From the NCBI GenBank assembly GCA_025359205.1, contig JANYHD010000027.1, positions 124,001 to 188,000 of the forward strand: a stretch of 64,000 nucleotides of DNA, given 5' to 3'. The stretch's first letter is position 1. Each line of letters opens with the position of its first letter. This document shows, piece after piece, positions 1-64,000 of the stretch. The notes under the pieces are model-generated. The model worked only from the letters and a program-made list of their open reading frames with translations. It searched no databases and was not told the DNA's origin. Position numbers and translations under genes: made by a program. The stretch is from Gammaproteobacteria bacterium (GTDB taxonomy: Bacteria; Pseudomonadota; Gammaproteobacteria; Steroidobacterales; Steroidobacteraceae).

Positions 1-1335
1 CACCAGGAATGTGCCCTGGAGCGGAGCGTCCTTGCCGTCGGTGCCATGCACCGTGATGCCAGTGTGCTCGTTGAAGTCGATCTTTTGGCCCGTGATCATG
101 GCCACGCCCGGCGACAGCGCGACCCAGGTCTGTGCACCACTGCTGACCGTGGTACCAGGCAGCTCGCGCACCATCATGCTGTTGACGACCGCCGTACTGG
201 CATTGCCGACGCTGATCGACAGCAGGTAAAGGGCCATGATGAAGCTCTTCATGCGCAGCGGCGCCTGCTTGTAGGAGAACTCCAGCGCCGTGATCGACAC
301 CAGCACTTCCGAAGCGGTCAGTACCACGTATGCCAGTATCTGCCACCACGCCGATACACTGTGACCGCCCTGAATGCGCCCCTCGATCCAGCTCACGATC
401 AGGAACGAGGCCCCAACCATGAACAGACCGATGCAAATCTTGCGCAGCGGGGTCACCTTGAAGTAGCGCCCCCACAGCGGATAGACGCCGAACGTGAAGA
501 TCGGCACCATGAGCAGGATCAGCAGGCCGTTGACCACCTGGATCTGCGCCGGCAGCAGCGTAATGCCAAAGCCCATGTTCTTGTCCATGAGATCGGAGGT
601 TGCCTGCAGCGTCCAGGTTTGGCCATTGCTCTGGTCCCATAGCGCCCAGAAGGCGGCGACGAACACATAGATGATCAGCAGGTTGCGCAGCAGTTTGAGT
701 CCGCTCGGAGAGAGGATGTCTTTGAGCCACTGCCCCCCGGCTGGCGGCACTACCGCGAATCGCTTGCGGCCCAGGAAGAAGACCAGCGTTGCCACGGCCA
801 TCATTGCCGCAGGCATGCCAAAGGCCGCCTTGGGCCCGTATTTATCCAGCAGCACCGGGCAAAAGAAGATGGAGATTGATGAACCCGCATTGATCGAGAG
901 ATAGAAGTAACTGAACGCGCGCTCGATCAGGTGCTGGTTGCGGCTGGTGAACTGATCGCCCACATTGGTCGAGACACAGGGCTTGATGCCCCCGGTGCCG
1001 AAGGCGATGAAACCCAGGCCGATCATCAGTGTTTCCGGGGTCTGAGGCCCGAACGCCAGCACCACGCAGCCCAGCACGTAAGCCATCGAAAAAACGATGA
1101 TCGTGCGGTATTTGCCCCAGAACACGTCCGAGACGACCGCGCCGACCAGCGGAAAGAAATAGGCACCCGCCTTGAACCAGCTCTGCCACTTCGTGGCGGT
1201 CGCCTGCCCGAAGTGCAACGTGCCAGTCATGTAGATGGTCAGGATCGCGTTGATGCCGTAGAAGCAGAAGCGCTCGGCAAACTCGTTGGCAATGATGTAG
1301 GGAATGCCTTTCGGCATTCTGTTGCTTTCGTCCAT
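1..1335 (-). CDS. POT/PTR2-family proton-coupled oligopeptide transporter (C-terminus cut by window edge)
   Basis: This inner-membrane symporter is predicted to import di- and tripeptides with protons. The visible 445 codons begin MDESNRMPKG and carry the family ExxER motif in the first helix (E18, E21, R22, followed by a FYG). Many hydrophobic helices follow. The frame is open to base 1, so the C-terminal part lies outside the window. The start at 1335 is preceded by AGGAG with about six bases of spacing. POT proteins are about 450 to 520 residues, so little may be missing. The nearest upstream gene is the EipA-like gene 33 bases away on the same strand, and the two may be cotranscribed. Substrate specificity within the family cannot be read from sequence. 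Confidence 0.9.
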   Translation of the reverse strand, partial: MDESNRMPKGIPYIIANEFAERFCFYGINAILTIYMTGTLHFGQATATKWQSWFKAGAYFFPLVGAVVSDVFWGKYRTIIVFSMAYVLGCVVLAFGPQTPETLMIGLGFIAFGTGGIKPCVSTNVGDQFTSRNQHLIERAFSYFYLSINAGSSISIFFCPVLLDKYGPKAAFGMPAAMMAVATLVFFLGRKRFAVVPPAGGQWLKDILSPSGLKLLRNLLIIYVFVAAFWALWDQSNGQTWTLQATSDLMDKNMGFGITLLPAQIQVVNGLLILLMVPIFTFGVYPLWGRYFKVTPLRKICIGLFMVGASFLIVSWIEGRIQGGHSVSAWWQILAYVVLTASEVLVSITALEFSYKQAPLRMKSFIMALYLLSISVGNASTAVVNSMMVRELPGTTVSSGAQTWVALSPGVAMITGQKIDFNEHTGITVHGTDGKDAPLQGTFLV

Positions 1336-1368
1336 GCGATCTCCTGACGGGCCTGCGGAGCCTTGGCT

Positions 1369-1962
1369 TCAGAACGGGTTGAGGCGTTTCTTCGGCGAGA
1401 AGTGCATGTAGCCAACGCTGACGCCCTGGCGCCAACCCACCCCAAAGCGCACCGGCGCAATCACGGTGCTGCCGTTCTGCACGTAGTTGACGCCGAAGCC
1501 GCCGACGAAATAGAGGCTCCCCTCGACGCCGGGGAATCGGCGGAACAGGTGCTCGCTATTGGGTAGCTCATAAATAAGCGCGAATACCTTGACCGCATTC
1601 GCTCCCACATCGAACCCGATCGAAGGACCCTGCCAGTAGACCTTCTGGCCGCCGCCGCCCTTGTAGTCGAGTTCGCCGTGGCCGTAACGCAGGCCAACAC
1701 CGACCGCGCCGCCGGCTTCTTCGCCGCGGATGATGGCAACCGGCTGGCCCTTCTCCTTCAGCACCTTCTGCAGCACCTTGCCCAGGTCCTGCGCACCATT
1801 CTTGAAGAAATCGTTGGCGGCCTTGGTGACTTCCTCGTCGCTGTAGGTGGCATGCGCAGCGGGCGCCGCCGGCGCACTGGCAGCCGATGCCAACGGTACT
1901 GCAATCCATGTTGATGACAGCAGCAGCGCGGACCAGAAAGAGGTTTTGCTCGTTCGATACAT
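1369..1962 (-). CDS. EipA-like (DUF1134) periplasmic envelope-integrity protein
   Basis: The 197-residue product begins MYRTSKTSFW and has a signal peptide of about 29 residues ending near ASAASA. The mature part, with glycine-rich strands such as GGEEAGGAVGVGLRYG and VGGFGVNYVQNGS, resembles DUF1134. Members of that family (EipA in Brucella) are soluble periplasmic proteins needed for envelope integrity. I chose the start at 1962 because AAGGAG lies seven bases upstream and the signal peptide begins there. A longer frame extending to 2310 has no such support and would run into the neighbouring genes. A role in the envelope is taken from the family and is not shown here. Confidence 0.75.
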   Translation of the reverse strand: MYRTSKTSFWSALLLSSTWIAVPLASAASAPAAPAAHATYSDEEVTKAANDFFKNGAQDLGKVLQKVLKEKGQPVAIIRGEEAGGAVGVGLRYGHGELDYKGGGGQKVYWQGPSIGFDVGANAVKVFALIYELPNSEHLFRRFPGVEGSLYFVGGFGVNYVQNGSTVIAPVRFGVGWRQGVSVGYMHFSPKKRLNPF

Positions 1963-2009
1963 ATCTGACTCCTTGAAGATTGAGACCCGCGCGCCCGGCG
2001 CCTCCGGCA

Positions 2010-2213
2010 TTAAGCCTGGGGCCGGCCGCCGCCGATCAGCCGTGCGGGCAGCATAACGACCGCGCGCAGGAAGGCAAACGCACCATCGAAGACGATGCCC
2101 ACGATGCGGAAGGGCAGCGAGATCAACCACAGCAAAGGCCACAGCAGCAACGCCAGCAGCGCCAGCGGCCAGCACAGCACCAGCAACACCAGCCACAACA
2201 ATAGCTTCAACAT
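2010..2213 (-). CDS. Small hydrophobic membrane protein, function unknown
   Basis: The 67-residue protein is almost entirely hydrophobic: a leucine/tryptophan-rich N-terminal half (residues 1 to about 33), then a second hydrophobic segment up to about residue 58, ending GGGRPQA. It should form two transmembrane helices. Its ATG overlaps the stop of the upstream ubiI-type gene (ATGTTGA), which indicates translational coupling. It therefore belongs to the ubiquinone/pepP operon. I do not recognise a named family. Involvement in quinone biosynthesis would be guesswork based on position only. Confidence 0.7.
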   Translation of the reverse strand: MLKLLLWLVLLVLCWPLALLALLLWPLLWLISLPFRIVGIVFDGAFAFLRAVVMLPARLIGGGRPQA

Positions 2214-3526
2214 GCAGCCTCCCTAGGGTCCACGGGATGCGTCGCGCTCGCGGGCCCGCGCTGCGCCAGTGCCGGCACCTCGCCCGCAAGTCCGAGGGCA
2301 CGGCGGGCAAATGCGCGTCGCACAGTCGCGTTCGCGCCCGCCAGCCCCAGCAGGCGCGCGGCCATCCAGCCAGCCGGACCCGGGCCGCGCGCGAAGACCT
2401 CGTTGAAGGCGCTCATCGTCCAGCTCATCAACGTGTCGTGCGTCAATCGTTCCTGTTCATAGCGCGTGAGGAGCCGCGCCGCGCCGGGATCCTCGCGCTC
2501 AGCCACGCCTCTGGCCAGCACCCCGCACAGTGCGGCCGCGTCCATGAACCCCAGGTTCACACCCTGCCCTGCCAGGGGGTGGATCACGTGTGCCGCATCA
2601 CCCACCAGTGCTACGCGCAAACCGACCAGCGTCACGGCGGTGGCGCGCCGCAACGGCACGAGCGCTCGTTCGCCGATCAGCCGTGTCGCGCCGAGTACGC
2701 CGTCGCTCGCCGCCTCGAGTCGCAGCGCGAATTCCACTGGCGGGAGCGCCATCAATTCTTCGGCCAGCGTATTGCCGGCCGACCAGACGATCGAACTGCT
2801 GCCATCGAACAGCGGCAGGAACGCGAGCGGTCCGCTGCCGAGGAATCGCTGCCAGGCTGTGTGTTGGTGCGGTTTCGCGGTGGCAATATTCGCGACGATC
2901 GCAGCCTGCCCATAGTCGTGCTCGCGCACCGGCAGGGCCAGCAGTTCGCGCACCTGCGAGCGCGCGCCGTCGGCCCCGACCACGAGCCGCGCCGTGTAAG
3001 CGCCCTGGTCCGTACCGAGCCGCGCAGCGGCTGCGTCGCTGGCGAGCGAGTGCAGGCGCGCGGCGATGACGCGCCCGCCCTGCTCGCTAAAGCTCGCGAG
3101 CGCGGCCGCGGCGAGCGCGCGATTCTCGACGATGTAGCCAAGGTTCGGTTCTGCCAATTCGGCCGCCGAGAATGCCAGCGTACCGGGGCCATCGGCCGGC
3201 GCTGATTCGTGCCAGATGCGCATGCGCTCGTAGGCGCACAGCCGCCCCTGCGGCAGTTGCTGCCAGGCGCCGGCATTGCGCAGCAGTTGCTCGCTGGCGC
3301 GCGAGATTGCCGCCACGCGCAGATCTGGCGGCGCGTCGGCGGAAATTGCGCCACTCGCAGTGGCACCGCTCGCAGCGGCGCCGATCGCGAGTTCTGGCGC
3401 GACCAGCGCGATGCGTGCGGGCGCGATGCCGCCGTGGCGCGCCAGCAGCGCCGCCGCGGTGGCACCGTTCGGGCCGCCGCCGACGACCACGACGTCAAAA
3501 TCCGTGTCCATGCGCGGCGTTTCCAT
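2207..3526 (-). CDS. ubiI: UbiI/VisC-type FAD-dependent ubiquinone hydroxylase
   Basis: This is a flavoprotein monooxygenase of the UbiH/UbiF/UbiI/COQ6 family, predicted to hydroxylate the ring of a polyprenylphenol on the way to ubiquinone. The N-terminal Rossmann motif VVVVGGGPNGA binds FAD. The C-terminal motif VGDAAHVIHPLAGQGVNLGF is of the UbiI/UbiF type, unlike the GNAAQ version in the neighbouring UbiH. I chose the start METPRMDTDF at 3526 because its ATG overlaps the stop of ubiH as ATGA; a longer frame reaches 3661 but would lie inside ubiH. The order pepP-ubiH-ubiI is the E. coli order, which supports the assignment. Which carbon it hydroxylates (C5 or other) is inferred. Confidence 0.85.
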   Translation of the reverse strand: METPRMDTDFDVVVVGGGPNGATAAALLARHGGIAPARIALVAPELAIGAAASGATASGAISADAPPDLRVAAISRASEQLLRNAGAWQQLPQGRLCAYERMRIWHESAPADGPGTLAFSAAELAEPNLGYIVENRALAAAALASFSEQGGRVIAARLHSLASDAAAARLGTDQGAYTARLVVGADGARSQVRELLALPVREHDYGQAAIVANIATAKPHQHTAWQRFLGSGPLAFLPLFDGSSSIVWSAGNTLAEELMALPPVEFALRLEAASDGVLGATRLIGERALVPLRRATAVTLVGLRVALVGDAAHVIHPLAGQGVNLGFMDAAALCGVLARGVAEREDPGAARLLTRYEQERLTHDTLMSWTMSAFNEVFARGPGPAGWMAARLLGLAGANATVRRAFARRALGLAGEVPALAQRGPASATHPVDPREAAC

Positions 3527-4785
3527 CAGTTCACCGGCAGGCCGCGTAGCAGCCGCGGCGTATCGCCGCCGAATCCCCAGCTCAGGCGCGACAGCGCACG
3601 CTTCGCGCCGGGCGCCAGGTCGAACAGCGCCAGTCCCAGGGTGCGCCCTAGCGCCATGCACGGACGATCGCTGGCGAACAGGCGCACGAGGCCGTCGGTG
3701 AACCCGATCATGCCGCGTCGGTCGACGGCGCGCCGGCGCTCGTATTGTTCGAGCACGGCTGGCGCGCCCGGATCCGCTGCGGCAGCCAGAATCTCGGCCA
3801 ACAGTGCTGCATCGCGCAGGCCGAGGTTAAAACCCTGCCCCGCCACCGGATGAAGCGACTGCGCCGCGTTGCCCACCAGCGCGGCGCGCGTGCCCACCAT
3901 GCTCTCGGCGCGACTCAGCCGCAGCGGATAAGTCGCGCGCGCGCCCACGCGCGTGATGCGGCCTATGCGCCAGCCGAAATCCTGCTGCAGGGCGACGCCA
4001 AACGCGCCGTCATCGAGCGCGCAAACCTGCTGGGCGCGATCCGGCGCGAGCGTCCAGACCACCGTGTAGCGACCGTCGGCCAGCGGCAGCACCGCCAGAG
4101 GCCCCGTGGCGGTGAAGCGTTCATAGGCGATGCCGGCCGAGGGCAGGTCGGTGGCAACGTGCACCACCACCGCCACCTGTTCGTAGTCCTCGATCTCGGC
4201 GGCGATGCCTGCCGCGGCCCGCACCAGCGATTGCGCGCCATCCGCCGCAACCACGACGCGCGCCGCGACAATCTCGGTGGTGCCACTCGACCCGCTGCCG
4301 CCGCCGGTCCCGGTGTTGCTGCCCGTGCTGACCCGAAGATGCGCTGCATCGGCGTCCAGCTGCAGCTCGCGAAGCTGCGCCGGGTTGCGGATCGCGATCG
4401 AGGGTTGCGCCGCGAGTTGCTGCCACAGCGCCAGGCCGAGCTGGCGGTTGGGCACCACGTAGCCCAGCGCCTCGAGTCCCTGTTCCGAGGCCGTCAGGCG
4501 CGCTGCGCCAGCGCGGCCCGCGTCCGAGACCCGGATCTCCGTCACGGCTCCCGCATGCGCGGCCAGTCGCGGCCAGACGCCCAGCGTCTCAAACACGCGC
4601 CGGCTGCCATTGCCGAGCGCCGTGGTGCGTTCATCGAAGCTGGGCTGGTGGGCCGAGTCTGGAACGACGGCTTCGATCAGCAGCACGCGCTTAGCCGTGC
4701 CAGCCAGCGCGAGCGCCAGGCTGGCACCGACCATGCCGCCGCCGACGATGGCAATGTCGACTTGCGTCACAGTCGCCCTATTCAT
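3526..4785 (-). CDS. ubiH: 2-octaprenyl-6-methoxyphenyl hydroxylase UbiH
   Basis: This FAD monooxygenase of ubiquinone biosynthesis is 419 residues. The FAD-binding motif is VDIAIVGGGMVGAS at residues 9 to 22. The second flavin motif reads VGNAAQSLHPVAGQGFNLGL, the NAAQ variant typical of UbiH. Residues about 154 to 170 form a Gly/Ser/Thr-rich stretch (STGSNTGTGGGSGSSG) that looks like a lineage-specific surface loop. The ATG overlaps the pepP stop (pepP ends at 4782), and its own stop overlaps ubiI. Translation along pepP-ubiH-ubiI is therefore tightly coupled. Confidence 0.9.
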   Translation of the reverse strand: MNRATVTQVDIAIVGGGMVGASLALALAGTAKRVLLIEAVVPDSAHQPSFDERTTALGNGSRRVFETLGVWPRLAAHAGAVTEIRVSDAGRAGAARLTASEQGLEALGYVVPNRQLGLALWQQLAAQPSIAIRNPAQLRELQLDADAAHLRVSTGSNTGTGGGSGSSGTTEIVAARVVVAADGAQSLVRAAAGIAAEIEDYEQVAVVVHVATDLPSAGIAYERFTATGPLAVLPLADGRYTVVWTLAPDRAQQVCALDDGAFGVALQQDFGWRIGRITRVGARATYPLRLSRAESMVGTRAALVGNAAQSLHPVAGQGFNLGLRDAALLAEILAAAADPGAPAVLEQYERRRAVDRRGMIGFTDGLVRLFASDRPCMALGRTLGLALFDLAPGAKRALSRLSWGFGGDTPRLLRGLPVN

Positions 4786-6098
4786 GCCGCCGCCATCAGC
4801 TTTTCGATTTCATCGGGGTCGGTGGGCACCAGCGCGGTCAGTACCTCATGGCCCTTGGCCGTGACCGCCACGTCGTCCTCGATGCGGATGCCGATGTTCC
4901 AGTAGCGCTTCGGCACGCCGCGCGTGCCGGCGGGTATGTAAATGCCGGGTTCTACGGTCAACACCATGCCGGGCTCGAACACGCGCCATTCATCGCCCAC
5001 CTTGTAATCGCCGACATCGTGCACGTCGATGCCGAGCCAGTGACCGGTGCGGTGCATGAAGAATTTCCGGTAGGCGCCGTCCTTGATGAGACTGGCCAGC
5101 GGGCCCTTGAGCAGGCCCAGCCGCACCAGCCCCTGCGTGATGGCCCGCACCGCGGCGTCGTGCGGCTCGTTCCAGTGGTTGCCCGGTTTCACCTTCGCTA
5201 AGGCCGCGTGCTGCGCCGCCAGCACCACTTCGTAGACCGCGCGTTGCTCGGGACTGTAGCGGCCGTTCACCGGGAAGGTGCGGGTGATGTCCGAGGCGTA
5301 GTACTGGTGCTCGCAACCCGCGTCGATCAGCAGCAGGTCGCCATCCTTCAGCGGCTGGCTGTTCTCGGCATAGTGCAGCACGCAGGAATTGGCGCCACCA
5401 CCGACGATGGGGTGGTAGGAAATATCGGCGCCATGGCGGCCGAACTCGTGCACGAGTTCGGCCATCACCTGGTACTCGGTGCGTCCGGGGCGGCAGAATT
5501 TCATGGCGCGGATGTGCGCCCCCGCGCCGATGGCGCCCGAGCGGCGCATGATCACCAGCTCGTTGCGGCTCTTGTAGAGCCGCATGTCGTGCAGCACGTG
5601 ATCGAGGGCCACGAATTCCTGCGGCGGATGCGTGCCGGAGCGTGCCTGCGAACGGAGCGTATTCACCCAACCGACCACGCGCTGGTCGAAGTCGTGGTAC
5701 TTGCCCATCGTGTGGTACACGCGCGCCCGGGTTTCCAGGAGTCCGGGCAGGATGTCGTCCAGGTCGGTGATTGGGAAGGCATCGTCGGCGCCGTAGTCGC
5801 GCCGCGCGCCCTCAGGGCCGGCGCGCCGCCCGTCCCAGATCTCGCGCGCCGCGTTGCGCTCGCGCATGAACATCACGAATTCACCCTGCGAGCGGCCCGG
5901 GATCAGCACCGCCACCGCCTCGGGTTCGCCGAAACCCGTGAGGTAGTGGAAATCGCTGTCCTGGCGGAAGTTATAGAGCACGTCGTTGTTGCGCGTGCGC
6001 TCGGGGGCCGCAGGCAGGATCGCGATTGCATCCTTGCCCATGAGCCGCATCAGCTGGCGGCGGCGGCGCGCGAATTCCTCGCTCATTTTGGCGGGCAT
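4782..6098 (-). CDS. pepP: Xaa-Pro aminopeptidase P
   Basis: This cytosolic metallopeptidase removes N-terminal residues that precede proline. The 438-residue product has an N-terminal aminopeptidase-P domain and a C-terminal pita-bread domain. The dinuclear metal ligands are visible: the two aspartates in LLIDAGCEHQYYASDITRT, the histidine in HRTGHWLGIDVHD, and glutamates in TVEPGIY and IRIEDDV. The start MPAKMSEEF lies 12 bases after ygfB; an internal MSEEF start five codons on is possible. Its place between ygfB and ubiH is conserved in gammaproteobacteria. Confidence 0.93.
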   Translation of the reverse strand: MPAKMSEEFARRRRQLMRLMGKDAIAILPAAPERTRNNDVLYNFRQDSDFHYLTGFGEPEAVAVLIPGRSQGEFVMFMRERNAAREIWDGRRAGPEGARRDYGADDAFPITDLDDILPGLLETRARVYHTMGKYHDFDQRVVGWVNTLRSQARSGTHPPQEFVALDHVLHDMRLYKSRNELVIMRRSGAIGAGAHIRAMKFCRPGRTEYQVMAELVHEFGRHGADISYHPIVGGGANSCVLHYAENSQPLKDGDLLLIDAGCEHQYYASDITRTFPVNGRYSPEQRAVYEVVLAAQHAALAKVKPGNHWNEPHDAAVRAITQGLVRLGLLKGPLASLIKDGAYRKFFMHRTGHWLGIDVHDVGDYKVGDEWRVFEPGMVLTVEPGIYIPAGTRGVPKRYWNIGIRIEDDVAVTAKGHEVLTALVPTDPDEIEKLMAAA

Positions 6099-6110
6099 TT
6101 GCTCTGGCCC

Positions 6111-6677
6111 TTAGTGCAGCGAAACGCCCGGTGGGGGCGGCGCCGGTTGGCGCGTGGCGCCCAGCTCCTCGAACACCACCTGCACGCCGACGCGGACGAA
6201 CTCCACCAGCTCGGCCAGTGCCGCTTCGTTGGCTTCGATCCCTTCGCGCGCGTCGACCCCGGCGCGCATGATCTGCGCCAGGTCGCGCACGATCTCCCCC
6301 GCGTCGCCCGGGAGCTGCTCTGGATCCGCCGCGCCGCTGGTGCCCAGCCCATAGACGAAGCCATTGCACCATAATGTGAGTGCCTCGGTGCGCTGCTCGA
6401 TCGGCGCGTCATCGTCGGGCATCAGCAACTCGAACTGCATCTGCGTGCCCTGGAGCGCGGCGCGCGTGGCATCGTAAAGTTCGCGCAAGGAAGGTACGGC
6501 CGCTACGCCCGGCGCAACGCCCTCAGGCAGGATCTCCGCCAGCCAGTCGTCGAAACCGTAGGCACCGGCGGCGCACAGCGCGCCCGCCAGCGTGCCGTGG
6601 GCCTCGGCGGGTTCAGCGACCGCACGGGAGGCCGCCATCAGGCGCTGGATCTGCTCGTAATTGCTGGAACTGGCCAC
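6111..6677 (-). CDS. ygfB: UPF0149 family protein YgfB
   Basis: This is a 188-residue helical protein of the YgfB/YecA family, starting at GTG (MASSSNYEQIQRLM) with GGAA a few bases upstream. The family hallmark is the helical N-terminal half with AHGTLAGALCA and the FVYGL(G) region with a single functional Cys/Trp cluster (LWCNGFVYGLG). YgfB proteins are small cytosolic proteins; in Pseudomonas a member has been connected to control of cell-wall recycling genes, but in most species the role is unknown. It is the first gene of the ygfB-pepP-ubiH-ubiI operon and diverges from the zapA pair. Confidence 0.85.
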   Translation of the reverse strand: MASSSNYEQIQRLMAASRAVAEPAEAHGTLAGALCAAGAYGFDDWLAEILPEGVAPGVAAVPSLRELYDATRAALQGTQMQFELLMPDDDAPIEQRTEALTLWCNGFVYGLGTSGAADPEQLPGDAGEIVRDLAQIMRAGVDAREGIEANEAALAELVEFVRVGVQVVFEELGATRQPAPPPPGVSLH

Positions 6678-6776
6678 GTGCTTCCGTCAAGCTTGAGAGT
6701 GTGCCCGCTGGCATGGTAGGGCCCGTCCCGGCGGCACGCAACAGGCCACCTACAGCATTAACCTACCGCAATTCGA

Positions 6777-6806
6777 TTGACCGCGCTCGTGGCGCGGAAC
6801 TATAGT
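6777..6806 (+). promoter_or_regulatory. Sigma70-like promoter of the zapB-like/zapA pair, six bases before the ATG
   Basis: TTGACC (6777-6782) and TATAGT (6801-6806) are separated by 18 bases. The ATG of the next gene is at 6813, so transcription starting 6 to 7 bases after the -10 would begin at or next to the A of the ATG. No Shine-Dalgarno sequence can fit. The mRNA is probably leaderless. Confidence 0.65.
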
Positions 6807-6812
6807 TTTCAC

Positions 6813-7046
6813 ATGGCCGACAACGAAAAAAGCAGCGGCGCGGAGCTTGAGCTCAAGCGCCTGGAAATACGCCTCGAAGAACTGATCGCCACCGTGCACC
6901 GCCTCAAGGACGAGAATCGTGCGCTGCGTACGCGCCAGGACAGCCTGGCGAGCGAGAAGACCACGGTGATGAACCGCAGCGAGCAGGTGCGCGCGCGGGT
7001 CGAGGCGATGATCGGCCGCCTCAAGGCCATGGAGCGCACCGCGTGA
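6813..7046 (+). CDS. TIGR02449-type ZapB-like coiled-coil protein
   Basis: The 77-residue product, starting MADNEKSSGAELELK, is one long charged coiled coil (heptads through RLEIRLEELIATVHRLKDEN) with no membrane segment. It fits the short family found next to zapA in gammaproteobacteria, and it resembles ZapB, the division protein that binds ZapA. Its stop overlaps the GTG start of zapA (GTGA), so the two are made together. A partner role with ZapA at the division ring is inferred from size, coiled coil and coupling. A longer frame from 6777 would overlap the promoter and was rejected. Confidence 0.75.
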   Translation: MADNEKSSGAELELKRLEIRLEELIATVHRLKDENRALRTRQDSLASEKTTVMNRSEQVRARVEAMIGRLKAMERTA

Positions 7047-7360
7047 GCGAGGCCGAGGGCACCCGCGTCAGCGTCCGCATCCTCGACAAGGACTATTTCG
7101 TCGCCTGCCCCAAAGAGGAGCGTGGCGACCTGATCGATAGTGCGGCGTTCCTCAATTCCCGCATGAAGGAAATCCGCGACACCGGCAAAGTAGTCGGCGC
7201 GGACCGCATTGCCGTGATGGCCGCCCTGAATATCGCCAATGAAATGCTGCGCCAGCGTGAACGGGATCACGGTTCGCAGAGCGAACTCGGCACCCGCATC
7301 AAGTTGCTGCGCGAGCGCGTCGAAACCGCGCTCCAGAAAGGGCAACAGCTCGATCTTTAG
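7043..7360 (+). CDS. zapA: Cell division protein ZapA
   Basis: ZapA stabilises FtsZ filaments at mid-cell. The 105-residue protein begins at GTG overlapping the upstream stop. It has the N-terminal globular part (VSVRILDKDYFVACPKEER, then LIDSAAFLNSRM) and a C-terminal coiled coil (ALNIANEMLRQRERDH onward), the normal ZapA architecture and length. The 6S RNA gene lies immediately downstream, as in E. coli. Confidence 0.93.
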   Translation: MSEAEGTRVSVRILDKDYFVACPKEERGDLIDSAAFLNSRMKEIRDTGKVVGADRIAVMAALNIANEMLRQRERDHGSQSELGTRIKLLRERVETALQKGQQLDL

Positions 7361-7375
7361 TGTAGAGTCGGGACC

Positions 7376-7563
7376 GCGTCACCTGTGGTGTTCGATAAGC
7401 GGGCTGGGTTACCTCTCGACCCTAAGTTGAAACACCCCGGGATCTGACTTTGCTGGCAGCATTGTGCAGGTCTGCCTTGAGCAGAAAGCCTTACCTGCCG
7501 CAGGAAGTCCCACTTGTTGCTCTGGTCGAGAGCAACGGTTCGCACCGGCATTGCGGGTGACGC
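7376..7563 (+). ncRNA. ssrS: 6S RNA
   Basis: The 188-base segment between zapA and 5-formyl-THF cyclo-ligase occupies the exact genomic position of ssrS in gammaproteobacteria. The ends pair (GCGTCACC at 7376-7383 with GGTGACGC at 7556-7563), giving the closing stem. The conserved element TTCG..AGCGGG appears at 7391-7402. The 3' half holds the typical AGAAAGCCTTACCTGCCG-like segment near 7481. 6S RNA mimics an open promoter and sequesters sigma70 RNA polymerase in stationary phase. The exact ends are inferred from the closing stem. No protein gene is needed here: the in-frame extension of the next gene through this region is not coding. Confidence 0.88.
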
Positions 7564-7589
7564 TTTATTCTCTCGAACGGCGCAATAGC

Positions 7590-8198
7590 GTGACCACGAC
7601 CGCCGTCTCCCAGGCCAGCGCGCGCCGCTCACTGCGGCGCGAGCTTTGGGCGCGCCGCGCCGCAAAGCCGCGCGCCGCGCGCCGCGCGGCCGGCCGCCTC
7701 ATCAGCGCCCACCTGGCACGTGCCCCCTGGTTCCGGCCCGGCATTGCCATCGCGCTGTACCTGTCGCGCGGTTCCGAGGTCGACACGGCAGCGCTCCTCG
7801 CGCTTGCGCGCCGGCGGGGTTGCCGCGTGTACCTGCCGCGAATCACCGACTACGTCGCGCACCGCATGCTGATGGTCCGTGACGGTGGCGCCGGACGGGC
7901 GCTGAACCGCTACCGCATCGCCGAACCGCGCGGCGCCGCCACGCTGCCCGCGCAGGCGTTTGCGCTCGTGCTCATGCCGCTGGTCGGATTCGACGGCAAG
8001 GGCAACCGGCTCGGCAATGGTGCGGGCTATTACGACAGGTTCGTTGCTGACAGGCGTGGTCGGTATGGGAAACCTCTACTGATAGGCATCGCGTTCGAGT
8101 GCCAGCGCCTCGATGCACTCCCCTCCGCCGCGCATGACGTGCCGCTCGACGGCGTGATCACCGAGCGCGGCCTCCAATATTTCCAGCGGAGGTCCTGA
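7590..8198 (+). CDS. 5-formyltetrahydrofolate cyclo-ligase
   Basis: This enzyme converts 5-formyl-THF to 5,10-methenyl-THF using ATP. The substrate/ATP motif GNRLGNGAGYYDRF is present near residue 150. The N-terminus is strongly basic ([23 protein letters not shown]), as is usual for the family's first helix. I chose the GTG at 7590 (VTTTAVSQAS); the frame stays open upstream to 7464, but that part is 6S RNA. The gene is the ygfA counterpart and is commonly cotranscribed with 6S RNA. Confidence 0.88.
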   Translation: MTTTAVSQASARRSLRRELWARRAAKPRAARRAAGRLISAHLARAPWFRPGIAIALYLSRGSEVDTAALLALARRRGCRVYLPRITDYVAHRMLMVRDGGAGRALNRYRIAEPRGAATLPAQAFALVLMPLVGFDGKGNRLGNGAGYYDRFVADRRGRYGKPLLIGIAFECQRLDALPSAAHDVPLDGVITERGLQYFQRRS

Positions 8199-8201
8199 AC
8201 C

Positions 8202-8666
8202 ATGGCTCACTGGCTGCTCAAGACCGAACCCGACACCTTCGGCATCGACCACCTCGCCGGGGCGCCCAGGCGCACCGCCACCTGGGACGGCGTGCGCAAT
8301 TACCAGGCGCGCAACTTCCTGCGTGACCAGCTGCAACGCGGCGAGCAGGCGTTCCTGTATCACTCGAGCTGCGCGGTGCCCGGCATCGCCGGCATCGTCA
8401 CGGTGACGCGCGCCGCATTTCCAGACCCCACTGCGTTCGACCGCAAAAACGAGCACTTTGACGCTGGCAGCAACCCGGCTGCGCCGCGCTGGTATGCGAT
8501 CAACGTGCAGCTCACGCGCCGCTGCCGACGCATCATCACGCTCGATGAACTGCGCGCGCATGACGAGGGAAAACTGCGCGGCCTCACGTTGCTCCAACGC
8601 GGCAACCGGCTCTCGGTGCAAGCCGTCAGCGATGCTCACTGGCAGTTCATCCTCTCGCTCGAGTGA
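8202..8666 (+). CDS. EVE domain protein (thymocyte nuclear protein 1 family)
   Basis: The 154-residue product is a single EVE domain: it starts AHWLLKTEPDTFGIDHL and contains WDGVRNYQARNFL and the aromatic cage region GEQAFLYHSSCAVPGIAGIVTV. EVE domains are PUA-like folds that bind modified bases in DNA or RNA. The start is three bases after the 5-FCL stop, suggesting cotranscription. A housekeeping RNA-modification reader role is likely but not proven; a defence role as in fused EVE proteins has no support here, since no restriction gene is nearby. Confidence 0.9.
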   Translation: MAHWLLKTEPDTFGIDHLAGAPRRTATWDGVRNYQARNFLRDQLQRGEQAFLYHSSCAVPGIAGIVTVTRAAFPDPTAFDRKNEHFDAGSNPAAPRWYAINVQLTRRCRRIITLDELRAHDEGKLRGLTLLQRGNRLSVQAVSDAHWQFILSLE

Positions 8667-8685
8667 GTGTGAGTGAGTTCACATC

Positions 8686-8718
8686 GACGCGCGCGCGACA
8701 CACGCGCTTGTTTTTTTA
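8686..8718 (+). terminator. Probable intrinsic terminator after the EVE gene
   Basis: A short GC-rich stem (GCGCG around 8689, CGCGC around 8703) is followed by TTGTTTTTTTA at 8708-8718. The stem is only five to six base pairs, but the uninterrupted U-run is convincing. The T-run partly overlaps the next -35 region. Confidence 0.55.
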
Positions 8719-8735
8719 TGTCTCGTGTATATACT
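8708..8735 (+). promoter_or_regulatory. Promoter of the lysine mini-peptide gene
   Basis: TTGTTT (8708-8713) and TATACT (8730-8735) are 16 bases apart, in an AT-rich island inside otherwise very GC-rich sequence. The predicted start is near 8742, giving a leader of about 30 bases that contains TGGAGATC ahead of the mini-peptide ATG. Confidence 0.55.
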
Positions 8736-8771
8736 CCGTCCCCGGACTAACCTGATATATGGAGATCTTTC

Positions 8772-8822
8772 ATGGCTAAGGCAAAGAAGAAGGCCAAGAA
8801 GAAAGCTGCGAAGAAGAAGTAA
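8772..8822 (+). CDS. Sixteen-residue lysine/alanine peptide
   Basis: The open frame encodes MAKAKKKAKKKAAKKK and then TAA: ten lysines and five alanines after the first methionine. GGAG lies eight bases before the ATG. The frame has its own promoter-like element upstream and a strong hairpin downstream, so it looks like an independent small gene. The composition resembles the C-terminal tails of histone H1-like bacterial proteins (AlgP, HctB type) or the lysine-rich tail seen on L17 in this same window. A nucleic-acid-binding or ribosome-associated role is only inference. It could instead be a leader peptide or an mRNA-like sRNA. Confidence 0.55.
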   Translation: MAKAKKKAKKKAAKKK

Positions 8823-8879
8823 GGGCCTTTACTTCAAGGTGAGTGGGAGTCAAATCTCACAAGCCTGATTCAAAGCTGA

Positions 8880-8912
8880 GACTGTGCCCGCGCAAGCGGG
8901 CACAGTCATTTC
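8880..8912 (+). terminator. Perfect 12-bp hairpin between mini-peptide gene and rpiA
   Basis: GACTGTGCCCGC (8880-8891) pairs perfectly with GCGGGCACAGTC (8896-8907) around a GCAA tetraloop and is followed by ATTTCT. It ends the mini-peptide transcript or attenuates read-through into rpiA, whose ATG is 20 bases downstream. The U-run is short, so termination may be partial. Confidence 0.65.
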
Positions 8913-8926
8913 TGGAACTGGAAAAC

Positions 8927-9586
8927 ATGGCACTTTCGGCGCACGAGAAGAAGCAGCAGGCCGCTGCCGCCGCACTCGCGGAGCTGCGCGATGGCATGGT
9001 GCTGGGGGTCGGGACCGGCTCCACCGTCAACGCACTGATCGATCAACTGGGGCCGTGGCAGACCCGGCTGCGCGGCGCCGTTTCCAGTTCGGAGGGCAGC
9101 ACCGCAAAGCTCCGCGCGCTCGGCATCCCGGTGCTCGACCTCAATGAGGTGCCAGACCTGGGTCTCTATATCGACGGCGCCGACGAGGCCAACCCGCGGC
9201 GCGAGCTGATCAAGGGTGGCGGCGCCGCCCTGACGCGCGAGAAGGTCATTGCAGCCGCTGCGAGCCGCTTCATCTGTATCGTCGACGACACCAAGCTGGT
9301 CGACACGCTCGGCCATTTCCCGCTGCCGGTCGAAGTGATACCCATGGCGCGCGAACTCATTGCGCGGCAGCTCATGGCGCTCGGCGGCCGCCCGGTGTGG
9401 CGTGAACGCATCATCACGGACAATGGCAATCAGATACTGGACGTGCATGGCCTGCACATCAGCGACCCGCGTGCGCTCGAGAGCGCGATCAACCAGCTGG
9501 CCGGAGTGGTAACCGTGGGTCTGTTCGCGGCGCGCCCGGCGGACCTGCTGATTGTCGGCACCGACCGCGGTATCCGCACGATCTGA
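8927..9586 (+). CDS. rpiA: Ribose-5-phosphate isomerase A
   Basis: RpiA interconverts ribose 5-phosphate and ribulose 5-phosphate in the pentose phosphate pathway. The 219-residue product shows the family motifs [40 protein letters not shown] (active-site Asp and Lys) and [12 protein letters not shown] chose the ATG at 8927 (MALSAHEKK), which matches normal RpiA length; the frame is open back to a GTG at 8843, but that would translate the hairpin. The gene converges with the persulfide dioxygenase gene. Confidence 0.95.
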
Positions 9587-9596
9587 AGCCTGCGAC

Positions 9597-10682
9597 CTAG
9601 TCCAGGTCGACGTCCGAGGCGCCTTCTACCGGCAGTCCGGCCGCATGCCAGCGCAGCATGCCGCCGGCCAGGTTCGCGACCTGGCTGAACCCCGCGCGCC
9701 GCAGCACCGTGGTCGCCTGCGCCGAGCGTCCACCGGCGCGGCACACGGTGACGATCGGCCGCGCGTGATCCAGTTGCGCAGCCTGCGCCGCCAGCAATCC
9801 CAGCGGCATGAGCCGCGCGCCCACGATGTGCCCGAGGCCGGCGTCGAACTCGCCCGGCTCACGCACGTCCACCAGCTGCAGCTGCGCGAGGTGCTCGGCG
9901 ACCCACTCGGCGGGCACCTCCCAGTAGCCGGCGAAGGTGAACGCCAGCGGGCCCCAGGTCGGATCGGCATCGCCCGCTGCTACCACCTGCGTGTAACCGC
10001 ACTGGCGGTTGGCGGGCACGGCCACGTCGATCTGCTTGGGATGCGGCAATCCCAGGTGTTCCATGTAGCCGACGAAATCGCTCTCGCTCAGCGCGCCGCC
10101 GAGCCGCGGGTTGAAGGAGCGTTCCTCCGCCACGGACGTGGCGGTGATGCCGCGGTAGTCGTGGCCGGGATAGAGCAGGCAGCTCCCGGGCAGCGTGAAG
10201 ATCTGCTCGTGGATCGAGCGGAACATGACGCCCGCATCGCCGCCCTGGAAATCGGTGCGGCCGCAACCCCGCACCAGCAGGCAATCACCGGTGAAGGCCA
10301 TGGACTCATCGTCAAGCACCAGCGTGATGCACCCGGATGTGTGGCCGGGCGTAGCCCGCACCTGCAGCGCCCTATCGCCACAGGCAATCCCCGCGCCGTG
10401 CTCCACGTAGCGGTCGGCGCGCTCGGCGCCCGAGCGCGCACCGATGATGATCTCGCTCCCGTGCAGCTGCTTCAGGCGCCATGCGGCCGTGACATGATCG
10501 GCATGCACGTGCGTGTCGATGGTGGCGCAGAGCCGGAAGCCGAGCTCGTGCAGCAGCGCGCTGTCGCGCTGTGCCTGCTCGAACACCGGATCTATCAGTA
10601 AAGCTTCGCGCGCTGCTACGTCTGCCAACAGGTACGTATAAGTCGACGAGACCGGATCGAACAGCTGGCGGAAGCAGGACAT
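9597..10682 (-). CDS. Persulfide dioxygenase-rhodanese fusion
   Basis: The 361-residue protein joins an ETHE1-like metallo-beta-lactamase-fold persulfide dioxygenase (about residues 1-240) to a rhodanese domain (about 255-350). Iron/metal motif residues are THVHADH (57-63), H114, D133 in TGD, and H174 in PGHDY. The rhodanese cysteine is C314 in CRAGGRS. The first domain oxidises glutathione persulfide to sulfite and GSH; the second transfers sulfane sulfur. This architecture is known from Burkholderia-type PRF proteins. No other sulfide-oxidation gene is adjacent, so it probably works alone in sulfide or persulfide detoxification. Confidence 0.92.
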   Translation of the reverse strand: MSCFRQLFDPVSSTYTYLLADVAAREALLIDPVFEQAQRDSALLHELGFRLCATIDTHVHADHVTAAWRLKQLHGSEIIIGARSGAERADRYVEHGAGIACGDRALQVRATPGHTSGCITLVLDDESMAFTGDCLLVRGCGRTDFQGGDAGVMFRSIHEQIFTLPGSCLLYPGHDYRGITATSVAEERSFNPRLGGALSESDFVGYMEHLGLPHPKQIDVAVPANRQCGYTQVVAAGDADPTWGPLAFTFAGYWEVPAEWVAEHLAQLQLVDVREPGEFDAGLGHIVGARLMPLGLLAAQAAQLDHARPIVTVCRAGGRSAQATTVLRRAGFSQVANLAGGMLRWHAAGLPVEGASDVDLD

Positions 10683-10685
10683 GGG

Positions 10686-10759
10686 TGGCTGGGGGACTAG
10701 GATTCGAACCTAGGTTAGCGGAGTCAGAGTCCGCGGTCCTACCACTAGACGATCCCCCA
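10686..10759 (-). tRNA. tRNA-Gln (anticodon CTG)
   Basis: The reverse strand gives a full cloverleaf: acceptor TGGGGGA paired with TCCCCCA, discriminator G, and encoded CCA. The anticodon arm GCGGA-CTCTGAC-TCCGC has anticodon CTG reading CAG. The T-arm is CTAGG-TTCGAAT-CCTAG. Length is 74 bases including CCA. It lies downstream of rpsI on the same strand. Confidence 0.95.
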
Positions 10760-10831
10760 CCCGTAACCGAAAGCAATGTAAGCGGCTGTGCCGGGCGGCG
10801 CCCACGAGCGGCGGCGCCCAGCGCCGCGGAC

Positions 10832-11224
10832 TTAACGTTTCGAGTACTGCGGGCCGCGGCGGGCCTTGCGGCGTCCGACCTTCTTGCGCTCGACCTCACG
10901 GGCGTCGCGGGTGACGAAGCCGGCCTGGCGCAGCGGGCCACGCAGCGTCGAATCATATTCCATCAGCGCCCGAGCAATGCCGTGGCGGATGGCGCCGGCC
11001 TGGCCGGTGATGCCGCCGCCGCTGACCTGCACGGTGATGTCGAACTTGGCCGTCATCTCCACCAGCTCGAGCGGTTGGCGCACGATCATCCGGCCCGTCT
11101 CGCGGCCGAAGAATTCGTCGAGCGGACGCTCGTTGACCGTGATCTTGCCGGTGCCGGCCTGCATGTAAACGCGGGCGGTGGAAGTCTTGCGGCGGCCGGT
11201 GCCGTAGTCGGGTGAAACTGCCAT
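10832..11224 (-). CDS. rpsI: 30S ribosomal protein uS9
   Basis: The 130-residue protein contains the S9 core ([39 protein letters not shown]) and the basic C-terminus ending QYSKR that reaches the P-site tRNA. The start [10 protein letters not shown] at 11224 is 16 bases after rplM; a longer frame would enter rplM. The rplM-rpsI pair is conserved across bacteria. Confidence 0.97.
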
Positions 11225-11240
11225 GGGCTGATCCTGGTGC

Positions 11241-11669
11241 TTACAGTGCGAGCGGTTTGGGTTGCTGGGCGACGTGCGGATGTTCCCCGCCCGCGAACAC
11301 ATGGAGCTTGCGGTAAATGTTCCGGCCCAGGGTGTTCTTCGGCAGCATGCCCTTGATGGCGAACTGCAGCGCGCGCTCCGGGTGCTCCTTGAGGAGCTTG
11401 CCGAGCGAGATCGTCTTCAGGTTGCCCAGATACCCGGTGTGATGGTGGTACATCTTGTCGTCGAGCTTGTTGCCGGTCACGGCAATCTTGCCGGCGTGCA
11501 GCACCACGATGTGATCGCCCATGTTCACGTGCGGGCTGTAGTCCGCCTTGTGCTTGCCGCGAAGGCGGTGGGCAATCTGGGTGGCCAGTCGGCCCAGCGT
11601 CTTGCCGCTGGCGTCGACCACGTACCAGTCGCCGCGTACGGTCGACGGATTGGCGAATATCGTCTTCAT
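11241..11669 (-). CDS. rplM: 50S ribosomal protein uL13
   Basis: The 142-residue product ([11 protein letters not shown]) has exactly the E. coli L13 length and motifs [38 protein letters not shown] and [18 protein letters not shown]. It is the first gene of the rplM-rpsI operon. The 84-base leader upstream can fold into a hairpin; L13 is known in E. coli to repress its own operon by binding the leader mRNA, so the same may hold here. Confidence 0.97.
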
Positions 11670-11696
11670 GATGCTTACAAAAACTCCAAATCCCAA

Positions 11697-11728
11697 GCCG
11701 CCGGGCGGGTCCAAAAGGACCCTGCGGC
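11697..11728 (-). promoter_or_regulatory. Hairpin in the rplM mRNA leader
   Basis: On the minus strand GGGTCC-TTTT-GGACCC forms a perfect six-pair stem (11722 to 11707), extended by an outer GCCGC/GCGGC stem (11728-11724 with 11701-11697). It sits between the predicted rplM transcription start near 11753 and the rplM ATG at 11669. It is a candidate autoregulatory site for L13. Confidence 0.45.
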
Positions 11729-11759
11729 GCCATGGTTCTTCCCGAAAAATGGGCGCGGA

Positions 11760-11788
11760 AGTGTACTGAAGGCCCCTGCGCTTTGCAA
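11760..11788 (-). promoter_or_regulatory. Promoter of the rplM-rpsI operon
   Basis: Read on the minus strand, TTGCAA (11788-11783) and TACACT (11765-11760) are 17 bases apart. The predicted start near 11753 leaves a leader of about 84 bases. Confidence 0.55.
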
Positions 11789-11842
11789 AGCGGCGGTCGA
11801 CCCCTACCGGACCCCAAGGGGGCAGGTAACCTGACAGCTCTA

Positions 11843-11848
11843 TATAGT
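11843..11848 (+). promoter_or_regulatory. -10 element six bases before the coq7 ATG
   Basis: TATAGT at 11843-11848 is followed by AGGGCC and the ATG at 11855. This is the same six-base spacing as at the zapB-like gene, suggesting a leaderless coq7 mRNA. A good -35 is not visible, so confidence is moderate. Confidence 0.45.
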
Positions 11849-11854
11849 AGGGCC

Positions 11855-12499
11855 ATGGAACGGCCCCAGGCCCCGATTCTGAGCGTCGATAGCCTGCTGC
11901 AGGCGGCTGATAACGCCCTGCGGGCGCTATTTGCCCCCGCCGTGGCCCAGCGCGAGGCCCCGGACCTGCCGGACCCCACCCCCCTGGGGGAAAGCGACCG
12001 CCGGCACGTGGCGGGCCTGATGCGCGTAAACCATGCCGGTGAGATCGCCGCGCAGGCCCTCTACCATGGCCAGGCCCTCCTGGCCCGCTCCCCCGCCACC
12101 CGCGAATTCCTGCTGCGCGCCGCCGCCGAGGAAGGCGACCACCTGGCTTGGTGCGAGCGCAGGCTCATGGAACTGGGTGAGCGCACCAGCCTGCTCAATC
12201 CGCTGTGGTACGCCGGTTCCTTTGCCATCGGCGCGGGCGCGGCGGCACTCAGCGACCGCTTGAGCCTGGGCTTCGTGGCCGAGACCGAGCGGCAGGTCGA
12301 AGGCCATCTGGCAGAACATCTCGACCGCCTGCCGGCTGCGGACTTGCGCAGTCGGCGCATCCTCGAAACCATGCAGCGCGACGAGGTCGCGCACGCACAT
12401 GCGGCTCGCTCCCGCGGGGCCAGCGAATTGCCGCCGCTGGTGCGTATCGGGATGAAAATGACCTCGCAGCTGATGACTCGCCTCGCCTACTGGATCTGA
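11855..12499 (+). CDS. coq7: Diiron demethoxyubiquinone monooxygenase Coq7
   Basis: Coq7 carries out the C6 hydroxylation of ubiquinone biosynthesis, the step done by UbiF in E. coli. The 214-residue protein has the diiron ligand set of the ferritin-like fold: E63 (NHAGEIAA), E93 and H96 (EEGDH), E145 (ETERQ), E177 and H180 (RDEVAH). I chose the ATG at 11855 ([10 protein letters not shown]); the frame is open upstream to 11732 without support. Together with UbiH and the UbiI-type enzyme at 2.2-4.8 kb it would complete the set of oxygen-dependent hydroxylases. Confidence 0.95.
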
Positions 12500-12500
12500 T

Positions 12501-12523
12501 GCCTGCATAAAAACCTTGCAGGC
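12501..12523 (+). terminator. Weak hairpin after coq7
   Basis: GCCTGCA (12501-12507) pairs with TGCAGGC (12517-12523) just after the coq7 stop. No T-run follows, so it may protect the 3' end more than terminate. Confidence 0.3.
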
Positions 12524-12551
12524 AGCGGGACTTATGTAATAAAAAGCGGGA

Positions 12552-13352
12552 ATGAACCACCTCTCACGGGAACAAAGCGCAAGCCCTATGGAAGAGAATG
12601 TCAGAGCATTGAGCGACATTCCGGCTATCAACCGGTTCCTCAGTTATTGCCGGGTACGGACCGTACCCTCGAAAACCGTGCTTATCCATGCCGGCGACCT
12701 GCCCGACGTCCTCTACTACGTCATCAGTGGCTCGGTGGAAGTGATGATCGAGGACGAGGAAGGCAACGAGATGGTGCTGGCCTACCTCAACAAGGGCCAG
12801 TTCTTCGGCGAAATGGGCCTGTTCTACGAACAGCCCACGCGCAGCGCCTGGGTGCGTACCCGCAGCGCCTGCGAGCTCGCCGAGATGACCTACCCGCGCT
12901 TCCGCCAGGTCGCGACCGAGAGCCCCGGCCTGATCTTCGAGCTCGCCACGCAGCTGGCGACGCGCCTCGATCGCACCAACCGCAAGCTCGGCGACCTCGC
13001 CTTCGTTGACGTCACCGGCCGCGTGGCGCACGCCATCATGGACCTGTGCAACGAGCCGGACGCGATGACGCATCCCGAGGGCATGCAGATCAAGGTCTCG
13101 CGCCAGGAACTCTCGCGCCTGATCGGCTGCTCGCGTGAGATGGCCGGGCGCGTGCTCAAGGTGCTCGAGGAACAGGGCCTGCTGCGGGCCACCGGCAAGA
13201 CCATCGTCGTGTTCAACGCGCGGCCGAAAATGAAGACCCGGCCCGTGGTGATTCCCGCCAAGGGCAGTGGCGCCGCCGCGGCACCACGTCCGATGGCCGC
13301 CAGCGTCCCCGTCGTCGATGACGACGATGATGACGAGGACGACGAAGAGTGA
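12552..13352 (+). CDS. Crp/Vfr-type cAMP-responsive regulator with acidic C-terminal tail
   Basis: The product is a dimeric transcription regulator. It has an N-terminal cyclic-nucleotide domain (about residues 20-140) with GEMGLF (G86, E87), RSAW (R97, S98) and T142 at the cAMP-contact positions of E. coli Crp. The DVTGRVAHAI hinge helix and a helix-turn-helix (about 183-203, VSRQELSRLIGCSREMAGRVLK) are nearly identical to Crp/Vfr. Beyond the normal end (GKTIVVFNAR, about 224) there are about 42 extra residues: a Pro/Ala linker and a run of eleven Asp/Glu (256-266). The start at 12552 is uncertain; MEENVRALSD at 12588 is an alternative. It is not next to any obvious target operon. Confidence 0.9.
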   Translation: MNHLSREQSASPMEENVRALSDIPAINRFLSYCRVRTVPSKTVLIHAGDLPDVLYYVISGSVEVMIEDEEGNEMVLAYLNKGQFFGEMGLFYEQPTRSAWVRTRSACELAEMTYPRFRQVATESPGLIFELATQLATRLDRTNRKLGDLAFVDVTGRVAHAIMDLCNEPDAMTHPEGMQIKVSRQELSRLIGCSREMAGRVLKVLEEQGLLRATGKTIVVFNARPKMKTRPVVIPAKGSGAAAAPRPMAASVPVVDDDDDDEDDEE

Positions 13353-13359
13353 TTGAGCC

Positions 13360-13378
13360 GCGCCGCCTCGCGCGGCGC
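13360..13378. terminator. GC hairpin between convergent crp-like and rpe genes
   Basis: GCGCCGC (13360-13366) and GCGGCGC (13372-13378) can pair around a five-base loop. The site lies between two convergent stops, so it could act in both directions. No T-run is present. Confidence 0.3.
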
Positions 13379-13383
13379 GCACA

Positions 13384-14064
13384 TCAGCGCCCGGCGTTGC
13401 CGGTGGCGATACCCTCGCGCAGCGCGCGGATGGTCGCCGCGTAGTCCTTCGCGCCAAAGATCGCCGAGCCCGCGACGAAGGTATCGGCACCGGCGCGCGC
13501 CACGGCGGCGATGTTCTCGGACTTGATGCCGCCGTCCACTTCCACCCGTATCTCGCGCCCGAGCGCGCGCACGCGCTCGCGCACCGCGGCAATCTTCGGC
13601 AGCACGCCCGGGATAAATTGCTGGCCGCCGAAGCCGGGATTAACCGACATCAGCAGCACCAGATCGAGCTTGTCGAGCGTGTAGTCGAGCCACTCGAGTG
13701 GCGTGGCCGGGTTGAACACCAGTCCCGGTCGGCAGCCCTGCTCGCGTATCAGCGCAATCGTGCGGTCGACATGTTCGCTGGCTTCGGGGTGAAAGCTGAT
13801 GTATGTAGCGCCGGCGCGCGCGAAATCCGGCACGATGCGATCGACCGGCTTCACCATCAGGTGCACGTCGATCGGCGCCTTGACACCGTGCTTGCGCAGC
13901 GCCTCGCAGACCAGCGGCCCGATCGTCAGGTTCGGCACGTAGTGGTTGTCCATCACGTCGAAGTGCACGAGGTCGGCTCCGGCGGCCAGCACGGCGTCGA
14001 CTTCGGCACCGAGCCGCGCGAAATCGGCGGACAGGATCGAGGGTGCAATCCAGGGAGAGGCCAT
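13384..14064 (-). CDS. rpe: Ribulose-phosphate 3-epimerase
   Basis: Rpe interconverts ribulose 5-phosphate and xylulose 5-phosphate. The 226-residue TIM-barrel has the expected motifs [51 protein letters not shown] and VDGGI. No Shine-Dalgarno sequence precedes the ATG; instead TAAACT lies seven bases upstream, so this may be another leaderless gene. It is 27 bases from djlA on the same strand. Confidence 0.95.
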
Positions 14065-14091
14065 GCGTTTCAGTTTACTTGAGCGGAGCGT

Positions 14092-14937
14092 TCAGCGCAT
14101 GCCGCGCGCGGCGCGCACCAGTTCGTAGGCCGCCTGGATCTGCTGCGTGCGCTCCTTGGCACGCTCGAGCATGGACTCGGGCAGGCCGTTCGCCTGCAAC
14201 TTGTCCGGGTGATTGCGGCTCATCTGGCGGCGGTAGGCCTTGACCACCTGTGCGTCGCTGGCGCCGGCGCTGGTCTCGAGCAACACATACGCCTGGCGCA
14301 ACTGGTCGGCACTGGCCTGCGCCGACCCGCCGGCACCGCCGCCATTGCCGCCCGCATAGCCACCCGCATAACCACCCGCGCCGGCCGTGGCGCCACCGCT
14401 CATGCGCCAGCGCATCAGCGTTTCCAGCCGCGCGAAGTCGTCGCTGGCCAGGCCGAGATAATTCGCGGCGCGCAGCAGCCGCGCGCGTGGCCGCGCGCTC
14501 AAGCCGTTGCCGGCGAGCGTGGCCTGCAGCTGGATCTCCATGAAGAACTGCGCCAGCTGCGGATAGGCCCGCAGCAGTGGCCGCAGTTCGGCGAGCGCGC
14601 CGTCAAGGGAAAAATCCGGCTGCTTGCCCTCGTTGAAGAATCCGATGGCCTGGCGCACCTGCTCCGGGCTCAGCCGGAGCGCCGCCATCACCGCGCGCGC
14701 CGCCGCGATCTCCTGCTCCGACACGCGTCCGTCCGCCTTGGCGACATGGCCCATGACGCGGAACACGGCCGGGAAATACAGCTCGTGCACGCGCGCGGCG
14801 CTGTCCGCGCCGAGCTCGCCGCGCGGTCCCTCACCGCCGTCGAACTGATGGCCGACGACCAGCCCGAGCGCCGCGCCGACGGGGCCGCCGAGCCACATTC
14901 CCAGGGCCGCGCCAATGAGCTTGCCGTTCCAGTTCAT
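14092..14937 (-). CDS. djlA: Membrane-anchored co-chaperone DjlA
   Basis: DjlA is a type III-membrane J protein that stimulates DnaK. The 281-residue product has an N-terminal hydrophobic glycine-rich segment (GAALGMWLGGPVGAALGLVVGH), a TerB-like central domain (about 45-165), a Gly-rich linker (GGATAGAGGYAGGYAGGNGGG) and a C-terminal J domain with HPD in SRNHPDKLQ. The start MNWNGKLIGA at 14937 fits the E. coli length of about 271; a longer frame to 15096 would run into purC. Confidence 0.93.
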   Translation of the reverse strand: MNWNGKLIGAALGMWLGGPVGAALGLVVGHQFDGGEGPRGELGADSAARVHELYFPAVFRVMGHVAKADGRVSEQEIAAARAVMAALRLSPEQVRQAIGFFNEGKQPDFSLDGALAELRPLLRAYPQLAQFFMEIQLQATLAGNGLSARPRARLLRAANYLGLASDDFARLETLMRWRMSGGATAGAGGYAGGYAGGNGGGAGGSAQASADQLRQAYVLLETSAGASDAQVVKAYRRQMSRNHPDKLQANGLPESMLERAKERTQQIQAAYELVRAARGMR

Positions 14938-14977
14938 GCCTTGCTTTGCTTGACCCCGCCGCCGGCCGGGCGGCAAG

Positions 14978-15931
14978 ATGCGCGCCCGCGCGCCTAAACC
15001 GCTATGGTACCTGAGCTTGGCCACCGCACCCGCCACCGTCCATGAGACTGCGTTGCGTTCACTTCCGCTCATCCACCGCGGCAAGGTGCGCGACATCTAC
15101 GCCGTGGACGACGGACATCTGCTGATCGTCACCACCGACCGGCTCAGTGCCTTCGACGTGGTGCTGCCCGATCCGATCCCGGGCAAGGGGCGCGTGCTGC
15201 ACCAGGTCTCGGATTTCTGGTTCGACCAGACAGCGCACATCATCCGCAATCATCGCAGCGGGCGGGGCCTTGCCGAAGTCATCACCGACCCGGCTGAGCT
15301 GGCGCTGCTCGAAGGGCGCGCGGCCATCTTCAAGCGGCTGGACGCGCTGCCGATCGAGGCCGTGGTGCGCGGCTACTTGTCGGGTTCAGGCTGGAAGGAC
15401 TACAAGAAGTCAGGCGCCATCTGCGGCATCGCACTACCCGCGGGACTGCGCCTCGCCGACGCGCTGCCCGAGCCGATCTTCACGCCGGCGACCAAGGCGG
15501 CCGCGGGCGCCCACGACGAGAACATCGATTTTGCCGCAGTCGAAGCGCTGGTCGGTGCGGCGCGCGCGCGCGAAGTGCGCGCGCGGGCGATCGCGATCTA
15601 CCGGCACGCTGCGGCCCACGCGCGTGCGCGCGGCATCATCATCGCGGACACCAAGTTCGAATTTGGCGTCGATCGCGACGGCGCGCTGACTCTGATCGAT
15701 GAAGTGCTGACGCCCGATTCCAGCCGCTTCTGGCCCGCCGACACCTGGCAGCCTGGCGACAGTCCGCCCTCCTTCGACAAGCAGTACGTGCGCGACTACC
15801 TGGAAACGCTGAACTGGGACAAGCGCGCACCCGGCCCGCGCCTGCCCGCGGCCGTGATCACGCGCACCGCCGGAAAATACGCCGAAGCGCTGGCGCGCCT
15901 GACCGGGCCGGCGTTGACCGCCGCAGCCTGA
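14978..15931 (+). CDS. purC: Phosphoribosylaminoimidazole-succinocarboxamide synthase
   Basis: PurC joins CAIR and aspartate in purine synthesis. The 317-codon frame contains [17 protein letters not shown] (ATP site), [39 protein letters not shown] and [14 protein letters not shown]. The length matches the longer PurC form. The start is uncertain: ATG 14978 has no clear ribosome site, and a TTG at 15017 eight bases after TATGGT would give a product starting [10 protein letters not shown]. It diverges from djlA. purE and purK lie 7 kb away, so the pur genes are scattered. Confidence 0.93.
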
Positions 15932-15942
15932 GGCAGACCCGC

Positions 15943-17253
15943 GTGCTGTACTGGCAACGCGCGCGCGCCTGGTTCGAACGCGCACTGTTTGCGCCGCCCC
16001 GCCACCGCAGCTGGAGCGAGCGCGGCCGCCGCCTGGCGCAATACCCCTATGCGCTGCTGCGCGACCTGCTGAGCGGCCAGCTCAACATCCACGCCATGGG
16101 CCTGGTATACGCCACACTCCTGGCGCTGGTGCCGCTGGTGGCCTTCAGCTTCGCAGTGCTCAAGGGTTTCGGCGCGCATCGCGAGCTCGAGCCGCTGATC
16201 TACGAGTTCTTCCGCCCCATGGGCGACGCCGCCGGCGAGCTGACGCAGAAGGTCATGGACTTTGCCGACCACGTGCGCGGCGGCATCGTCGGGTCGGTGG
16301 GCCTCGCGTTCCTTATCTGGACGCTGATCGGCACACTCAAGAAGGTCGAGGACAGCGTCAACTTCGTCTGGCACGTCGAGCAGCCGCGCAGTTTCATGCG
16401 ACGCATTGCCGAATACGTGGCGCTGCTGGTGGTGGCGCCGCTCCTGGTCGGTACGCTGATCGGCACCGCGCACATCACCTCGGCCAACAGTTCCGTGCGC
16501 GCGCTCTCGCACCTGCCGCTGCTGGGCCAGCTGGGCGGCGTGCTGCTCGCGCTCGCGCCGCTGGCGCTGGTCAGCGCGGTGTTCACGCTGGTGTACGCGC
16601 TCATCCCGAACACGCGCGTGCGGTTGGTGCCGGCGCTGATCGGCGGCATCACCGCGGGCATCCTCTGGGCTACGATCGGCCGCATTTTCACTGCCTTCGT
16701 GCTGCTGTCCACGCGCCTCGCGATCGTATACGCCGGCTTCGCCATCTTCATCGCCGCGCTGATCTGGATCTACTTCGGCTGGCTGATCCTGCTGGTGGGC
16801 GCGCAGCTCTCGTTCTACGTGCAGAACCCGAGCTACCTGCGCATCGGGCTGCGCGAGCCGCGACTCTCGAACACCGAGACCGAGCAGCTTGCGCTCAGCA
16901 TCATGTACCTGGTGGCGCGCAGCCACCTGCGCGGCGGCGAACGCTGGAGCATCAACGCGCTGTCCGCCGAACTCGCGCTGCCCGGCATCGCCGTCACGCG
17001 CAGCGCCGACGCGCTCGAGGCGGCCGGGCTGCTGGTGACCACCGAGCAGGAGACCCTGCTGCCGGGGCGTGATGCGGGTTACATCCCGCTGCAGGAGATC
17101 CTGGCCGTGGCCCGCGCCGCCTACAGCGTGCACGGCGACGAGCACCATGCCGCGCCGCCGGCCGTCAGCCAGCTGTACGCGGAGTTCGAGGGCGCCTGGC
17201 GCGAGCGGCTGGGCGCGCGCACCCTGGAGGCTTGGGTGATCGGCCCAGGCTAG
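15943..17253 (+). CDS. YihY/UPF0761 family inner-membrane protein
   Basis: This is a 436-residue protein of the YihY (formerly annotated BrkB/RNase BN) family, starting at GTG 15943, 12 bases after purC. About six transmembrane segments lie between residues 50 and 290, including AMGLVYATLLALVPLVAFSF and IFIAALIWIYFGWLILLVGA. The C-terminal 140 residues are cytosolic and look like a winged-helix domain (SIMYLVARSHLRGGERWSINALSAEL). The family is not an RNase; its transport or regulatory role is unknown. Confidence 0.85.
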   Translation: MLYWQRARAWFERALFAPPRHRSWSERGRRLAQYPYALLRDLLSGQLNIHAMGLVYATLLALVPLVAFSFAVLKGFGAHRELEPLIYEFFRPMGDAAGELTQKVMDFADHVRGGIVGSVGLAFLIWTLIGTLKKVEDSVNFVWHVEQPRSFMRRIAEYVALLVVAPLLVGTLIGTAHITSANSSVRALSHLPLLGQLGGVLLALAPLALVSAVFTLVYALIPNTRVRLVPALIGGITAGILWATIGRIFTAFVLLSTRLAIVYAGFAIFIAALIWIYFGWLILLVGAQLSFYVQNPSYLRIGLREPRLSNTETEQLALSIMYLVARSHLRGGERWSINALSAELALPGIAVTRSADALEAAGLLVTTEQETLLPGRDAGYIPLQEILAVARAAYSVHGDEHHAAPPAVSQLYAEFEGAWRERLGARTLEAWVIGPG

Positions 17254-17345
17254 GCCGCGAGCACGTCCGGGCTTACTAGGCTAAGCTTAAGGGTTCGCGG
17301 GGCGGGGTCGCACTTCCGCTCGAAAGACCTTTACCGGAGAGAGCA

Positions 17346-18380
17346 TTGACCGAGCCAAGAATCAGCCGCAGGAGCGTGATGCAGGGGGCCCTGGCGGCCG
17401 CGTTGCCGGCGAGCCTGCTCTCCTGTGCCGGCGGCAAGGACACGCTGCAGGCACTGCAGGTGGGCGGCCTGCCCGTGACCTGCAACCTTACGCTGCCGGT
17501 CGCCTGCGTCGCGCGCGCGACCCGCAACGCCGCCGACAAGTCCGGCGCTCCGCAGTTCGCGTACGAGTACAGCAAGTACAGCGGCTGGCCCGAAATGAAG
17601 GAATCGCTGATGGCCGGCCGCATCCAGGCCGCTTACATGCTCGCGCCGCTGGTCATGGACCTGACCGACAAGAAGATCCCGGTGAAGATCGTCTCGCTCG
17701 GCCATCGTTCGGGCGCGGTGATCATGGTGCGCACCGATTCCCCGTATCAGCATTTCGCGCAGCTGGCCGGCAAGCGCATCGCCATCCCCAGCCGCTTTGC
17801 CGTCGACTTCCTGTTCCTGCGCAAGATGCTGGCTCGGGAAAACATGACGCCGGCCGACGTTCAGGTCGTGGAAATGCCGCCGCCCGATATGCCGGCGGCG
17901 CTGTACGCCAACGCGGTCGACGCCTACTGCACCGGCGAGCCCTTCGGCGCAGCAGCGCAGCGCGCCGGTTATGCGCGCCCGCTGCGCATGACGCGCGACG
18001 AGTGGCGCAACTACATCTGCTGCGTGTTGACCGTGCGCGAGGAACTCATCGCCTCGAACCGGCCGCTGGTGCAGGACCTGGTGAGCATGATCCTCGGCGC
18101 CGGTATCTGGCTCGACGCCGCGCAGGGCAACCGCAACAAGGCGGTTGCCATCGCCTGCGGGAAGAAATTCTTCAACCAGGACCCGAAGATCCTGCAGTTC
18201 GTCATGGACAACCCGACCGATCGCGTCACCTACGGCGACCTGCGCATGATCCGCGCGGAATTCGACGAGTTGATGGAGCTGTCGATGGCGGCGGGCACGA
18301 TCAAGCATCCGATCCCGTACGAGCAGTACGTTGATCCGAGCTTCGCTACGGCCGCCACGCCGGCGGCGATTCCGCTTTAG
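17346..18380 (+). CDS. ABC substrate-binding lipoprotein, NrtA/TauA-like, with Tat signal
   Basis: This is the periplasmic solute-binding component of an ABC importer. The product starts at TTG (17346) with GGAGAG upstream. Residues 7-13 (SRRSVMQ) form a twin-arginine motif and L24-C27 (LLSC) a lipobox, so it is predicted to be a Tat-exported lipoprotein. The body is of the NMT1/nitrate-sulfonate-taurine type, with AGRIQAAYMLAPLVMDL, RIAIPSRFAVDFLFLRKML and AVDAYCTGEPFGAAAQRAG. The ligand cannot be named. It heads a five-gene operon with a Sco protein, a cupredoxin, a permease and an ATPase, which suggests a link between the transported compound and copper. Confidence 0.85.
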   Translation: MTEPRISRRSVMQGALAAALPASLLSCAGGKDTLQALQVGGLPVTCNLTLPVACVARATRNAADKSGAPQFAYEYSKYSGWPEMKESLMAGRIQAAYMLAPLVMDLTDKKIPVKIVSLGHRSGAVIMVRTDSPYQHFAQLAGKRIAIPSRFAVDFLFLRKMLARENMTPADVQVVEMPPPDMPAALYANAVDAYCTGEPFGAAAQRAGYARPLRMTRDEWRNYICCVLTVREELIASNRPLVQDLVSMILGAGIWLDAAQGNRNKAVAIACGKKFFNQDPKILQFVMDNPTDRVTYGDLRMIRAEFDELMELSMAAGTIKHPIPYEQYVDPSFATAATPAAIPL

Positions 18381-18389
18381 GGCCAGCGC

Positions 18390-18965
18390 ATGCTCCGCTA
18401 TTTCGGCTGCGTGCTCGCCCTGCTGGCCAGCGCAGCGGTGCAGGCCGCCGCGGGCGGCGACTTCATCGCTGGCGTGTTCACGCCGGCGCGCGCCGCGCCC
18501 GATTTTTCCTTGCGCGGGTCGGATGGCAACACGCTGCAGCTGGGCCACTACCGCGGCAACGTGGTGCTGCTCGCCTTCGGCTACACCTCCTGCCACGAAG
18601 TGTGCCCGGTGACGCTGTCATTGCTGGCGCAGGCGCGCCGCAAGCTCGGCGCGGCCGCGGCCGACGTGCAGGTGGTGTACGTCACTGTCGACCCCGAGCG
18701 CGACGACGCGGCGCGGATGCACCAGTTCCTCGCGCTCTTCGATCGCAGTTTCATGGGCGCCACGGGCCAGCCCGCTGAGCTTGCTGGCGTGCGCAAGGCC
18801 TACGGCATAACGGCCACACGCCACGCAACGGCCGAGGGCTACGTCATCGCGCACTCGTCCTTCGTTTACCTGATCGATCGCCAGGGCCTGCTGCGGGCGC
18901 TGATGCCCTTCGGCCACGGCGTCGACGATTTCGTCCACGATCTGAAACTGCTGCTCGCGCAATGA
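18390..18965 (+). CDS. SCO1/SenC family copper chaperone/thiol protein
   Basis: This thioredoxin-fold periplasmic protein of 191 residues has a cleavable-looking signal peptide (1 to about 21, LLASAAVQAAAG). The copper-binding set is complete: C68 and C72 in TSCHEVCP, and H155 in AHSSFVYLID. Sco proteins deliver copper to the CuA site of cytochrome oxidase or reduce cysteines in copper proteins. No oxidase gene is nearby. The neighbour is a cupredoxin, so delivery of copper to that protein is a plausible job. The start lies nine bases after the substrate-binding gene. Confidence 0.92.
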   Translation: MLRYFGCVLALLASAAVQAAAGGDFIAGVFTPARAAPDFSLRGSDGNTLQLGHYRGNVVLLAFGYTSCHEVCPVTLSLLAQARRKLGAAAADVQVVYVTVDPERDDAARMHQFLALFDRSFMGATGQPAELAGVRKAYGITATRHATAEGYVIAHSSFVYLIDRQGLLRALMPFGHGVDDFVHDLKLLLAQ

Positions 18966-18975
18966 CCGGAGGTCA

Positions 18976-19431
18976 ATGACAAGCGCAGGCCGTACGGGGT
19001 TCGCCCCGCGCCACTGGGCATTGCTGGCGCTGGCGTCCTTGGCCGTTGCGGGGCTCGCGTGGACCGCATTCACCCCGATCCGCTCCACCACCCGCGACCA
19101 GCTGTTCGAGATCCCCAAGGGCACCTGGGCACGGCGCATGGCGGGCAACAAGGTCGAAATCCTACCCTCCGAGCTGCGCTTGACGCTGGGGGTGCGGGAC
19201 GTGCTGGTGCTGCATAATCTGGACGACGTGCCGCAGCAGTTCGGGCCGATTCTGCTGATGCCCGGGCAGAGTTTTCGGCTACCATTTGCGATGGCTGCCA
19301 GCTACCAGTTCGCCTGCACCGCCCACGCCAGCGGGCAGATGTCCATCGTCGTGGAACCGAACCCGGCCTCGCCATGGGCCAGGGTCCGCTGGCGGTTCAG
19401 CACGTTCCTGAGGTCGGGTCAGTGGTCATGA
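18976..19431 (+). CDS. Membrane-anchored cupredoxin (plastocyanin-like type 1 copper site)
   Basis: The 151-residue protein has one N-terminal transmembrane anchor (about 14-32, ALLALASLAVAGLAW) and a periplasmic beta domain. The four type 1 copper ligands are in place: H80 (LHN), C114, H117 and M122 in CTAHASGQM, with the C-x2-H-x4-M spacing of plastocyanin. GGAGGTCA lies just before the ATG. The stop overlaps the permease ATG (ATGA). An electron-transfer or copper-carrier role is inferred. Together with the adjacent Sco gene this makes a two-protein copper pair inside an ABC importer operon, which I do not recognise as a described system. Confidence 0.85.
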   Translation: MTSAGRTGFAPRHWALLALASLAVAGLAWTAFTPIRSTTRDQLFEIPKGTWARRMAGNKVEILPSELRLTLGVRDVLVLHNLDDVPQQFGPILLMPGQSFRLPFAMAASYQFACTAHASGQMSIVVEPNPASPWARVRWRFSTFLRSGQWS

Positions 19432-20195
19432 AACAGTCTGCGCTCACGAAGAAGGTGCTGCCCTCGCTCCTGGTGGCAACGTTCCTGGTTACGCTGTGGT
19501 GGCTGCTGGTCGTGACGACCCGCAGCGTGATCTTCCCCACGCCCTGGCAGGTGCTCATGGCGATGGCCGAGCTGGTGCGCGACGGCACCCTCTGGGGGCA
19601 CATTGGCGCCTCGCTGATGCGCGTGGGCACGGGCTTCGCACTGGCGGTGGCGTTCGCCATCCCGCTCGGACTGTGGATGGGCTGGGTGCAGGGCGCCTAC
19701 GCCACCCTCAATCCGATCTTCCAGATCCTGCGGCCGATCTCGCCGATCGCGTGGATCCCGATCGCCATCCTCTGGTTCGGCGTGGGCAACGAATCGCCCA
19801 TTTTCCTGATCTTCATATCCTCGGTGTTCCCGATGATCGTGCAGACCGTGGCCGGCGTGCACACGATCGAGCGCCGTTACCTGCGCGCGGCCGAGAATTT
19901 CGGCGTCTCGCGCTACACGCTGTTCAGGCAGGTGGTGATCCCGGCGGTGCTGCCGCAGATCATCGTCGGCATGCGCATCGGCCTCGGGGTCGCCTGGCTG
20001 GTGGTGGTCGCGGCCGAGATGATTGCCCTGCACTCGGGTCTGGGCTACCTCATCATCGACTCGCGCAATGCCGGCAACCGCTACGACCTGGTGATTGCCG
20101 GCATGGTCATCATCGGCCTGATCGGCCTGTCGCTCGACGGCGCGATGCGCCTGCTCGAAGGTCACCGCCTCGTCAGGTGGCGCTATGCCCGCTAA
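19428..20195 (+). CDS. ABC transporter permease, nitrate/sulfonate/taurine type
   Basis: This inner-membrane permease is 255 residues with about six helices. The family's coupling loop that meets the ATPase is visible near AENFGVSRYTLFRQVVIPAVLPQIIVG, and the PIAWIPIAILWFGVG segment is typical of SsuC/TauC/NrtB. I chose the ATG at 19428 because it overlaps the cupredoxin stop as ATGA; an upstream extension to 19374 is not needed. Its 3' end overlaps the ATPase gene by 11 bases. Confidence 0.92.
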   Translation: MKQSALTKKVLPSLLVATFLVTLWWLLVVTTRSVIFPTPWQVLMAMAELVRDGTLWGHIGASLMRVGTGFALAVAFAIPLGLWMGWVQGAYATLNPIFQILRPISPIAWIPIAILWFGVGNESPIFLIFISSVFPMIVQTVAGVHTIERRYLRAAENFGVSRYTLFRQVVIPAVLPQIIVGMRIGLGVAWLVVVAAEMIALHSGLGYLIIDSRNAGNRYDLVIAGMVIIGLIGLSLDGAMRLLEGHRLVRWRYAR

Positions 20196-20934
20196 GATCG
20201 TCGTCGACAACATCAGCAAGAGTTTCAGCTCGGAGCAGGGCGCGCTGCCCGTGGTCAGCGGCGTCAGCTTCGACGTCGCCGACGGCGAGGTGGTCGCGCT
20301 GGTCGGGCCTTCCGGCTGCGGCAAGACCACGCTGATGAACATCATCGCCGGTTTCGAAAGGCCCGATGCCGGCTCGATCCGCATAGACGGCGCGGCGCAC
20401 CACAAACCAAGCAAGCAGGGCATCCTGATTTCGCAGCACGGCTCGGTATTTCCCTGGCTGAACGTGCAGCAGAACCTGATGTTCGGGCTCAACGGCCACG
20501 CACACGACGACAAGGAAGGGCTGGCCGATCACTACGCCGCGATGGTCGGGCTGCAGGGTTTCGAGACCAACTATCCGCACGAATTGTCGGGCGGCATGCT
20601 CAAGCGGGCCGAGCTGGCGCGCGCACTGGTGGTCAAGCCCGAGATCCTCTACATGGACGAGCCGTTCTCGGCGCTCGACGCGCTGATGAACCTGCGCATG
20701 CGCAACGAGCTGCTGCGCGTGCTGTCCGAGGAGCGGCATACGGTGCTGCTGATCACACATGACGTCGAGGAAGCGATTCACCTGGCCGACCGCGTGCTGG
20801 TGCTGTCGCCGGCGCCGGCGCAGATCAAGGCCAGCTTCGATGTGTCGCTGGCGCACCCGCGCAAGCTCTCGAGCCGCTACGTGCAGGACTTGCGGGTCGC
20901 CATCCTGCGCGAACTGGGCGTGTACAGCGACTAG
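20185..20934 (+). CDS. ABC transporter ATPase, nitrate/sulfonate/taurine type
   Basis: This 249-residue nucleotide-binding subunit has Walker A GPSGCGKTT (41-49), Q-loop Q84, signature LSGGM (134-138), Walker B ILYMDE (154-159), D-loop SALD and switch H192. The signature continues LKRAELARAL where most relatives have a glutamine before the arginine (xQR), so K140 is a small deviation; the core LSGGM is intact. It should energise the permease upstream. It is the last gene of the operon and converges with pmbA. Confidence 0.93.
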   Translation: MPAKIVVDNISKSFSSEQGALPVVSGVSFDVADGEVVALVGPSGCGKTTLMNIIAGFERPDAGSIRIDGAAHHKPSKQGILISQHGSVFPWLNVQQNLMFGLNGHAHDDKEGLADHYAAMVGLQGFETNYPHELSGGMLKRAELARALVVKPEILYMDEPFSALDALMNLRMRNELLRVLSEERHTVLLITHDVEEAIHLADRVLVLSPAPAQIKASFDVSLAHPRKLSSRYVQDLRVAILRELGVYSD

Positions 20935-20944
20935 CGAGGGCCGG

Positions 20945-22291
20945 CTACTCGCCGGCAATGGTCATGCCCTCGACCACCACCGACCCGCAACGGATCGTGC
21001 CGCGCGTGTCGACGTCGGTGCCCAGCGCGACGATGTTCTGCAGCATCTCGCGCAGGTTGCCGGCGATGGTGATCTCGTGTACCGGATAGGTGAGCGCGCC
21101 CTGCTCCACCCAGAAGCCGCTCGCGCCGCGCGAATAATCGCCGGTGACGCCGTTGACGCCCTGCCCCATCAGCTCGGTCACGTACAGGCCCTCGCCCATG
21201 CGCGCGAGCAGCCCGTCGAAATCAAAGCTGGCGCCCGGTGCGCTCACCAGCAGGTTGTGCACGCCGCCGGCGTTGCCGGTGGTCTTGAGCCCGAGCTTGC
21301 GCGCCGAGTAGCTGCCGAGCACGTAGCCATCGAGCACGCCGTCGTGCACCAGCTCGCGGTCGCGCGTGGCGACGCCCTCCGCGTCGAAGTTGCCGCTCGC
21401 CAATGCGCGCGGCAGGTGCGGACGCTCCTGCATCTGCAGGAACTGCGGGTAGACCTTTGCTCCGGCGGCATCCAGCAGGAACGAAGCGCGCCGGTACTGG
21501 CTCGCACCGCGGATCGCCCCGAGGAAATGCGCGTGCAGGCTGCGCGCCATTTCGGGCGAGAACAGCACCGGCGCGCGGCGCGTGCCCAGTCGCCGGGCGC
21601 CGAGCCGCGCGAGGGCGCGCTCACCGGCGCGGCGGCCGATCTCCGCGGCGCCGACCAGGTCGCCCGTATTGCGCGCCACCGAGTACCAGTGGTCGCGCTG
21701 CATGTCCGAGCCCGACTGCGCCAGCAGGGCGCAACTGAGCGAATGACTGGTGCTGGGGAACCCGGCGAGGAACCCGTGCGTATTGCCGAACACGCGCACG
21801 CCACGATGGGTGCTGAGCGAGGCGCCCTCAGAGTTGGAGAGGCGCGCATCGAGCGCCAGCCCTGCCGCTTCACACTCCCGTGCAATTTCCACCGCCTGCT
21901 CGGGCTCGAGCGCCCAGGGATGATCGAGGTCGAGATCGGGGAATGCGCTGGCCATCGCATCGGCATCGGCAAGCCCGGCGCATTCGTCGCTGGCGGTGTG
22001 ACGCGCGATCGCGCAGGCCTTGCCGACCGTCTGGCTGACGGCCGCAGGACGCAGGTCCGCGGTGCTGGCCGAGCCCTTGCGGTGGCCGAAATAGACGGTC
22101 ACGGCCATGCCGCGGTCGCGGTGATATTCGATGGTTTCGACCTCGCCCATGCGCACGGTGACCGTCAGCCCCTTCTGCAGGCTCGCGTCGGCATCGGCAG
22201 CGCTGGCCCCGGCGGCGCGCGCCTCGGCCAGCGCGCTGCCCACGACCTGCTGCAGTTCCGGAATACGCGTCGCGTCAACTTCGGTGGACAT
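20945..22291 (-). CDS. pmbA: TldE/PmbA modulator protease subunit
   Basis: PmbA (TldE) is the partner of the TldD metallopeptidase; the pair cleaves unfolded peptides such as microcin B17 precursors and the CcdA antitoxin. The 448-residue product (from MSTEVDATRI) lacks the HExxH motif, as expected for TldE, and contains FGNTHGFLAGFPSTSHSLSCALLA and GASGFWVEQGALTYPVHEITIAGNL near the C-terminus. I chose the ATG at 22291; seven extra residues upstream are possible. It diverges from darP, as in E. coli. tldD is at 25.9 kb. Confidence 0.93.
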   Translation of the reverse strand: MSTEVDATRIPELQQVVGSALAEARAAGASAADADASLQKGLTVTVRMGEVETIEYHRDRGMAVTVYFGHRKGSASTADLRPAAVSQTVGKACAIARHTASDECAGLADADAMASAFPDLDLDHPWALEPEQAVEIARECEAAGLALDARLSNSEGASLSTHRGVRVFGNTHGFLAGFPSTSHSLSCALLAQSGSDMQRDHWYSVARNTGDLVGAAEIGRRAGERALARLGARRLGTRRAPVLFSPEMARSLHAHFLGAIRGASQYRRASFLLDAAGAKVYPQFLQMQERPHLPRALASGNFDAEGVATRDRELVHDGVLDGYVLGSYSARKLGLKTTGNAGGVHNLLVSAPGASFDFDGLLARMGEGLYVTELMGQGVNGVTGDYSRGASGFWVEQGALTYPVHEITIAGNLREMLQNIVALGTDVDTRGTIRCGSVVVEGMTIAGE

Positions 22292-22338
22292 GGCAGAATT
22301 GTAACAGCGCAACAGCGCCTGCCCTGACGGATCGGATC

Positions 22339-22671
22339 ATGCCGCCAAGCGAACCCATTGAACCCATGGATGACAGCGACGAACTGGCCGAGCGCCCGAG
22401 CCGCTCGGCGCGCAAGCGCGCCGCGGAGTACGTGCAGAAACTCGGCGTGCGACTCGTCGGCCTGCGGGAGTCGCAGCTGCAGGCGCTGGAGCTGCCTGAA
22501 GAGCTGCGCGTCGCGCTGCGCGAGGCGCGCCAGTTGCGGGGCCAATCGGCGCTCGCGCGCCAGTACCAGTACATCGGCCGGCTGATGCGCGGGCTCGACG
22601 CCGCGCCGATCGAGGCCGCGCTCGATATGGCCGCCGGCCAGGGCCGCGCGCGTGGTAAAATGCCGCGATGA
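22339..22671 (+). CDS. Short DarP/YjgA (DUF615) ribosome-associated protein
   Basis: DarP (YjgA) associates with late 50S particles. This product is only 110 residues against about 180 in E. coli. The N-terminal half matches ([67 protein letters not shown]), and it ends where the second helical half would begin. The stop overlaps the purE ATG (ATGA), so the short form is the annotated end and not an obvious frameshift. Position beside pmbA supports the family assignment. Confidence 0.82.
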
Positions 22672-23165
22672 AGCCCCTCGTCGGCATCATCATGGGCTCG
22701 GCCTCCGACTGGGAAGGCATGCGGCCCGCCGCGGAAATGCTCGAGAAACTGGGCATCGCCCATGAGGTGCGCGTGGTCTCCGCGCACCGCACGCCCGACC
22801 TGCTGTTCGAATACGCCAGCTCCGCCGCCGGCCGCGGCCTCGAGGTGCTGATCGCCGGTGCCGGCGGCGCGGCACACCTGCCGGGCATGACTGCGGCCAA
22901 GACCAGCCTGCCGGTGCTGGGCGTGCCGGTGCAGTCGCGCACACTCAATGGCCTCGATTCACTCCTGTCGATCGTGCAGATGCCCGCTGGCATCCCGGTC
23001 GCCACGTTCGCGATCGGTGCGGCCGGCGCGACCAATGCGGCCCTGTTCGCCGCGGCGATACTTGCCGGACGGCACAGCGAGATCGCCACCGCACTTGCGC
23101 AGCATCGTCGCAAGCAGACCGAGGCCGTACTCGCCCATCCCGACCCGCGGACCCCGGCCGCATGA
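22668..23165 (+). CDS. purE: N5-carboxyaminoimidazole ribonucleotide mutase
   Basis: PurE converts N5-CAIR to CAIR. The 165-residue protein carries the class I signature [22 protein letters not shown] and [12 protein letters not shown]. The start overlaps darP and the stop overlaps purK (both as ATGA), so darP-purE-purK form one coupled unit. Confidence 0.96.
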
Positions 23166-24271
23166 CCATCGGCATCGTGGGCGCGGGCCAGCTTGGCCGC
23201 ATGCTCGCGCTCGCCGGTTACCCCCTCGGTCTCGACTTCCTGTTCCTCGACCGCAGCGCCGACGTGCCAGCCGCCGCGCTGGCGCCGGTGCTGGCGGGCA
23301 CATTCACTGATCGAAAGCTGCTGCGGCGCCTGGCCCGGCGCTGCGAGGTGCTGAGCTTCGACTGGGAGAACATCTCCGTGCCCGCGTTGCGGGCCGCGAC
23401 GCACGGCCTGCGAACGCGCATCAGTCCACCGCTCCGTGCGCTGGCCACCGGCCAGGACCGGCTCGCCGAGAAGCGCTTGTTCGAGCGCCTGCGCATTCCC
23501 ACCACGCGCTACGCCGCCGTCGGCAGCCGCTCAGGCCTGGAGCGCGCCTGCGCGCGCATCGGCTTGCCCGGCGTGCTCAAGACCCGGCGGCTGGGCTACG
23601 ACGGCAAGGGGCAAGCCCTGATCCGCAAGCGCGCCGACATCGCCGCGGCCTGGGATGCGCTCGGTGGCGTGCCGCTGCTGTACGAGGAATTCATCGACTT
23701 CGAGCTCGAGGTCTCGGCGCTTGGCGTGCGCGGGCGTGATGACAGCGAAGCGCTCTATCCGCTGACGCGCAACTGGCACGCGGGCGGGATCCTCCGCCTG
23801 AGCGTCGCGCCCTGGGAATCGGCCGCACTCGAACGCCAGGCGCGCGCGCACCTGCGTGCCGTGCTGCGCGATTTCAGCTACGTCGGCACGCTCGCGATCG
23901 AGTTCTTCGTGTGCAAGGGCCGCCTCGTCGCCAACGAACTCGCACCGCGCGTGCACAACTCGGGGCACTGGACCATCGAGGGTGCTGTCACCAGCCAGTT
24001 CGAGAATCACCTGCGCGCCGTTGCCGGGCTCCCGCTCGGCAGCACGGCTGCCTGCGGCCACGCTGCCATGGTCAACCTGATCGGCCGCATGCCGCCCGCA
24101 GCGGCCGTGCTGGCGCAGCCCGGCGTGCACCTGCACGACTACGGCAAGAGCGCGCGCCCGGGACGCAAGCTTGGCCACTGCACGCTGGTGGCGCCGAGTG
24201 CGGACGAGCGCGACCGGCGCACGCGCGCCCTGCTGCGCGCGCTGGCCGTGTCGCTGGTACGCGCGCCTTGA
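23162..24271 (+). CDS. purK: N5-carboxyaminoimidazole ribonucleotide synthase
   Basis: This ATP-grasp enzyme makes N5-CAIR from AIR, bicarbonate and ATP and passes it to PurE. The 369-residue product has the N-terminal [20 protein letters not shown] motif, [12 protein letters not shown] in the ATP-grasp lobe, and the catalytic [29 protein letters not shown] segment. Confidence 0.96.
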
Positions 24272-24312
24272 AAACCGCCCGGCACTGAGCGAGCCTTAAG
24301 GTCGGAGACCGA

Positions 24313-25602
24313 ATGTACCTGGAGCTGTTCAAACTCAAAGAATTGCCGTTCCGGCTGAGCCCAGACCCGGAATTCCTGTACCTGAGCAAGGCCCATGCGC
24401 GCGCCAAGGCGTACATGGAATCCACCATCTGGTTCACCGACGGGTTCGTGGTTATCACCGGCGAAATCGGCTCGGGCAAGACCACGCTGATCGAATCCTT
24501 CGTGAGTGAACTGTCGACCGACGTGGTGGTCGCGCAGATCAGCCAGACGCAGGTCTCGGCGATCGAGTTCCTGCAGGCGGTGCTGGTGCAGTTCGGTTTT
24601 ACGCCCTTCCAGATGAAGAAGGCCGAGCTGCTCGCGACGCTCAACCGCTACCTCGCCGAGCAGTACGACGCGAACCGCAAGGTGCTGCTGATCGTCGACG
24701 AGGCGCAGAACCTCGGCGCGCGTGTGCTCGAGGAGATCCGCATGCTCTCCGGCATCGACAACAGCAAGGAGAAGATCCTCAGGATCATCCTTGCCGGCCA
24801 GCCGGAGCTGAACGCCAAGCTCGACGCGCCGGAGCTGGTGCAGCTGGTGCAGCGCGTGCGCCTGCGCTTTCACCTCACGGCGCTCAGCAGCGATGACACG
24901 AAGGCCTATGTGCTGCATCGCCTGGAAGTGGCCGACTCACAAGGCCGCGAGATCTTCCAGCCCGAGTGCTACGCCGAGATCGTCCGCTACACGGGTGGCG
25001 TGCCACGGCTGATCAACACACTGTGCGACACCGCGATGCTGGCCGCCGGCAACGCCGAGCGCGACCAGGTGTCGGCGGCCGACATCCACGCAGCGGTCGA
25101 AGAATTGCAGTGGGTCGAGTTCGCGCACCGCCCGAGCGCAAGCGTCGGCCGCGCCTCGACGCCGCTGCGAACATCATCGGCGCAGCAGCGCGAGCGCACG
25201 CTGGATACTCCCGCCGGCACGCCGCTGGCGCGCTTGCTGGTCATGAGTCGCGGGCGCACGGTCAGCGAGCGTGGCCTCTACCCCGGCCGGCTGATCATCG
25301 GTCGCGCCTCGGACGCCGACCTGCGCGTCGAGAGCCCGGTGATCAGCCGCCACCACTGTCAGATTGTCACCAGCGAGCGGCTGTGCGTGCTGGAAGATCT
25401 CAACAGCAGCAACGGCGTTTACCTGATGAACCAGCGGGTGCGCCGGCACAACCTCAACGACGGCGACGTCGTCTCGCTGGGCTCGCACCAGCTCATGTAC
25501 ATCGATGAGCGTCCCGGCACGCGCCTGGGCGCCGAGGATGACAGCGCGAGCACCGGCTCGCACCCGTGCCCTGCCACGGCCGGCGAGGCCACGCAGAACT
25601 GA
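24313..25602 (+). CDS. GspA/ExeA-like AAA ATPase fused to an FHA domain
   Basis: Residues 1 to about 270 form an ExeA/GspA-type AAA+ ATPase: Walker A GEIGSGKTTL (50-59), Walker B VLLIVDEAQN (124-133), and the sensor region IILAGQPELNAKL. Residues about 300 to 398 form a forkhead-associated domain: GRLIIGRASDADLRVESPVISRHHC with LNSSNGVYL. FHA domains bind phosphothreonine. Usual GspA proteins carry a membrane helix and peptidoglycan-binding domain at this end; here there is neither, so this looks cytosolic and possibly tied to Ser/Thr phosphorylation. No type II secretion genes are near. GGAGACC precedes the start. Confidence 0.85.
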   Translation: MYLELFKLKELPFRLSPDPEFLYLSKAHARAKAYMESTIWFTDGFVVITGEIGSGKTTLIESFVSELSTDVVVAQISQTQVSAIEFLQAVLVQFGFTPFQMKKAELLATLNRYLAEQYDANRKVLLIVDEAQNLGARVLEEIRMLSGIDNSKEKILRIILAGQPELNAKLDAPELVQLVQRVRLRFHLTALSSDDTKAYVLHRLEVADSQGREIFQPECYAEIVRYTGGVPRLINTLCDTAMLAAGNAERDQVSAADIHAAVEELQWVEFAHRPSASVGRASTPLRTSSAQQRERTLDTPAGTPLARLLVMSRGRTVSERGLYPGRLIIGRASDADLRVESPVISRHHCQIVTSERLCVLEDLNSSNGVYLMNQRVRRHNLNDGDVVSLGSHQLMYIDERPGTRLGAEDDSASTGSHPCPATAGEATQN

Positions 25603-25610
25603 GGCCTGCT

Positions 25611-25871
25611 TCAGCGCTGCGAGTCGCGCTGCTCGTCGCGCGGATCAACGACTGGGCGCCCGCGCCGCAGGTAATCCGCGCTGGTCGCCCGGTAGTCGCG
25701 CCGGTGCATCCACAGCACCAGAGCGGCTACCACCGCAATGAAGCCCAGCGCGGCGCTGAGCGTGCTCCACCAGTCCCCGCGCCAGTGGTAGCTCGCCCAA
25801 AGGAGCGCGGCGCCCAGCGCGCCATAGGCGGCCGGGAGGCTCTCGTAAACGGGTTTGACCAGGTGCGGCAT
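25611..25871 (-). CDS. Small two-helix membrane protein, function unknown
   Basis: The 86-residue product (from MPHLVKPVYE) has two hydrophobic segments: about 10-25 (LPAAYGALGAALLWASY) and about 33-53 (TLSAALGFIAVVAALVLWM). A basic, charged C-terminus follows (HRRDYRATSADYLRRGRP). It lies 20 bases downstream of tldD on the same strand and probably belongs to that operon. I do not recognise a family. A longer frame to 25979 would overlap tldD and is not needed. Confidence 0.65.
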   Translation of the reverse strand: MPHLVKPVYESLPAAYGALGAALLWASYHWRGDWWSTLSAALGFIAVVAALVLWMHRRDYRATSADYLRRGRPVVDPRDEQRDSQR

Positions 25872-25891
25872 CGCCAGTCTGTGCCGTATCG

Positions 25892-27373
25892 TCAGGCCGT
25901 GCCGCCGACAGTGAGCGCATCGACGCGCAACGTGGGCTGCCCCACGCCCACCGGCACGCTTTGTCCTTCCTTGCCGCACGTGCCGACGCCCGCATCGAGC
26001 CTGAGATCGTTGCCCACCATGGCGACACGTGTGAGCACGTCCGGGCCGTTACCGATCAGCGTGGCGCCCTTGATCGGCGCACCGAGCCTGCCGTTCTCGA
26101 TCAGGTAGGCCTCGCTGACCGAAAACACGAACTTGCCGGAAGTGATGTCGACCTGGCCGCCGCCGAAGTTCACGGCGTAAATACCGCGCTCAACCGAACG
26201 GATGATCTCCTCGGGTGCGTAGGGGCCTGCCAGCATGTAGGTATTGGTCATGCGCGGCAGCGTGAGATGCGCGAAGGACTCGCGCCGCCCGTTGCCGGTG
26301 GACGCCACGCCCACGAGCCGTGCATTCAGGCGGTCCTGCAGGTAGCCGCGCAGGATCCCGTCCTCGATCAACGTCGTGCACTGTGTCGGGGTGCCTTCAT
26401 CGTCGATGTTCAGCGAACCGCGGCGGCCCGCGAGCGTGCCATCATCGACGACCGTGCAGCCGGGGCTCGCCACGCGCTCGCCAATACGGCCGCTGAACGC
26501 CGAGGTGCCCTTGCGGTTGAAATCGCCCTCGAGCCCGTGGCCGATGGCCTCGTGCAGCAGGATGCCGGGCCAGCCAGGGCCGAGCACCACGGTCATGGTG
26601 CCGGCCGGTGCGCTTACGGCCTCGAGGTTCACCAGCGCCTGGCGCACGGCCTCGCGTGCGAGTTCGAGCGGCCGTTCCCCGGCGACCAGCTCGGCCAGCG
26701 TGTAGCGGCCGCCAGCGCCAGCGTAACCCTGTTCGCGCCGGCCGTTCTGCTCGACGATCACCGAGACATTCATGCGCACCAACGGCCGCACGTCGGCGGC
26801 GAGCGCTCCATCGCTGGTGGCGATGAGGATCGTTTCGTGCACGGCGTGCAGGCTCGCCATCACGCGCACGACGCGCGGATCGAGCTTGCGCGTCTCGCGA
26901 TCGACGCGTTCCAGGCAGGCAACCTTCTGTTCGTCGCCGAGGCTCAACAGTGGATCAACGGGCTGGTAGAGCTGGTGACCGGCCACGCGATGCCAGGCCT
27001 GCAGCGTGCCGCTCGCGCCGCGCCCGGCGATGGCGCGCGCGGCACGCGCCGCTTCCTCAAGCGCCTGCGGCAAGATCTCGTCGGAGTAGGCGAAGCCGGT
27101 GCGCTCGCCGGCCATGGCGCGCACGCCCACACCTTGCTCGATGCTGGCGCTGCCTTCCTTGACGATGCCGTCCTCAAGCGACCAGGACTCCTCCTGGGAT
27201 GCCTGGAAATACAGGTCTGCGGCGTCGATCTTCGCGCCGAGCGCCAGGTCGAGCGCCTGCGCAAGCAGGCCCTGGTCGAGGCCACCCGGTGCCAGCAGTG
27301 CCTGCTGCGCGAGCTGCAGGGTCTCGCTACCGCCCGTTGCGATTGCCGCGTTGGTCGTGACGGTGCTGCTCAT
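25892..27373 (-). CDS. tldD: TldD metallopeptidase subunit
   Basis: TldD is the catalytic half of the TldD/TldE protease. The 493-residue protein contains the zinc motif HEAIGH in [17 protein letters not shown] and the conserved C-terminal block [25 protein letters not shown]. It is the fifth gene in a co-directional run maf-rng-nit-tldD-small membrane protein. In E. coli tldD likewise lies near rng and maf (yhdE). Confidence 0.95.
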
Positions 27374-27379
27374 TTACAT

Positions 27380-28231
27380 CTAGCCGCGCAGCGTGGCGAC
27401 ACGATGCGACAGCGCCGGGAAGCGGTGACGCGCCTCCGCCTGGGAAGCGAGATCGAGATCCGCCGTCACCACTCCCTCGCCCTCGGGCAGCTCGGTCAGC
27501 ACCCGGCCCCAGTAATCAATGATCATGCTGTGTCCCCAGGTGCGCCGGCCATTGGGATGCACGCCCTGCTGGGCGCTGGCCACCAGGAAGCACAGGTTCT
27601 CGATCGCGCGCGCGCGCAGCAGCGGTTCCCAGTGTGCCTCGCCCGTGGGCGCAGTGAAGGCCGCCGGCACCACGAACCATTGCGAGCCCGCGGCCTCCAG
27701 GCGGCGGTACAACTCGGGGAAACGCACGTCGTAACAGACCGACAGCCCGAGCCGGCCGGCCGGCGTGTCGACGGTCACAACCACGTTGCCGGGCGCCATG
27801 TGCGCGGACTCGCGGTAGCTCTCGGCGCGATCGGGCAGCTCGACGTCGAACAGGTGGATCTTGTCGTAGCGCGCCGCACGCCGGCCTTCGGCCGAATACA
27901 CGAGGCAAGCCTGCGCGCTGCGCTCGCCGGGTGCGTTGGCGATGGGCACGGAGCCGGCGATGATCCACAGCCCAAGCTGCGCGGCCGTGCGCGCGAGAAA
28001 ATCCTGCACCGCGCCCGCGCCGTCCGGCTCCGCGAGCGCGCGCCGGTCGGCGTCACGCTGCGCCATCAGCGAGAAGTTCTCCGGCAGCACCGCGATGCGC
28101 GCGCCGCGATGCCCGGCCTCCTGCAGGAGCCGCGCCGCAGTCGCGAGGTTCGCGTCACGCTCGCCGCCCGAGCACATCTGCACGGCGGCCACGCGGCAGG
28201 CGCCCGGCGGAATTGAAGGCGTTGCGGCCAT
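27380..28231 (-). CDS. Carbon-nitrogen hydrolase (Nit1/deaminated glutathione amidase-like)
   Basis: The 283-residue nitrilase-superfamily enzyme has the Glu-Lys-Cys triad: E51 (LPENF), K124 (YDKIHLFDV) and C166 (VCYDVRFPELYR). The HLFDV and RFPELYR segments are typical of the Nit1/NIT2 branch, whose bacterial members hydrolyse deaminated glutathione. It sits between rng and tldD with gaps of four and six bases, which is a conserved order in many gammaproteobacteria. Substrate is inferred from family. Confidence 0.88.
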   Translation of the reverse strand: MAATPSIPPGACRVAAVQMCSGGERDANLATAARLLQEAGHRGARIAVLPENFSLMAQRDADRRALAEPDGAGAVQDFLARTAAQLGLWIIAGSVPIANAPGERSAQACLVYSAEGRRAARYDKIHLFDVELPDRAESYRESAHMAPGNVVVTVDTPAGRLGLSVCYDVRFPELYRRLEAAGSQWFVVPAAFTAPTGEAHWEPLLRARAIENLCFLVASAQQGVHPNGRRTWGHSMIIDYWGRVLTELPEGEGVVTADLDLASQAEARHRFPALSHRVATLRG

Positions 28232-28235
28232 GCGG

Positions 28236-29705
28236 CTAGGCTAGCACGATGTCGTACTGCTCGACGCTGTAGAGCGCCTCGGACTGCAGACGGATGGGCT
28301 TGCCGACGCGCAGCTCGAGCTCGGCCAGCACCGGCGCCTCCTCGTCCAGGAGCCGCTCGACCACTTCCGGGTGCGCCAGGATCACCAGCTCGCGCACCTG
28401 AAATTGCGCACCTTGGCGCAGCGCCTCGCGGTAGATCTCGTGGCAGATGGTCTCGACGCCGCGCACGAAGCCACGCCCCTCGCAGCTCTGGCAAGGTTCG
28501 CACAGCAGGTGCTCGAGGCTCTCGCGGGTGCGCTTACGCGTCATGGCCACGAGCCCGAGCGGCGCGCCCTCGGCCACCTGGTTCTGCGCGCGATCGCCGG
28601 CCAGCGCGGCCTGGAAGGCGGCCAGCAGCTGCGCGCGGTGCGCGGCGTCCTCCATGTCGATGAAGTCGATGATGATGATGCCCCCGAGGTTGCGCAGGCG
28701 CAGCTGGCGCGCAATCGCCACCGCGGCCTCAAGGTTAGTGCGGAACACCGTGTCCTCGGGATTGCGATTGCCGACGTAGGCGCCGGTGTTCACGTCGATC
28801 GTGGTCATCGACTCGGTCTGGTCGAAGACGATGTAGCCGCCAGACTGCAGCTGCACCTGCCGCTCGAGCGCGCGGTTGATCTCGGCCTCGACGCCATGCA
28901 GCTCAAACAGCGGCCGCGCGCCGGTGTAATGCTCGATGCGTTCCACCGCCTCGGGCATGAACGCTGCGGCGAACTGGCGCAGGCGCGCATATTCCGCGGG
29001 CTCGTCCACCAGCACGCGGCGCACGTCGGCGCCGAGCTCGTCGCGCAGCATGCGCGCGCCCAGCGGCAGGTCGGCATGCACGAGGGAGCTGGTGGCCACG
29101 CGCAGCAGCTCCTGGCGCAGGTGCTCCCACAGGCGCGCCAAATACAGCATGTCGGCGCGCAGCGCCTCGTGCGGTGCGCCCTGGGCCGCAGTGCGCACGA
29201 TGTAGCCGCCGCCGGACAGCTGCGCCTCGCCTAGCTCGCGCACCAGCGCGCGCAGCCGCTCGCGTTCGGCCTCGTCGCTGATGCGTGCCGACACGCCGAC
29301 CCCGCGCCCGACGGGCATGTACACGAGGAAGCGCGAAGCGAGCGAAACAAAAGTGCTGAGCCGCGCGCCCTTGCTGCCGAGCGGATCCTTGAGCACCTGC
29401 ACCAGGATGTCCTGCCCGGGCAGCACCAGCTTGCCGATGTCCTCGACCGGCGGTGCACCGTTCTCGGCCTCCGCCGGCACGGCGCGGGCAATGTCAGCCG
29501 CGTGCAGGAACGCCGTGCGCTCCAGCCCGATGTCGACGAACGCGGCCTGCATGCCCGGCAGCACGCGCGAAACACGCCCCTTGTAGAGGTTGCCCACCAG
29601 GCCGCGGCGGCTGGCGCGCTCGATGTACAGCTCCTGGGTGCTGCCGTTCTCGACCAGCGCGGCGCGGGTCTCGCGCGGCGTCACGTTGAGGAGTATCTCG
29701 CGCAT
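28236..29705 (-). CDS. rng: Ribonuclease G
   Basis: RNase G is an endoribonuclease that matures the 16S rRNA 5' end. The product from MREILLNVTP is 489 residues, the same as E. coli. It has an S1-type RNA-binding domain (about 35-125, NLYKGRVSRVLPGMQAAFVDIG), catalytic aspartates in TIDVNTG and IIIDFIDM, and the zinc-link CEPCQSCEGRG. The ATG overlaps the maf stop as ATGA; a longer frame to 29912 lies inside maf and was rejected. A disordered RNase E-type C-terminus is absent. Confidence 0.95.
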   Translation of the reverse strand: MREILLNVTPRETRAALVENGSTQELYIERASRRGLVGNLYKGRVSRVLPGMQAAFVDIGLERTAFLHAADIARAVPAEAENGAPPVEDIGKLVLPGQDILVQVLKDPLGSKGARLSTFVSLASRFLVYMPVGRGVGVSARISDEAERERLRALVRELGEAQLSGGGYIVRTAAQGAPHEALRADMLYLARLWEHLRQELLRVATSSLVHADLPLGARMLRDELGADVRRVLVDEPAEYARLRQFAAAFMPEAVERIEHYTGARPLFELHGVEAEINRALERQVQLQSGGYIVFDQTESMTTIDVNTGAYVGNRNPEDTVFRTNLEAAVAIARQLRLRNLGGIIIIDFIDMEDAAHRAQLLAAFQAALAGDRAQNQVAEGAPLGLVAMTRKRTRESLEHLLCEPCQSCEGRGFVRGVETICHEIYREALRQGAQFQVRELVILAHPEVVERLLDEEAPVLAELELRVGKPIRLQSEALYSVEQYDIVLA

Positions 29706-30361
29706 CAGGCGGCGCCCGCAGTCGCGGCAGTGTCCTGCTGCCAGCGTGGCACACCGGCGCCGTCCAGGAGCGCGGCGGTCTCGAACAGCGGCAGGCCCAT
29801 CACGCCGGAATAGCTGCCGCGCAGCTCGCTGATGAAAACTGCGGCGAGCCCCTGGATGGCATAGCCGCCGGCCTTGTCGCGCCCCTCGCCACTGTGCCAA
29901 TAGCGCTCGCATTCGGCCGGATCGAGTTCGCGAAAGCGCACCTCGCTGCGGCTCAGCCGCAGCCCGCTGCCGCGCGCGTCAACCAGCGCCACGGCCGTCA
30001 GCACTTCGTGCACTCGTCCCGACAGGCGCGAGAGCATGGCCAGCGCCGAGTCCTTCGTGCCCGGCTTGCCCTGCATCTCGCCGCCCACCACGACCGCGGT
30101 ATCGGCGCCAAGCACCGGGAGATCGCCCTTCCAGACTTTGCGCGCCTTGGCGAGCGCGAGGCGCCCGACGCAGTCGGCCGGCGTCTCGCCCATCAGCTGT
30201 TGCTCGTCGATGGCCGCCACCGCAATGAGGTGCGGTACGCCAATCTGCCAGAGCAGCTCGCGCCGCCGCGGCGAGGCCGAGGCCAGCAACAGCACTGGCG
30301 GCGCCTGCGAATGGTGTGCGGCGTGTTGGTCGCTGGCGCTGGTGGTTGCTGGCGGCGGCAT
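29705..30361 (-). CDS. Maf family nucleoside-triphosphate pyrophosphatase (YhdE-like)
   Basis: Maf enzymes hydrolyse dTTP, UTP or modified nucleotides. The 218-residue product contains LASASPRRRELL, GADTAVVVGGEMQGKP and GYAIQGLAAVFISELRGSYSGVMGLPL. The location next to rng is that of yhdE (dTTP/UTPase). The first about 20 residues (His/Ala-rich, ASDQHAAHHSQAPP) are extra relative to most relatives. The start is two bases after rlmH. Confidence 0.92.
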   Translation of the reverse strand: MPPPATTSASDQHAAHHSQAPPVLLLASASPRRRELLWQIGVPHLIAVAAIDEQQLMGETPADCVGRLALAKARKVWKGDLPVLGADTAVVVGGEMQGKPGTKDSALAMLSRLSGRVHEVLTAVALVDARGSGLRLSRSEVRFRELDPAECERYWHSGEGRDKAGGYAIQGLAAVFISELRGSYSGVMGLPLFETAALLDGAGVPRWQQDTAATAGAA

Positions 30362-30363
30362 GG

Positions 30364-30834
30364 CTACTGCCGATGGTACGGGTGCCCGGCCAGCAGCGTC
30401 GAGGCGCGATAGAGCTGCTCGGCGAGCAGCACGCGCACCAGGGCGTGCGGGAAGGTCAGCGCCGAGAGCGACCAGCGCAGCTGCGCGCGTTGCAGCACGG
30501 TGGGGTCCAGTCCATCCGGGCCGCCAATGATGAAGCTCAGCGGGTCGCCGGCCTGGCGGCGCTCCGCCAGCCAGTCACCGAACTGAAGCGTCGTGAACGA
30601 GCGCCCGCGCTCGTCGAGCGCCACGGTATATTCGCGCGGCCCCAGCAGCGCGAGGATGCGTTGCGCCTCCGTGGCCATGGCGCGCGCGGCATCGCCGGGG
30701 CCGCTGCGCCGCGCCACCGGCACCTCGACCATCTCGAGCGCGTCGGCGCCGCGCAGGCGCCGCATGTAGTCGGCGCAGGCGGCCTCGACCCAGCCGCTCA
30801 TGCGCGTGCCCACGGCGATCACGCGCAGGCGCAT
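30364..30834 (-). CDS. rlmH: 23S rRNA pseudouridine-1915 methyltransferase RlmH
   Basis: RlmH is a SPOUT methyltransferase that methylates pseudouridine 1915 of helix 69 in assembled ribosomes. The 156-residue product has LDERGRSFTTLQFGDWL, FIIGGPDGLDPTV and a C-terminal LSALTFPHALVRVLLAEQLYRAS knot region ending GHPYHRQ. It follows rsfS, as in most proteobacteria. Confidence 0.96.
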   Translation of the reverse strand: MRLRVIAVGTRMSGWVEAACADYMRRLRGADALEMVEVPVARRSGPGDAARAMATEAQRILALLGPREYTVALDERGRSFTTLQFGDWLAERRQAGDPLSFIIGGPDGLDPTVLQRAQLRWSLSALTFPHALVRVLLAEQLYRASTLLAGHPYHRQ

Positions 30835-30864
30835 GCGGTCCTGCAGCGGCGCAAGGCTGCTTTC

Positions 30865-31386
30865 CTACGTGCGCCGCGGGCGCGCGGCGCCGGCACTGCC
30901 GCGGCGCAGGGCCTGCGGCGCCTCCCACAACTGCTCGAGCGCGTAGAACTCGCGCACCCGCGGCAGCATCACGTGCACCAGCACGTCCTGCAGGTCGATC
31001 AGCACCCACTCGCCATCCTGGCGGCCCTCGGTGCCCATCGGCCGCCGGCCTGCCGCCTTGGCCTTCACGACCACGTTCTCAGCGATGGCGCGCACATGCC
31101 GGTCGGAGGTGCCCGAGGCGACGATCATCGTGTCGGCGACATCGGTGAGACCCCGCACGTCGAGCACCCGGATATTGACCGCCTTGACGTCCTCGAGCGC
31201 CTTGAGCGCGAGCTTTTCCAGCGCCACGAGCTCGCTGCTGCGCGGCGCCTTGGCGGGCCTTGGCGCGGCGACTGGTTTGGTCTTGGAGCGGGACTTGGAT
31301 GAGGCCGCAGACTTGCTCCGGCTGGGGCCTTTGCCCTGGGCGGTCTTGAGCCGGCGCGGACGCGGGCTACGGCGGGATGTGGTCAT
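30865..31386 (-). CDS. rsfS: Ribosomal silencing factor RsfS with basic N-terminal extension
   Basis: RsfS binds L14 and blocks subunit joining when nutrients are low. The core (about residue 50 onward) has KALEDVKAVNIRVLDVRGLTDVADTMIVASGTSDRHV and the RPMGTEGRQDGEWVLIDLQDVLVHVM segment. About 50 residues rich in Lys, Arg, Ser and Pro precede it, absent from E. coli RsfS (105 residues). I chose the ATG at 31386, just after the nadD stop region; an ATG ten codons upstream at 31416 lies inside nadD. Confidence 0.9.
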   Translation of the reverse strand: MTTSRRSPRPRRLKTAQGKGPSRSKSAASSKSRSKTKPVAAPRPAKAPRSSELVALEKLALKALEDVKAVNIRVLDVRGLTDVADTMIVASGTSDRHVRAIAENVVVKAKAAGRRPMGTEGRQDGEWVLIDLQDVLVHVMLPRVREFYALEQLWEAPQALRRGSAGAARPRRT

Positions 31387-31396
31387 GCGTGCTGGT

Positions 31397-32044
31397 TCAC
31401 CTCTGTGGCCGAGCATAGCACCGGGAGCTGACGATGAGGTCGCGGACCGCCTCGGGCACCAGGTAGCGCAGGTCGCGATTGCCCTGGATCAGCGCGCGCA
31501 GATCGGTGGAGGAAATCTCCAGCTGCGTGACCGCGTGCACGAAGATCCGGCCGGCAGTGCGGACGTGCAGCTCGCGGATGCTGCCGGTGCCGCGATCGAC
31601 CATTACCTCGCCCAGCGGGCCCGTGATCGGCGCCTTCCAGCCCGGGCGATGCGCAACCACGACATGGGCCAGGTCAAAGATCTCCCGCCAGCGGTGCCAG
31701 TGCGGCACGCCGAGGAAGGCGTCCATCCCGAGCAGCAGGCACAGCGAGCGCTCGGGATACTCGCGCCGCAGGTCGAGCAGCGTGTCGACCGTGTATGACA
31801 TGCCGCTGCGGCGCATCTCGCGATCGTCGGCCACGAAGCAGGGCTGGCCCGCAATTGCCGCGCGCACCATCTGCAGCCGCAGGTCCGCGGGGGCGAGCGA
31901 AGACTCGCGGTGCGGCGGATTGCCGGTGGGCAGGAAGCGCACCTGCTCTAGTCCCAGCAGCTGCCACAGCTCGAAGGCGGTGCGCAGGTGGCCGTAGTGG
32001 ATCGGGTCGAAGGTGCCCCCGAACAGCCCGATCGGCTCGCTCAT
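31397..32044 (-). CDS. nadD: Nicotinate-nucleotide adenylyltransferase
   Basis: NadD makes nicotinic acid adenine dinucleotide in NAD synthesis. The product from MSEPIGLFGG is 215 residues, with GGTFDPIHYGHLR at the nucleotide site, LPTGNPPHR, and EISSTDLRALIQGN at the C-terminal end. The ATG overlaps the holA stop as ATGA. Confidence 0.96.
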   Translation of the reverse strand: MSEPIGLFGGTFDPIHYGHLRTAFELWQLLGLEQVRFLPTGNPPHRESSLAPADLRLQMVRAAIAGQPCFVADDREMRRSGMSYTVDTLLDLRREYPERSLCLLLGMDAFLGVPHWHRWREIFDLAHVVVAHRPGWKAPITGPLGEVMVDRGTGSIRELHVRTAGRIFVHAVTQLEISSTDLRALIQGNRDLRYLVPEAVRDLIVSSRCYARPQR

Positions 32045-33000
32045 GCCCGCGCCCGCTGCCACAACGCCGCGAAGCGCGGCAGCGGCAGTGTACGCCGGCC
32101 GCACATCTCGGCGCACAGCAGCGCCAGCTCATCCCAGGCATCACCATGGCTCTGGCCCTTGGCCATCCGATCGACGCGCGCGGCGCGTGCCACCAGCCGC
32201 CCCATCGGCACCGTCTGCGAACCGCCGCGCGGATTGCGCAGCGCGCGCACCAGCCACCACAGCACCCGCAGCGGCTCGTCGCCCTCGGCACGGAGCCCGG
32301 CCAGGATGCGCAGCGCGCGCGCCGCATTGCCCGCGCCGATCGCCTGCGTCAACCGCAGTACATCGAAGCGGGCGCTGTTCGCGAAGGCGTCGGCCAATTC
32401 AGCGAGCCCCAGGCGCGCCCCGCTGCCGTAGCGCAGCGACAGTTTCTCAAGCTCCTGGTGCGCGGCCAGCAGGTTGCCCTCGGTGGCTTCGGCCAGGAGC
32501 GACACGGCATCGGCGGATAATTCCAGGCCGAAACCACGCGCGCGGCGCCGCAGCCAGTCGGGAAACTGCGCGGCCTCGACGGGCCACACGCTGACCCAGG
32601 CGCCGCGCTGCTGCAGCGCCTGCAACCACGCGGCTGCCTGGGCATCGCGATCGAGCCTTCCGGTCACGATCAGCAGCAAAAGGTCGTCCCCGGCGGCTGC
32701 AATGAGGTTGAGGAGCGCGGCCACGCCGTGCCCGGGTTTGCCACTCGCCATGCGGATCTCGAGGATGCGGCGGCTGGCAAACAGTGACTGCGTGCGGGTC
32801 GCAGCCAGCGCGTCCTCCCACACCGCCGCGCTCTTGTCGATGTACACCTGCTCGCGTTCATCGAAGCCCTGCGCGCGGGCGCTCGCACGGATCGCATCCA
32901 TGGCCTCGGTGACCAGCAGCGGCTCGTCGCCCGCAACGAGGTAGACGGGCAGGAGCCGTTCGGCAAGCTGGCCCGGGAGTCTGTCGGCAGTGAGTTTCAA
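32041..33000 (-). CDS. holA: DNA polymerase III delta subunit
   Basis: HolA is the clamp-loader subunit that opens the sliding clamp. I chose the TTG at 33000: translation then begins MKLTADRLPGQL, the usual HolA start, with AGGA about eight bases upstream. This gives 319 residues (E. coli 343). Motifs include LLPVYLVAGDEPLLVTEAMDAIR and the helical C-terminal domain. The frame is open further upstream to 33390, but that would be antisense to the HIT gene. Confidence 0.9.
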   Translation of the reverse strand: MKLTADRLPGQLAERLLPVYLVAGDEPLLVTEAMDAIRASARAQGFDEREQVYIDKSAAVWEDALAATRTQSLFASRRILEIRMASGKPGHGVAALLNLIAAAGDDLLLLIVTGRLDRDAQAAAWLQALQQRGAWVSVWPVEAAQFPDWLRRRARGFGLELSADAVSLLAEATEGNLLAAHQELEKLSLRYGSGARLGLAELADAFANSARFDVLRLTQAIGAGNAARALRILAGLRAEGDEPLRVLWWLVRALRNPRGGSQTVPMGRLVARAARVDRMAKGQSHGDAWDELALLCAEMCGRRTLPLPRFAALWQRARA

Positions 33001-33051
33001 TGGCTGGTCCTGAGGACGGCAGGTTAACTGAATTGCGCCTCGGAGCGCGAC

Positions 33052-33081
33052 TTGCCGGCGGCACCGCAGTGCGTCTAGGCT
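33052..33081 (+). promoter_or_regulatory. Promoter of the HIT-pip pair, six bases before the ATG
   Basis: TTGCCG (33052-33057) and TAGGCT (33076-33081) are 18 bases apart, and the ATG follows at 33088 after GCGCGC. No Shine-Dalgarno sequence is present. This repeats the spacing seen at the zapB-like and coq7 genes. Confidence 0.45.
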
Positions 33082-33087
33082 GCGCGC

Positions 33088-33432
33088 ATGCCCACGCTGT
33101 TCGAACGCATCGTTTCCGGGGAACTGCCGGCCGACGTCGTCTACCGCGATGAGCGGGTCACGGCCTTCCGTGACATCCAGCCGCGCGCGCCAGTCCACAT
33201 ACTCATCGTGCCCAACAAGCCCATCCCGACTGCCAACGATATCGCCGATGCCGACGAAGCGCTGATCGGCCATCTGTACACGGTGGCGCGCGATCTGGCG
33301 CGGCGCGAGGGCATTGCCGAGGACGGCTACCGCCTGATCATCAACTGCAATGCGCACGGCGGCCAGGAGGTGTACCACCTGCACGTGCACCTGCTGGGTG
33401 GCCGGCCGCTGGGAGCCATGGTGCAGAAATGA
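33088..33432 (+). CDS. HIT family protein (HinT-like)
   Basis: This is a 114-residue histidine-triad nucleotide hydrolase/transferase. The triad motif is HLHVHLLGG near the C-terminus, and the N-terminal [22 protein letters not shown] is typical of HinT, which hydrolyses purine nucleoside phosphoramidates. It is coupled to pip (its stop overlaps the pip ATG) and diverges from holA. Confidence 0.93.
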
Positions 33433-34409
33433 AGACCAAGTCCGCCCTGTATCCGTCCATCAGGCCGTATCGCACGGGCTGGCTGCGCGTCTCACCACTG
33501 CACGAACTGTATTTCGAGGAAAGCGGCAATCCGCGCGGCAAGCCGGTGGTGTTCCTGCACGGCGGTCCGGGTGGCGGCACCAGTCCGGCGATGCGCCGCT
33601 TCTTCAATCCGCGCCGCTACCGCATCGTGCTGTTCGACCAGCGCGGTTGCGGCAAGAGCCGGCCGCACGCCTCGCTGGTCGCGAACACCACCTGGGACCT
33701 GGTCGATGACATCGAGCGGCTGCGCGAGCACCTGCAGATCCGCCGCTGGCAGGTGTTCGGCGGCTCCTGGGGTTCGACGCTGGCACTGGCCTACGCGCAG
33801 CGCCACCCGCAGCGCGTCACGGAACTGGTGCTGCGCGGCATCTTCCTGCTGCGCCGCTCGGAACTCGACTGGTTCTACCAGGACGAGCTCGGCGCGGCCT
33901 CGCTGTTTCCCGACCTGTGGGAAAAATTCATCGCGCCGATTCCGGTGCGCGAGCGCGGCAGCATGATGCGCGCCTACTACCGCCGCCTGACTTCGCGCAG
34001 CGCCGCCACGCGCGCCCGCGCCGCCTACGCTTGGTCGGTGTGGGAGGCGGCAACCAGCTACCTGCGCGCCAGCGTCGGTGATATCGCCAAGTTCGCCGAT
34101 CCGGACGTGGCCGCCGCGTTCGCGCGCATCGAGTGCCACTATTTCGTGAACCGCGGCTTCCTCGAGCGCGAGGACCAGCTGCTGCGCGACGTGCGCAAGA
34201 TCCGCCGCATCCCCGCCGTCATCGTGCAGGGACGCTACGACGTGGTCTGTCCGATGCGCAGCGCCTGGGCGCTGCATCGCGCCTGGCCGGAGGCCGACCT
34301 GCGGGTCGTGCCCGATGCGGGCCATTCGGCCTTCGAAGCCGGCAACGTGCGCGAACTGGTCGCGGCCACCAATCGCTATTCGCGCCGTGGCGTGCGGCGC
34401 TCGCGCTAG
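33429..34409 (+). CDS. pip: Prolyl aminopeptidase
   Basis: This cytosolic alpha/beta-hydrolase (326 residues, peptidase family S33) removes N-terminal proline. It has the oxyanion segment [11 protein letters not shown], the [12 protein letters not shown] motif typical of proline iminopeptidases, the nucleophile elbow GGSWGS, and the late Asp/His in QGRYDVVCP and DAGHSAFE. It overlaps HIT at its start and the convergent zincin gene at its stop. Confidence 0.94.
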
Positions 34410-34891
34410 GCGTCGCGCAGGCGACCGGTCAGCACGCCGGCCACATCAGTGATACCGTGCGCGCACAACCAGTCGCGCGCTTCCCGCGCATCCTGCTCGA
34501 ACCAGGCGCGGGTGCTGCCCAGCCGGAAGCTGTAGCCCCACTCGTCCATGTCGCGCCAGGCGCGCTCGCGCCCGAAGCCGCGCAGCCCGTCAGCCAGCAG
34601 CACCTGCAGGTAGCACACGGCGTGCTCCTCGGCGTCGTCGCCGCCGGCATCACGATCGAGACCGACGCGGCGCTCGGGGTTCATGCAGATGAAATGCGCC
34701 GCCTCGTGCAGGATGGAGTGCAGCGGCGTGTCAATGCGCGCGAGCAGCGTGCTGCCCTGCAGTCCCGCTTCGCTCTCGCCCCAGTAGGAGCCCGGGATAT
34801 CGGCGCCGGGATCGACCAGGCGCAGGTCGATGCCGTAGCCGTGCAGGAGCCGCGCCACCGCGGTGTGGTCGCAACCGGCCAGCCGCAGCAT
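34406..34891 (-). CDS. HExxH putative metallopeptidase-like protein, unknown family
   Basis: The 161-residue product has HEAAH at residues 62-66 inside a hydrophobic helix (LHSILHEAAHFICM) and acidic candidates for a third ligand at E88/E89 (GDDAEEHAVCYLQ). This is the layout of small gluzincin-like domains. No signal peptide is present, so it should be cytosolic. I cannot name the family. It lies between lptE and the convergent pip gene and its stop overlaps the pip stop. It is one of three genes lying between lptE and holA, which are adjacent in E. coli. Confidence 0.7.
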   Translation of the reverse strand: MLRLAGCDHTAVARLLHGYGIDLRLVDPGADIPGSYWGESEAGLQGSTLLARIDTPLHSILHEAAHFICMNPERRVGLDRDAGGDDAEEHAVCYLQVLLADGLRGFGRERAWRDMDEWGYSFRLGSTRAWFEQDAREARDWLCAHGITDVAGVLTGRLRDA

Positions 34892-34898
34892 GCGATCC

Positions 34899-35399
34899 CT
34901 ACAGCGCCGCGAGCCGGCGCATGATCAGCGCCACCAGGTCGTCCGCCAGCGCCTGCTGCAGCACCTCGCGCTCGCGCTGCTTGGCGAGCAGCGCGCGCTC
35001 GTCGAAGCTGTACTCGCGTGTCACGGTGTGCAGCTCAGGCGCCAGCAGCTCGCGCCCCTGGTAGTCGACCGAGACGCGCACGCGGTAGCTCAACATGAAC
35101 GCGGTCGGGATGTTGCGCGTGGCCGATACCGTCAGCACCTGCTCGCTGACATCATCAGTGAGAATATGAATGGTGGCTGCATCGGCGGCCGGACCGTCGA
35201 GCCGCGCACCCGAGGCCAGCAGCGCGGCGCGCAGCGCGCTGTAGAAGTCGCTCTGCGGATCGCGCGCTTCGATGCGCGCGCTGGCGAGCGAGCGCGGCAG
35301 CTGCGTGCGCCCCTGCAGGTGGAAGCCGCAGGCGGCGAGCAGCAGGGGTGCGAGCCACAGCAGCGGGCGCAGTCGCATCGGCAAGGGGCGCGATCGCAT
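34899..35399 (-). CDS. lptE: LPS-assembly lipoprotein LptE
   Basis: LptE plugs the LptD barrel and helps deliver lipopolysaccharide to the outer leaflet. The 166-residue precursor has a signal peptide ending LLLAACGFHLQG, with C24 as the lipidated residue, and the family's small alpha/beta body. It is 10 bases downstream of leuS, as in E. coli. MRLRPLLWL, seven codons on, is an alternative start. Confidence 0.92.
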   Translation of the reverse strand: MRSRPLPMRLRPLLWLAPLLLAACGFHLQGRTQLPRSLASARIEARDPQSDFYSALRAALLASGARLDGPAADAATIHILTDDVSEQVLTVSATRNIPTAFMLSYRVRVSVDYQGRELLAPELHTVTREYSFDERALLAKQREREVLQQALADDLVALIMRRLAAL

Positions 35400-35409
35400 C
35401 AGTACACCA

Positions 35410-38052
35410 TCAGACCACGATGTTGAGCAGCTTGCCGGGCACGTAGATCACGCGCCGCGGCGGCGCCTCGCCCGCGAAACGACGCACGCCGGCATCGGCC
35501 AGCGCAGCCGCACTCGCCGTGGCCTCGTCGGCCCCGGCCGCCACCTGCACGCGCCCGCGCAGCTTGCCGTTGACCTGGACGATGAGTTCCACGGTCTCCT
35601 GACGGAGCGCCGCCGCATCGGGCTGCGGCCAGGCTTCGTCGATCAGTGCGCGCTCGTGACCGAGTGCGTGCCACAGTTCGTGGCAGATGTGCGGCACCAT
35701 CGGCGAGAGACACAGCACGATGATCTCGAGCGCCTCGTGGCGCACGGTGCGCGCGGCCGTGCCGGCCTCGTCGTAGCGCGTGACGGCGTTGAGCAGTTCC
35801 ATGGTCGCGGCGATCGCGGTGTTGAAGACGCGGCGGCGCGCGATGTCGCCGGTCACACGCTCGAGCGTGTGGTGCGTCTGGCGGCGCAGCTGCGTTGCCG
35901 TCGCACTGAGCGGCGCGCCGGCCGCATCCGCGGCGATCCGCACCAGCCCCTGGTGCGCGCTCACCGGTGCGGCCGCCAGGTGCTCGTGCACGGCCTTCCA
36001 CAGGCGCCGCAGGAACCGGTACTGGCCCTGCACGCCCTCTTCCGACCACTCGAGCGTCTGTTCCGGTGGCGAGGCGAACATCATGAACAGCCGCGCGGTG
36101 TCGGCTCCGTACTTCTGCACCATGCTCTGCGGGTCGACGCCGTTGTTCTTCGACTTCGACATGGTGCCGAGTCCGCCCTGTTCGACGCCCTGCCCGTCGG
36201 TCAACCAGTAGGCGCTGCGCTGGCCGGCCGCATCGGCGCGCAGCTCGACCTCGGCCGGATTGATGTACAAGCGCCGGCCCGCCGCGGGCTGGCGGTAATA
36301 GATCTGGTTCAGCACCATGCCCTGGGTCAGCAGGTTGGCGAAGGGCTCGGTCAGGTCGAGCAGGCCCATGTCGCGCATGGCGCGCGTCCAAAAGCGCGAG
36401 TACAGCAGGTGCAGGATCGCGTGCTCGATGCCGCCAATGTATTGGTCGACCGGCAGCCAGTACTGCACGCGTTCATCGACCGGCGCAGCGTGCTGGTCGC
36501 TGCTGGCGAAACGCAGGAAATACCAGGACGAATCCACGAAGGTGTCCATGGTGTCGGTCTCGCGGCGCGCGGCCTTGCCGCACTTCGGGCAGGCGCAGCG
36601 CAGGAAGGCCTCGGACTTCGCCAGCGGGTTGCCCGAACCATCCGGCACCAGGTCCTCAGGGAGCCGCACCGGCAGCTCGGCGTCCGGCACCGGCACTTCG
36701 CCGCACTGCACGCAGTGCACGAGCGGAATTGGGCAGCCCCAGTAGCGCTGGCGCGAGATGCCCCAGTCACGCAGCCGCCACTGCACGCGCTTCTGGCCGA
36801 GGCCGCGCTGTTCCAGCGCCGCGGCGATGGCGTCCACGGCGGCGTCGAAATCCAGGTTCGAGTAGCGGTCCGAATTGCAGGTGATGCCAGGCGCCGCGTA
36901 CGCGGCGCGCCACTCGGCGCCCACTTCGTCCCAGTCCGCGCCGGCCGGCCGCACCACCGTGCGCAGCGCGATGCCGTTGCGATGTGCGAACTCGAAGTCG
37001 CGTTCGTCGTGCGCGGGCACGCCCATGACGGCACCCTCGCCGTAGCTCATCAGCACGTAGTTCGCCACCCATACTTCGATCGGCTTGCCATTCAGCGGAT
37101 GCAGCACGTGGAGCCCGGTGGCCAGGCCGCGCTTCTCCATGGTGGCGACGTCCGCCTCCATGGTGCTGCCGCGGCGGCATTCGGCCACGAAGGCCGCGAG
37201 CGCGGCGCTGCGGCCCGCGGCCGCCGTGGCCAGCGGGTGCTCGGCCGAAACGGCGGCAAAGGTTACGCCGAACAGCGTATCCACGCGCGTGGTGAACACC
37301 TTGAGTGCGCCCGCGCCGCCGAGCGCCGCGCTGGTATCGCTCGCGTACGGGAAGGCGACTTCGCAACCCTCACTTCGCCCAATCCAGTTCGCCTGCATCG
37401 TGCGCACGCGCTCCGGCCAGCCGCGGAGCGTGTCGAGCGCGCCGAGCAGTTCCTCGGCGTAGGCCGTGATGCGCAGGTAGTACATCGGGATTTCGCGCTT
37501 CTCGACCAGCGCACCCGTGCGCCAGCCGCGCCCGTCGATGACCTGCTCATTGGCGAGCACCGTCTGGTCGATGGGGTCCCAGTTGACGATGCCGGTTTTC
37601 TTGTAGGCTATGCCGCGCTCGCGCATCCGCAGGAACAGCCACTGGTTCCAGCGGTAGTAGTCCGGATCGCAGGTGGCCAGCTCGCGGCTCCAGTCGAGCC
37701 CGAAGCCCAGCGCGCGCAGCTGCTGCTTCATGTAGGCGATGTTCTCGCGCGTCCAGCGCGCCGGCGGCACACCGTTGGCGATCGCGGCATTCTCGGCCGG
37801 CAGACCGAAGGCATCCCAGCCCATCGGCTGCAGCACGTTCAGCCCCTGCATGCGCATGAAGCGCGCCAGCACGTCGCCGATGGTGTAGTTGCGCACATGC
37901 CCCATGTGCAGGCGGCCCGATGGATACGGAAACATCGACAGGCAGTAGTACTTGCCGCGGCCCGCGCTCTCACGCGCCGCGAAGGTACCGTGTGAATCCC
38001 AATAGTCCTGGGCGGCGCGCTCAACGGCGGCCGGTTCGTAGCGTTCCTGCAT
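35410..38052 (-). CDS. leuS: Leucyl-tRNA synthetase
   Basis: This class I synthetase has 880 residues. The HIGH element is HMGH in [17 protein letters not shown], and the CP1 editing domain and a zinc-ribbon-like CPKCGKA stretch (within [19 protein letters not shown]) are present. The KMSKS loop reads TMSKSKNNG, with threonine replacing the first lysine; the catalytically important second lysine is kept. TATCCT lies eight bases before the ATG. It heads the leuS-lptE cluster. Confidence 0.97.
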
Positions 38053-38136
38053 GCAGGCCTAGGATACACGAAGCAGCCGGCGCGCCTCGGAGACGGCCGG
38101 TCGCTGCAGGAGCGATCCCTTGGCTGTAAGCCGACC

Positions 38137-39642
38137 CTAGTCGATCTGCACGGTGACGATGCGCTGCTGGCTCTGGCCCTGCCCGGGGTCATAGCTCTGC
38201 ACCAGCAGTGCGACCGAGTGCCCCGCCTTGCGCACGGCTTCGCGCAGCTCGGCGACCGAGTTCACGCGGGTGCGGTTGGCGCCGAGGACTACCTCTCCCG
38301 CACGCAGCCCGGCCTCCGCCGACGGCCCGTCGGTCTCGGTGATCACCACGTTGCCGGTGGTGTGGAGCTGTGCCTTCTCCGCAGCGGTCAGCTCGCGCAC
38401 GCTCAGGCCCAGCGCGTCGAGCTTGTCGCTCTCCTTCCCGCCGCTGGCACTGCGCGTCACGCTCGCCTTGTCCTTGAGTTCCTCAACCACCACACCGATG
38501 TGGCGCGTGCCCGGGCCGCGCCAGACTTCCAGGTCCGCCTCGTTGCCGGGCTTGATGCCGGCGATGATCGCCGGTAGCTCGGAAGACTGTTCGATCTTGC
38601 GTCCATTGACGCTGAGGATGATGTCCTCGGGCTTCAGGCCCGCCTTGTCGGCCGGTCCGCCGGTGTCGACCGAGCTCACCGCCGCGCCACGTGGGCGATC
38701 GAGGCCAAAACTCTCGGCCAGAGCCGCGGTCACCTGCTGAATGCTCACGCCGATGCGACCGCGGGTCACGTGGCCGGTGGCGGCCAGCTGCTGGCGCACG
38801 TTGTTGGCGATGTCGATCGGGATGGCGAACGACAGCCCGGCGTAGCTGCCGGTGTTGCTGTAGATCTGCGAGTTGATGCCGACCACTTCGCCGTTCATGT
38901 TGAACAGCGGGCCGCCGGAATTGCCCGGATTCACGGCCACGTCGGTCTGGATGAAGTTCACGTAGTTGTAGGCCGAGCCGCCACGCACTTCGCGTCCCAG
39001 CGCGCTGACGATGCCCGCGGTGACGCTGTTCTGGAAGTTGAAGGGCGAGCCAATGGCTACCACCCATTCACCGGGGCGTAGCTTGCCCGGATCGCCAATG
39101 CGCACGGTGGGAAGGTTCTTCGCCTCGATTTTCAAGAGCGCGACGTCCGACTTGTCGTCGGTGCCGATGACCTTGGCCTGGAATTCGCGCCGGTCAGTCA
39201 ACCGCACAGTCACGCGCGTGGCGTTGTCGACCACATGCGTGTTGGTGAGGATGTAGCCGTCGGCACTGACGATGAAACCCGAGCCGATGCCTTCCTCGGG
39301 CGGCAGGTCGCGCGGCTGGCGGTTCTGGAACTGACGGAAGAAATCACTGAAGGGATCGTTGTCATCGGAGAAAGGATTGCCAAGACCCTGCGCGGGCACA
39401 CGCTGGCGCTTCTCGACCACGGTGACATTGACGACCGCGGGACCGACCTGGGCCACCAGGTTGGCGAAATCGGGCAGGCCGCGCACCAGCGGCGTCGCCG
39501 GTGCGGGGGCGGCCGCTTCGCTGACCGCAGGCGCAGGAGCGGTTGCGGCCGCGGCCGTCGACACTTGCGACGTGCAGGCCGACAGCAAGGCCGCGGCCAG
39601 GACGACGCCAACGAGGCGCCGGGCGATAAACTCATGTGACAT
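38137..39642 (-). CDS. DegP/DegQ-type periplasmic serine protease with lipobox
   Basis: This HtrA-family protease/chaperone has 501 residues from MSHEFIARRL. The triad is H136 (TNTHVVDN), D166 (KSDVALL) and S242 (NPGNSGGP), and two PDZ domains follow (about 270-375 and 400-495). Residues 19-23 (LLSAC) form a lipobox, so the mature protein may be a lipoprotein, unlike E. coli DegP. An Ala/Pro-rich linker (about 28-52) follows the cysteine and would tether the protease to a membrane. The start has GGAG upstream. Envelope stress quality control is the expected role. Confidence 0.92.
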   Translation of the reverse strand: MSHEFIARRLVGVVLAAALLSACTSQVSTAAAATAPAPAVSEAAAPAPATPLVRGLPDFANLVAQVGPAVVNVTVVEKRQRVPAQGLGNPFSDDNDPFSDFFRQFQNRQPRDLPPEEGIGSGFIVSADGYILTNTHVVDNATRVTVRLTDRREFQAKVIGTDDKSDVALLKIEAKNLPTVRIGDPGKLRPGEWVVAIGSPFNFQNSVTAGIVSALGREVRGGSAYNYVNFIQTDVAVNPGNSGGPLFNMNGEVVGINSQIYSNTGSYAGLSFAIPIDIANNVRQQLAATGHVTRGRIGVSIQQVTAALAESFGLDRPRGAAVSSVDTGGPADKAGLKPEDIILSVNGRKIEQSSELPAIIAGIKPGNEADLEVWRGPGTRHIGVVVEELKDKASVTRSASGGKESDKLDALGLSVRELTAAEKAQLHTTGNVVITETDGPSAEAGLRAGEVVLGANRTRVNSVAELREAVRKAGHSVALLVQSYDPGQGQSQQRIVTVQID

Positions 39643-39667
39643 AACTAGATGCTCCAAAGCCAGGTGG

Positions 39668-41179
39668 TCAAGATCCAGGGTTGCGCCGCCGCCGGGCGCA
39701 CCACGCCGCGGCAGCCAAGGCCAGCAGGATAACCGGCCAGTTGCCCGTGCGCGTGTAGGGGCATAGACCGCTGCGGGGCACGACGGTTCCGCGCAGCACG
39801 GCACTGCGGAATTCGGGCGCGACCGCCGCCAGTTCGCCGCGCGGGCCGATGACGGCCGACACACCGTCGTTCGCGGCCCGCAGCAGGAAGCGGCCGGCCT
39901 CGAGCGCGCGCATGCGGCTGATCTGCAGGTGCTGGTAGCGCGCCGGCGAGTGGCCGAACCAGGCGTCGTTGGTCACGTTGACCAGCAGCTCGGAGCGGGC
40001 CACCAGCGCGAGTTGCGCGCTGCCGAAGGCGTCTTCGTAGCAGATGGAAGGCGCGACGCGCATGCCACCCGCCAGCAGCGGCGGCTGGCCCTCGACGCCA
40101 GCCCTGAAATCGGAGTACGGCAGCGTCATAAGTCGCAGCCAGCTGCGCACGAAGGCGGGCACCGGAAAATATTCCGCGAAGGGCACCAGGTGGCGCTTGT
40201 CGTAGAAAGCCACGCCGGTGGTCAGCGCGAGGATCGAGTTGTATTCATCCTCGCCGTTGTCGCCCCGCCGCACCGCGCCCATCAGTACGTCGGCCCCGCG
40301 CGCGCGCGAACTGCCCTGGATATCGGCGAGGTAAGGCACGATCTCGTTGGCCAGCTCGGGGACCGCCGCCTCCGGCCAGACCACCAGCCGCGCGCCCGCC
40401 GTCTGTCCGTTCAGCTGGCGGTACAGCGCCTTGGTGGGCTCGAGATTGTCGAGCTGCCATTTTTCATCCTGCGGAATCGCGCCCTGCACGATCGCCACCG
40501 GCACCGGCGCGGCCGAAGCACGCGTCCATTCGACGCGCCCCAGCACCGCACCGCCGATCCATACCAGCACCACCACCGTCAGCGGTACGAACCGCTCGCG
40601 GTCCCTGGCCTGCCAGAAGGCCAGTAGCGCTCCGGATTGCACGAGCAGCAGTGCGGACACCCCGTATACGCCCAGCAGGGGCGCGTAGCCGGCCAGGATC
40701 GTGTCCGTCTGCGAATAGCCCAGCGACAGCCAGGGAAAGCCGCTGATCAGCCAGCCGCGCAGCCACTCGGTGAGCAGCCACATTGCCGGGAGCCCCGCAT
40801 ACCAGCGCCAGGCACCGCGCGGCGGCAGGTAGCGCGCCACGCACCACCCGAGCAGCGCCTGGTAGCTGGCCATCAGCGCCACCAGCAGCAGGATCAGCAC
40901 CACCGACAGCCAGACCGGTGCACCGCCAAAGCCGTGGATCGAGATATACAGCCACCACGTGCCTTCGATGAAGGTGCCGGCACCATAGCTGTAGCCCAGC
41001 AGCGCGGCACGCCGCGGCGAAACATCGGACCACAGCCACATCAGCAGTGCCGGGCTCACGATCGCCAGAGGCCAGAGGTCAAAGGGAGCAAACGCCAGCG
41101 GCAACAGTGCGCCGGCACAAAGCGCCAGCAGCAGCGGCCACCCCGATTGCGCGCCGCTGGCGCGCGCGGGTGTGTTCAC
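39668..41179 (-). CDS. lnt: Apolipoprotein N-acyltransferase
   Basis: Lnt adds the third acyl chain to lipoproteins at the inner membrane. The 503-residue product has about six N-terminal transmembrane helices and a periplasmic nitrilase-like domain with the Glu-Lys-Cys triad in VVWPEAAVP, YDKRHLVPFAEYFP and PSICYEDAFG. It ends in another hydrophobic helix. Its start overlaps the corC stop. It would serve the lipoproteins in this window (LptE, the Tat SBP, the DegP-like protease). Confidence 0.96.
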   Translation of the reverse strand: MNTPARASGAQSGWPLLLALCAGALLPLAFAPFDLWPLAIVSPALLMWLWSDVSPRRAALLGYSYGAGTFIEGTWWLYISIHGFGGAPVWLSVVLILLLVALMASYQALLGWCVARYLPPRGAWRWYAGLPAMWLLTEWLRGWLISGFPWLSLGYSQTDTILAGYAPLLGVYGVSALLLVQSGALLAFWQARDRERFVPLTVVVLVWIGGAVLGRVEWTRASAAPVPVAIVQGAIPQDEKWQLDNLEPTKALYRQLNGQTAGARLVVWPEAAVPELANEIVPYLADIQGSSRARGADVLMGAVRRGDNGEDEYNSILALTTGVAFYDKRHLVPFAEYFPVPAFVRSWLRLMTLPYSDFRAGVEGQPPLLAGGMRVAPSICYEDAFGSAQLALVARSELLVNVTNDAWFGHSPARYQHLQISRMRALEAGRFLLRAANDGVSAVIGPRGELAAVAPEFRSAVLRGTVVPRSGLCPYTRTGNWPVILLALAAAAWCARRRRNPGS

Positions 41180-42039
41180 GGAGCCGCTGGCGCCGCCGGC
41201 GCGCCGCGCGCCGGCGACACGCGCAGGCTGTCGATGCGGCGCCGGTCGGTGCGCAATACGCGGAACTCGTGGTTGCCGATGATCACGCTCTCGCCCCGGC
41301 GCGGCACGCGCCCGAGCCGCTGCATCACGAGTCCGGCGACGGTGTCGAAGCCTGGATCATCAAAACTGGTGCCGAAGTGCTCGTTGAACTCGGCGATGCG
41401 CGTGGCACCGCGTACCATGAACAGCCCGTCGCCATCGGCGCGGATGTTCTGGTCGTCCTCGACGTCGAACTCGTCCTCGATCTCGCCGATGATCTGTTCG
41501 ATCACGTCTTCGATGGTAACGAGCCCCGCCACGCCGCCATACTCGTCCACGACGATCGCTATGTGATTGCGATTGGCCCGGAATTCCTTGAGCAGGACGT
41601 CAAGCCGCTTGGCTTCCGGCACGAACATCACCGGCCGCAGGAACTCGCGGATGTCGAACTTCGCGGCCGCGCCCGACCCGGCTGCGCGCAGCAGGTCCTT
41701 GGCGAGCAGCATGCCGACCACGTCGTCGCGGTCACCATCGACCACCGGAAAGCGCGAATGCCCTGAATCGACGACCGCCGGCAGGATGCGCGAGAGCGGA
41801 TCCTCTCGGCGGATGCACACCATCTCGGAGCGCGCCACCATCACATCACGCGCCTGCAGCTCTGCCATCGTCAGCGCGCCCTCGACCATGGCCATGGCAT
41901 CGGCATCGAGCAGGCCGCGCTTGGTCGCCTCGCGCAACAGTTCCAGCAGCTGGGCGCGCTCCTTGAGGCCGCCGGCCAGCGTGCGCGTCAGGCGGCCACG
42001 CCACCCGCTGCCCGGATCCTTCGCTTTCGCCTTCGCCAT
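41176..42039 (-). CDS. CorC/YbeX CBS-domain protein
   Basis: The 287-residue cytosolic protein has two CBS domains (about 70-200, QARDVMVARSEMVCIRRED and PVMFVPEAKRLDVLLKEFRANRNH) and a C-terminal CorC_HlyC domain (MVRGATRIAEFNEHFG). The DEYGGVAGLVTIEDVIEQIIGEIEDE stretch is the family signature. It lacks a DUF21 membrane domain. YbeX has been linked to magnesium/cobalt efflux and to ribosome metabolism. It lies between ybeY and lnt. Confidence 0.93.
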   Translation of the reverse strand: MAKAKAKDPGSGWRGRLTRTLAGGLKERAQLLELLREATKRGLLDADAMAMVEGALTMAELQARDVMVARSEMVCIRREDPLSRILPAVVDSGHSRFPVVDGDRDDVVGMLLAKDLLRAAGSGAAAKFDIREFLRPVMFVPEAKRLDVLLKEFRANRNHIAIVVDEYGGVAGLVTIEDVIEQIIGEIEDEFDVEDDQNIRADGDGLFMVRGATRIAEFNEHFGTSFDDPGFDTVAGLVMQRLGRVPRRGESVIIGNHEFRVLRTDRRRIDSLRVSPARGAPAAPAAP

Positions 42040-42042
42040 CTC

Positions 42043-42576
42043 TCAGCCGCTCCGGTAAGGATTGGCCACGCCGAGGCTGCGCAACAACGCCGCCTCGCGC
42101 CGCTCCATGCGCCGCGCGTCGGCAGGCCGCTGGTGGTCGTAGCCGGCCAGGTGCAGCACGCCGTGAATGACCAGGTGCATCCAGTGCGCGCGTTCCGCCT
42201 TGCCCTGCGCGCGTGCTTCGCGCCGCAGCACCTGCGGGCAGATCACGAGATCTCCCAGGAGCGCCGCGGTCGGCAGCCGCGCGCTGGCCGCCGCGGGAAA
42301 CGACAACACGTTGGTGGCGTGGTCCTGCCCGCGGTAGCGGTGGTTGAGGCTGCGGCTGCGAGCCGGGCCGACCACCAGCACTGACAGTTCCCGGCCGCGC
42401 GCGCGGCGGCCCAGCGCAAGGCTGGCCCAGCGCCGCAGCGCAGCCGCGGCCGGCACGCGTCCCTCCCGCGTCGCGCGGCGCAGGTGCAGCGTGAGGCTGC
42501 GCGGCGCACCGGCCGAAGCGCGGGCCGCGCGGACGGCGCGTGCAGCCCTAGCCACGCTGGTCACCACGCAATTCAT
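42043..42576 (-). CDS. ybeY: rRNA maturation endonuclease YbeY
   Basis: YbeY is a zinc-dependent single-strand RNase in 16S 3' maturation and ribosome quality control. The three-histidine site is HGVLHLAGYDH near residue 140, and the YRGQDHATNVLSFP motif is present. The N-terminus is unusually rich in Ala and Arg. I chose ATG 42576 ([10 protein letters not shown]), which overlaps phoH by 29 bases; GTGs at 42570 or 42567 are alternatives. Confidence 0.93.
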   Translation of the reverse strand: MNCVVTSVARAARAVRAARASAGAPRSLTLHLRRATREGRVPAAAALRRWASLALGRRARGRELSVLVVGPARSRSLNHRYRGQDHATNVLSFPAAASARLPTAALLGDLVICPQVLRREARAQGKAERAHWMHLVIHGVLHLAGYDHQRPADARRMERREAALLRSLGVANPYRSG

Positions 42577-43569
42577 CGCCTGCGCTCTCTGCGGCGGGCG
42601 TATGGGCTTCGTAGGCCTGCACGATGCGCTGTACCAGCGGATGGCGCACGACGTCGGCCGCGTCAAAATGGTTAAAGGCCACGCCCGCCACGCCGCGCAG
42701 TACCTGCAGCGAATGGCGCAGGCCCGAGGGCCGGCCGGCGGGCAGGTCGGTCTGTGTCACATCCCCGGTGACCACCGCGTGCGAGCCGAAGCCAATGCGC
42801 GTGAGGAACATCTTCATCTGCTCGACGGTGGTGTTCTGTGCTTCGTCGAGGATGATGAAGGAGTCGTTGAGCGAGCGGCCGCGCATGAAGGCCAGCGGCG
42901 CCACCTCGATCACCGCGCGCTCGATCAGCCGCGCGACGCGATCGAAGCCGAGCATTTCGTACAGCGCGTCGTAGATCGGGCGCAGGTAGGGATCCACTTT
43001 CTGCGCCAGGTCGCCCGGCAGGAAGCCGAGCCGTTCGCCCGCTTCGACGGCGGGGCGCACCAGCACCAGGCGGCGCACCTGCTCGCTCGTCAGAGCCTCG
43101 ACCGCGCAGGCCACGGCCAGGTAGGTCTTGCCGGTGCCGGCAGGGCCAACGCCGAAAGTCAGGTCGCGCTCGCGAATGCTGGCGAGGTAGGCCTGCTGGT
43201 GGGCGCCGCGCGCGCGGATCAGGCCGCGCGGCGTGCGCACCAGGTTCGCGTCGGCGCTCAAAACAGCCTCGTCGCGCACGGCCGCCGCGCGCGGCAGCCC
43301 CTGCTCGACGATGCACAGGTGCACCTGCTCGGGGCTGATTTCGCTCGCGGCGGCTAGGCCGTGCAGCTCGCGCAGCGCACGTTCGGCGGTCTCGGCCTGC
43401 AGCCCCTGCACGCGAAAACCGTGGCCACGGCGGCGGATCTGCACATCTAGGCGCGACTCGAGCAGGCGCAGGTTCGAATCAAGCGGCCCGCACAGGCTCG
43501 CAAGGCGTGCGTTGTCGGCCGGTTGCAGGTCGAATTCGCGGGCGATGGCAACGGCGGACGTAGCCAGGT

Positions 43570-43573
<4 letters not shown>
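42548..43573 (-). CDS. ybeZ: PhoH-like ATPase (YbeZ), probable CTG start
   Basis: This is a cytosolic PhoH NTPase that works with YbeY. Walker A is [11 protein letters not shown] and Walker B is [10 protein letters not shown]; the family's ending segment [31 protein letters not shown] is present. Homology begins around [17 protein letters not shown], but there is no in-frame ATG, GTG or TTG after the miaB stop. CTG at 43573 overlaps the miaB stop as CTGA; CTG at 43567 has AGGG at good spacing. Otherwise translation would begin deep inside miaB (up to 43735). The start is therefore uncertain. Confidence 0.9.
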
Positions 43574-44949
<1,376 letters not shown>

Positions 44950-44952
44950 GCT

Positions 44953-45429
44953 TCAAAAGGGTATGTCGTCGTCGAACTCTTCGGCGCTGGCGCCCGCGCC
45001 TGCCGCGGCCGGCTCACCCGCCGGGGCGCGCTCGCGTGATTCGTAGCTGCCGGTGCTGCTGCCGCCACCACCACTACCGCCGCCGCCGCCACTGCGCCCG
45101 CCGAGCATCTGCATCTCGTCAGCGATGACTTCGGTCGTGTAGCGGTCGCGCCCTTCCTTGTCCTGCCACTTGCGGGTGCGGAGCGAACCCTCGATGTACA
45201 CCTGCGAGCCCTTGCGCAGGTATTCGCCGGCGATCTCGCCCAGCCGCCCGAACATGGCCACGTTATGCCACTCGGTGCGCTCCTTCTGCTCCCCGGATTG
45301 CTTGTCTTTCCAGCTCTCGCTGGTGGCGATGCGGATGTTCGCGACCGTCATGCCCGAGGGCATGGAACGGGTTTCCGGGTCGGCTCCCAGGTTGCCGATG
45401 AGAATGACTTTGTTGACTCCGCGCGCCAT
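44953..45429 (-). CDS. ssb: Single-stranded DNA-binding protein
   Basis: Ssb is 158 residues from [10 protein letters not shown], with an OB fold (about 1-110), a Gly/Ser linker ([16 protein letters not shown]) and the acidic C-terminal tip EFDDDIPF that recruits repair and replication proteins. AAGAGGG precedes the start. It diverges from uvrA and seems to lead the ssb-miaB-ybeZ-ybeY-corC-lnt run. Confidence 0.97.
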
Positions 45430-45472
45430 GGCCAGACCCTCTTGCGAGCTGTTAAGGAATTGCAGGGTCGCT

Positions 45473-45478
45473 ATTGTA
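45473..45478 (-). promoter_or_regulatory. -10 element of ssb
   Basis: TACAAT on the minus strand (45478 to 45473) lies about 44 bases before the ssb ATG. No good -35 is visible at the expected place (around 45496-45501), which suggests activator dependence or a weak promoter. Confidence 0.45.
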
Positions 45479-45506
45479 GTCGCCGCAGGCACCCGGGGCA
45501 GGGCCT

Positions 45507-45523
45507 GTTTCTGCCGCAGAAAC
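45507..45523. promoter_or_regulatory. Perfect dyad upstream of ssb, candidate operator
   Basis: GTTTCTGC-C-GCAGAAAC is a perfect 8+1+8 inverted repeat, standing out in GC-rich surroundings. It lies just upstream of the position expected for the ssb -35. With a one-base centre it cannot be a hairpin loop of normal size, so a dimeric DNA-binding protein is more likely. It is not a canonical LexA box. Confidence 0.4.
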
Positions 45524-45688
45524 GCCCATCCGGAGCCTTGCGGAGGCCCCCTGAAGCGCTGAAGGGCCCTGCATGCCCCCTTATGAGCCCCTTTAGTCGC
45601 TCCGGGGCCCAGCCGGGCCCTGCCCGGACAGGGGGGGCCATGGCGACCCAGAGGCGGGGGCAGCCGGGGGCCGCCCGGCCAGTCGGTG

Positions 45689-45694
45689 TAGAAT
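45689..45694 (+). promoter_or_regulatory. -10-like element of uvrA
   Basis: TAGAAT at 45689-45694 is about 45 bases before the uvrA ATG at 45740. A matching -35 is not evident. Confidence 0.35.
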
Positions 45695-45739
45695 GGCTGC
45701 CGTCCTGTGCCTGCAACGAGCGTTCCGTTTACCACCCCC

Positions 45740-48616
45740 ATGATGACCATCCGCGTGCGCGGTGCGCGCACCCACAACCTCCGCAACATCGACCTGGACC
45801 TGCCGCGCGGGAAGCTCACCGTGCTGACGGGCCTGTCGGGATCGGGTAAATCCTCCCTGGCCTTCGACACCCTCTACGCTGAGGGGCAGCGGCGCTACGT
45901 CGAATCCCTGTCGGCCTACGCCCGGCAGTTCCTGTCGATGATGGACAAGCCCGACGTCGACAGCATCGACGGCCTGTCCCCCGCCATTGCCATCGAGCAG
46001 AAGGCCGGCTCACATAACCCGCGCTCGACCGTGGGCACCGTCACCGAAATCTACGACTACCTGCGGCTCCTGTATGCGCGTGCCGGGCTGCCGCGCTGCC
46101 CCAACCACGGCATCGACCTGGCGGCGCAGAGTGTCGGCCAGATGGTGGATCAGGTGCTCGCAGGCCCGGCCGACCAAAGCGCGCTGCTACTCGCCCCGTT
46201 GGTCACCGACCGCAAGGGCGAACATGTACAACGCATCGGCGAACTCGCCGGCCAGGGCTTCGTGCGCGTGCGCATCGACGGCACGGTCTACGAACTCGAC
46301 CAGCTGCCGGCGCTGGACGCGCGCCGCAAGCACACGATCGAAGCCGTGGTGGACCGCTTCCGCGTGAAGCCCGAACTCGCCCAACGCCTGGCCGAGTCCT
46401 TCGAGACGGCGCTCAAGCTCAGCGGCGGCACCGCGCGCGTCGTTTTCGGCGACGACGCAGGGCTCGCGCCGCTGGTGTTCTCGAGCCGCCATGCCTGCCC
46501 GGAATGCGGCTTCTCGGTGCCCACGCCCGAGCCGCGCATGTTCTCGTTCAATAATCCGGCCGGCGCCTGCCCCAGCTGCGACGGCCTCGGCGTGCAGGAT
46601 TTCTTCGACCCGCAGCGCGTCATTTCGCACCCGCAGCTCTCGCTGGCGGCCGGCGCGGTGCGCGGCTGGGACCGGCACAACAAGCACTACTTTCAGCTGC
46701 TGCAGGGCCTGGCGCGCCACTACGGCTTCGATGTCGACACGCCCTGGAGTGAACTGCCCGAGGCGGCGCGCGCGCGGCTCCTGTACGGGAGCGAGGGCAT
46801 CGAGATCGAGTTCCGTTACCACGACTCGCGCGGCAGCGCGCAGCGCCGGCGCCACGCCTTCGAGGGCATCATGCCCAACCTCGAACGCCGCTGGCGCGAG
46901 AGCGACGCTGGCGCGGTGCGCGAGGAACTCGGCCGCTATCGCGGCAAGCGCGCCTGCCCCGACTGCGGCGGCTCGCGCCTGAACGCCGCGGCCCGCGCGG
47001 TGCTCATCGAAGGCCGCAACATCGCCGAGCTCACGCGCCTCACGGTCGGCCAGGCGCTGGCGCACTTCGGCGCGCTGCAGCTCGCCGGCTGGCGCGCCAC
47101 GGTGGCCGAGCGGATCGTGCGCGAGGTGCGCGAGCGGCTGCGCTTCCTCGCCGACGTCGGCCTCGACTACATTGGGCTCGATCGGGCCGCCGACACGCTC
47201 TCGGGCGGCGAGACGCAGCGCATTCGCCTCGCGAGTCAGGTGGGCTCGGGCCTCACCGGCGTAATGTACATCCTCGACGAGCCCTCGATCGGACTGCACC
47301 AGCGCGACCATGAGCGCCTTTTGGCTACCCTGTATCGACTGCGTGACCTTGGGAATACCGTCATCGTAGTAGAGCACGACGAGGACGCGATCCGCAGTGC
47401 CGATCATGTCGTCGACCTAGGACCCGGCGCCGGCATTCACGGTGGCCAGGTGGTCGCGCAGGGCACGCCCGAGCAGATCGCCGCCAACCCGGCCTCGCTC
47501 ACCGGCCGCTACCTCGCCGGGCTCGAGTCGATCGCCGTGCCCGCGACACGCCGCAAACGCACCGCTGCGCGCATCGGCATAGAGGGCGCGAGCGGCAACA
47601 ACCTGCGCAACCTTGACCTCAGCGTCCCGGCGGGGTTGTTCACCTGCGTCACCGGCGTGTCCGGCTCGGGCAAATCCACGCTCATCAATGACACGCTGTT
47701 CCGTCACGCCGCCGCGCGCTACAACGAGGCCGGCATCGAGGGCGCCGCGCCCTGCCGGGCCATCACCGGCCTCGAGCGCTTCGAGCGCGTGATCGACATC
47801 GACCAGAACCCGATCGGGCGCACGCCACGCTCCAATGCGGCCACCTACACGGGCCTGTTCACGGTGATCCGCGAGCTGTTCGCGCAGGTGCCGGAGGCGC
47901 GGGCGCGCGGCTACGATGCCGGGCGCTTCAGTTTCAACGTGCGTGGCGGCCGCTGCGAAGCCTGCCAGGGCGACGGCATGCTACGCGTGGAGATGCACTT
48001 CCTGCCCGACGTCTACGTGCCCTGCGATGTCTGCCGCGGCCGCCGCTACAACCGCGAGACACTCGAGATCCTGTACCGTGGACGCAATATCCACGACGTG
48101 CTGGAGCTCACCGTGGAAGACGCCGCGGCGCTGTTTGCCAACGTGCCGGCGGCCGCGAACCGCCTGCGCACGCTACTGGACGTCGGCCTGCAGTACGTGC
48201 GCCTCGGCCAGAGCGCCACTACGCTCTCGGGCGGCGAGGCGCAACGCATCAAGCTGGCGCGCGAGCTGGCCAAGCGCGGCGTGGGGCGCACGCTCTACAT
48301 CCTCGACGAGCCGACCACGGGGCTCCACTTCCATGACGTCGCCCAGCTGCTGGGCGTGTTGCAACAGCTGGTCGATGCCGGCAATACGATGGTCGTGATC
48401 GAGCACAACCTCGATGTCATCAAGACGGCCGACTGGGTCATCGACCTGGGTCCCGGCGGCGGCGAACATGGCGGCCGGATCGTTGCCGAAGGCACGCCTG
48501 AGGCCGTGGCCGCCAACCGCGCTTCGCTGACCGGGCGATACCTGGCGCCACTCCTGCAGCGCGGCGCGGCGCAGCCGCCCCAGGCAGCGGCGGCGCGCCA
48601 GGCAGCGGCGGAGTAA
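45740..48616 (+). CDS. uvrA: Excinuclease ABC subunit A
   Basis: UvrA finds DNA damage for nucleotide excision repair. The 958-residue product has two ABC ATPase modules ([14 protein letters not shown] and [14 protein letters not shown]; signature sequences [14 protein letters not shown] and [15 protein letters not shown]) and a C-terminal zinc module ([26 protein letters not shown]). A second zinc-type module CPECGFSV lies in the insertion. ATG 45740 or 45743 gives [10 protein letters not shown]; a GTG at 45707 would add 11 residues and has no better ribosome site. Confidence 0.97.
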
Positions 48617-48647
48617 ACTCGCCTCTCACGGCAGGCTCGGAGGCTCC

Positions 48648-49289
48648 ATGGCATCCAAGGTGGAAACGGTGCGCGGCGCGCAGGCCACGATCCGCTTCGA
48701 GGCTAGCAAATGCATCCACTCGCGCCACTGCGTGCTCGACCGGCCCGACGTGTTCGTGCCCAATGTGGAGGGCGAATGGATCCACCCGGAGCGTGCCAGC
48801 GCGGCGGAAATCGCCGCGCTGGCCGCGAATTGTCCGTCTGGCGCCATCACCTGCATGCGCCACGACGGTGTGCCCGACGAGTCACCGCCACTGGTGAACA
48901 CGGCGCGCGTGCGCGAGAACGGGCCGCTCGCGATCCATGCGGATGTAGCGCTGCCTGGCGGCGAACGACAGCTGCGCGCCACGCTGTGCCGCTGCGGCGC
49001 GTCGGCGCACAAGCCCTATTGCGACGGCAGCCACGTGGCTGCCGGCTTCAGCGCGAGCGGCGAGCCGATAACAATGGATTCAAAGCCGCTGGCGACGCGC
49101 AACGGCACGCTCACGGTGAGTCCGCAGGCAGACGGACCTCTCAAGCTCAGCGGTGCGCTCGAACTGGTCAGCGGCACCGGCCGCATCATCAACCGCAGCA
49201 GCGAAACCTTCCTGTGCCGCTGTGGAGCGTCAGTGAACAAGCCGTACTGCGACGGCAGCCACAAGCGCATCGGCTTCAAATCAGCTTGA
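48648..49289 (+). CDS. Iron-sulfur protein: Fer4_19-like domain plus two CDGSH domains
   Basis: The 213-residue protein combines a divergent monocluster ferredoxin domain (C22, C28, C62, C69; CIHSRHC and NCPSGAITC) with two CDGSH 2Fe-2S modules: C114, C116, C125, H129 and C190, C192, C201, H205 (both CRCG...KPYCDGSH). CDGSH proteins carry redox-active, pH-labile 2Fe-2S clusters. GGAGG lies close to the start. Similar proteins exist in bacteria but their function is unknown. It is co-directional with uvrA and converges with the GNAT gene by nine bases. Confidence 0.88.
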   Translation: MASKVETVRGAQATIRFEASKCIHSRHCVLDRPDVFVPNVEGEWIHPERASAAEIAALAANCPSGAITCMRHDGVPDESPPLVNTARVRENGPLAIHADVALPGGERQLRATLCRCGASAHKPYCDGSHVAAGFSASGEPITMDSKPLATRNGTLTVSPQADGPLKLSGALELVSGTGRIINRSSETFLCRCGASVNKPYCDGSHKRIGFKSA

Positions 49290-49811
49290 CGGCCCTAGCC
49301 GCGCGCGCCGCGCGCCGGATTCGAAATACTGGTGCAGTTCGCCGCTCTCCTGGCGCTCCTGGTAGCGCCCGGCCGTGTAGGCGCTGACCACCCGGCGCCA
49401 GAAAGCCACGGCCTGCGGATTGCGCAGGTATTCCATGATGTGCCAGCGGCCGGAAAAGCGATCGAAGATCAGGCGCACGGCTTCCTGGCCCACGCCGCGA
49501 CGCCGCCACGGACGGGCGATGAAGAACTCGGCCATGGAAAAATCCGCCGCACCGCGGCCAGCCGCACTCGCGCCGGTGCGCACCATCGCGAAGCCCACGG
49601 GTTTGTCTTCCTTTAGCAAAGTCAGCACGTGGGCGCTGGAATCGGCGAACCAGCTGGCGAGCTGGTCGGGCTCGCGGTGCCCGATTTCGGGCAAGGCCGG
49701 AAACATGCCGGTGCCGAGCGGGGCAAGATCGTTCAGGTAGTCGCGGTAGACGGACTCGATCCAGGCCCGGTCAGTGCGCGACTGGCGCGTGTCACGAACA
49801 CTGATCGTCAT
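49281..49811 (-). CDS. GNAT family N-acetyltransferase
   Basis: The 176-residue single GNAT domain has the acetyl-CoA motif RRRGVGQEAVRLIFD with FFIARPWRRRGVG preceding it, and NPQAVAFWRRV at the C-terminal beta-alpha element. The substrate is unknown. The ATG directly follows a seven-pair hairpin that contains its AGGA ribosome site, and a terminator lies just further upstream. The 3' end overlaps the CDGSH gene. Confidence 0.85.
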   Translation of the reverse strand: MTISVRDTRQSRTDRAWIESVYRDYLNDLAPLGTGMFPALPEIGHREPDQLASWFADSSAHVLTLLKEDKPVGFAMVRTGASAAGRGAADFSMAEFFIARPWRRRGVGQEAVRLIFDRFSGRWHIMEYLRNPQAVAFWRRVVSAYTAGRYQERQESGELHQYFESGARRARLGPSS

Positions 49812-49828
49812 GCCAGGAAAATCCTGGC
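49812..49828 (-). promoter_or_regulatory. Hairpin abutting the GNAT start codon
   Basis: On the minus strand GCCAGGA-TTT-TCCTGGC forms a perfect seven-pair stem ending exactly before the ATG. The only ribosome-site-like AGGA is in the 5' arm, so folding would hide it. Confidence 0.45.
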
Positions 49829-49839
49829 GCCGAAAACAC

Positions 49840-49880
49840 GAAAGCCCGTGCAGACCGGGTCACGGCCTGCGCGGGCTTTC
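49840..49880 (-). terminator. Intrinsic terminator of the Ala/Pro lipoprotein gene
   Basis: GAAAGCCCG(C/T)GCAG at 49880-49867 pairs with 49853-49840 over 14 positions (one G-U), with a 13-base loop. On the minus strand it is followed by GTGTTTTC. It lies 18 bases after the lipoprotein stop. Confidence 0.75.
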
Positions 49881-49898
49881 ATGCCAGAACCGATTGGA

Positions 49899-50117
49899 TC
49901 AGTTCTTCGCCGGAGCCGGGGCAGCAGCCGGAGCGGCAGCCGGGGCAGCAGCATCAGCGGCCGGAGCGGCAGCCGGGGCAGCGGCATCAGCAGCCGGAGC
50001 GGCAGGAGCAGCCGCATCGGCAGCCGGAGCGGCGGCCGGGGCAGCGGGTTCCTGGCTGCTGCAAGCAACCAGCGCGAACGCTGCGACAGCAGCGCCAAGA
50101 GCGAGCTTAATATTCAT
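49899..50117 (-). CDS. Small Ala/Pro-repeat lipoprotein
   Basis: The 72-residue precursor begins MNIKLALGAAVAAFALVACSSQ, a signal peptide with lipobox VAC (C19). The rest is made of Ala/Pro blocks (AAPAADA, AAPAAAPAADA) ending PAPAKN. Such tails behave as stiff spacers in the periplasm. At the DNA level this is a tandem GC repeat of imperfect units of about 40 to 45 bases, prone to length change. It has its own promoter and terminator. Function unknown. Confidence 0.75.
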   Translation of the reverse strand: MNIKLALGAAVAAFALVACSSQEPAAPAAAPAADAAAPAAPAADAAAPAAAPAADAAAPAAAPAAAPAPAKN

Positions 50118-50194
50118 CGATGAATCCCCAGATAATCAGAAGTTAAAGCAACGATCAAACTAGTTTGAATCGCGACATCCCATCGCGGTCGTCG

Positions 50195-50222
50195 ATTCTA
50201 TAGAAGCCACGGCGCAATTCAA
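50195..50222 (-). promoter_or_regulatory. Promoter of the Ala/Pro lipoprotein gene
   Basis: On the minus strand TTGAAT (50222-50217) and TAGAAT (50200-50195) are 16 bases apart. The predicted start is near 50188, leaving a leader of about 70 bases with GGGGATTC before the ATG. Confidence 0.5.
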
Positions 50223-50271
50223 TCGGTGTCAGGCAAATAAAGCCTCAAAAAGCCGCGCCGGAGCCCACTTT

Positions 50272-50664
50272 TCAGCGCTTTGCCAGCAGATTGCGGATCT
50301 CTTCCAGCAGCACTTCCTGGCGCGGCGGGCCCGCCGGAGCCGCTGCGGCCGGGGGTTTCTTGAGCCGGTTCAGGCCTCGGATGGCCATGAACAGCACGAA
50401 AGCGATGATCACGAAGTCGAAAACGCTCTGCATGAAGGCACCGTACTTCAGCATGACTTCCTTGCCATTTGCGCCGGTTCCGAGGGACGTGGCCATTTCG
50501 GAGAAGTTGATGCCGCCGATCAACTTGCCCAGCGGCGGCATGATCACGTTTTCGACCAGCGACGAGATGATTTTGCCGAAGGCGGCACCAACGATGACGC
50601 CGACCGCCATGTCGACGACGTTGCCCTTCATGGCAAATTCCTTGAAATCTGCTCCCAGGCCCAT
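50272..50664 (-). CDS. mscL: Large-conductance mechanosensitive channel
   Basis: MscL opens under hypo-osmotic stress. The 130-residue protein has the N-terminal amphipathic helix and first membrane helix ([46 protein letters not shown]), the second helix ([20 protein letters not shown]) and an Ala/Pro linker before the C-terminal helix ([10 protein letters not shown]). AGGAG precedes the start. It follows rplQ by 33 bases on the same strand with no evident terminator between. Confidence 0.96.
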
Positions 50665-50697
50665 GGTGTGCTCCTTTTTTCTCAGGGTTGATCGAAA

Positions 50698-51315
50698 CTA
50701 CTTGGCGCCCTTCTTCTTGGCGGGCTTTCCAGTGGTCTTCGCGGCGGTGCTCTTCTTGGCCCCACGCGCTGATTTGTCGCTTGCCGCAGACGCTTCCGCC
50801 TTGGCGGCCTTTTCCGCCTTGGCAGCCTTGGCGGCCTTGGCTGGCTGCTCCTTGCCCCTGTCCTTGCCTTCCTTCGTGTCCTTGGCCGGCTTCGGGGCCC
50901 GCTTGGGCTTGGCCGCACCCTCGGCAGCGTCGGCGGCCGGAGCGACCGCCACCGGCGCTGGGCGGTCGACCAGCTGCATCAGCGCCATTGGCGCCGAGTC
51001 GCCGGCGCGAGGCTCCATACGCAGGATGCGGGTGTAGCCACCGGGACGCGTGCGGAAGCGCGGACCGAGGTCGGCGAACAGCTTGCTCACCACGTCGGTA
51101 TCGCGCAGGCGCGCATACGCCAGCCGGCGGTTGGCCTCTGAATCGCTCTTGCCAAGCGTAATCAGCGGCTCGACCACCCGGCGCAGCTCCTTGGCCTTGG
51201 GCAGCGTCGTGCGGATGGTCTCGTGCCGCAGGAGCGAGGCCGACATGTTCCGCAGCATCGCATGCCGATGCGGGCTGTTGCGCGAGAGCTGGCGGCCGGT
51301 AAGTTTATGACGCAT
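50698..51315 (-). CDS. rplQ: 50S ribosomal protein bL17 with histone-like Lys/Ala tail
   Basis: Residues 1 to about 117 are a normal L17 ([41 protein letters not shown]). Residues about 118-205 are an extra tail, first Ala/Pro with acidic residues ([14 protein letters not shown]) and then a Lys/Ala-rich part ([26 protein letters not shown]). E. coli L17 has 127 residues. The tail looks like histone H1-type nucleic-acid-binding sequence and should be disordered. Last gene of the alpha operon. Confidence 0.95.
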
Positions 51316-51335
51316 GAAATTCTCTCAGACGACTT

Positions 51336-52340
51336 TCAGATCAGGCCGCTTTCTTCGTCGCGGCGCAGGCCCGCAGGCGGCCAGCCATCGAGCCGCATGC
51401 CGAGCATCAGGCCGTGGCTCTGCAGCACTTCCTTGATCTCGGTGAGCGACTTTTTGCCCAGGTTCGGCGTACGCAGCAGCTCGACTTCCGTGCGCTGCAC
51501 CAGGTCGCCGATGTAATGGATGTTCTCGGCCTTGAGGCAGTTGGCGCTGCGCACTGTGAGCTCGAGCTCATCGACCGGACGCAGCAGGATCGGATCGAAC
51601 TGCATCTCGGTGATCTTGGCGACCGCTTCGTCCTCGCCCTGCAGGTCGACGAATACCGACAGCTGGTCCTTGAGGATGCCGCCGGCGCGGCGGATGGCCT
51701 CTTCCGGCTCGATCGTGCCGTTGGTCTCGATGTCGATGATCAGCTTGTCGAGATCGGTGCGCTGTTCGACGCGCGCCGCTTCCACCGAGTAGGTGACGCG
51801 GCGGACCGGCGAGAATGAGGCGTCGAGCAACAGGCGGCCGATCGGCCGGGTCTGCTCCTCGAAGGCCACGCGCTGCACCGCCGGGCGGTAGCCGCGGCCA
51901 CGCTCGATCTTCATCTGCATGTTCAGCTCGCCCGCCTTGGTGAGGTTGGCGATCACCAGTTCCGGGTTCACGACTTCGACGTCGTGGTCGGTCTGAATGT
52001 CGCCCGCGGTCACCGGGCCCGGGCCCTTCTTGTGCAGGCGCAGCTCAGCCGAGCTGCGTGCATGCATGCGCAGCGCGACCAGCTTGAGGTTGAGCAGCAC
52101 GTCGACGACGTCTTCCTGCACGCCCTCGATGCTGGTGTACTCGTGCAGCACGCCGTCGATCTCCACTTCGGTGATCGCCGCGCCGGGCATGGACGAAAGC
52201 AGCACGCGCCGCAGCGCATTGCCGAGCGTGTGACCGAAGCCGCGCTCGAACGGTTCGATGACCACCCGCGCCTGGCGCGGAGCAACGGGCTGCACCTTGA
52301 CCACGCGGGGCTTGAGGAACTCGCTGACTGACGATTGCAT
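51336..52340 (-). CDS. rpoA: RNA polymerase alpha subunit
   Basis: This is the 334-residue alpha subunit. The N-terminal dimerisation domain ([22 protein letters not shown]) and the C-terminal domain that contacts UP elements and activators ([40 protein letters not shown]) are both intact. It lies between rpsD and rplQ, with a 16-base gap after rpsD. Confidence 0.98.
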
Positions 52341-52356
52341 AGCTGCCTACCTACCC

Positions 52357-52980
52357 TTACTTCGAATACAACTCGACCACCAGATTCTCGTTGACGTCGG
52401 GGAGCACGTCTTCGCGAGCCGGTACGGTCTTGAATACGCCGCGCATTTCCTTGTCGTTCACCTCGACCCATTCCGGCAAGCCGGCCTGGGTCGCCGAGGC
52501 CAGCGCGCCCTGGATGCGCAGCTGCTTGCGTGCTCGCTCGCGCACCTGAACCACGTCGCCGGGCTTGCACTGGTACGACGCGATCGAGACGATCCCGCCG
52601 TTGACCTCGATGGCCTTGTGGCTCACCAGCTGGCGCGCTTCCGAGCGCGTGGCGGCGAAGCCCATGCGGTAAACGACGTTGTCGAGGCGCGATTCCAGGA
52701 GCTTCAGCAGCTGCTCGCCGGTGGCGCCAGTGCGGCGCGCCGCCTGCTGGTAATAGCCGCGGAACTGCCGCTCGAGCACGCCGTACATGCGGCGCAACTT
52801 CTGCTTCTCGCGCAGCTGCGTGCCGTAATCGGAGAGCCGCTGCCGGCGCTCGCTCTTGATGCCGCCGGGCGGCACCTGGAACTTGCACTTGCTCTCGAGC
52901 GGCTTGGCGCCACTCTTGAGGAACAGGTCGGTGCCCTCGCGGCGGGCGAGCTTACAGGTCGGACCGAGATATCGCGCCAT
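52357..52980 (-). CDS. rpsD: 30S ribosomal protein uS4
   Basis: S4 is a primary 16S binder and in E. coli the translational repressor of the alpha operon. The 207-residue protein starts [21 protein letters not shown] and has the S4 RNA-binding domain ([31 protein letters not shown]). It is one or two residues longer than in E. coli. Confidence 0.98.
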
Positions 52981-53004
52981 ATATGTGTTTCCCTTGTGCG
53001 CGCC

Positions 53005-53466
53005 TTAAACGCGCCGCTTCTTCGGCGGACGGCAGCCGTTGTGCGGAATCGGCGTCACGTCCTCGATACTGGTGATCTTCAGGCCGCAGCCGTTCAGGGC
53101 ACGCACCGCGGACTCGCGCCCGGGGCCAGGGCCCCCGACGCGCACTTCGACATTCTTGACGCCGTGTTCCTGCGCGGCGACGCCGGCCTTCTCGGCGGCC
53201 ACCTGCGCCGCGAACGGCGTGCTCTTGCGCGAACCGCGGAAGCCGCAGCCGCCCGAGGTCGCCCACGACAGGGTGTTGCCCTGGCGGTCGGTGATCGTGA
53301 TGATCGTGTTGTTGAACGACGCATGCACGTGCGCGATCGCATCCAGCACGTTCTTGCGCGCCTTCTTGGGTTTCTTGGCGGCAGCCGCTGCTGCTGCGGC
53401 CGCGCCGCCCGCGCCGGCCGCGCCGGCCGCGGCGCCACTGGGTTGCTGTGTCTTCTGATCAGCCAT
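53005..53466 (-). CDS. rpsK: 30S ribosomal protein uS11 with Ala/Gly-rich N-terminal extension
   Basis: The S11 core from about residue 33 is normal ([60 protein letters not shown]). The first about 32 residues are low complexity ([20 protein letters not shown], then nine alanines and KKPKKARK). Total 153 against 129 in E. coli. No internal ATG would give a standard start, so the extension is probably translated. Confidence 0.95.
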
Positions 53467-53494
53467 GTGTGTTCTTGCCTGCTATGGGTCTTGC

Positions 53495-53875
53495 TTAAAC
53501 TTTTCCGGGCGGAGCATTCAGCTTCACTGCCTGCTTGCGCGGCCCCTTGCGGGTGCGCGCGTTGGTGCGCGTGCGCTGGCCGCGGACCGGCAGGCCCTTG
53601 CGATGGCGCATGCCACGCCAAGTGCCCAGGTCCATCAGCCGCTTGATGTTCATCGACACTTCGCGGCGCAGGTCGCCCTCCAGCGGGTAGCGCGACAGCT
53701 GCGCACGCAGCGCGGTCACTTCCGCCTCGGTCAGGTCCTTGACCTTGGTGGTCGGGTCGACGCCCGCGGCGGCGCAGGAATCGAGCGCGCGCGTGCGCCC
53801 GATGCCAAAAATGTGGGTCAGGCCAATGCCGATGTGTTTGTTCATCGGAATGTTGATGCCGGCTATGCGTGCCAT
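53495..53875 (-). CDS. rpsM: 30S ribosomal protein uS13
   Basis: The 126-residue S13 starts [26 protein letters not shown] and has the conserved basic C-terminus ([26 protein letters not shown]) near the A-site finger and P-site tRNA. It is the first gene of the alpha operon group, ten bases after rpmJ. Confidence 0.98.
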
Positions 53876-53885
53876 GCTGCTACCT

Positions 53886-53999
53886 CTATCCTTGCCGCTG
53901 CTTGTGGCGCGCGTCGACGCAGATCACGTAGACCACGCCGCGACGGCGCACGATCTTGCAGTTCTTGCAGATCTTCTTCACTGACGGACGTACTTTCAT
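53886..53999 (-). CDS. rpmJ: 50S ribosomal protein bL36 (zinc-binding form)
   Basis: This short frame encodes 37 residues starting [15 protein letters not shown] and ending HKQRQG. The zinc ligands C11, C14, C27 and H32 are present, so it is the C+ (zinc ribbon) form. Its ATG overlaps the secY stop as ATGA, and rpsM follows ten bases later, which is the normal secY-rpmJ-rpsM order. Confidence 0.95.
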
Positions 54000-55357
54000 C
54001 GCTCACCTTGACCTGTGGCGCCGCGACCGGCGCCCAGCAAATTGGCTTTTTTCATCAGGCCGGGATACTGGTTGGACATCATGTGCGCCTGCAGCTGTGC
54101 CATGAAATCCATCACCACCACGACCACGATCAGGAGCGAGGTGCCCCCGAACTGGAACGGCACGCCCTGCGAGGACACCAGCACCTCGGGCAGCAGGCAC
54201 ACCGCCATGATGTAGGCGGCGCCCCACAGCGTCAGGCGCGTCAGCACCTTGTCGATGTATTCGCCGGTCTGCTGGCCGGGGCGGATGCCGGGAATGAAGG
54301 CGCCGGACTTCTTGAGGTTGTCGGCGGTCTCGCGCGCGTTGAAAACCAACGCTGTGTAGAAAAAGGTGAAGCCGAGGATCAGCGCCGCGTACAGCACCAG
54401 ATGGAGCGGTTGGCCGTAGTTGAGCGCCGCCTGGATCCGCTGCAACACCAGGCTCATCTTGGTGTCTGACCCGGTGGCGAAGAAGCTCGCCATCGTCGCC
54501 GGGAACAGCAGCAGGCTCGAGGCGAAGATCGGTGGGATTACGCCCGACATGTTGAGCTTGAAAGGCAGGTGGCTGCTCTGGCCGGCGTACAGGCGTCGCC
54601 CGACCTGGCGCTTGGCATAGTGCACGGCGATGCGGCGCTGTGCGCGCTCGACGTACACGCAGAAGCCGGTGACGCCGAGCACGATCGCGACCAGCGCGAT
54701 CGCGAACATCGGCTGCATTTCGCCATTGCTCACGGACTCGAAGGTGCGACTGAGCGCACCCGGCAGGCCGGCCACGATGCCTGAGAGAATGATCATCGAG
54801 ATGCCGTTGCCGACGCCGCGCTCGGTGATCTGTTCACCGAGCCACATCAGGAACAGGGTGCCAGTGGTCATGGTGATGGTCGCGACAAACAGCCATTGCG
54901 GACCGCCGTTGAGCACGTACTGGCCATTCTGCAGCGCCACGGCGGCACCGAACGACTGGAACAGCGCCAGGCCCACGGTCGCGTAGCGCGTCAGCTGCGT
55001 GGTCTTGCGCCGGCCCGCCTCGCCTTCCTTGCGGTATTCCATCAGCGTCGGCACCACCATGCCGAGCATCTGGATGATGATCGAGGCGGAAATATAGGGC
55101 ATCACGCCCATGGCGAAGATCGACATGCGCTGCAGAGCGCCGCCGCTGAAACTGTTGACCACGCCGAGGATGCCACTCGACTGGTCGGTGAAGAAGCGCA
55201 GCACCGCGGCCTGGTTGATGCCCGGCACCTGGATGAAGGTGCCGATGCGGTACACGACCAGCGCGCCCAGCAGGAACAGCAGCCGCTTGCGGATGTCACC
55301 GCTGCGGCTTGCTTCGGCGAGGGTCGCCGCTGGATTGGTGAGTGCGCCGGTTGCCAT
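53996..55357 (-). CDS. secY: Protein translocase channel SecY
   Basis: SecY is the membrane channel for protein export. The 453-residue protein has ten hydrophobic helices, the plug/helix 2 region ([27 protein letters not shown]), and the cytosolic C5/C6 loops that bind SecA and ribosomes ([23 protein letters not shown]). Start overlaps rplO and stop overlaps rpmJ, both as ATGA. Confidence 0.98.
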
Positions 55358-55791
55358 CAGGCCTCGACCTTGCCGCCCGCTGCTTCGATCGCGGCGCGCG
55401 CGCCCTTAGTGGCGCCAATGCCCTTGAGATGCACGGCTTTCTTCAGTTCGCCCGACAGCACCACCTTGGCGCTCTCGGCAAACACGGACACGATCTGCGC
55501 GGCCTTCAGCGCGGCCAGGTCGATCACCTCGGCCTTGACCAGCGAGAGCTCGTGCAGGCGCACTTCACCGCGCAGCGCCTTGATCGCCGAGCGGAAGCCG
55601 ACCTTCGGCATGCGCCGCTGCAGCGGCATCTGGCCGCCCTCGAAGCCGACCTTGTGGTAGCCGCCCTTGCGCGCGCGCTGGCCCTTGACGCCGCGGCCGC
55701 AGGTCTTGCCCTGGCCCGCGGACGCGCCGCGGCCGACACGGAGCCGCGGACGGCGCGAACCTTCGACCGGCTTGATGGTATTCAGTCGCAT
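55357..55791 (-). CDS. rplO: 50S ribosomal protein uL15
   Basis: The 144-residue L15 has the Gly/Arg-rich N-terminus ([30 protein letters not shown]) and a globular C-terminal domain, the usual length and shape. It sits between rpmD and secY. Confidence 0.98.
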
Positions 55792-55792
55792 G

Positions 55793-55981
55793 TCAGCTTC
55801 GCTCCACCTTCAGCATGTGGGAGGCCGCGTTGATCATGCCGCGGTTCTCCGCGGTGTCCGCGACCTGGACGCTCTGGTGACGGCGGCGCAGCCCCAGGCC
55901 GCGCACCGACGAACTGATGTGCTTGAGCTGCCCGTACAGGCTCTTCATCAGGGTCACTTTCACTTTGCCGCCGCTCGCCAT
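55793..55981 (-). CDS. rpmD: 50S ribosomal protein uL30
   Basis: The product from [10 protein letters not shown] is 62 residues with the L30 core [29 protein letters not shown] and [13 protein letters not shown] chose ATG 55981, four bases after rpsE; a longer frame would enter rpsE. Confidence 0.96.
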
Positions 55982-55985
55982 GATC

Positions 55986-56492
55986 TCACCCGAGTATGTC
56001 TTCGAGAGTCTTGCCGCGCTTGGCGGCGATATCGCCCGGCGAGCGTACGCTCGCCAGCGCCTTGACCGTGGCGCGCACCACGTTGATCGGGTTGCGCGAG
56101 CCATAGCTCTTCGCCAGCACGTTGCGCACGCCGGCGCACTCGAGCACCGCGCGCATGCCGCCGCCGGCGATGACGCCGGTACCGCTCGAGGCCGGCATCA
56201 TGAGGATGCGCGTCGCGCCGTGCGTGCCCTTGACCGCGTAGTGCAGCGTGTCGTTCGCCAGGCTGACGTTCACCAGGCTCTTACGCGCATGCGCCATCGC
56301 CTTGGAGATCGCCACCGGCACCTCACGCGCCTTGCCAAACCCGAAGCCGACGCGGCCAGCTCCGTCGCCGACCACGGTCAGCGCGGTGAAGCCGAACTGC
56401 TTGCCGCCCTTAACGACCTTGGCCGTGCGGTTGACCGCGACCAGCTTTTCCATCAGGTCGTCGGCGCTCTGGTTCTTCTCGTTTCTTGCCAT
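55986..56492 (-). CDS. rpsE: 30S ribosomal protein uS5
   Basis: The 168-residue S5 has the N-terminal double-stranded RNA-binding domain ([27 protein letters not shown]) and the C-terminal S5 domain ([29 protein letters not shown]). It is a decoding-fidelity protein and keeps the standard length. Confidence 0.98.
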
Positions 56493-56516
56493 GTGCTGCT
56501 ATGTCCTGGCGAAGCC

Positions 56517-56876
56517 CTAGAATTCAAGCCCGGCTTCACGGGCGGCGTCGGCCAGCGCCTTGACGCGGCCGTGATACTGGAAACCCGAGCGATCGAACGC
56601 GGCCCGTGCGACACCCGCCGCCTTGGCACGCTCGGCGATCGCCTTGCCGACCGCGCGCGCCGCCTCGACGTTGCCGGTGTACTTCAGGTCCTTGGCGACG
56701 TCCTTCTGCACGGTGGAGGCCGAGGCCAGCACCTGCGAACCATCGGCCGCAAACAGCTGCGCATAGATGTGGCGCGGCGTACGGTGCACGGTCAGCCGCG
56801 GCGTGCCGGTCTCGCGGATCCGGGCGCGGGTCTTGATGGCGCGCCGCACGCGGCGCTCTTTCTTGGTGATGTTCAT
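56517..56876 (-). CDS. rplR: 50S ribosomal protein uL18
   Basis: The 119-residue 5S rRNA-binding protein contains [31 protein letters not shown] and [17 protein letters not shown]. Its start overlaps the rplF stop (both at 56876). Confidence 0.98.
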
Positions 56877-57406
56877 TACTTCTTCTTCCCTTCCTTGAGG
56901 GAAATCTTTTCGTCCGAATAGCGCACGCCCTTGCCCTTGTAGGGCTCGGGGGGACGAATGCCACGGATCTCGGCGGCGGTTTGGCCGACGCGCTGCCGAT
57001 CAGCGCCCTTGATCAGGATCTCGGTCTGACTGGGCGTCTCGATGGTGATGCCTTCGGGAATCGCGTAGTTGACCGGGTGCGAAAAGCCCAGCGTCAGGTT
57101 GAGCGTCTTGCCGGCCACGGCCGCGCGGAAGCCGACGCCCACCAGGTCGAGCTTGCGGTCATAGCCGCGCGTCACGCCGTTGATCATGTTCGCCAGGTGC
57201 GCGCGGGTCGAGCCGGCGCGCATGCGCGCCTCGCCCGGATCGGCGTAGCTCACCTGCAGCTGCTTGTTTTCCTGCACCACCGACACACCCGCGGCCAGCG
57301 CCAGCGACAGCGCGCCCTTGGCGCCCTTCACGGTGACCGCATCGGCACCGATCGTGACGGTCACGCCGGTCGGTACCACCACGATCTGTTTTGCGACTCT
57401 GGACAT
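56876..57406 (-). CDS. rplF: 50S ribosomal protein uL6
   Basis: The 176-residue L6 has the two related domains of the family and the conserved C-terminal motif [30 protein letters not shown]. Standard length. Confidence 0.98.
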
Positions 57407-57426
57407 ATTCGTATTCCGCTCTAGCT

Positions 57427-57822
57427 CTAGGCCACGATGCAGATGACTTCGCCGCCCTGGCCAATGGCCCGCGCCGCGCGATCGGTCATCACGCCCTTGG
57501 GCGTCGAGACAATCACCGTACCCATCCCGCCCAGCACTCGCGGCAGGTCTTCCTTGCCGCGGTAGATGCGCAGGCCCGGACGGCTGACGCGCTCGAGGCG
57601 GTCGATCACCGGCCGGCCCTCGTAGTACTTGAGGTCGACGGTCAGGAGCGGCTTGCCCGCCTGGTCGCCAACATTGAAGTCAGCGATAAAACCCTCGCTC
57701 TTCAACACGCGCAGGATGGCGGTCTTCAGCTTCGAAGACGCCATCGTCACGCTGGTCTTGCGCGCGCTCTGCCCGTTACGAATGCGGGTCAGCAGGTCGG
57801 CAACCGGATCAGTCATGCTCAT
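57427..57822 (-). CDS. rpsH: 30S ribosomal protein uS8
   Basis: The 131-residue S8 starts [18 protein letters not shown] and ends GGEVICIVA. In E. coli S8 is the translational repressor of the spc operon, acting at the rplE start; the site is not resolved here. Confidence 0.98.
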
Positions 57823-57833
57823 CGTTATGGCTC

Positions 57834-58139
57834 CTACCAGCTCGCCTTGGCGAGCCCGGGAATCTCGCCGCGGGCGGCGACTTCACGAATCTTGGTGCGC
57901 GCCAGGCCAAACTTGCTGTACACGCCGCGTGCCCGGCCGGTGATCGCGCAACGGTTGCGTTGGCGGGTCGGGCTCGCATCGCGCGGCAGCGTCTGCAGCT
58001 TGGCCTGCGCGGCCGCACGCTCCTCCTGCGAGGACTTCGGGCTGCGGATCGCTTCCTTGAGTTGCGCGCGTACCGTGGCGTGCTTCTTCGCTACCCGCAC
58101 CCGGCGCTTGTCGCGTTCGATCATGTTGGTCTTGGCCAT
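57834..58139 (-). CDS. rpsN: 30S ribosomal protein uS14 (zinc-less form)
   Basis: The 101-residue S14 has no CxxC pairs, so it is the C-minus form typical of gammaproteobacteria. The conserved block is [29 protein letters not shown], and the protein ends GLAKASW. Confidence 0.98.
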
Positions 58140-58167
58140 GCCAGATCCTCGAGAGTGCCTGTCCCGC

Positions 58168-58707
58168 CTACTTGCGGAACGGAAAGTTGAAAGCGGTCAG
58201 CAGCGCACGGCCCTGCGTGTTGTCGCGCGCCGTGGTCGTGATGGTTATATCCATGCCGCGCACCTGGTCGATGGCGTCGTACTGGATCTCCGGGAAAATG
58301 ATCTGTTCCTTCACGCCCAGCGTGTAGTTGCCGCGGCCGTCGAAAGCGCGCGCCGAGACGCCGCGGAAGTCGCGGATGCGCGGCATCGCCACGCTGATCA
58401 GCCGGTCGAGGAACTCGTACATGCGCTTGCCGCGCAGCGTGACCTTGCAGCCGATCGCCAGGCCCTCGCGCAGCTTGAAGGCGGCGATCGCCTTCTTCGA
58501 CTTGCAGATCAGCGGCTTCTGACCGGTGATCTTGGTCAGGTCGGCCACCGCGGCGTCCATCAGCTTGCGGTCGGCCACGGCCTCGCCCACGCCCATGTTG
58601 ACCGTGATCTTGGTGATCTTCGGCACTTCCATGGGATTGTTCAGCCCGAGCTCGCTACGCAGCTGTGGGACGATTTTTTCGCGGTAAATTTCTTGCAGTC
58701 TTGCCAT
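58168..58707 (-). CDS. rplE: 50S ribosomal protein uL5
   Basis: The 179-residue 5S-binding protein has the same length as in E. coli, with [42 protein letters not shown] and the ending [11 protein letters not shown]. Start [10 protein letters not shown] at 58707; a longer frame crosses rplX and was rejected. Confidence 0.98.
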
Positions 58708-58732
58708 AACTTTTAAACCTGCGCCTTTGGGC

Positions 58733-59050
58733 CTAGGCGTCGATGACTTCGCCGTTCGACTTGAAGAAGCGCACCTTCTTGCCGTCGGCCAGCGTCTTGA
58801 TGCCCACGCGGTCGCCCTTTTTGGCGGCCGGATTCCACAGCGCCACCTTGGACAGCGGCATGGGCATTTCCTTCTCGATGATGCCGCCGGGCTGGTTGGC
58901 CTGCGGGTTTGCCTTGGTGTGGCGCTTGACGCGGTTGATGTGCTCGACCAGTACCGCACCACCACTCAGCACCTGCACCACGGCGCCACGCCGGCCCTTG
59001 TCGCGGCCGGACAGCACCACCACCTGATCACCTTTGCGGATGGTTCTCAT
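58733..59050 (-). CDS. rplX: 50S ribosomal protein uL24
   Basis: The 105-residue assembly-initiator protein has a KOW motif ([24 protein letters not shown]). I chose ATG 59050 because it overlaps the rplN stop as ATGA; a GTG one codon upstream is also possible. Confidence 0.98.
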
Positions 59051-59418
59051 CACAGCACCTCGGGCGCGAGCGAGATGATCTTCATGAACTGCGCGGTGCG
59101 CAGCTCGCGCGTGACCGGCCCGAAGATGCGCGTGCCAATCGGCTCGAGCTTCGGGGTCAGCAGCACGGCCGCGTTGCCGTCAAACTTGATCAGCGAGCCA
59201 TCGGCGCGCCGCACGCCACGGCGGGTGCGTACCACCACCGCGTCATACACCTCGCCCTTCTTGACCTTACCGCGCGGGATCGCATCCTTGACGCTGACCT
59301 TGATGACATCGCCCACCGACGCATAACGGCGGTGGCTTCCGCCCAGCACCTTGATGCACATCACCGTGCGGGCGCCACTGTTGTCGGCGGCATTGAGGAT
59401 GGACTGCATCTGGATCAT
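59050..59418 (-). CDS. rplN: 50S ribosomal protein uL14
   Basis: The 122-residue L14 starts [28 protein letters not shown]14 is the binding partner of RsfS, which is also encoded in this window. The ATG overlaps the rpsQ stop. A longer frame to 59454 lies inside rpsQ. Confidence 0.98.
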
Positions 59419-59738
59419 GACGCCGCCTTTTCGATCACCGACAGCAGCCGCCACGACTTGCGGCGTGACAGCGGCCGGCAGGGCGTGATGGTGACGGTGT
59501 CGCCTTCGTGCGCCTGGTTGTCCTCGTCGTGCGCCAGCAGCTTGGTGCTGCGGCGCATGAACTTGCCGTAGCTCTCGTGCCGCACCAGCCGCTCGATCAG
59601 CACCGTGACGGTCTTGTCCATCTTGTCGCTGACCACGCGCCCGGTGAGCACGCGCTCGCCACGCTTCTCGGCGACCCGGGCTATCGGGGATGCTTCAGCT
59701 GCCGCCGCACCGGCGGCGGGATTCGTATCCGCGCTCAT
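59415..59738 (-). CDS. rpsQ: 30S ribosomal protein uS17 with N-terminal extension
   Basis: The S17 core ([36 protein letters not shown]) is preceded by about 23 extra residues rich in Ala ([20 protein letters not shown]). The product has 107 residues against 84 in E. coli. The start overlaps the rpmC stop as ATGA, which supports translation of the extension. Confidence 0.97.
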
Positions 59739-59929
59739 CGTTTCTCTCCGCCGGCCCGGATGGCCGTCTTCAGGCGGGCAATGTTCCGCCGCACCTTGCC
59801 AAACTGGTCGGGCTTGACCGGCTGGCCGGTGGCGCGCTGCAGGCGCAGCGCAAACTGTTCCTTGCGCAGCTTGAGCAGCTCGGCGCGCTGCGCCGCGGTC
59901 GGCTGGATCCGCACTTCACTGGCTTTCAT
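59735..59929 (-). CDS. rpmC: 50S ribosomal protein uL29
   Basis: The 64-residue two-helix protein is located at the exit tunnel and is part of the SRP/trigger-factor docking site. It starts [21 protein letters not shown] and has [28 protein letters not shown]. Confidence 0.97.
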
Positions 59930-60342
59930 CAGCGCACCTGCCGTTTCACGAAGGAAGTGGTGACCGAAAGCTTCGCGCCAGCAAGACGAAACGCCTCGCG
60001 CGCGATCTCCTCGGTGACGCCTTCCATTTCGAACAACACCTTGCCGGGCTTGACCTTGGCGATCCAGTACTCGACGTTGCCCTTGCCGCTGCCCATGCGC
60101 ACTTCGAGCGGCTTCTTCGTGATTGGCACGTCGGGGAACACGCGGATCCAGATCTGGCCGCCGCGCTTGACGTAGCGGGCCATGGCGCGGCGCGCGGCCT
60201 CGATCTCGCGCGCAGTCATGCGCGCGCGCTCGGTCGCCTTGAGGCCGAAATCGCCGAAGGCCACCGTGCTACCACGCGTCGCCAGGCCGTAGTTCTTGCC
60301 CTTGAACTGCTTGCGGTACTTGGTGCGTTTAGGTTGCTGCAT
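59929..60342 (-). CDS. rplP: 50S ribosomal protein uL16
   Basis: The 137-residue L16 starts [19 protein letters not shown] and has the [29 protein letters not shown] segment near the peptidyl-transferase centre. Start chosen at 60342, which gives the standard length; the open extension upstream overlaps rpsC. Confidence 0.98.
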
Positions 60343-60374
60343 AAACTGGTAGTCCTGTCGTGGCCCGCGCGCCC

Positions 60375-61148
60375 TTAAACCGCCGGCACGGCGGCCGCAG
60401 TGGCGGCAACGATCGCGGCGGCAGCCGCCGGCGCTGCGGCAGCGCTCGCAGCCGCAGCAGCGGCAGCGGCGGCGTCGGCGCCAGCCTGTGCATTGCGGTC
60501 GAGCTCGGCCTGGTCGAAGACTTCGCCCTTGAAGATCCACACCTTGACGCCGATCACGCCGTAGGTGGTGTGCGACTCGGCCAGGCCGTAGTCGATGTCG
60601 GCGCGGAAGGTGTGCAGGGGCACGCGGCCTTCCCGCACCCACTCGGTGCGCGCAATCTCGGCGCCATTGAGGCGCCCGGACATGCGTACCTTCATGCCCA
60701 GCGCGCCGCTGCGCATGGTGCTCATCACGGCGCGCTTCATCGCGCGGCGGAACATCACGCGCTTCTCGATCTGCTGCGCGATGCCTTCCGCGACCAGCTG
60801 CGCATCGAGCTCGGGCTTGCGGATCTCGGCGATGTTTAGGCGAACGTCGGCCATCGGCAGGCCCAGCAGCTTGGCGGTCTCGGCGCGCAGCTTGTCGATG
60901 TCCTCGCCCTTCTTGCCGATGACGATGCCGGGGCGCGCGGTCTGGATGGTGATGCTCACCTTCTTGGCGGCGCGCTCGATCTGGATGCGGCTAACCGAGG
61001 CCTCGGCGAGCTTCTTCTTCAGAAACTCGCGCACGCGGAAATCGGTGTGCACCAGCAGCGGGAACTGCTTCTTGCTCGCGTACCACTTGGACACCCAGTC
61101 ACGGGTGATTCCCAAGCGTATACCCAGCGGATTGACCTTCTGGCCCAT
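60375..61148 (-). CDS. rpsC: 30S ribosomal protein uS3 with Ala-rich C-terminal tail
   Basis: The S3 core contains the KH domain ([22 protein letters not shown]) and the helicase-active mRNA-entry surface. After about residue 215 there is an Ala-rich tail ([20 protein letters not shown]), giving 257 residues against 233 in E. coli. Confidence 0.97.
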
Positions 61149-61151
61149 CGG

Positions 61152-61493
61152 TTAGTCCTTCCTGCCGTCGCTGACCTGGACGGTGATATGACTGTTGCGC
61201 TTCACGATGCGGTTGCCGCGCCCCTTGGCGCGCGCCGCGAAACCCTTGCGAACGCGTGCGACATCGACCTCAATGCTCGCGACCTTCAGCTGGTCGATGT
61301 CGGCGCCGAGGTTGTGCTCGGCATTGGCAATGGCCGACTCGAGCACCTTCCGCACCAGGTCGGCGCCCTTCTTCGGCGTGAACTTGAGCATCGCCAGCGC
61401 GCCGCCCACCGGGCGCCCGCGCACCAGGTCAGCGACCAGCCGGCACTTCTGCGGCGAGATGCGCGCGTCGCGCAATTTTGCTGAGGCCTGCAT
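61152..61493 (-). CDS. rplV: 50S ribosomal protein uL22
   Basis: The 113-residue L22 has the core [23 protein letters not shown] and a C-terminal beta-hairpin tip ([22 protein letters not shown]) lining the exit tunnel constriction. It is three bases from both rpsC and rpsS. Confidence 0.98.
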
Positions 61494-61496
61494 GAG

Positions 61497-61778
61497 TTAC
61501 TCCGCCGTGGTCACTTTGCGATCGCCGCCGTGCGCCTTGAAGATGCGCGTCGGGGCGAACTCGCCGAGTTTGTGGCCGACCATGTTCTCGGTCATCAGCA
61601 CCGGCAGGTGCTGCTTGCCGTTGTGGATTGCGATTGTCAGGCCGACCATTTCCGGAATGACCATCGAACGGCGCGACCAGGTCTTGATCGGCCGGCGGTC
61701 ATTCTTGGCGGCAGCCACCTGCACCTTCTTGGCAAGGTGCAGATCGATGAACGGACCCTTCTTGAGTGAACGAGGCAC
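61497..61778 (-). CDS. rpsS: 30S ribosomal protein uS19 (GTG start)
   Basis: The 93-residue S19 begins at GTG 61778, decoded [27 protein letters not shown] lies just upstream, spanning the rplB stop; two bases separate the rplB stop from this GTG. A longer frame inside rplB was rejected. Confidence 0.97.
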
Positions 61779-61780
61779 GC

Positions 61781-62605
61781 TTACTTCCTCCGCTGCACAA
61801 TCATGTTGCGCGTGCGCTTGTTGCGGCGCGTCTTCTTGCCCTTGGTCTGCAGGCCCCACGGCGACACTGGGTGCGGGTTGCCCTGGCCGGGCTTGCCCTC
61901 GCCACCGCCGTGCGGGTGATCAACGGGATTCATCGCCACACCACGCACCGTTGGGCGAATGCCGCGCCAGCGCTTGGCGCCGGCCTTACCGTAGGTGCGC
62001 AAGTTGTGTTCGTCATTGCCGACCTCGCCCAGCGTGGCGCGGCAGTCGATATGGACTTTGCGCGTCTCGCCGGATTTGAGGCGCACCAGCGCGTGCGTGC
62101 CTTCGCGCGAGGCGTACTGCGCGGAATTGCCGGCGCTACGCGCCAGCTGGCCGCCGCGGCCGGGCTTGAGCTCGATGTTGTGCACCAGCGAACCGACCGG
62201 GATGTGGCGCAGCGCCATCGAGTTGCCGGGTTTGATCGGCGACTCACTACCCGAGCGCACTTCGTCGCCTTCCTTGAGGCCCTTCGGCGCCAGGATGTAG
62301 CGGCGCTCGCCGTCGGTGTACAGCACCAGGGCAATGTGCGCGGTGCGGTTCGGATCGTATTCGAGCCGCTCGACCACGCCCTTGATGCCGTCCTTGTCGC
62401 GACGGAAATCAACGAGCCGGTACTTCTGGCGCGAACCGCCGCCGATGTGGCGCGTGGTGATGCGGCCGAAATGATTGCGCGCGCCAGTCTTGTTCTGGTG
62501 CACGGTGAGAGATTCAAGCGGGCCGCCCTTGTGCAGGTGGCCACGCGCAACCCGCACGACGAAGCGCGCGCCGGGGGAAGTGGGTTTGAGCTTGATCAGC
62601 GCCAT
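61781..62605 (-). CDS. rplB: 50S ribosomal protein uL2
   Basis: The 274-residue L2 carries the conserved peptidyl-transferase motif [16 protein letters not shown] and the N-terminal [13 protein letters not shown]. It is part of the S10 operon and of standard length. Confidence 0.98.
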
Positions 62606-62613
62606 GACTTACC

Positions 62614-62952
62614 TCAGGCCTTCCCTGCTGCGGCTTCGTAATCGATGCTCTGGCCATCGGCCAGGCTGACGTAGGCCTTTTTCCAATCCTGCGTGCGGCC
62701 CGGGGTGCGGCCGAATCGGCGCGATTTGCCGGGCTCGTTCACCACCTGCACGCCGGCGACCTTCACGTCGAACATGAGTTCGACGGCGGCGCGCACTTCC
62801 AGGCGCGTCGCATCGCGGCGCACGCGGAAGGTGTACTGGTTGCGCAGCTGCAGGTTCTGCGCGGTCTTCTCGGTGACATGCGGCGCGACCAGCACGCTCA
62901 TCAGTCGTTCCGGGCCGGGCTTCGCCGCTTGCTTGTGAACCTTGTAGTTCAT
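62614..62952 (-). CDS. rplW: 50S ribosomal protein uL23
   Basis: The 112-residue exit-tunnel protein docks SRP and trigger factor. The core is [33 protein letters not shown]. The ATG overlaps the rplD stop as ATGA. The first about 17 residues ([17 protein letters not shown]) are a modest extension. Confidence 0.97.
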
Positions 62953-63554
62953 TGCAGGCGCTCCTCGATGAGCTTCACGGCGCCCACGGTGGCGAGCACC
63001 TTGTCGTGCGCGGCCAGGCTGACCGGATTGACCGAACCGACCGCGAGCACTTCGACGCCCGGCAGGTTGCGGGCCGCCAGGAACAGCTTCTCGTCCAGCG
63101 CCTCAACGATGATCAGCACGTTGTCGAGCGCGAGCGACTTGAGGTGGTTGGCCAGCAGCCGCGTCTTAGGCGCCTCGAGCGCGATGCTGTCGGTGACCAG
63201 CAGCCGGTCCTGACGCACCAGTTCGGAGAACATCGAGCGCAGCGCGCCGCGATACATCTTGCGGTTGACCTTCTGCGAGAAATCGCGCGGCTTGGCCGCA
63301 AAGGCGCGCCCGCCGCCGACCCAGATGGGGCTGCGGATCGAACCCGCGCGCGAGGTGCCGCCGCCCTTCTGCGGGCGTGGCTTGCGGCCGCCGCCGCGCA
63401 CTTCAGCGCGCGTCTTCTGCGCCTTGGTGCCGGCCCGGCCGGCCGCGCGATAGGCGTTGACGACCTGGAACACCAGGGCCTGGTTGTAATCGTGACCGAA
63501 CGCGGTGTCGGACACCTGCAATTCAGTATCGCCGTTGGCAATTTTGAGTTTCAT
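62949..63554 (-). CDS. rplD: 50S ribosomal protein uL4
   Basis: L4 lines the exit tunnel and in E. coli represses its own S10 operon both at transcription and translation. The 201-residue protein has the tunnel loop [29 protein letters not shown] and the C-terminal [33 protein letters not shown]. Confidence 0.98.
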
Positions 63555-63563
63555 GGCAACGCC

Positions 63564-64000
63564 CTACTTAGCCGGCTTGGCTGCGGCGGGTTTGGCCGCG
63601 GCGGGTTTCGCGCCGGCGGCGGGCTTGGCCGCAGCCACCTTGCTGGGCGCAATGCTCTTGCGGCGCGCGAGCCGCGCGGCCTTCACCGAGGGACGCACCA
63701 CCACCTGGCCGCCCTTGGAACCGGGCACCGCCCCGCTGATCAGCAGCAGGTTGCGGGCCACGTCGACGCTGATGACCTTCAGGTTCTCGGTGGTGCGGCG
63801 CATGACGCCCATGTGGCCGGACATGCGCTTGCCCGGGAACACGCGGCCGGGCGTCTGGCGCTGGCCGATGGAACCGGGCACGCGGTGCGACACCGAATGA
63901 CCATGCGAGGCGTAGCCGCCCGCAAAGTTGTGGCGCTTCACGACGCCGGCAAAGCCCTTGCCGATGGTGACGCCGGTGACGTCGACCAGCTGGCCGGCGC
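63564..64000 (-). CDS. rplC: 50S ribosomal protein uL3, N-terminus outside window, with Ala/Lys/Pro tail
   Basis: The frame enters from the right edge ([28 protein letters not shown]) and includes the conserved finger [27 protein letters not shown] and [13 protein letters not shown]. After the usual end the protein continues with a low-complexity tail ([24 protein letters not shown]). The start codon is beyond base 64000. Confidence 0.96.

Follow-up and report, generated by a model that had tools for sequence, protein, structure and literature searches.

A recurrent five-gene cassette of an ABC importer, a Sco protein and an unusual cupredoxin as a candidate metal importer, most likely for copper

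A five-gene operon in a 64,000-nucleotide stretch of gammaproteobacterial DNA (hereafter the window) recurs as a fixed cassette in other bacteria and couples an ABC importer to a Sco protein and a membrane-anchored cupredoxin. We read the cassette as a metal importer, most likely for copper, that works with Sco and a chaperone-type cupredoxin, and assign this reading a probability of roughly 0.4; we infer the substrate, the direction of transport, the order of transfer and the pocket geometry. By tying such an importer to Sco and to a cupredoxin of unusual type, the recurrent cassette offers a concrete candidate for copper import by an ABC transporter. It would also extend the metal role proposed for the branch of transporters related to 3UN6 and linked to CODH, within a family whose members usually carry annotations for the uptake of nitrate or sulfonate.

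Copper import across the bacterial inner membrane has been studied in few cases, namely CcoA-type MFS carriers, CopD/YcnJ and chalkophore routes (PMC7558416), and the available part of that literature yielded no ABC importer that brings copper across this membrane. The literature searched, which covers few subscription journals, likewise yielded no published description of the five-gene set, which is undescribed within those bounds. We rejected thiocyanate dehydrogenase clusters as a setting from which the set might already be known, as the portion of the source available describes Cus and CopC/CopD genes there instead.

A conserved five-gene cassette

The five open reading frames are all encoded on the plus strand between positions 17346 and 20934 of the window, in the order substrate-binding protein (SBP), Sco, cupredoxin, permease and ATPase. 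Gaps of 9 and 10 bases separate the first three genes, and overlaps of 4 and 11 bases follow. These coordinates, gaps and overlaps exactly reproduce those given in an earlier note on this DNA, whose view of the genes as one operon is supported. The SBP (17346..18380) is assigned by Pfam to the NMT1_2 family, starts at a TTG codon and carries a twin-arginine signal. The Sco protein (18390..18965) has an SCO1-SenC domain with the CxxxCP motif and downstream His expected of Sco/SenC proteins, and a signal peptide without a lipobox. The cupredoxin (18976..19431) has an N-terminal membrane helix, a modelled cupredoxin fold and the residues Q87, C114, H117 and M122. It is followed by a TauC/NrtB/SaoP-like permease with a BPD_transp_1 domain (19428..20195) and a SaoA/TauB/NrtD-like ATPase with an ABC_tran domain (20185..20934). 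An NMT1-fold SBP encoded with these two proteins in one operon identifies an ABC importer of the NitT/TauT class.

A similarity scan with the SBP, using one genome per species, retrieved 80 loci with 68-89% identity. In 73 of them the five genes are complete, with order and orientation unchanged, while the remaining seven loci reach a contig edge 2 to 163 bases past the last gene found. Since 73 complete copies share a fixed order, the arrangement goes beyond chance, and the result that would have refuted the earlier note, a gene order confined to a single genome, did not occur. One locus, L027, has an Alginate_exp porin gene between those of the cupredoxin and the permease; it was disregarded because it comes from a MAG contig whose frames are broken and whose permease and ATPase are divergent.

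Hosts comprise Steroidobacter-like gammaproteobacteria, Burkholderiales and Cellvibrio, together with MAGs labelled Acidobacteria and Polyangiaceae, for which a binning error is possible; genera include Roseateles/Pelomonas, Rhizobacter, Aquabacterium, Massilia, Duganella, Rugamonas, Steroidobacter and Cellvibrio. Many of the carriers are soil and water bacteria. The SBP is present in 8 of the 15 genomes of the window's own genus, a close copy occurs in 1 of 22 genomes from other genera of the host family, and only the window's own genome carries it in a phylum-wide sample of 398 genomes, so the distribution is patchy. All-against-all clustering of the flanking frames revealed no sixth common gene, and the nearest genes differ by lineage. 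The cassette is thus a self-contained, horizontally patchy five-gene unit. Genes for an oxygenase, a reductase or an assimilation pathway do not accompany it in the clustered flanks and the loci inspected, and neither these nor the window contain a CODH or cooS gene beside it. In a search of seven loci and the window, no riboswitch or other known RNA was detected upstream at the gathering score; an 8-mer count gave no shared upstream motif beyond related genera, and we found no copper regulator for the cassette. The lack of a riboswitch and of such a regulator counts against the copper reading.

Sco is a periplasmic copper and thiol-redox protein, known classically as a cytochrome oxidase factor, and the genome of the window encodes one COX2 and three Sco proteins. 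These features would fit a variant of cytochrome oxidase assembly, in which copper reaches a cuproenzyme of the periplasm or membrane whose gene lies elsewhere and the ABC part moves copper or an accessory compound for that enzyme. We hold this to be very improbable. Cytochrome oxidase genes were not seen beside the cassette in the loci inspected and, given that most members of the host family lack it, the cassette is not a general oxidase factor.

Metal sites of Sco and the cupredoxin

The earlier note considered all copper ligands to be intact. This is correct for C68, C72 and H155 of Sco, conserved as Cys-Cys-His in 78 of 79 cassette members, and for C114, H117 and M122 of the cupredoxin: the first two are invariant (78/78) and the third is retained in 75 of 78, with Leu in the other three. 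It does not hold for H80, as this column contains Arg in 55, Lys in 16 and His in 4 of the 78 sequences, that is, Arg or Lys in 71/78. Judging from the motif N-x-D-x-V-P-Q-x-F, the equivalent of plastocyanin His37 is most likely Q87, a position occupied by Gln in 77 members and by His in one (n=78). When the protein was profile-aligned to amicyanin and to plastocyanin of poplar, the Cys-His loops matched, whereas no definite counterpart of the first His emerged. Because the place of this His is most likely taken by a near-invariant Gln, the protein would not hold a standard type-1 copper site; it has the cupredoxin fold, but of the two His, Cys and axial ligand of such a site it has C114, H117 and M122 only. 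With the first His read as Gln and H80 unconserved, the plastocyanin-type ligand set previously assigned to the protein was abandoned.

The cupredoxin has no Pfam match. Its AlphaFold model (39 sequences, mean pLDDT 93) adopts a cupredoxin fold, with predicted helices at the N-terminus (residues 11-32) and the C-terminus (133-147). Foremost among the solved structures that it matched were Nitrosopumilus purple cupredoxin, with a Z of 9.2, and amicyanin, with a Z of about 8; others included EfeO (Z 7.2), FtrB (Z 7.1) and Streptococcus pneumoniae CupA (Z 6.4). In FtrABCD, the cupredoxin FtrB has been proposed to oxidise the metal beside the permease (PMC11966278). The matches to EfeO and FtrB, and the occurrence of relatives of the ABC part with Ni-CODH, would be consistent with an FtrB-like, redox-coupled importer of another metal, such as iron, nickel or cobalt, in which a Sco-loaded cupredoxin oxidises the metal by the permease. 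However, the Z values are middling, the lack of the usual first His is no argument for a redox site, the permease has a BPD_transp_1 domain instead of belonging to the FTR1 family, which sets the cassette apart from FtrABCD-type systems, and the changes in the SBP pocket run towards Cys. We therefore consider such redox-coupled import of another metal unlikely.

The SBP and the kinship of the ABC part

The SBP, permease and ATPase all scored under the curated NCBIfam cut-offs. The best NCBIfam matches of the permease and ATPase were models of the SAO (Sec-assisted organometallic) system, to which the cassette does not belong by score (SaoA 204 bits versus a cut-off of 360, SaoP 189 versus 295 and SaoX 41 versus 300). 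In profile searches, the nearest solved relative of the SBP was 3UN6 of S. aureus (E 1e-38), followed by NrtA/NrtC-type proteins (E 1e-12), and 3UN6 was also its top structural match. This structure is titled zinc-bound, although the zinc may be a crystallisation ion.

We built a tree of 16 cassette SBPs with Escherichia coli TauA and SsuA, an NrtC domain, an R. albus SBP and 3UN6. The cassette proteins formed one clade with a support of 100/100 and a long branch; TauA and SsuA split off at 98/98, the NrtC domain likewise fell outside the cassette clade, and the CODH-linked SBP of R. albus grouped with 3UN6 (100/99). The deeper order is unsure because of the long branches. By this placement and by the missed cut-offs, the cassette lies apart from the sulfonate, taurine and nitrate/bicarbonate transporters, which bears out the expectation that its SBP would fall outside the characterized clades. 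At one locus (L173), relatives of the SBP, permease and ATPase with 31, 44 and 40% identity, respectively, precede CooC-CooS, and an R. albus plasmid has the gene order SBP-permease-ATPase-cooS. Inoue and colleagues linked such ABC genes to clade B of CODH, noted 3UN6 as a homologue of the SBP and, because of this homology, proposed that the class imports a metal such as nickel, which is itself a hypothesis (PMC6344411). A second, more distant branch adjoins acyl-CoA-dehydrogenase-like and OsmC genes, and a third adjoins a HAMP/chemotaxis-like sensor.

The neighbours of the second branch are typical of organosulfur use, and the known substrates of the SBP fold family are nitrate, bicarbonate, sulfonate, taurine and precursors of thiamine. 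Both would suit an importer of an organic or a sulfur- or nitrogen-containing anion, such as a sulfonate, a nitrate-like or an organosulfur compound, coupled either to copper-dependent handling in the periplasm or to Sco-type thiol reduction of the SBP cysteines. This seems somewhat doubtful to us, considering the absence of accompanying metabolic genes noted above, the failure of the three ABC proteins to reach any sulfonate, taurine or nitrate cut-off, and the presence of Asp in the cassette SBP where its relatives, TauA and SsuA share a His.

Bearing on the preferred reading, import of a metal and most likely copper, are the residues that distinguish the cassette SBPs from twelve near relatives. 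C46, H120, D154, C195, C225 and C226 are invariant in the cassette clade (the four cysteines in 81/81), and C54 is kept in 79/81. C46 replaces Asp or His of the relatives and C54 mostly His, D154 replaces the His invariant in all 12 relatives and in TauA and SsuA, and Y223 is mostly His in the relatives; C195, T196 and G197 correspond there mostly to I/C/S, V and A. Provided that the relatives bind metal by His and Asp, the shift from Asp/His to Cys would suit Cu(I). H120 and the Cys pair are common to the cassette and its relatives, and since C225 and C226 span the whole SBP group, including the transporters linked to acyl-CoA dehydrogenase, the cysteines alone do not mean copper. As the model of the SBP is only moderate (pLDDT 71.6, with residues 178-198 below 50), the geometry of the pocket is deduced from the sequence. 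The twin-arginine pair is found in 81 of 81 members. Description of the SBP as a lipoprotein is appropriate for that of the window (LLSC) but not for the cassette SBPs at large, of which only 14/81 have a lipobox-like motif.

Orphan cupredoxins in Oxalobacteraceae

A natural deletion series was available in 245 Oxalobacteraceae genomes. The cassette SBP was found in 25 of these (a 26th match, in G522, is a CODH-linked relative) and is accompanied by the cupredoxin in 24, the exception being an 80%-complete assembly (G465) with a fragment of the SBP. About twenty further genomes encode the cupredoxin without the SBP, and several genomes hold a second, orphan copy. In most of the orphan regions read, the cupredoxin gene lies between those of a sensor kinase and a LON-type protein, a site that houses the full cassette in two other loci (L097 and L100). 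The metal loop is broken, with loss of Cys, His and/or Met, in 12 of the 14 orphan cupredoxins aligned. The two intact orphans (L160 and L161) look recent, and L161, from G459, retains fragments of the permease and ATPase alongside. We read the orphans as probable remnants of decayed cassettes, in which the metal loop would be kept only together with the rest. Since all 78 cassette cupredoxins preserve Cys-His-Met/Leu, the metal site and the transporter appear to be jointly selected, although the 12 broken orphans share ancestry and do not represent 12 independent events.

Proposed function

The earlier note tied the transporter to copper, and this tie is strengthened by the joint loss of the cupredoxin loop and the transporter and by the metal-linked ABC relatives. 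Import of a copper-dependent organic compound, along the lines of the note, is conceivable but not preferred to import of the metal itself. Copper would enter as Cu(I) or bound in a small complex. The Tat-exported SBP would take up the metal through a pocket containing Cys46 and Asp154, near which the pocket motifs would also place Cys54, His120 and perhaps Cys195. Sco may keep the SBP cysteines reduced, hand over Cu(I), or both; loading of the cupredoxin by Sco, which the note suggested, is a hypothesis. The membrane-anchored cupredoxin would act as a copper chaperone or store by the permease instead of a normal blue-copper electron carrier, and the permease and ATPase would carry the metal into the cytoplasm. 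We advance only tentatively the narrower proposal of a dedicated ATP-driven copper importer of the NitT/TauT fold, with Cys in place of the Asp/His metal or anion ligands of its SBP, its own Sco and a Gln-substituted membrane cupredoxin.

Comparison with known systems

The closest counterparts are the ABC operons of clade B Ni-CODH, which have a homologous SBP, permease and ATPase in the same relative order and a proposed role in metal import (PMC6344411). However, the cassette lacks CooS and has Sco and cupredoxin genes inserted between those of the SBP and the permease; its SBP forms a separate clade, with Asp/His changed to Cys and His to Asp in the pocket. The SAO system (SaoA, SaoP and SaoX) offers the best models for the permease and ATPase and a metal-related setting, but the cassette stays far under its cut-offs and comes without SAO partner proteins, SaoL and SaoT among them. 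The iron importers FtrABCD and EfeUO also pair a periplasmic protein of the cupredoxin fold with a metal permease. Theirs is an oxidase-coupled FTR1 permease, whereas the cassette encodes an ABC transporter, and the cupredoxin motifs differ. CupA of S. pneumoniae, a cupredoxin-fold Cu(I) chaperone, is among the fold matches, although its similarity to the cassette cupredoxin is low, its partner is an exporter and its ligands differ. NrtABCD, CmpABCD, TauABC and SsuABC have the transporter class and the SBP fold in common with the cassette. What separates them is the tree, in which the cassette SBP branches outside E. coli TauA and SsuA and an NrtC domain, and the curated cut-offs, all of which the cassette misses.

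Gene neighbourhoods of the cassette and its relatives

Just 3' of the cassette, the window carries a purE/purK region bracketed by PmbA-like and TldD-like protease genes (window 20945-22312 and 25892-27373), which, as identified by eye, are ordinary housekeeping neighbours. An ExeA/GspA-type ATPase in apparent fusion with a C-terminal FHA-like domain (window 24313-25602) was likewise recognised by eye. In L027, a single MAG contig of poor quality, an Alginate_exp-type porin gene (6375-8006) lies between the cupredoxin and permease genes, and a flavin-dependent halogenase-like gene is encoded downstream.

Massilia-like genomes retain cupredoxin relatives without the transporter, mostly ligand-less (L113 7152-7622; L160-L172) and mostly located between genes for a CHASE-type kinase and a LON-domain protein; some of these genomes also encode an intact cassette at another site. 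Since the reading frame is still open in some of the orphan cupredoxins whose metal loop is gone, these proteins may have acquired a new role.

Relatives of the substrate-binding protein (SBP) were also found without ABC genes in L114 (G164), L115 (6534-7547; G188) and L116 (3451-4500; G148), each followed 3' by genes for a HAMP/chemotaxis-like sensor and for a small protein resembling NADPH-dependent reductases. This setting suggests that these binding proteins serve in sensing. On Methylocystis and Marinobacter plasmids (L177, L178), the gene set is ATPase-SBP-permease-OsmC-acyl-CoA-dehydrogenase, and genes of formaldehyde metabolism are located nearby, namely fae and one for glutathione-dependent formaldehyde dehydrogenase.
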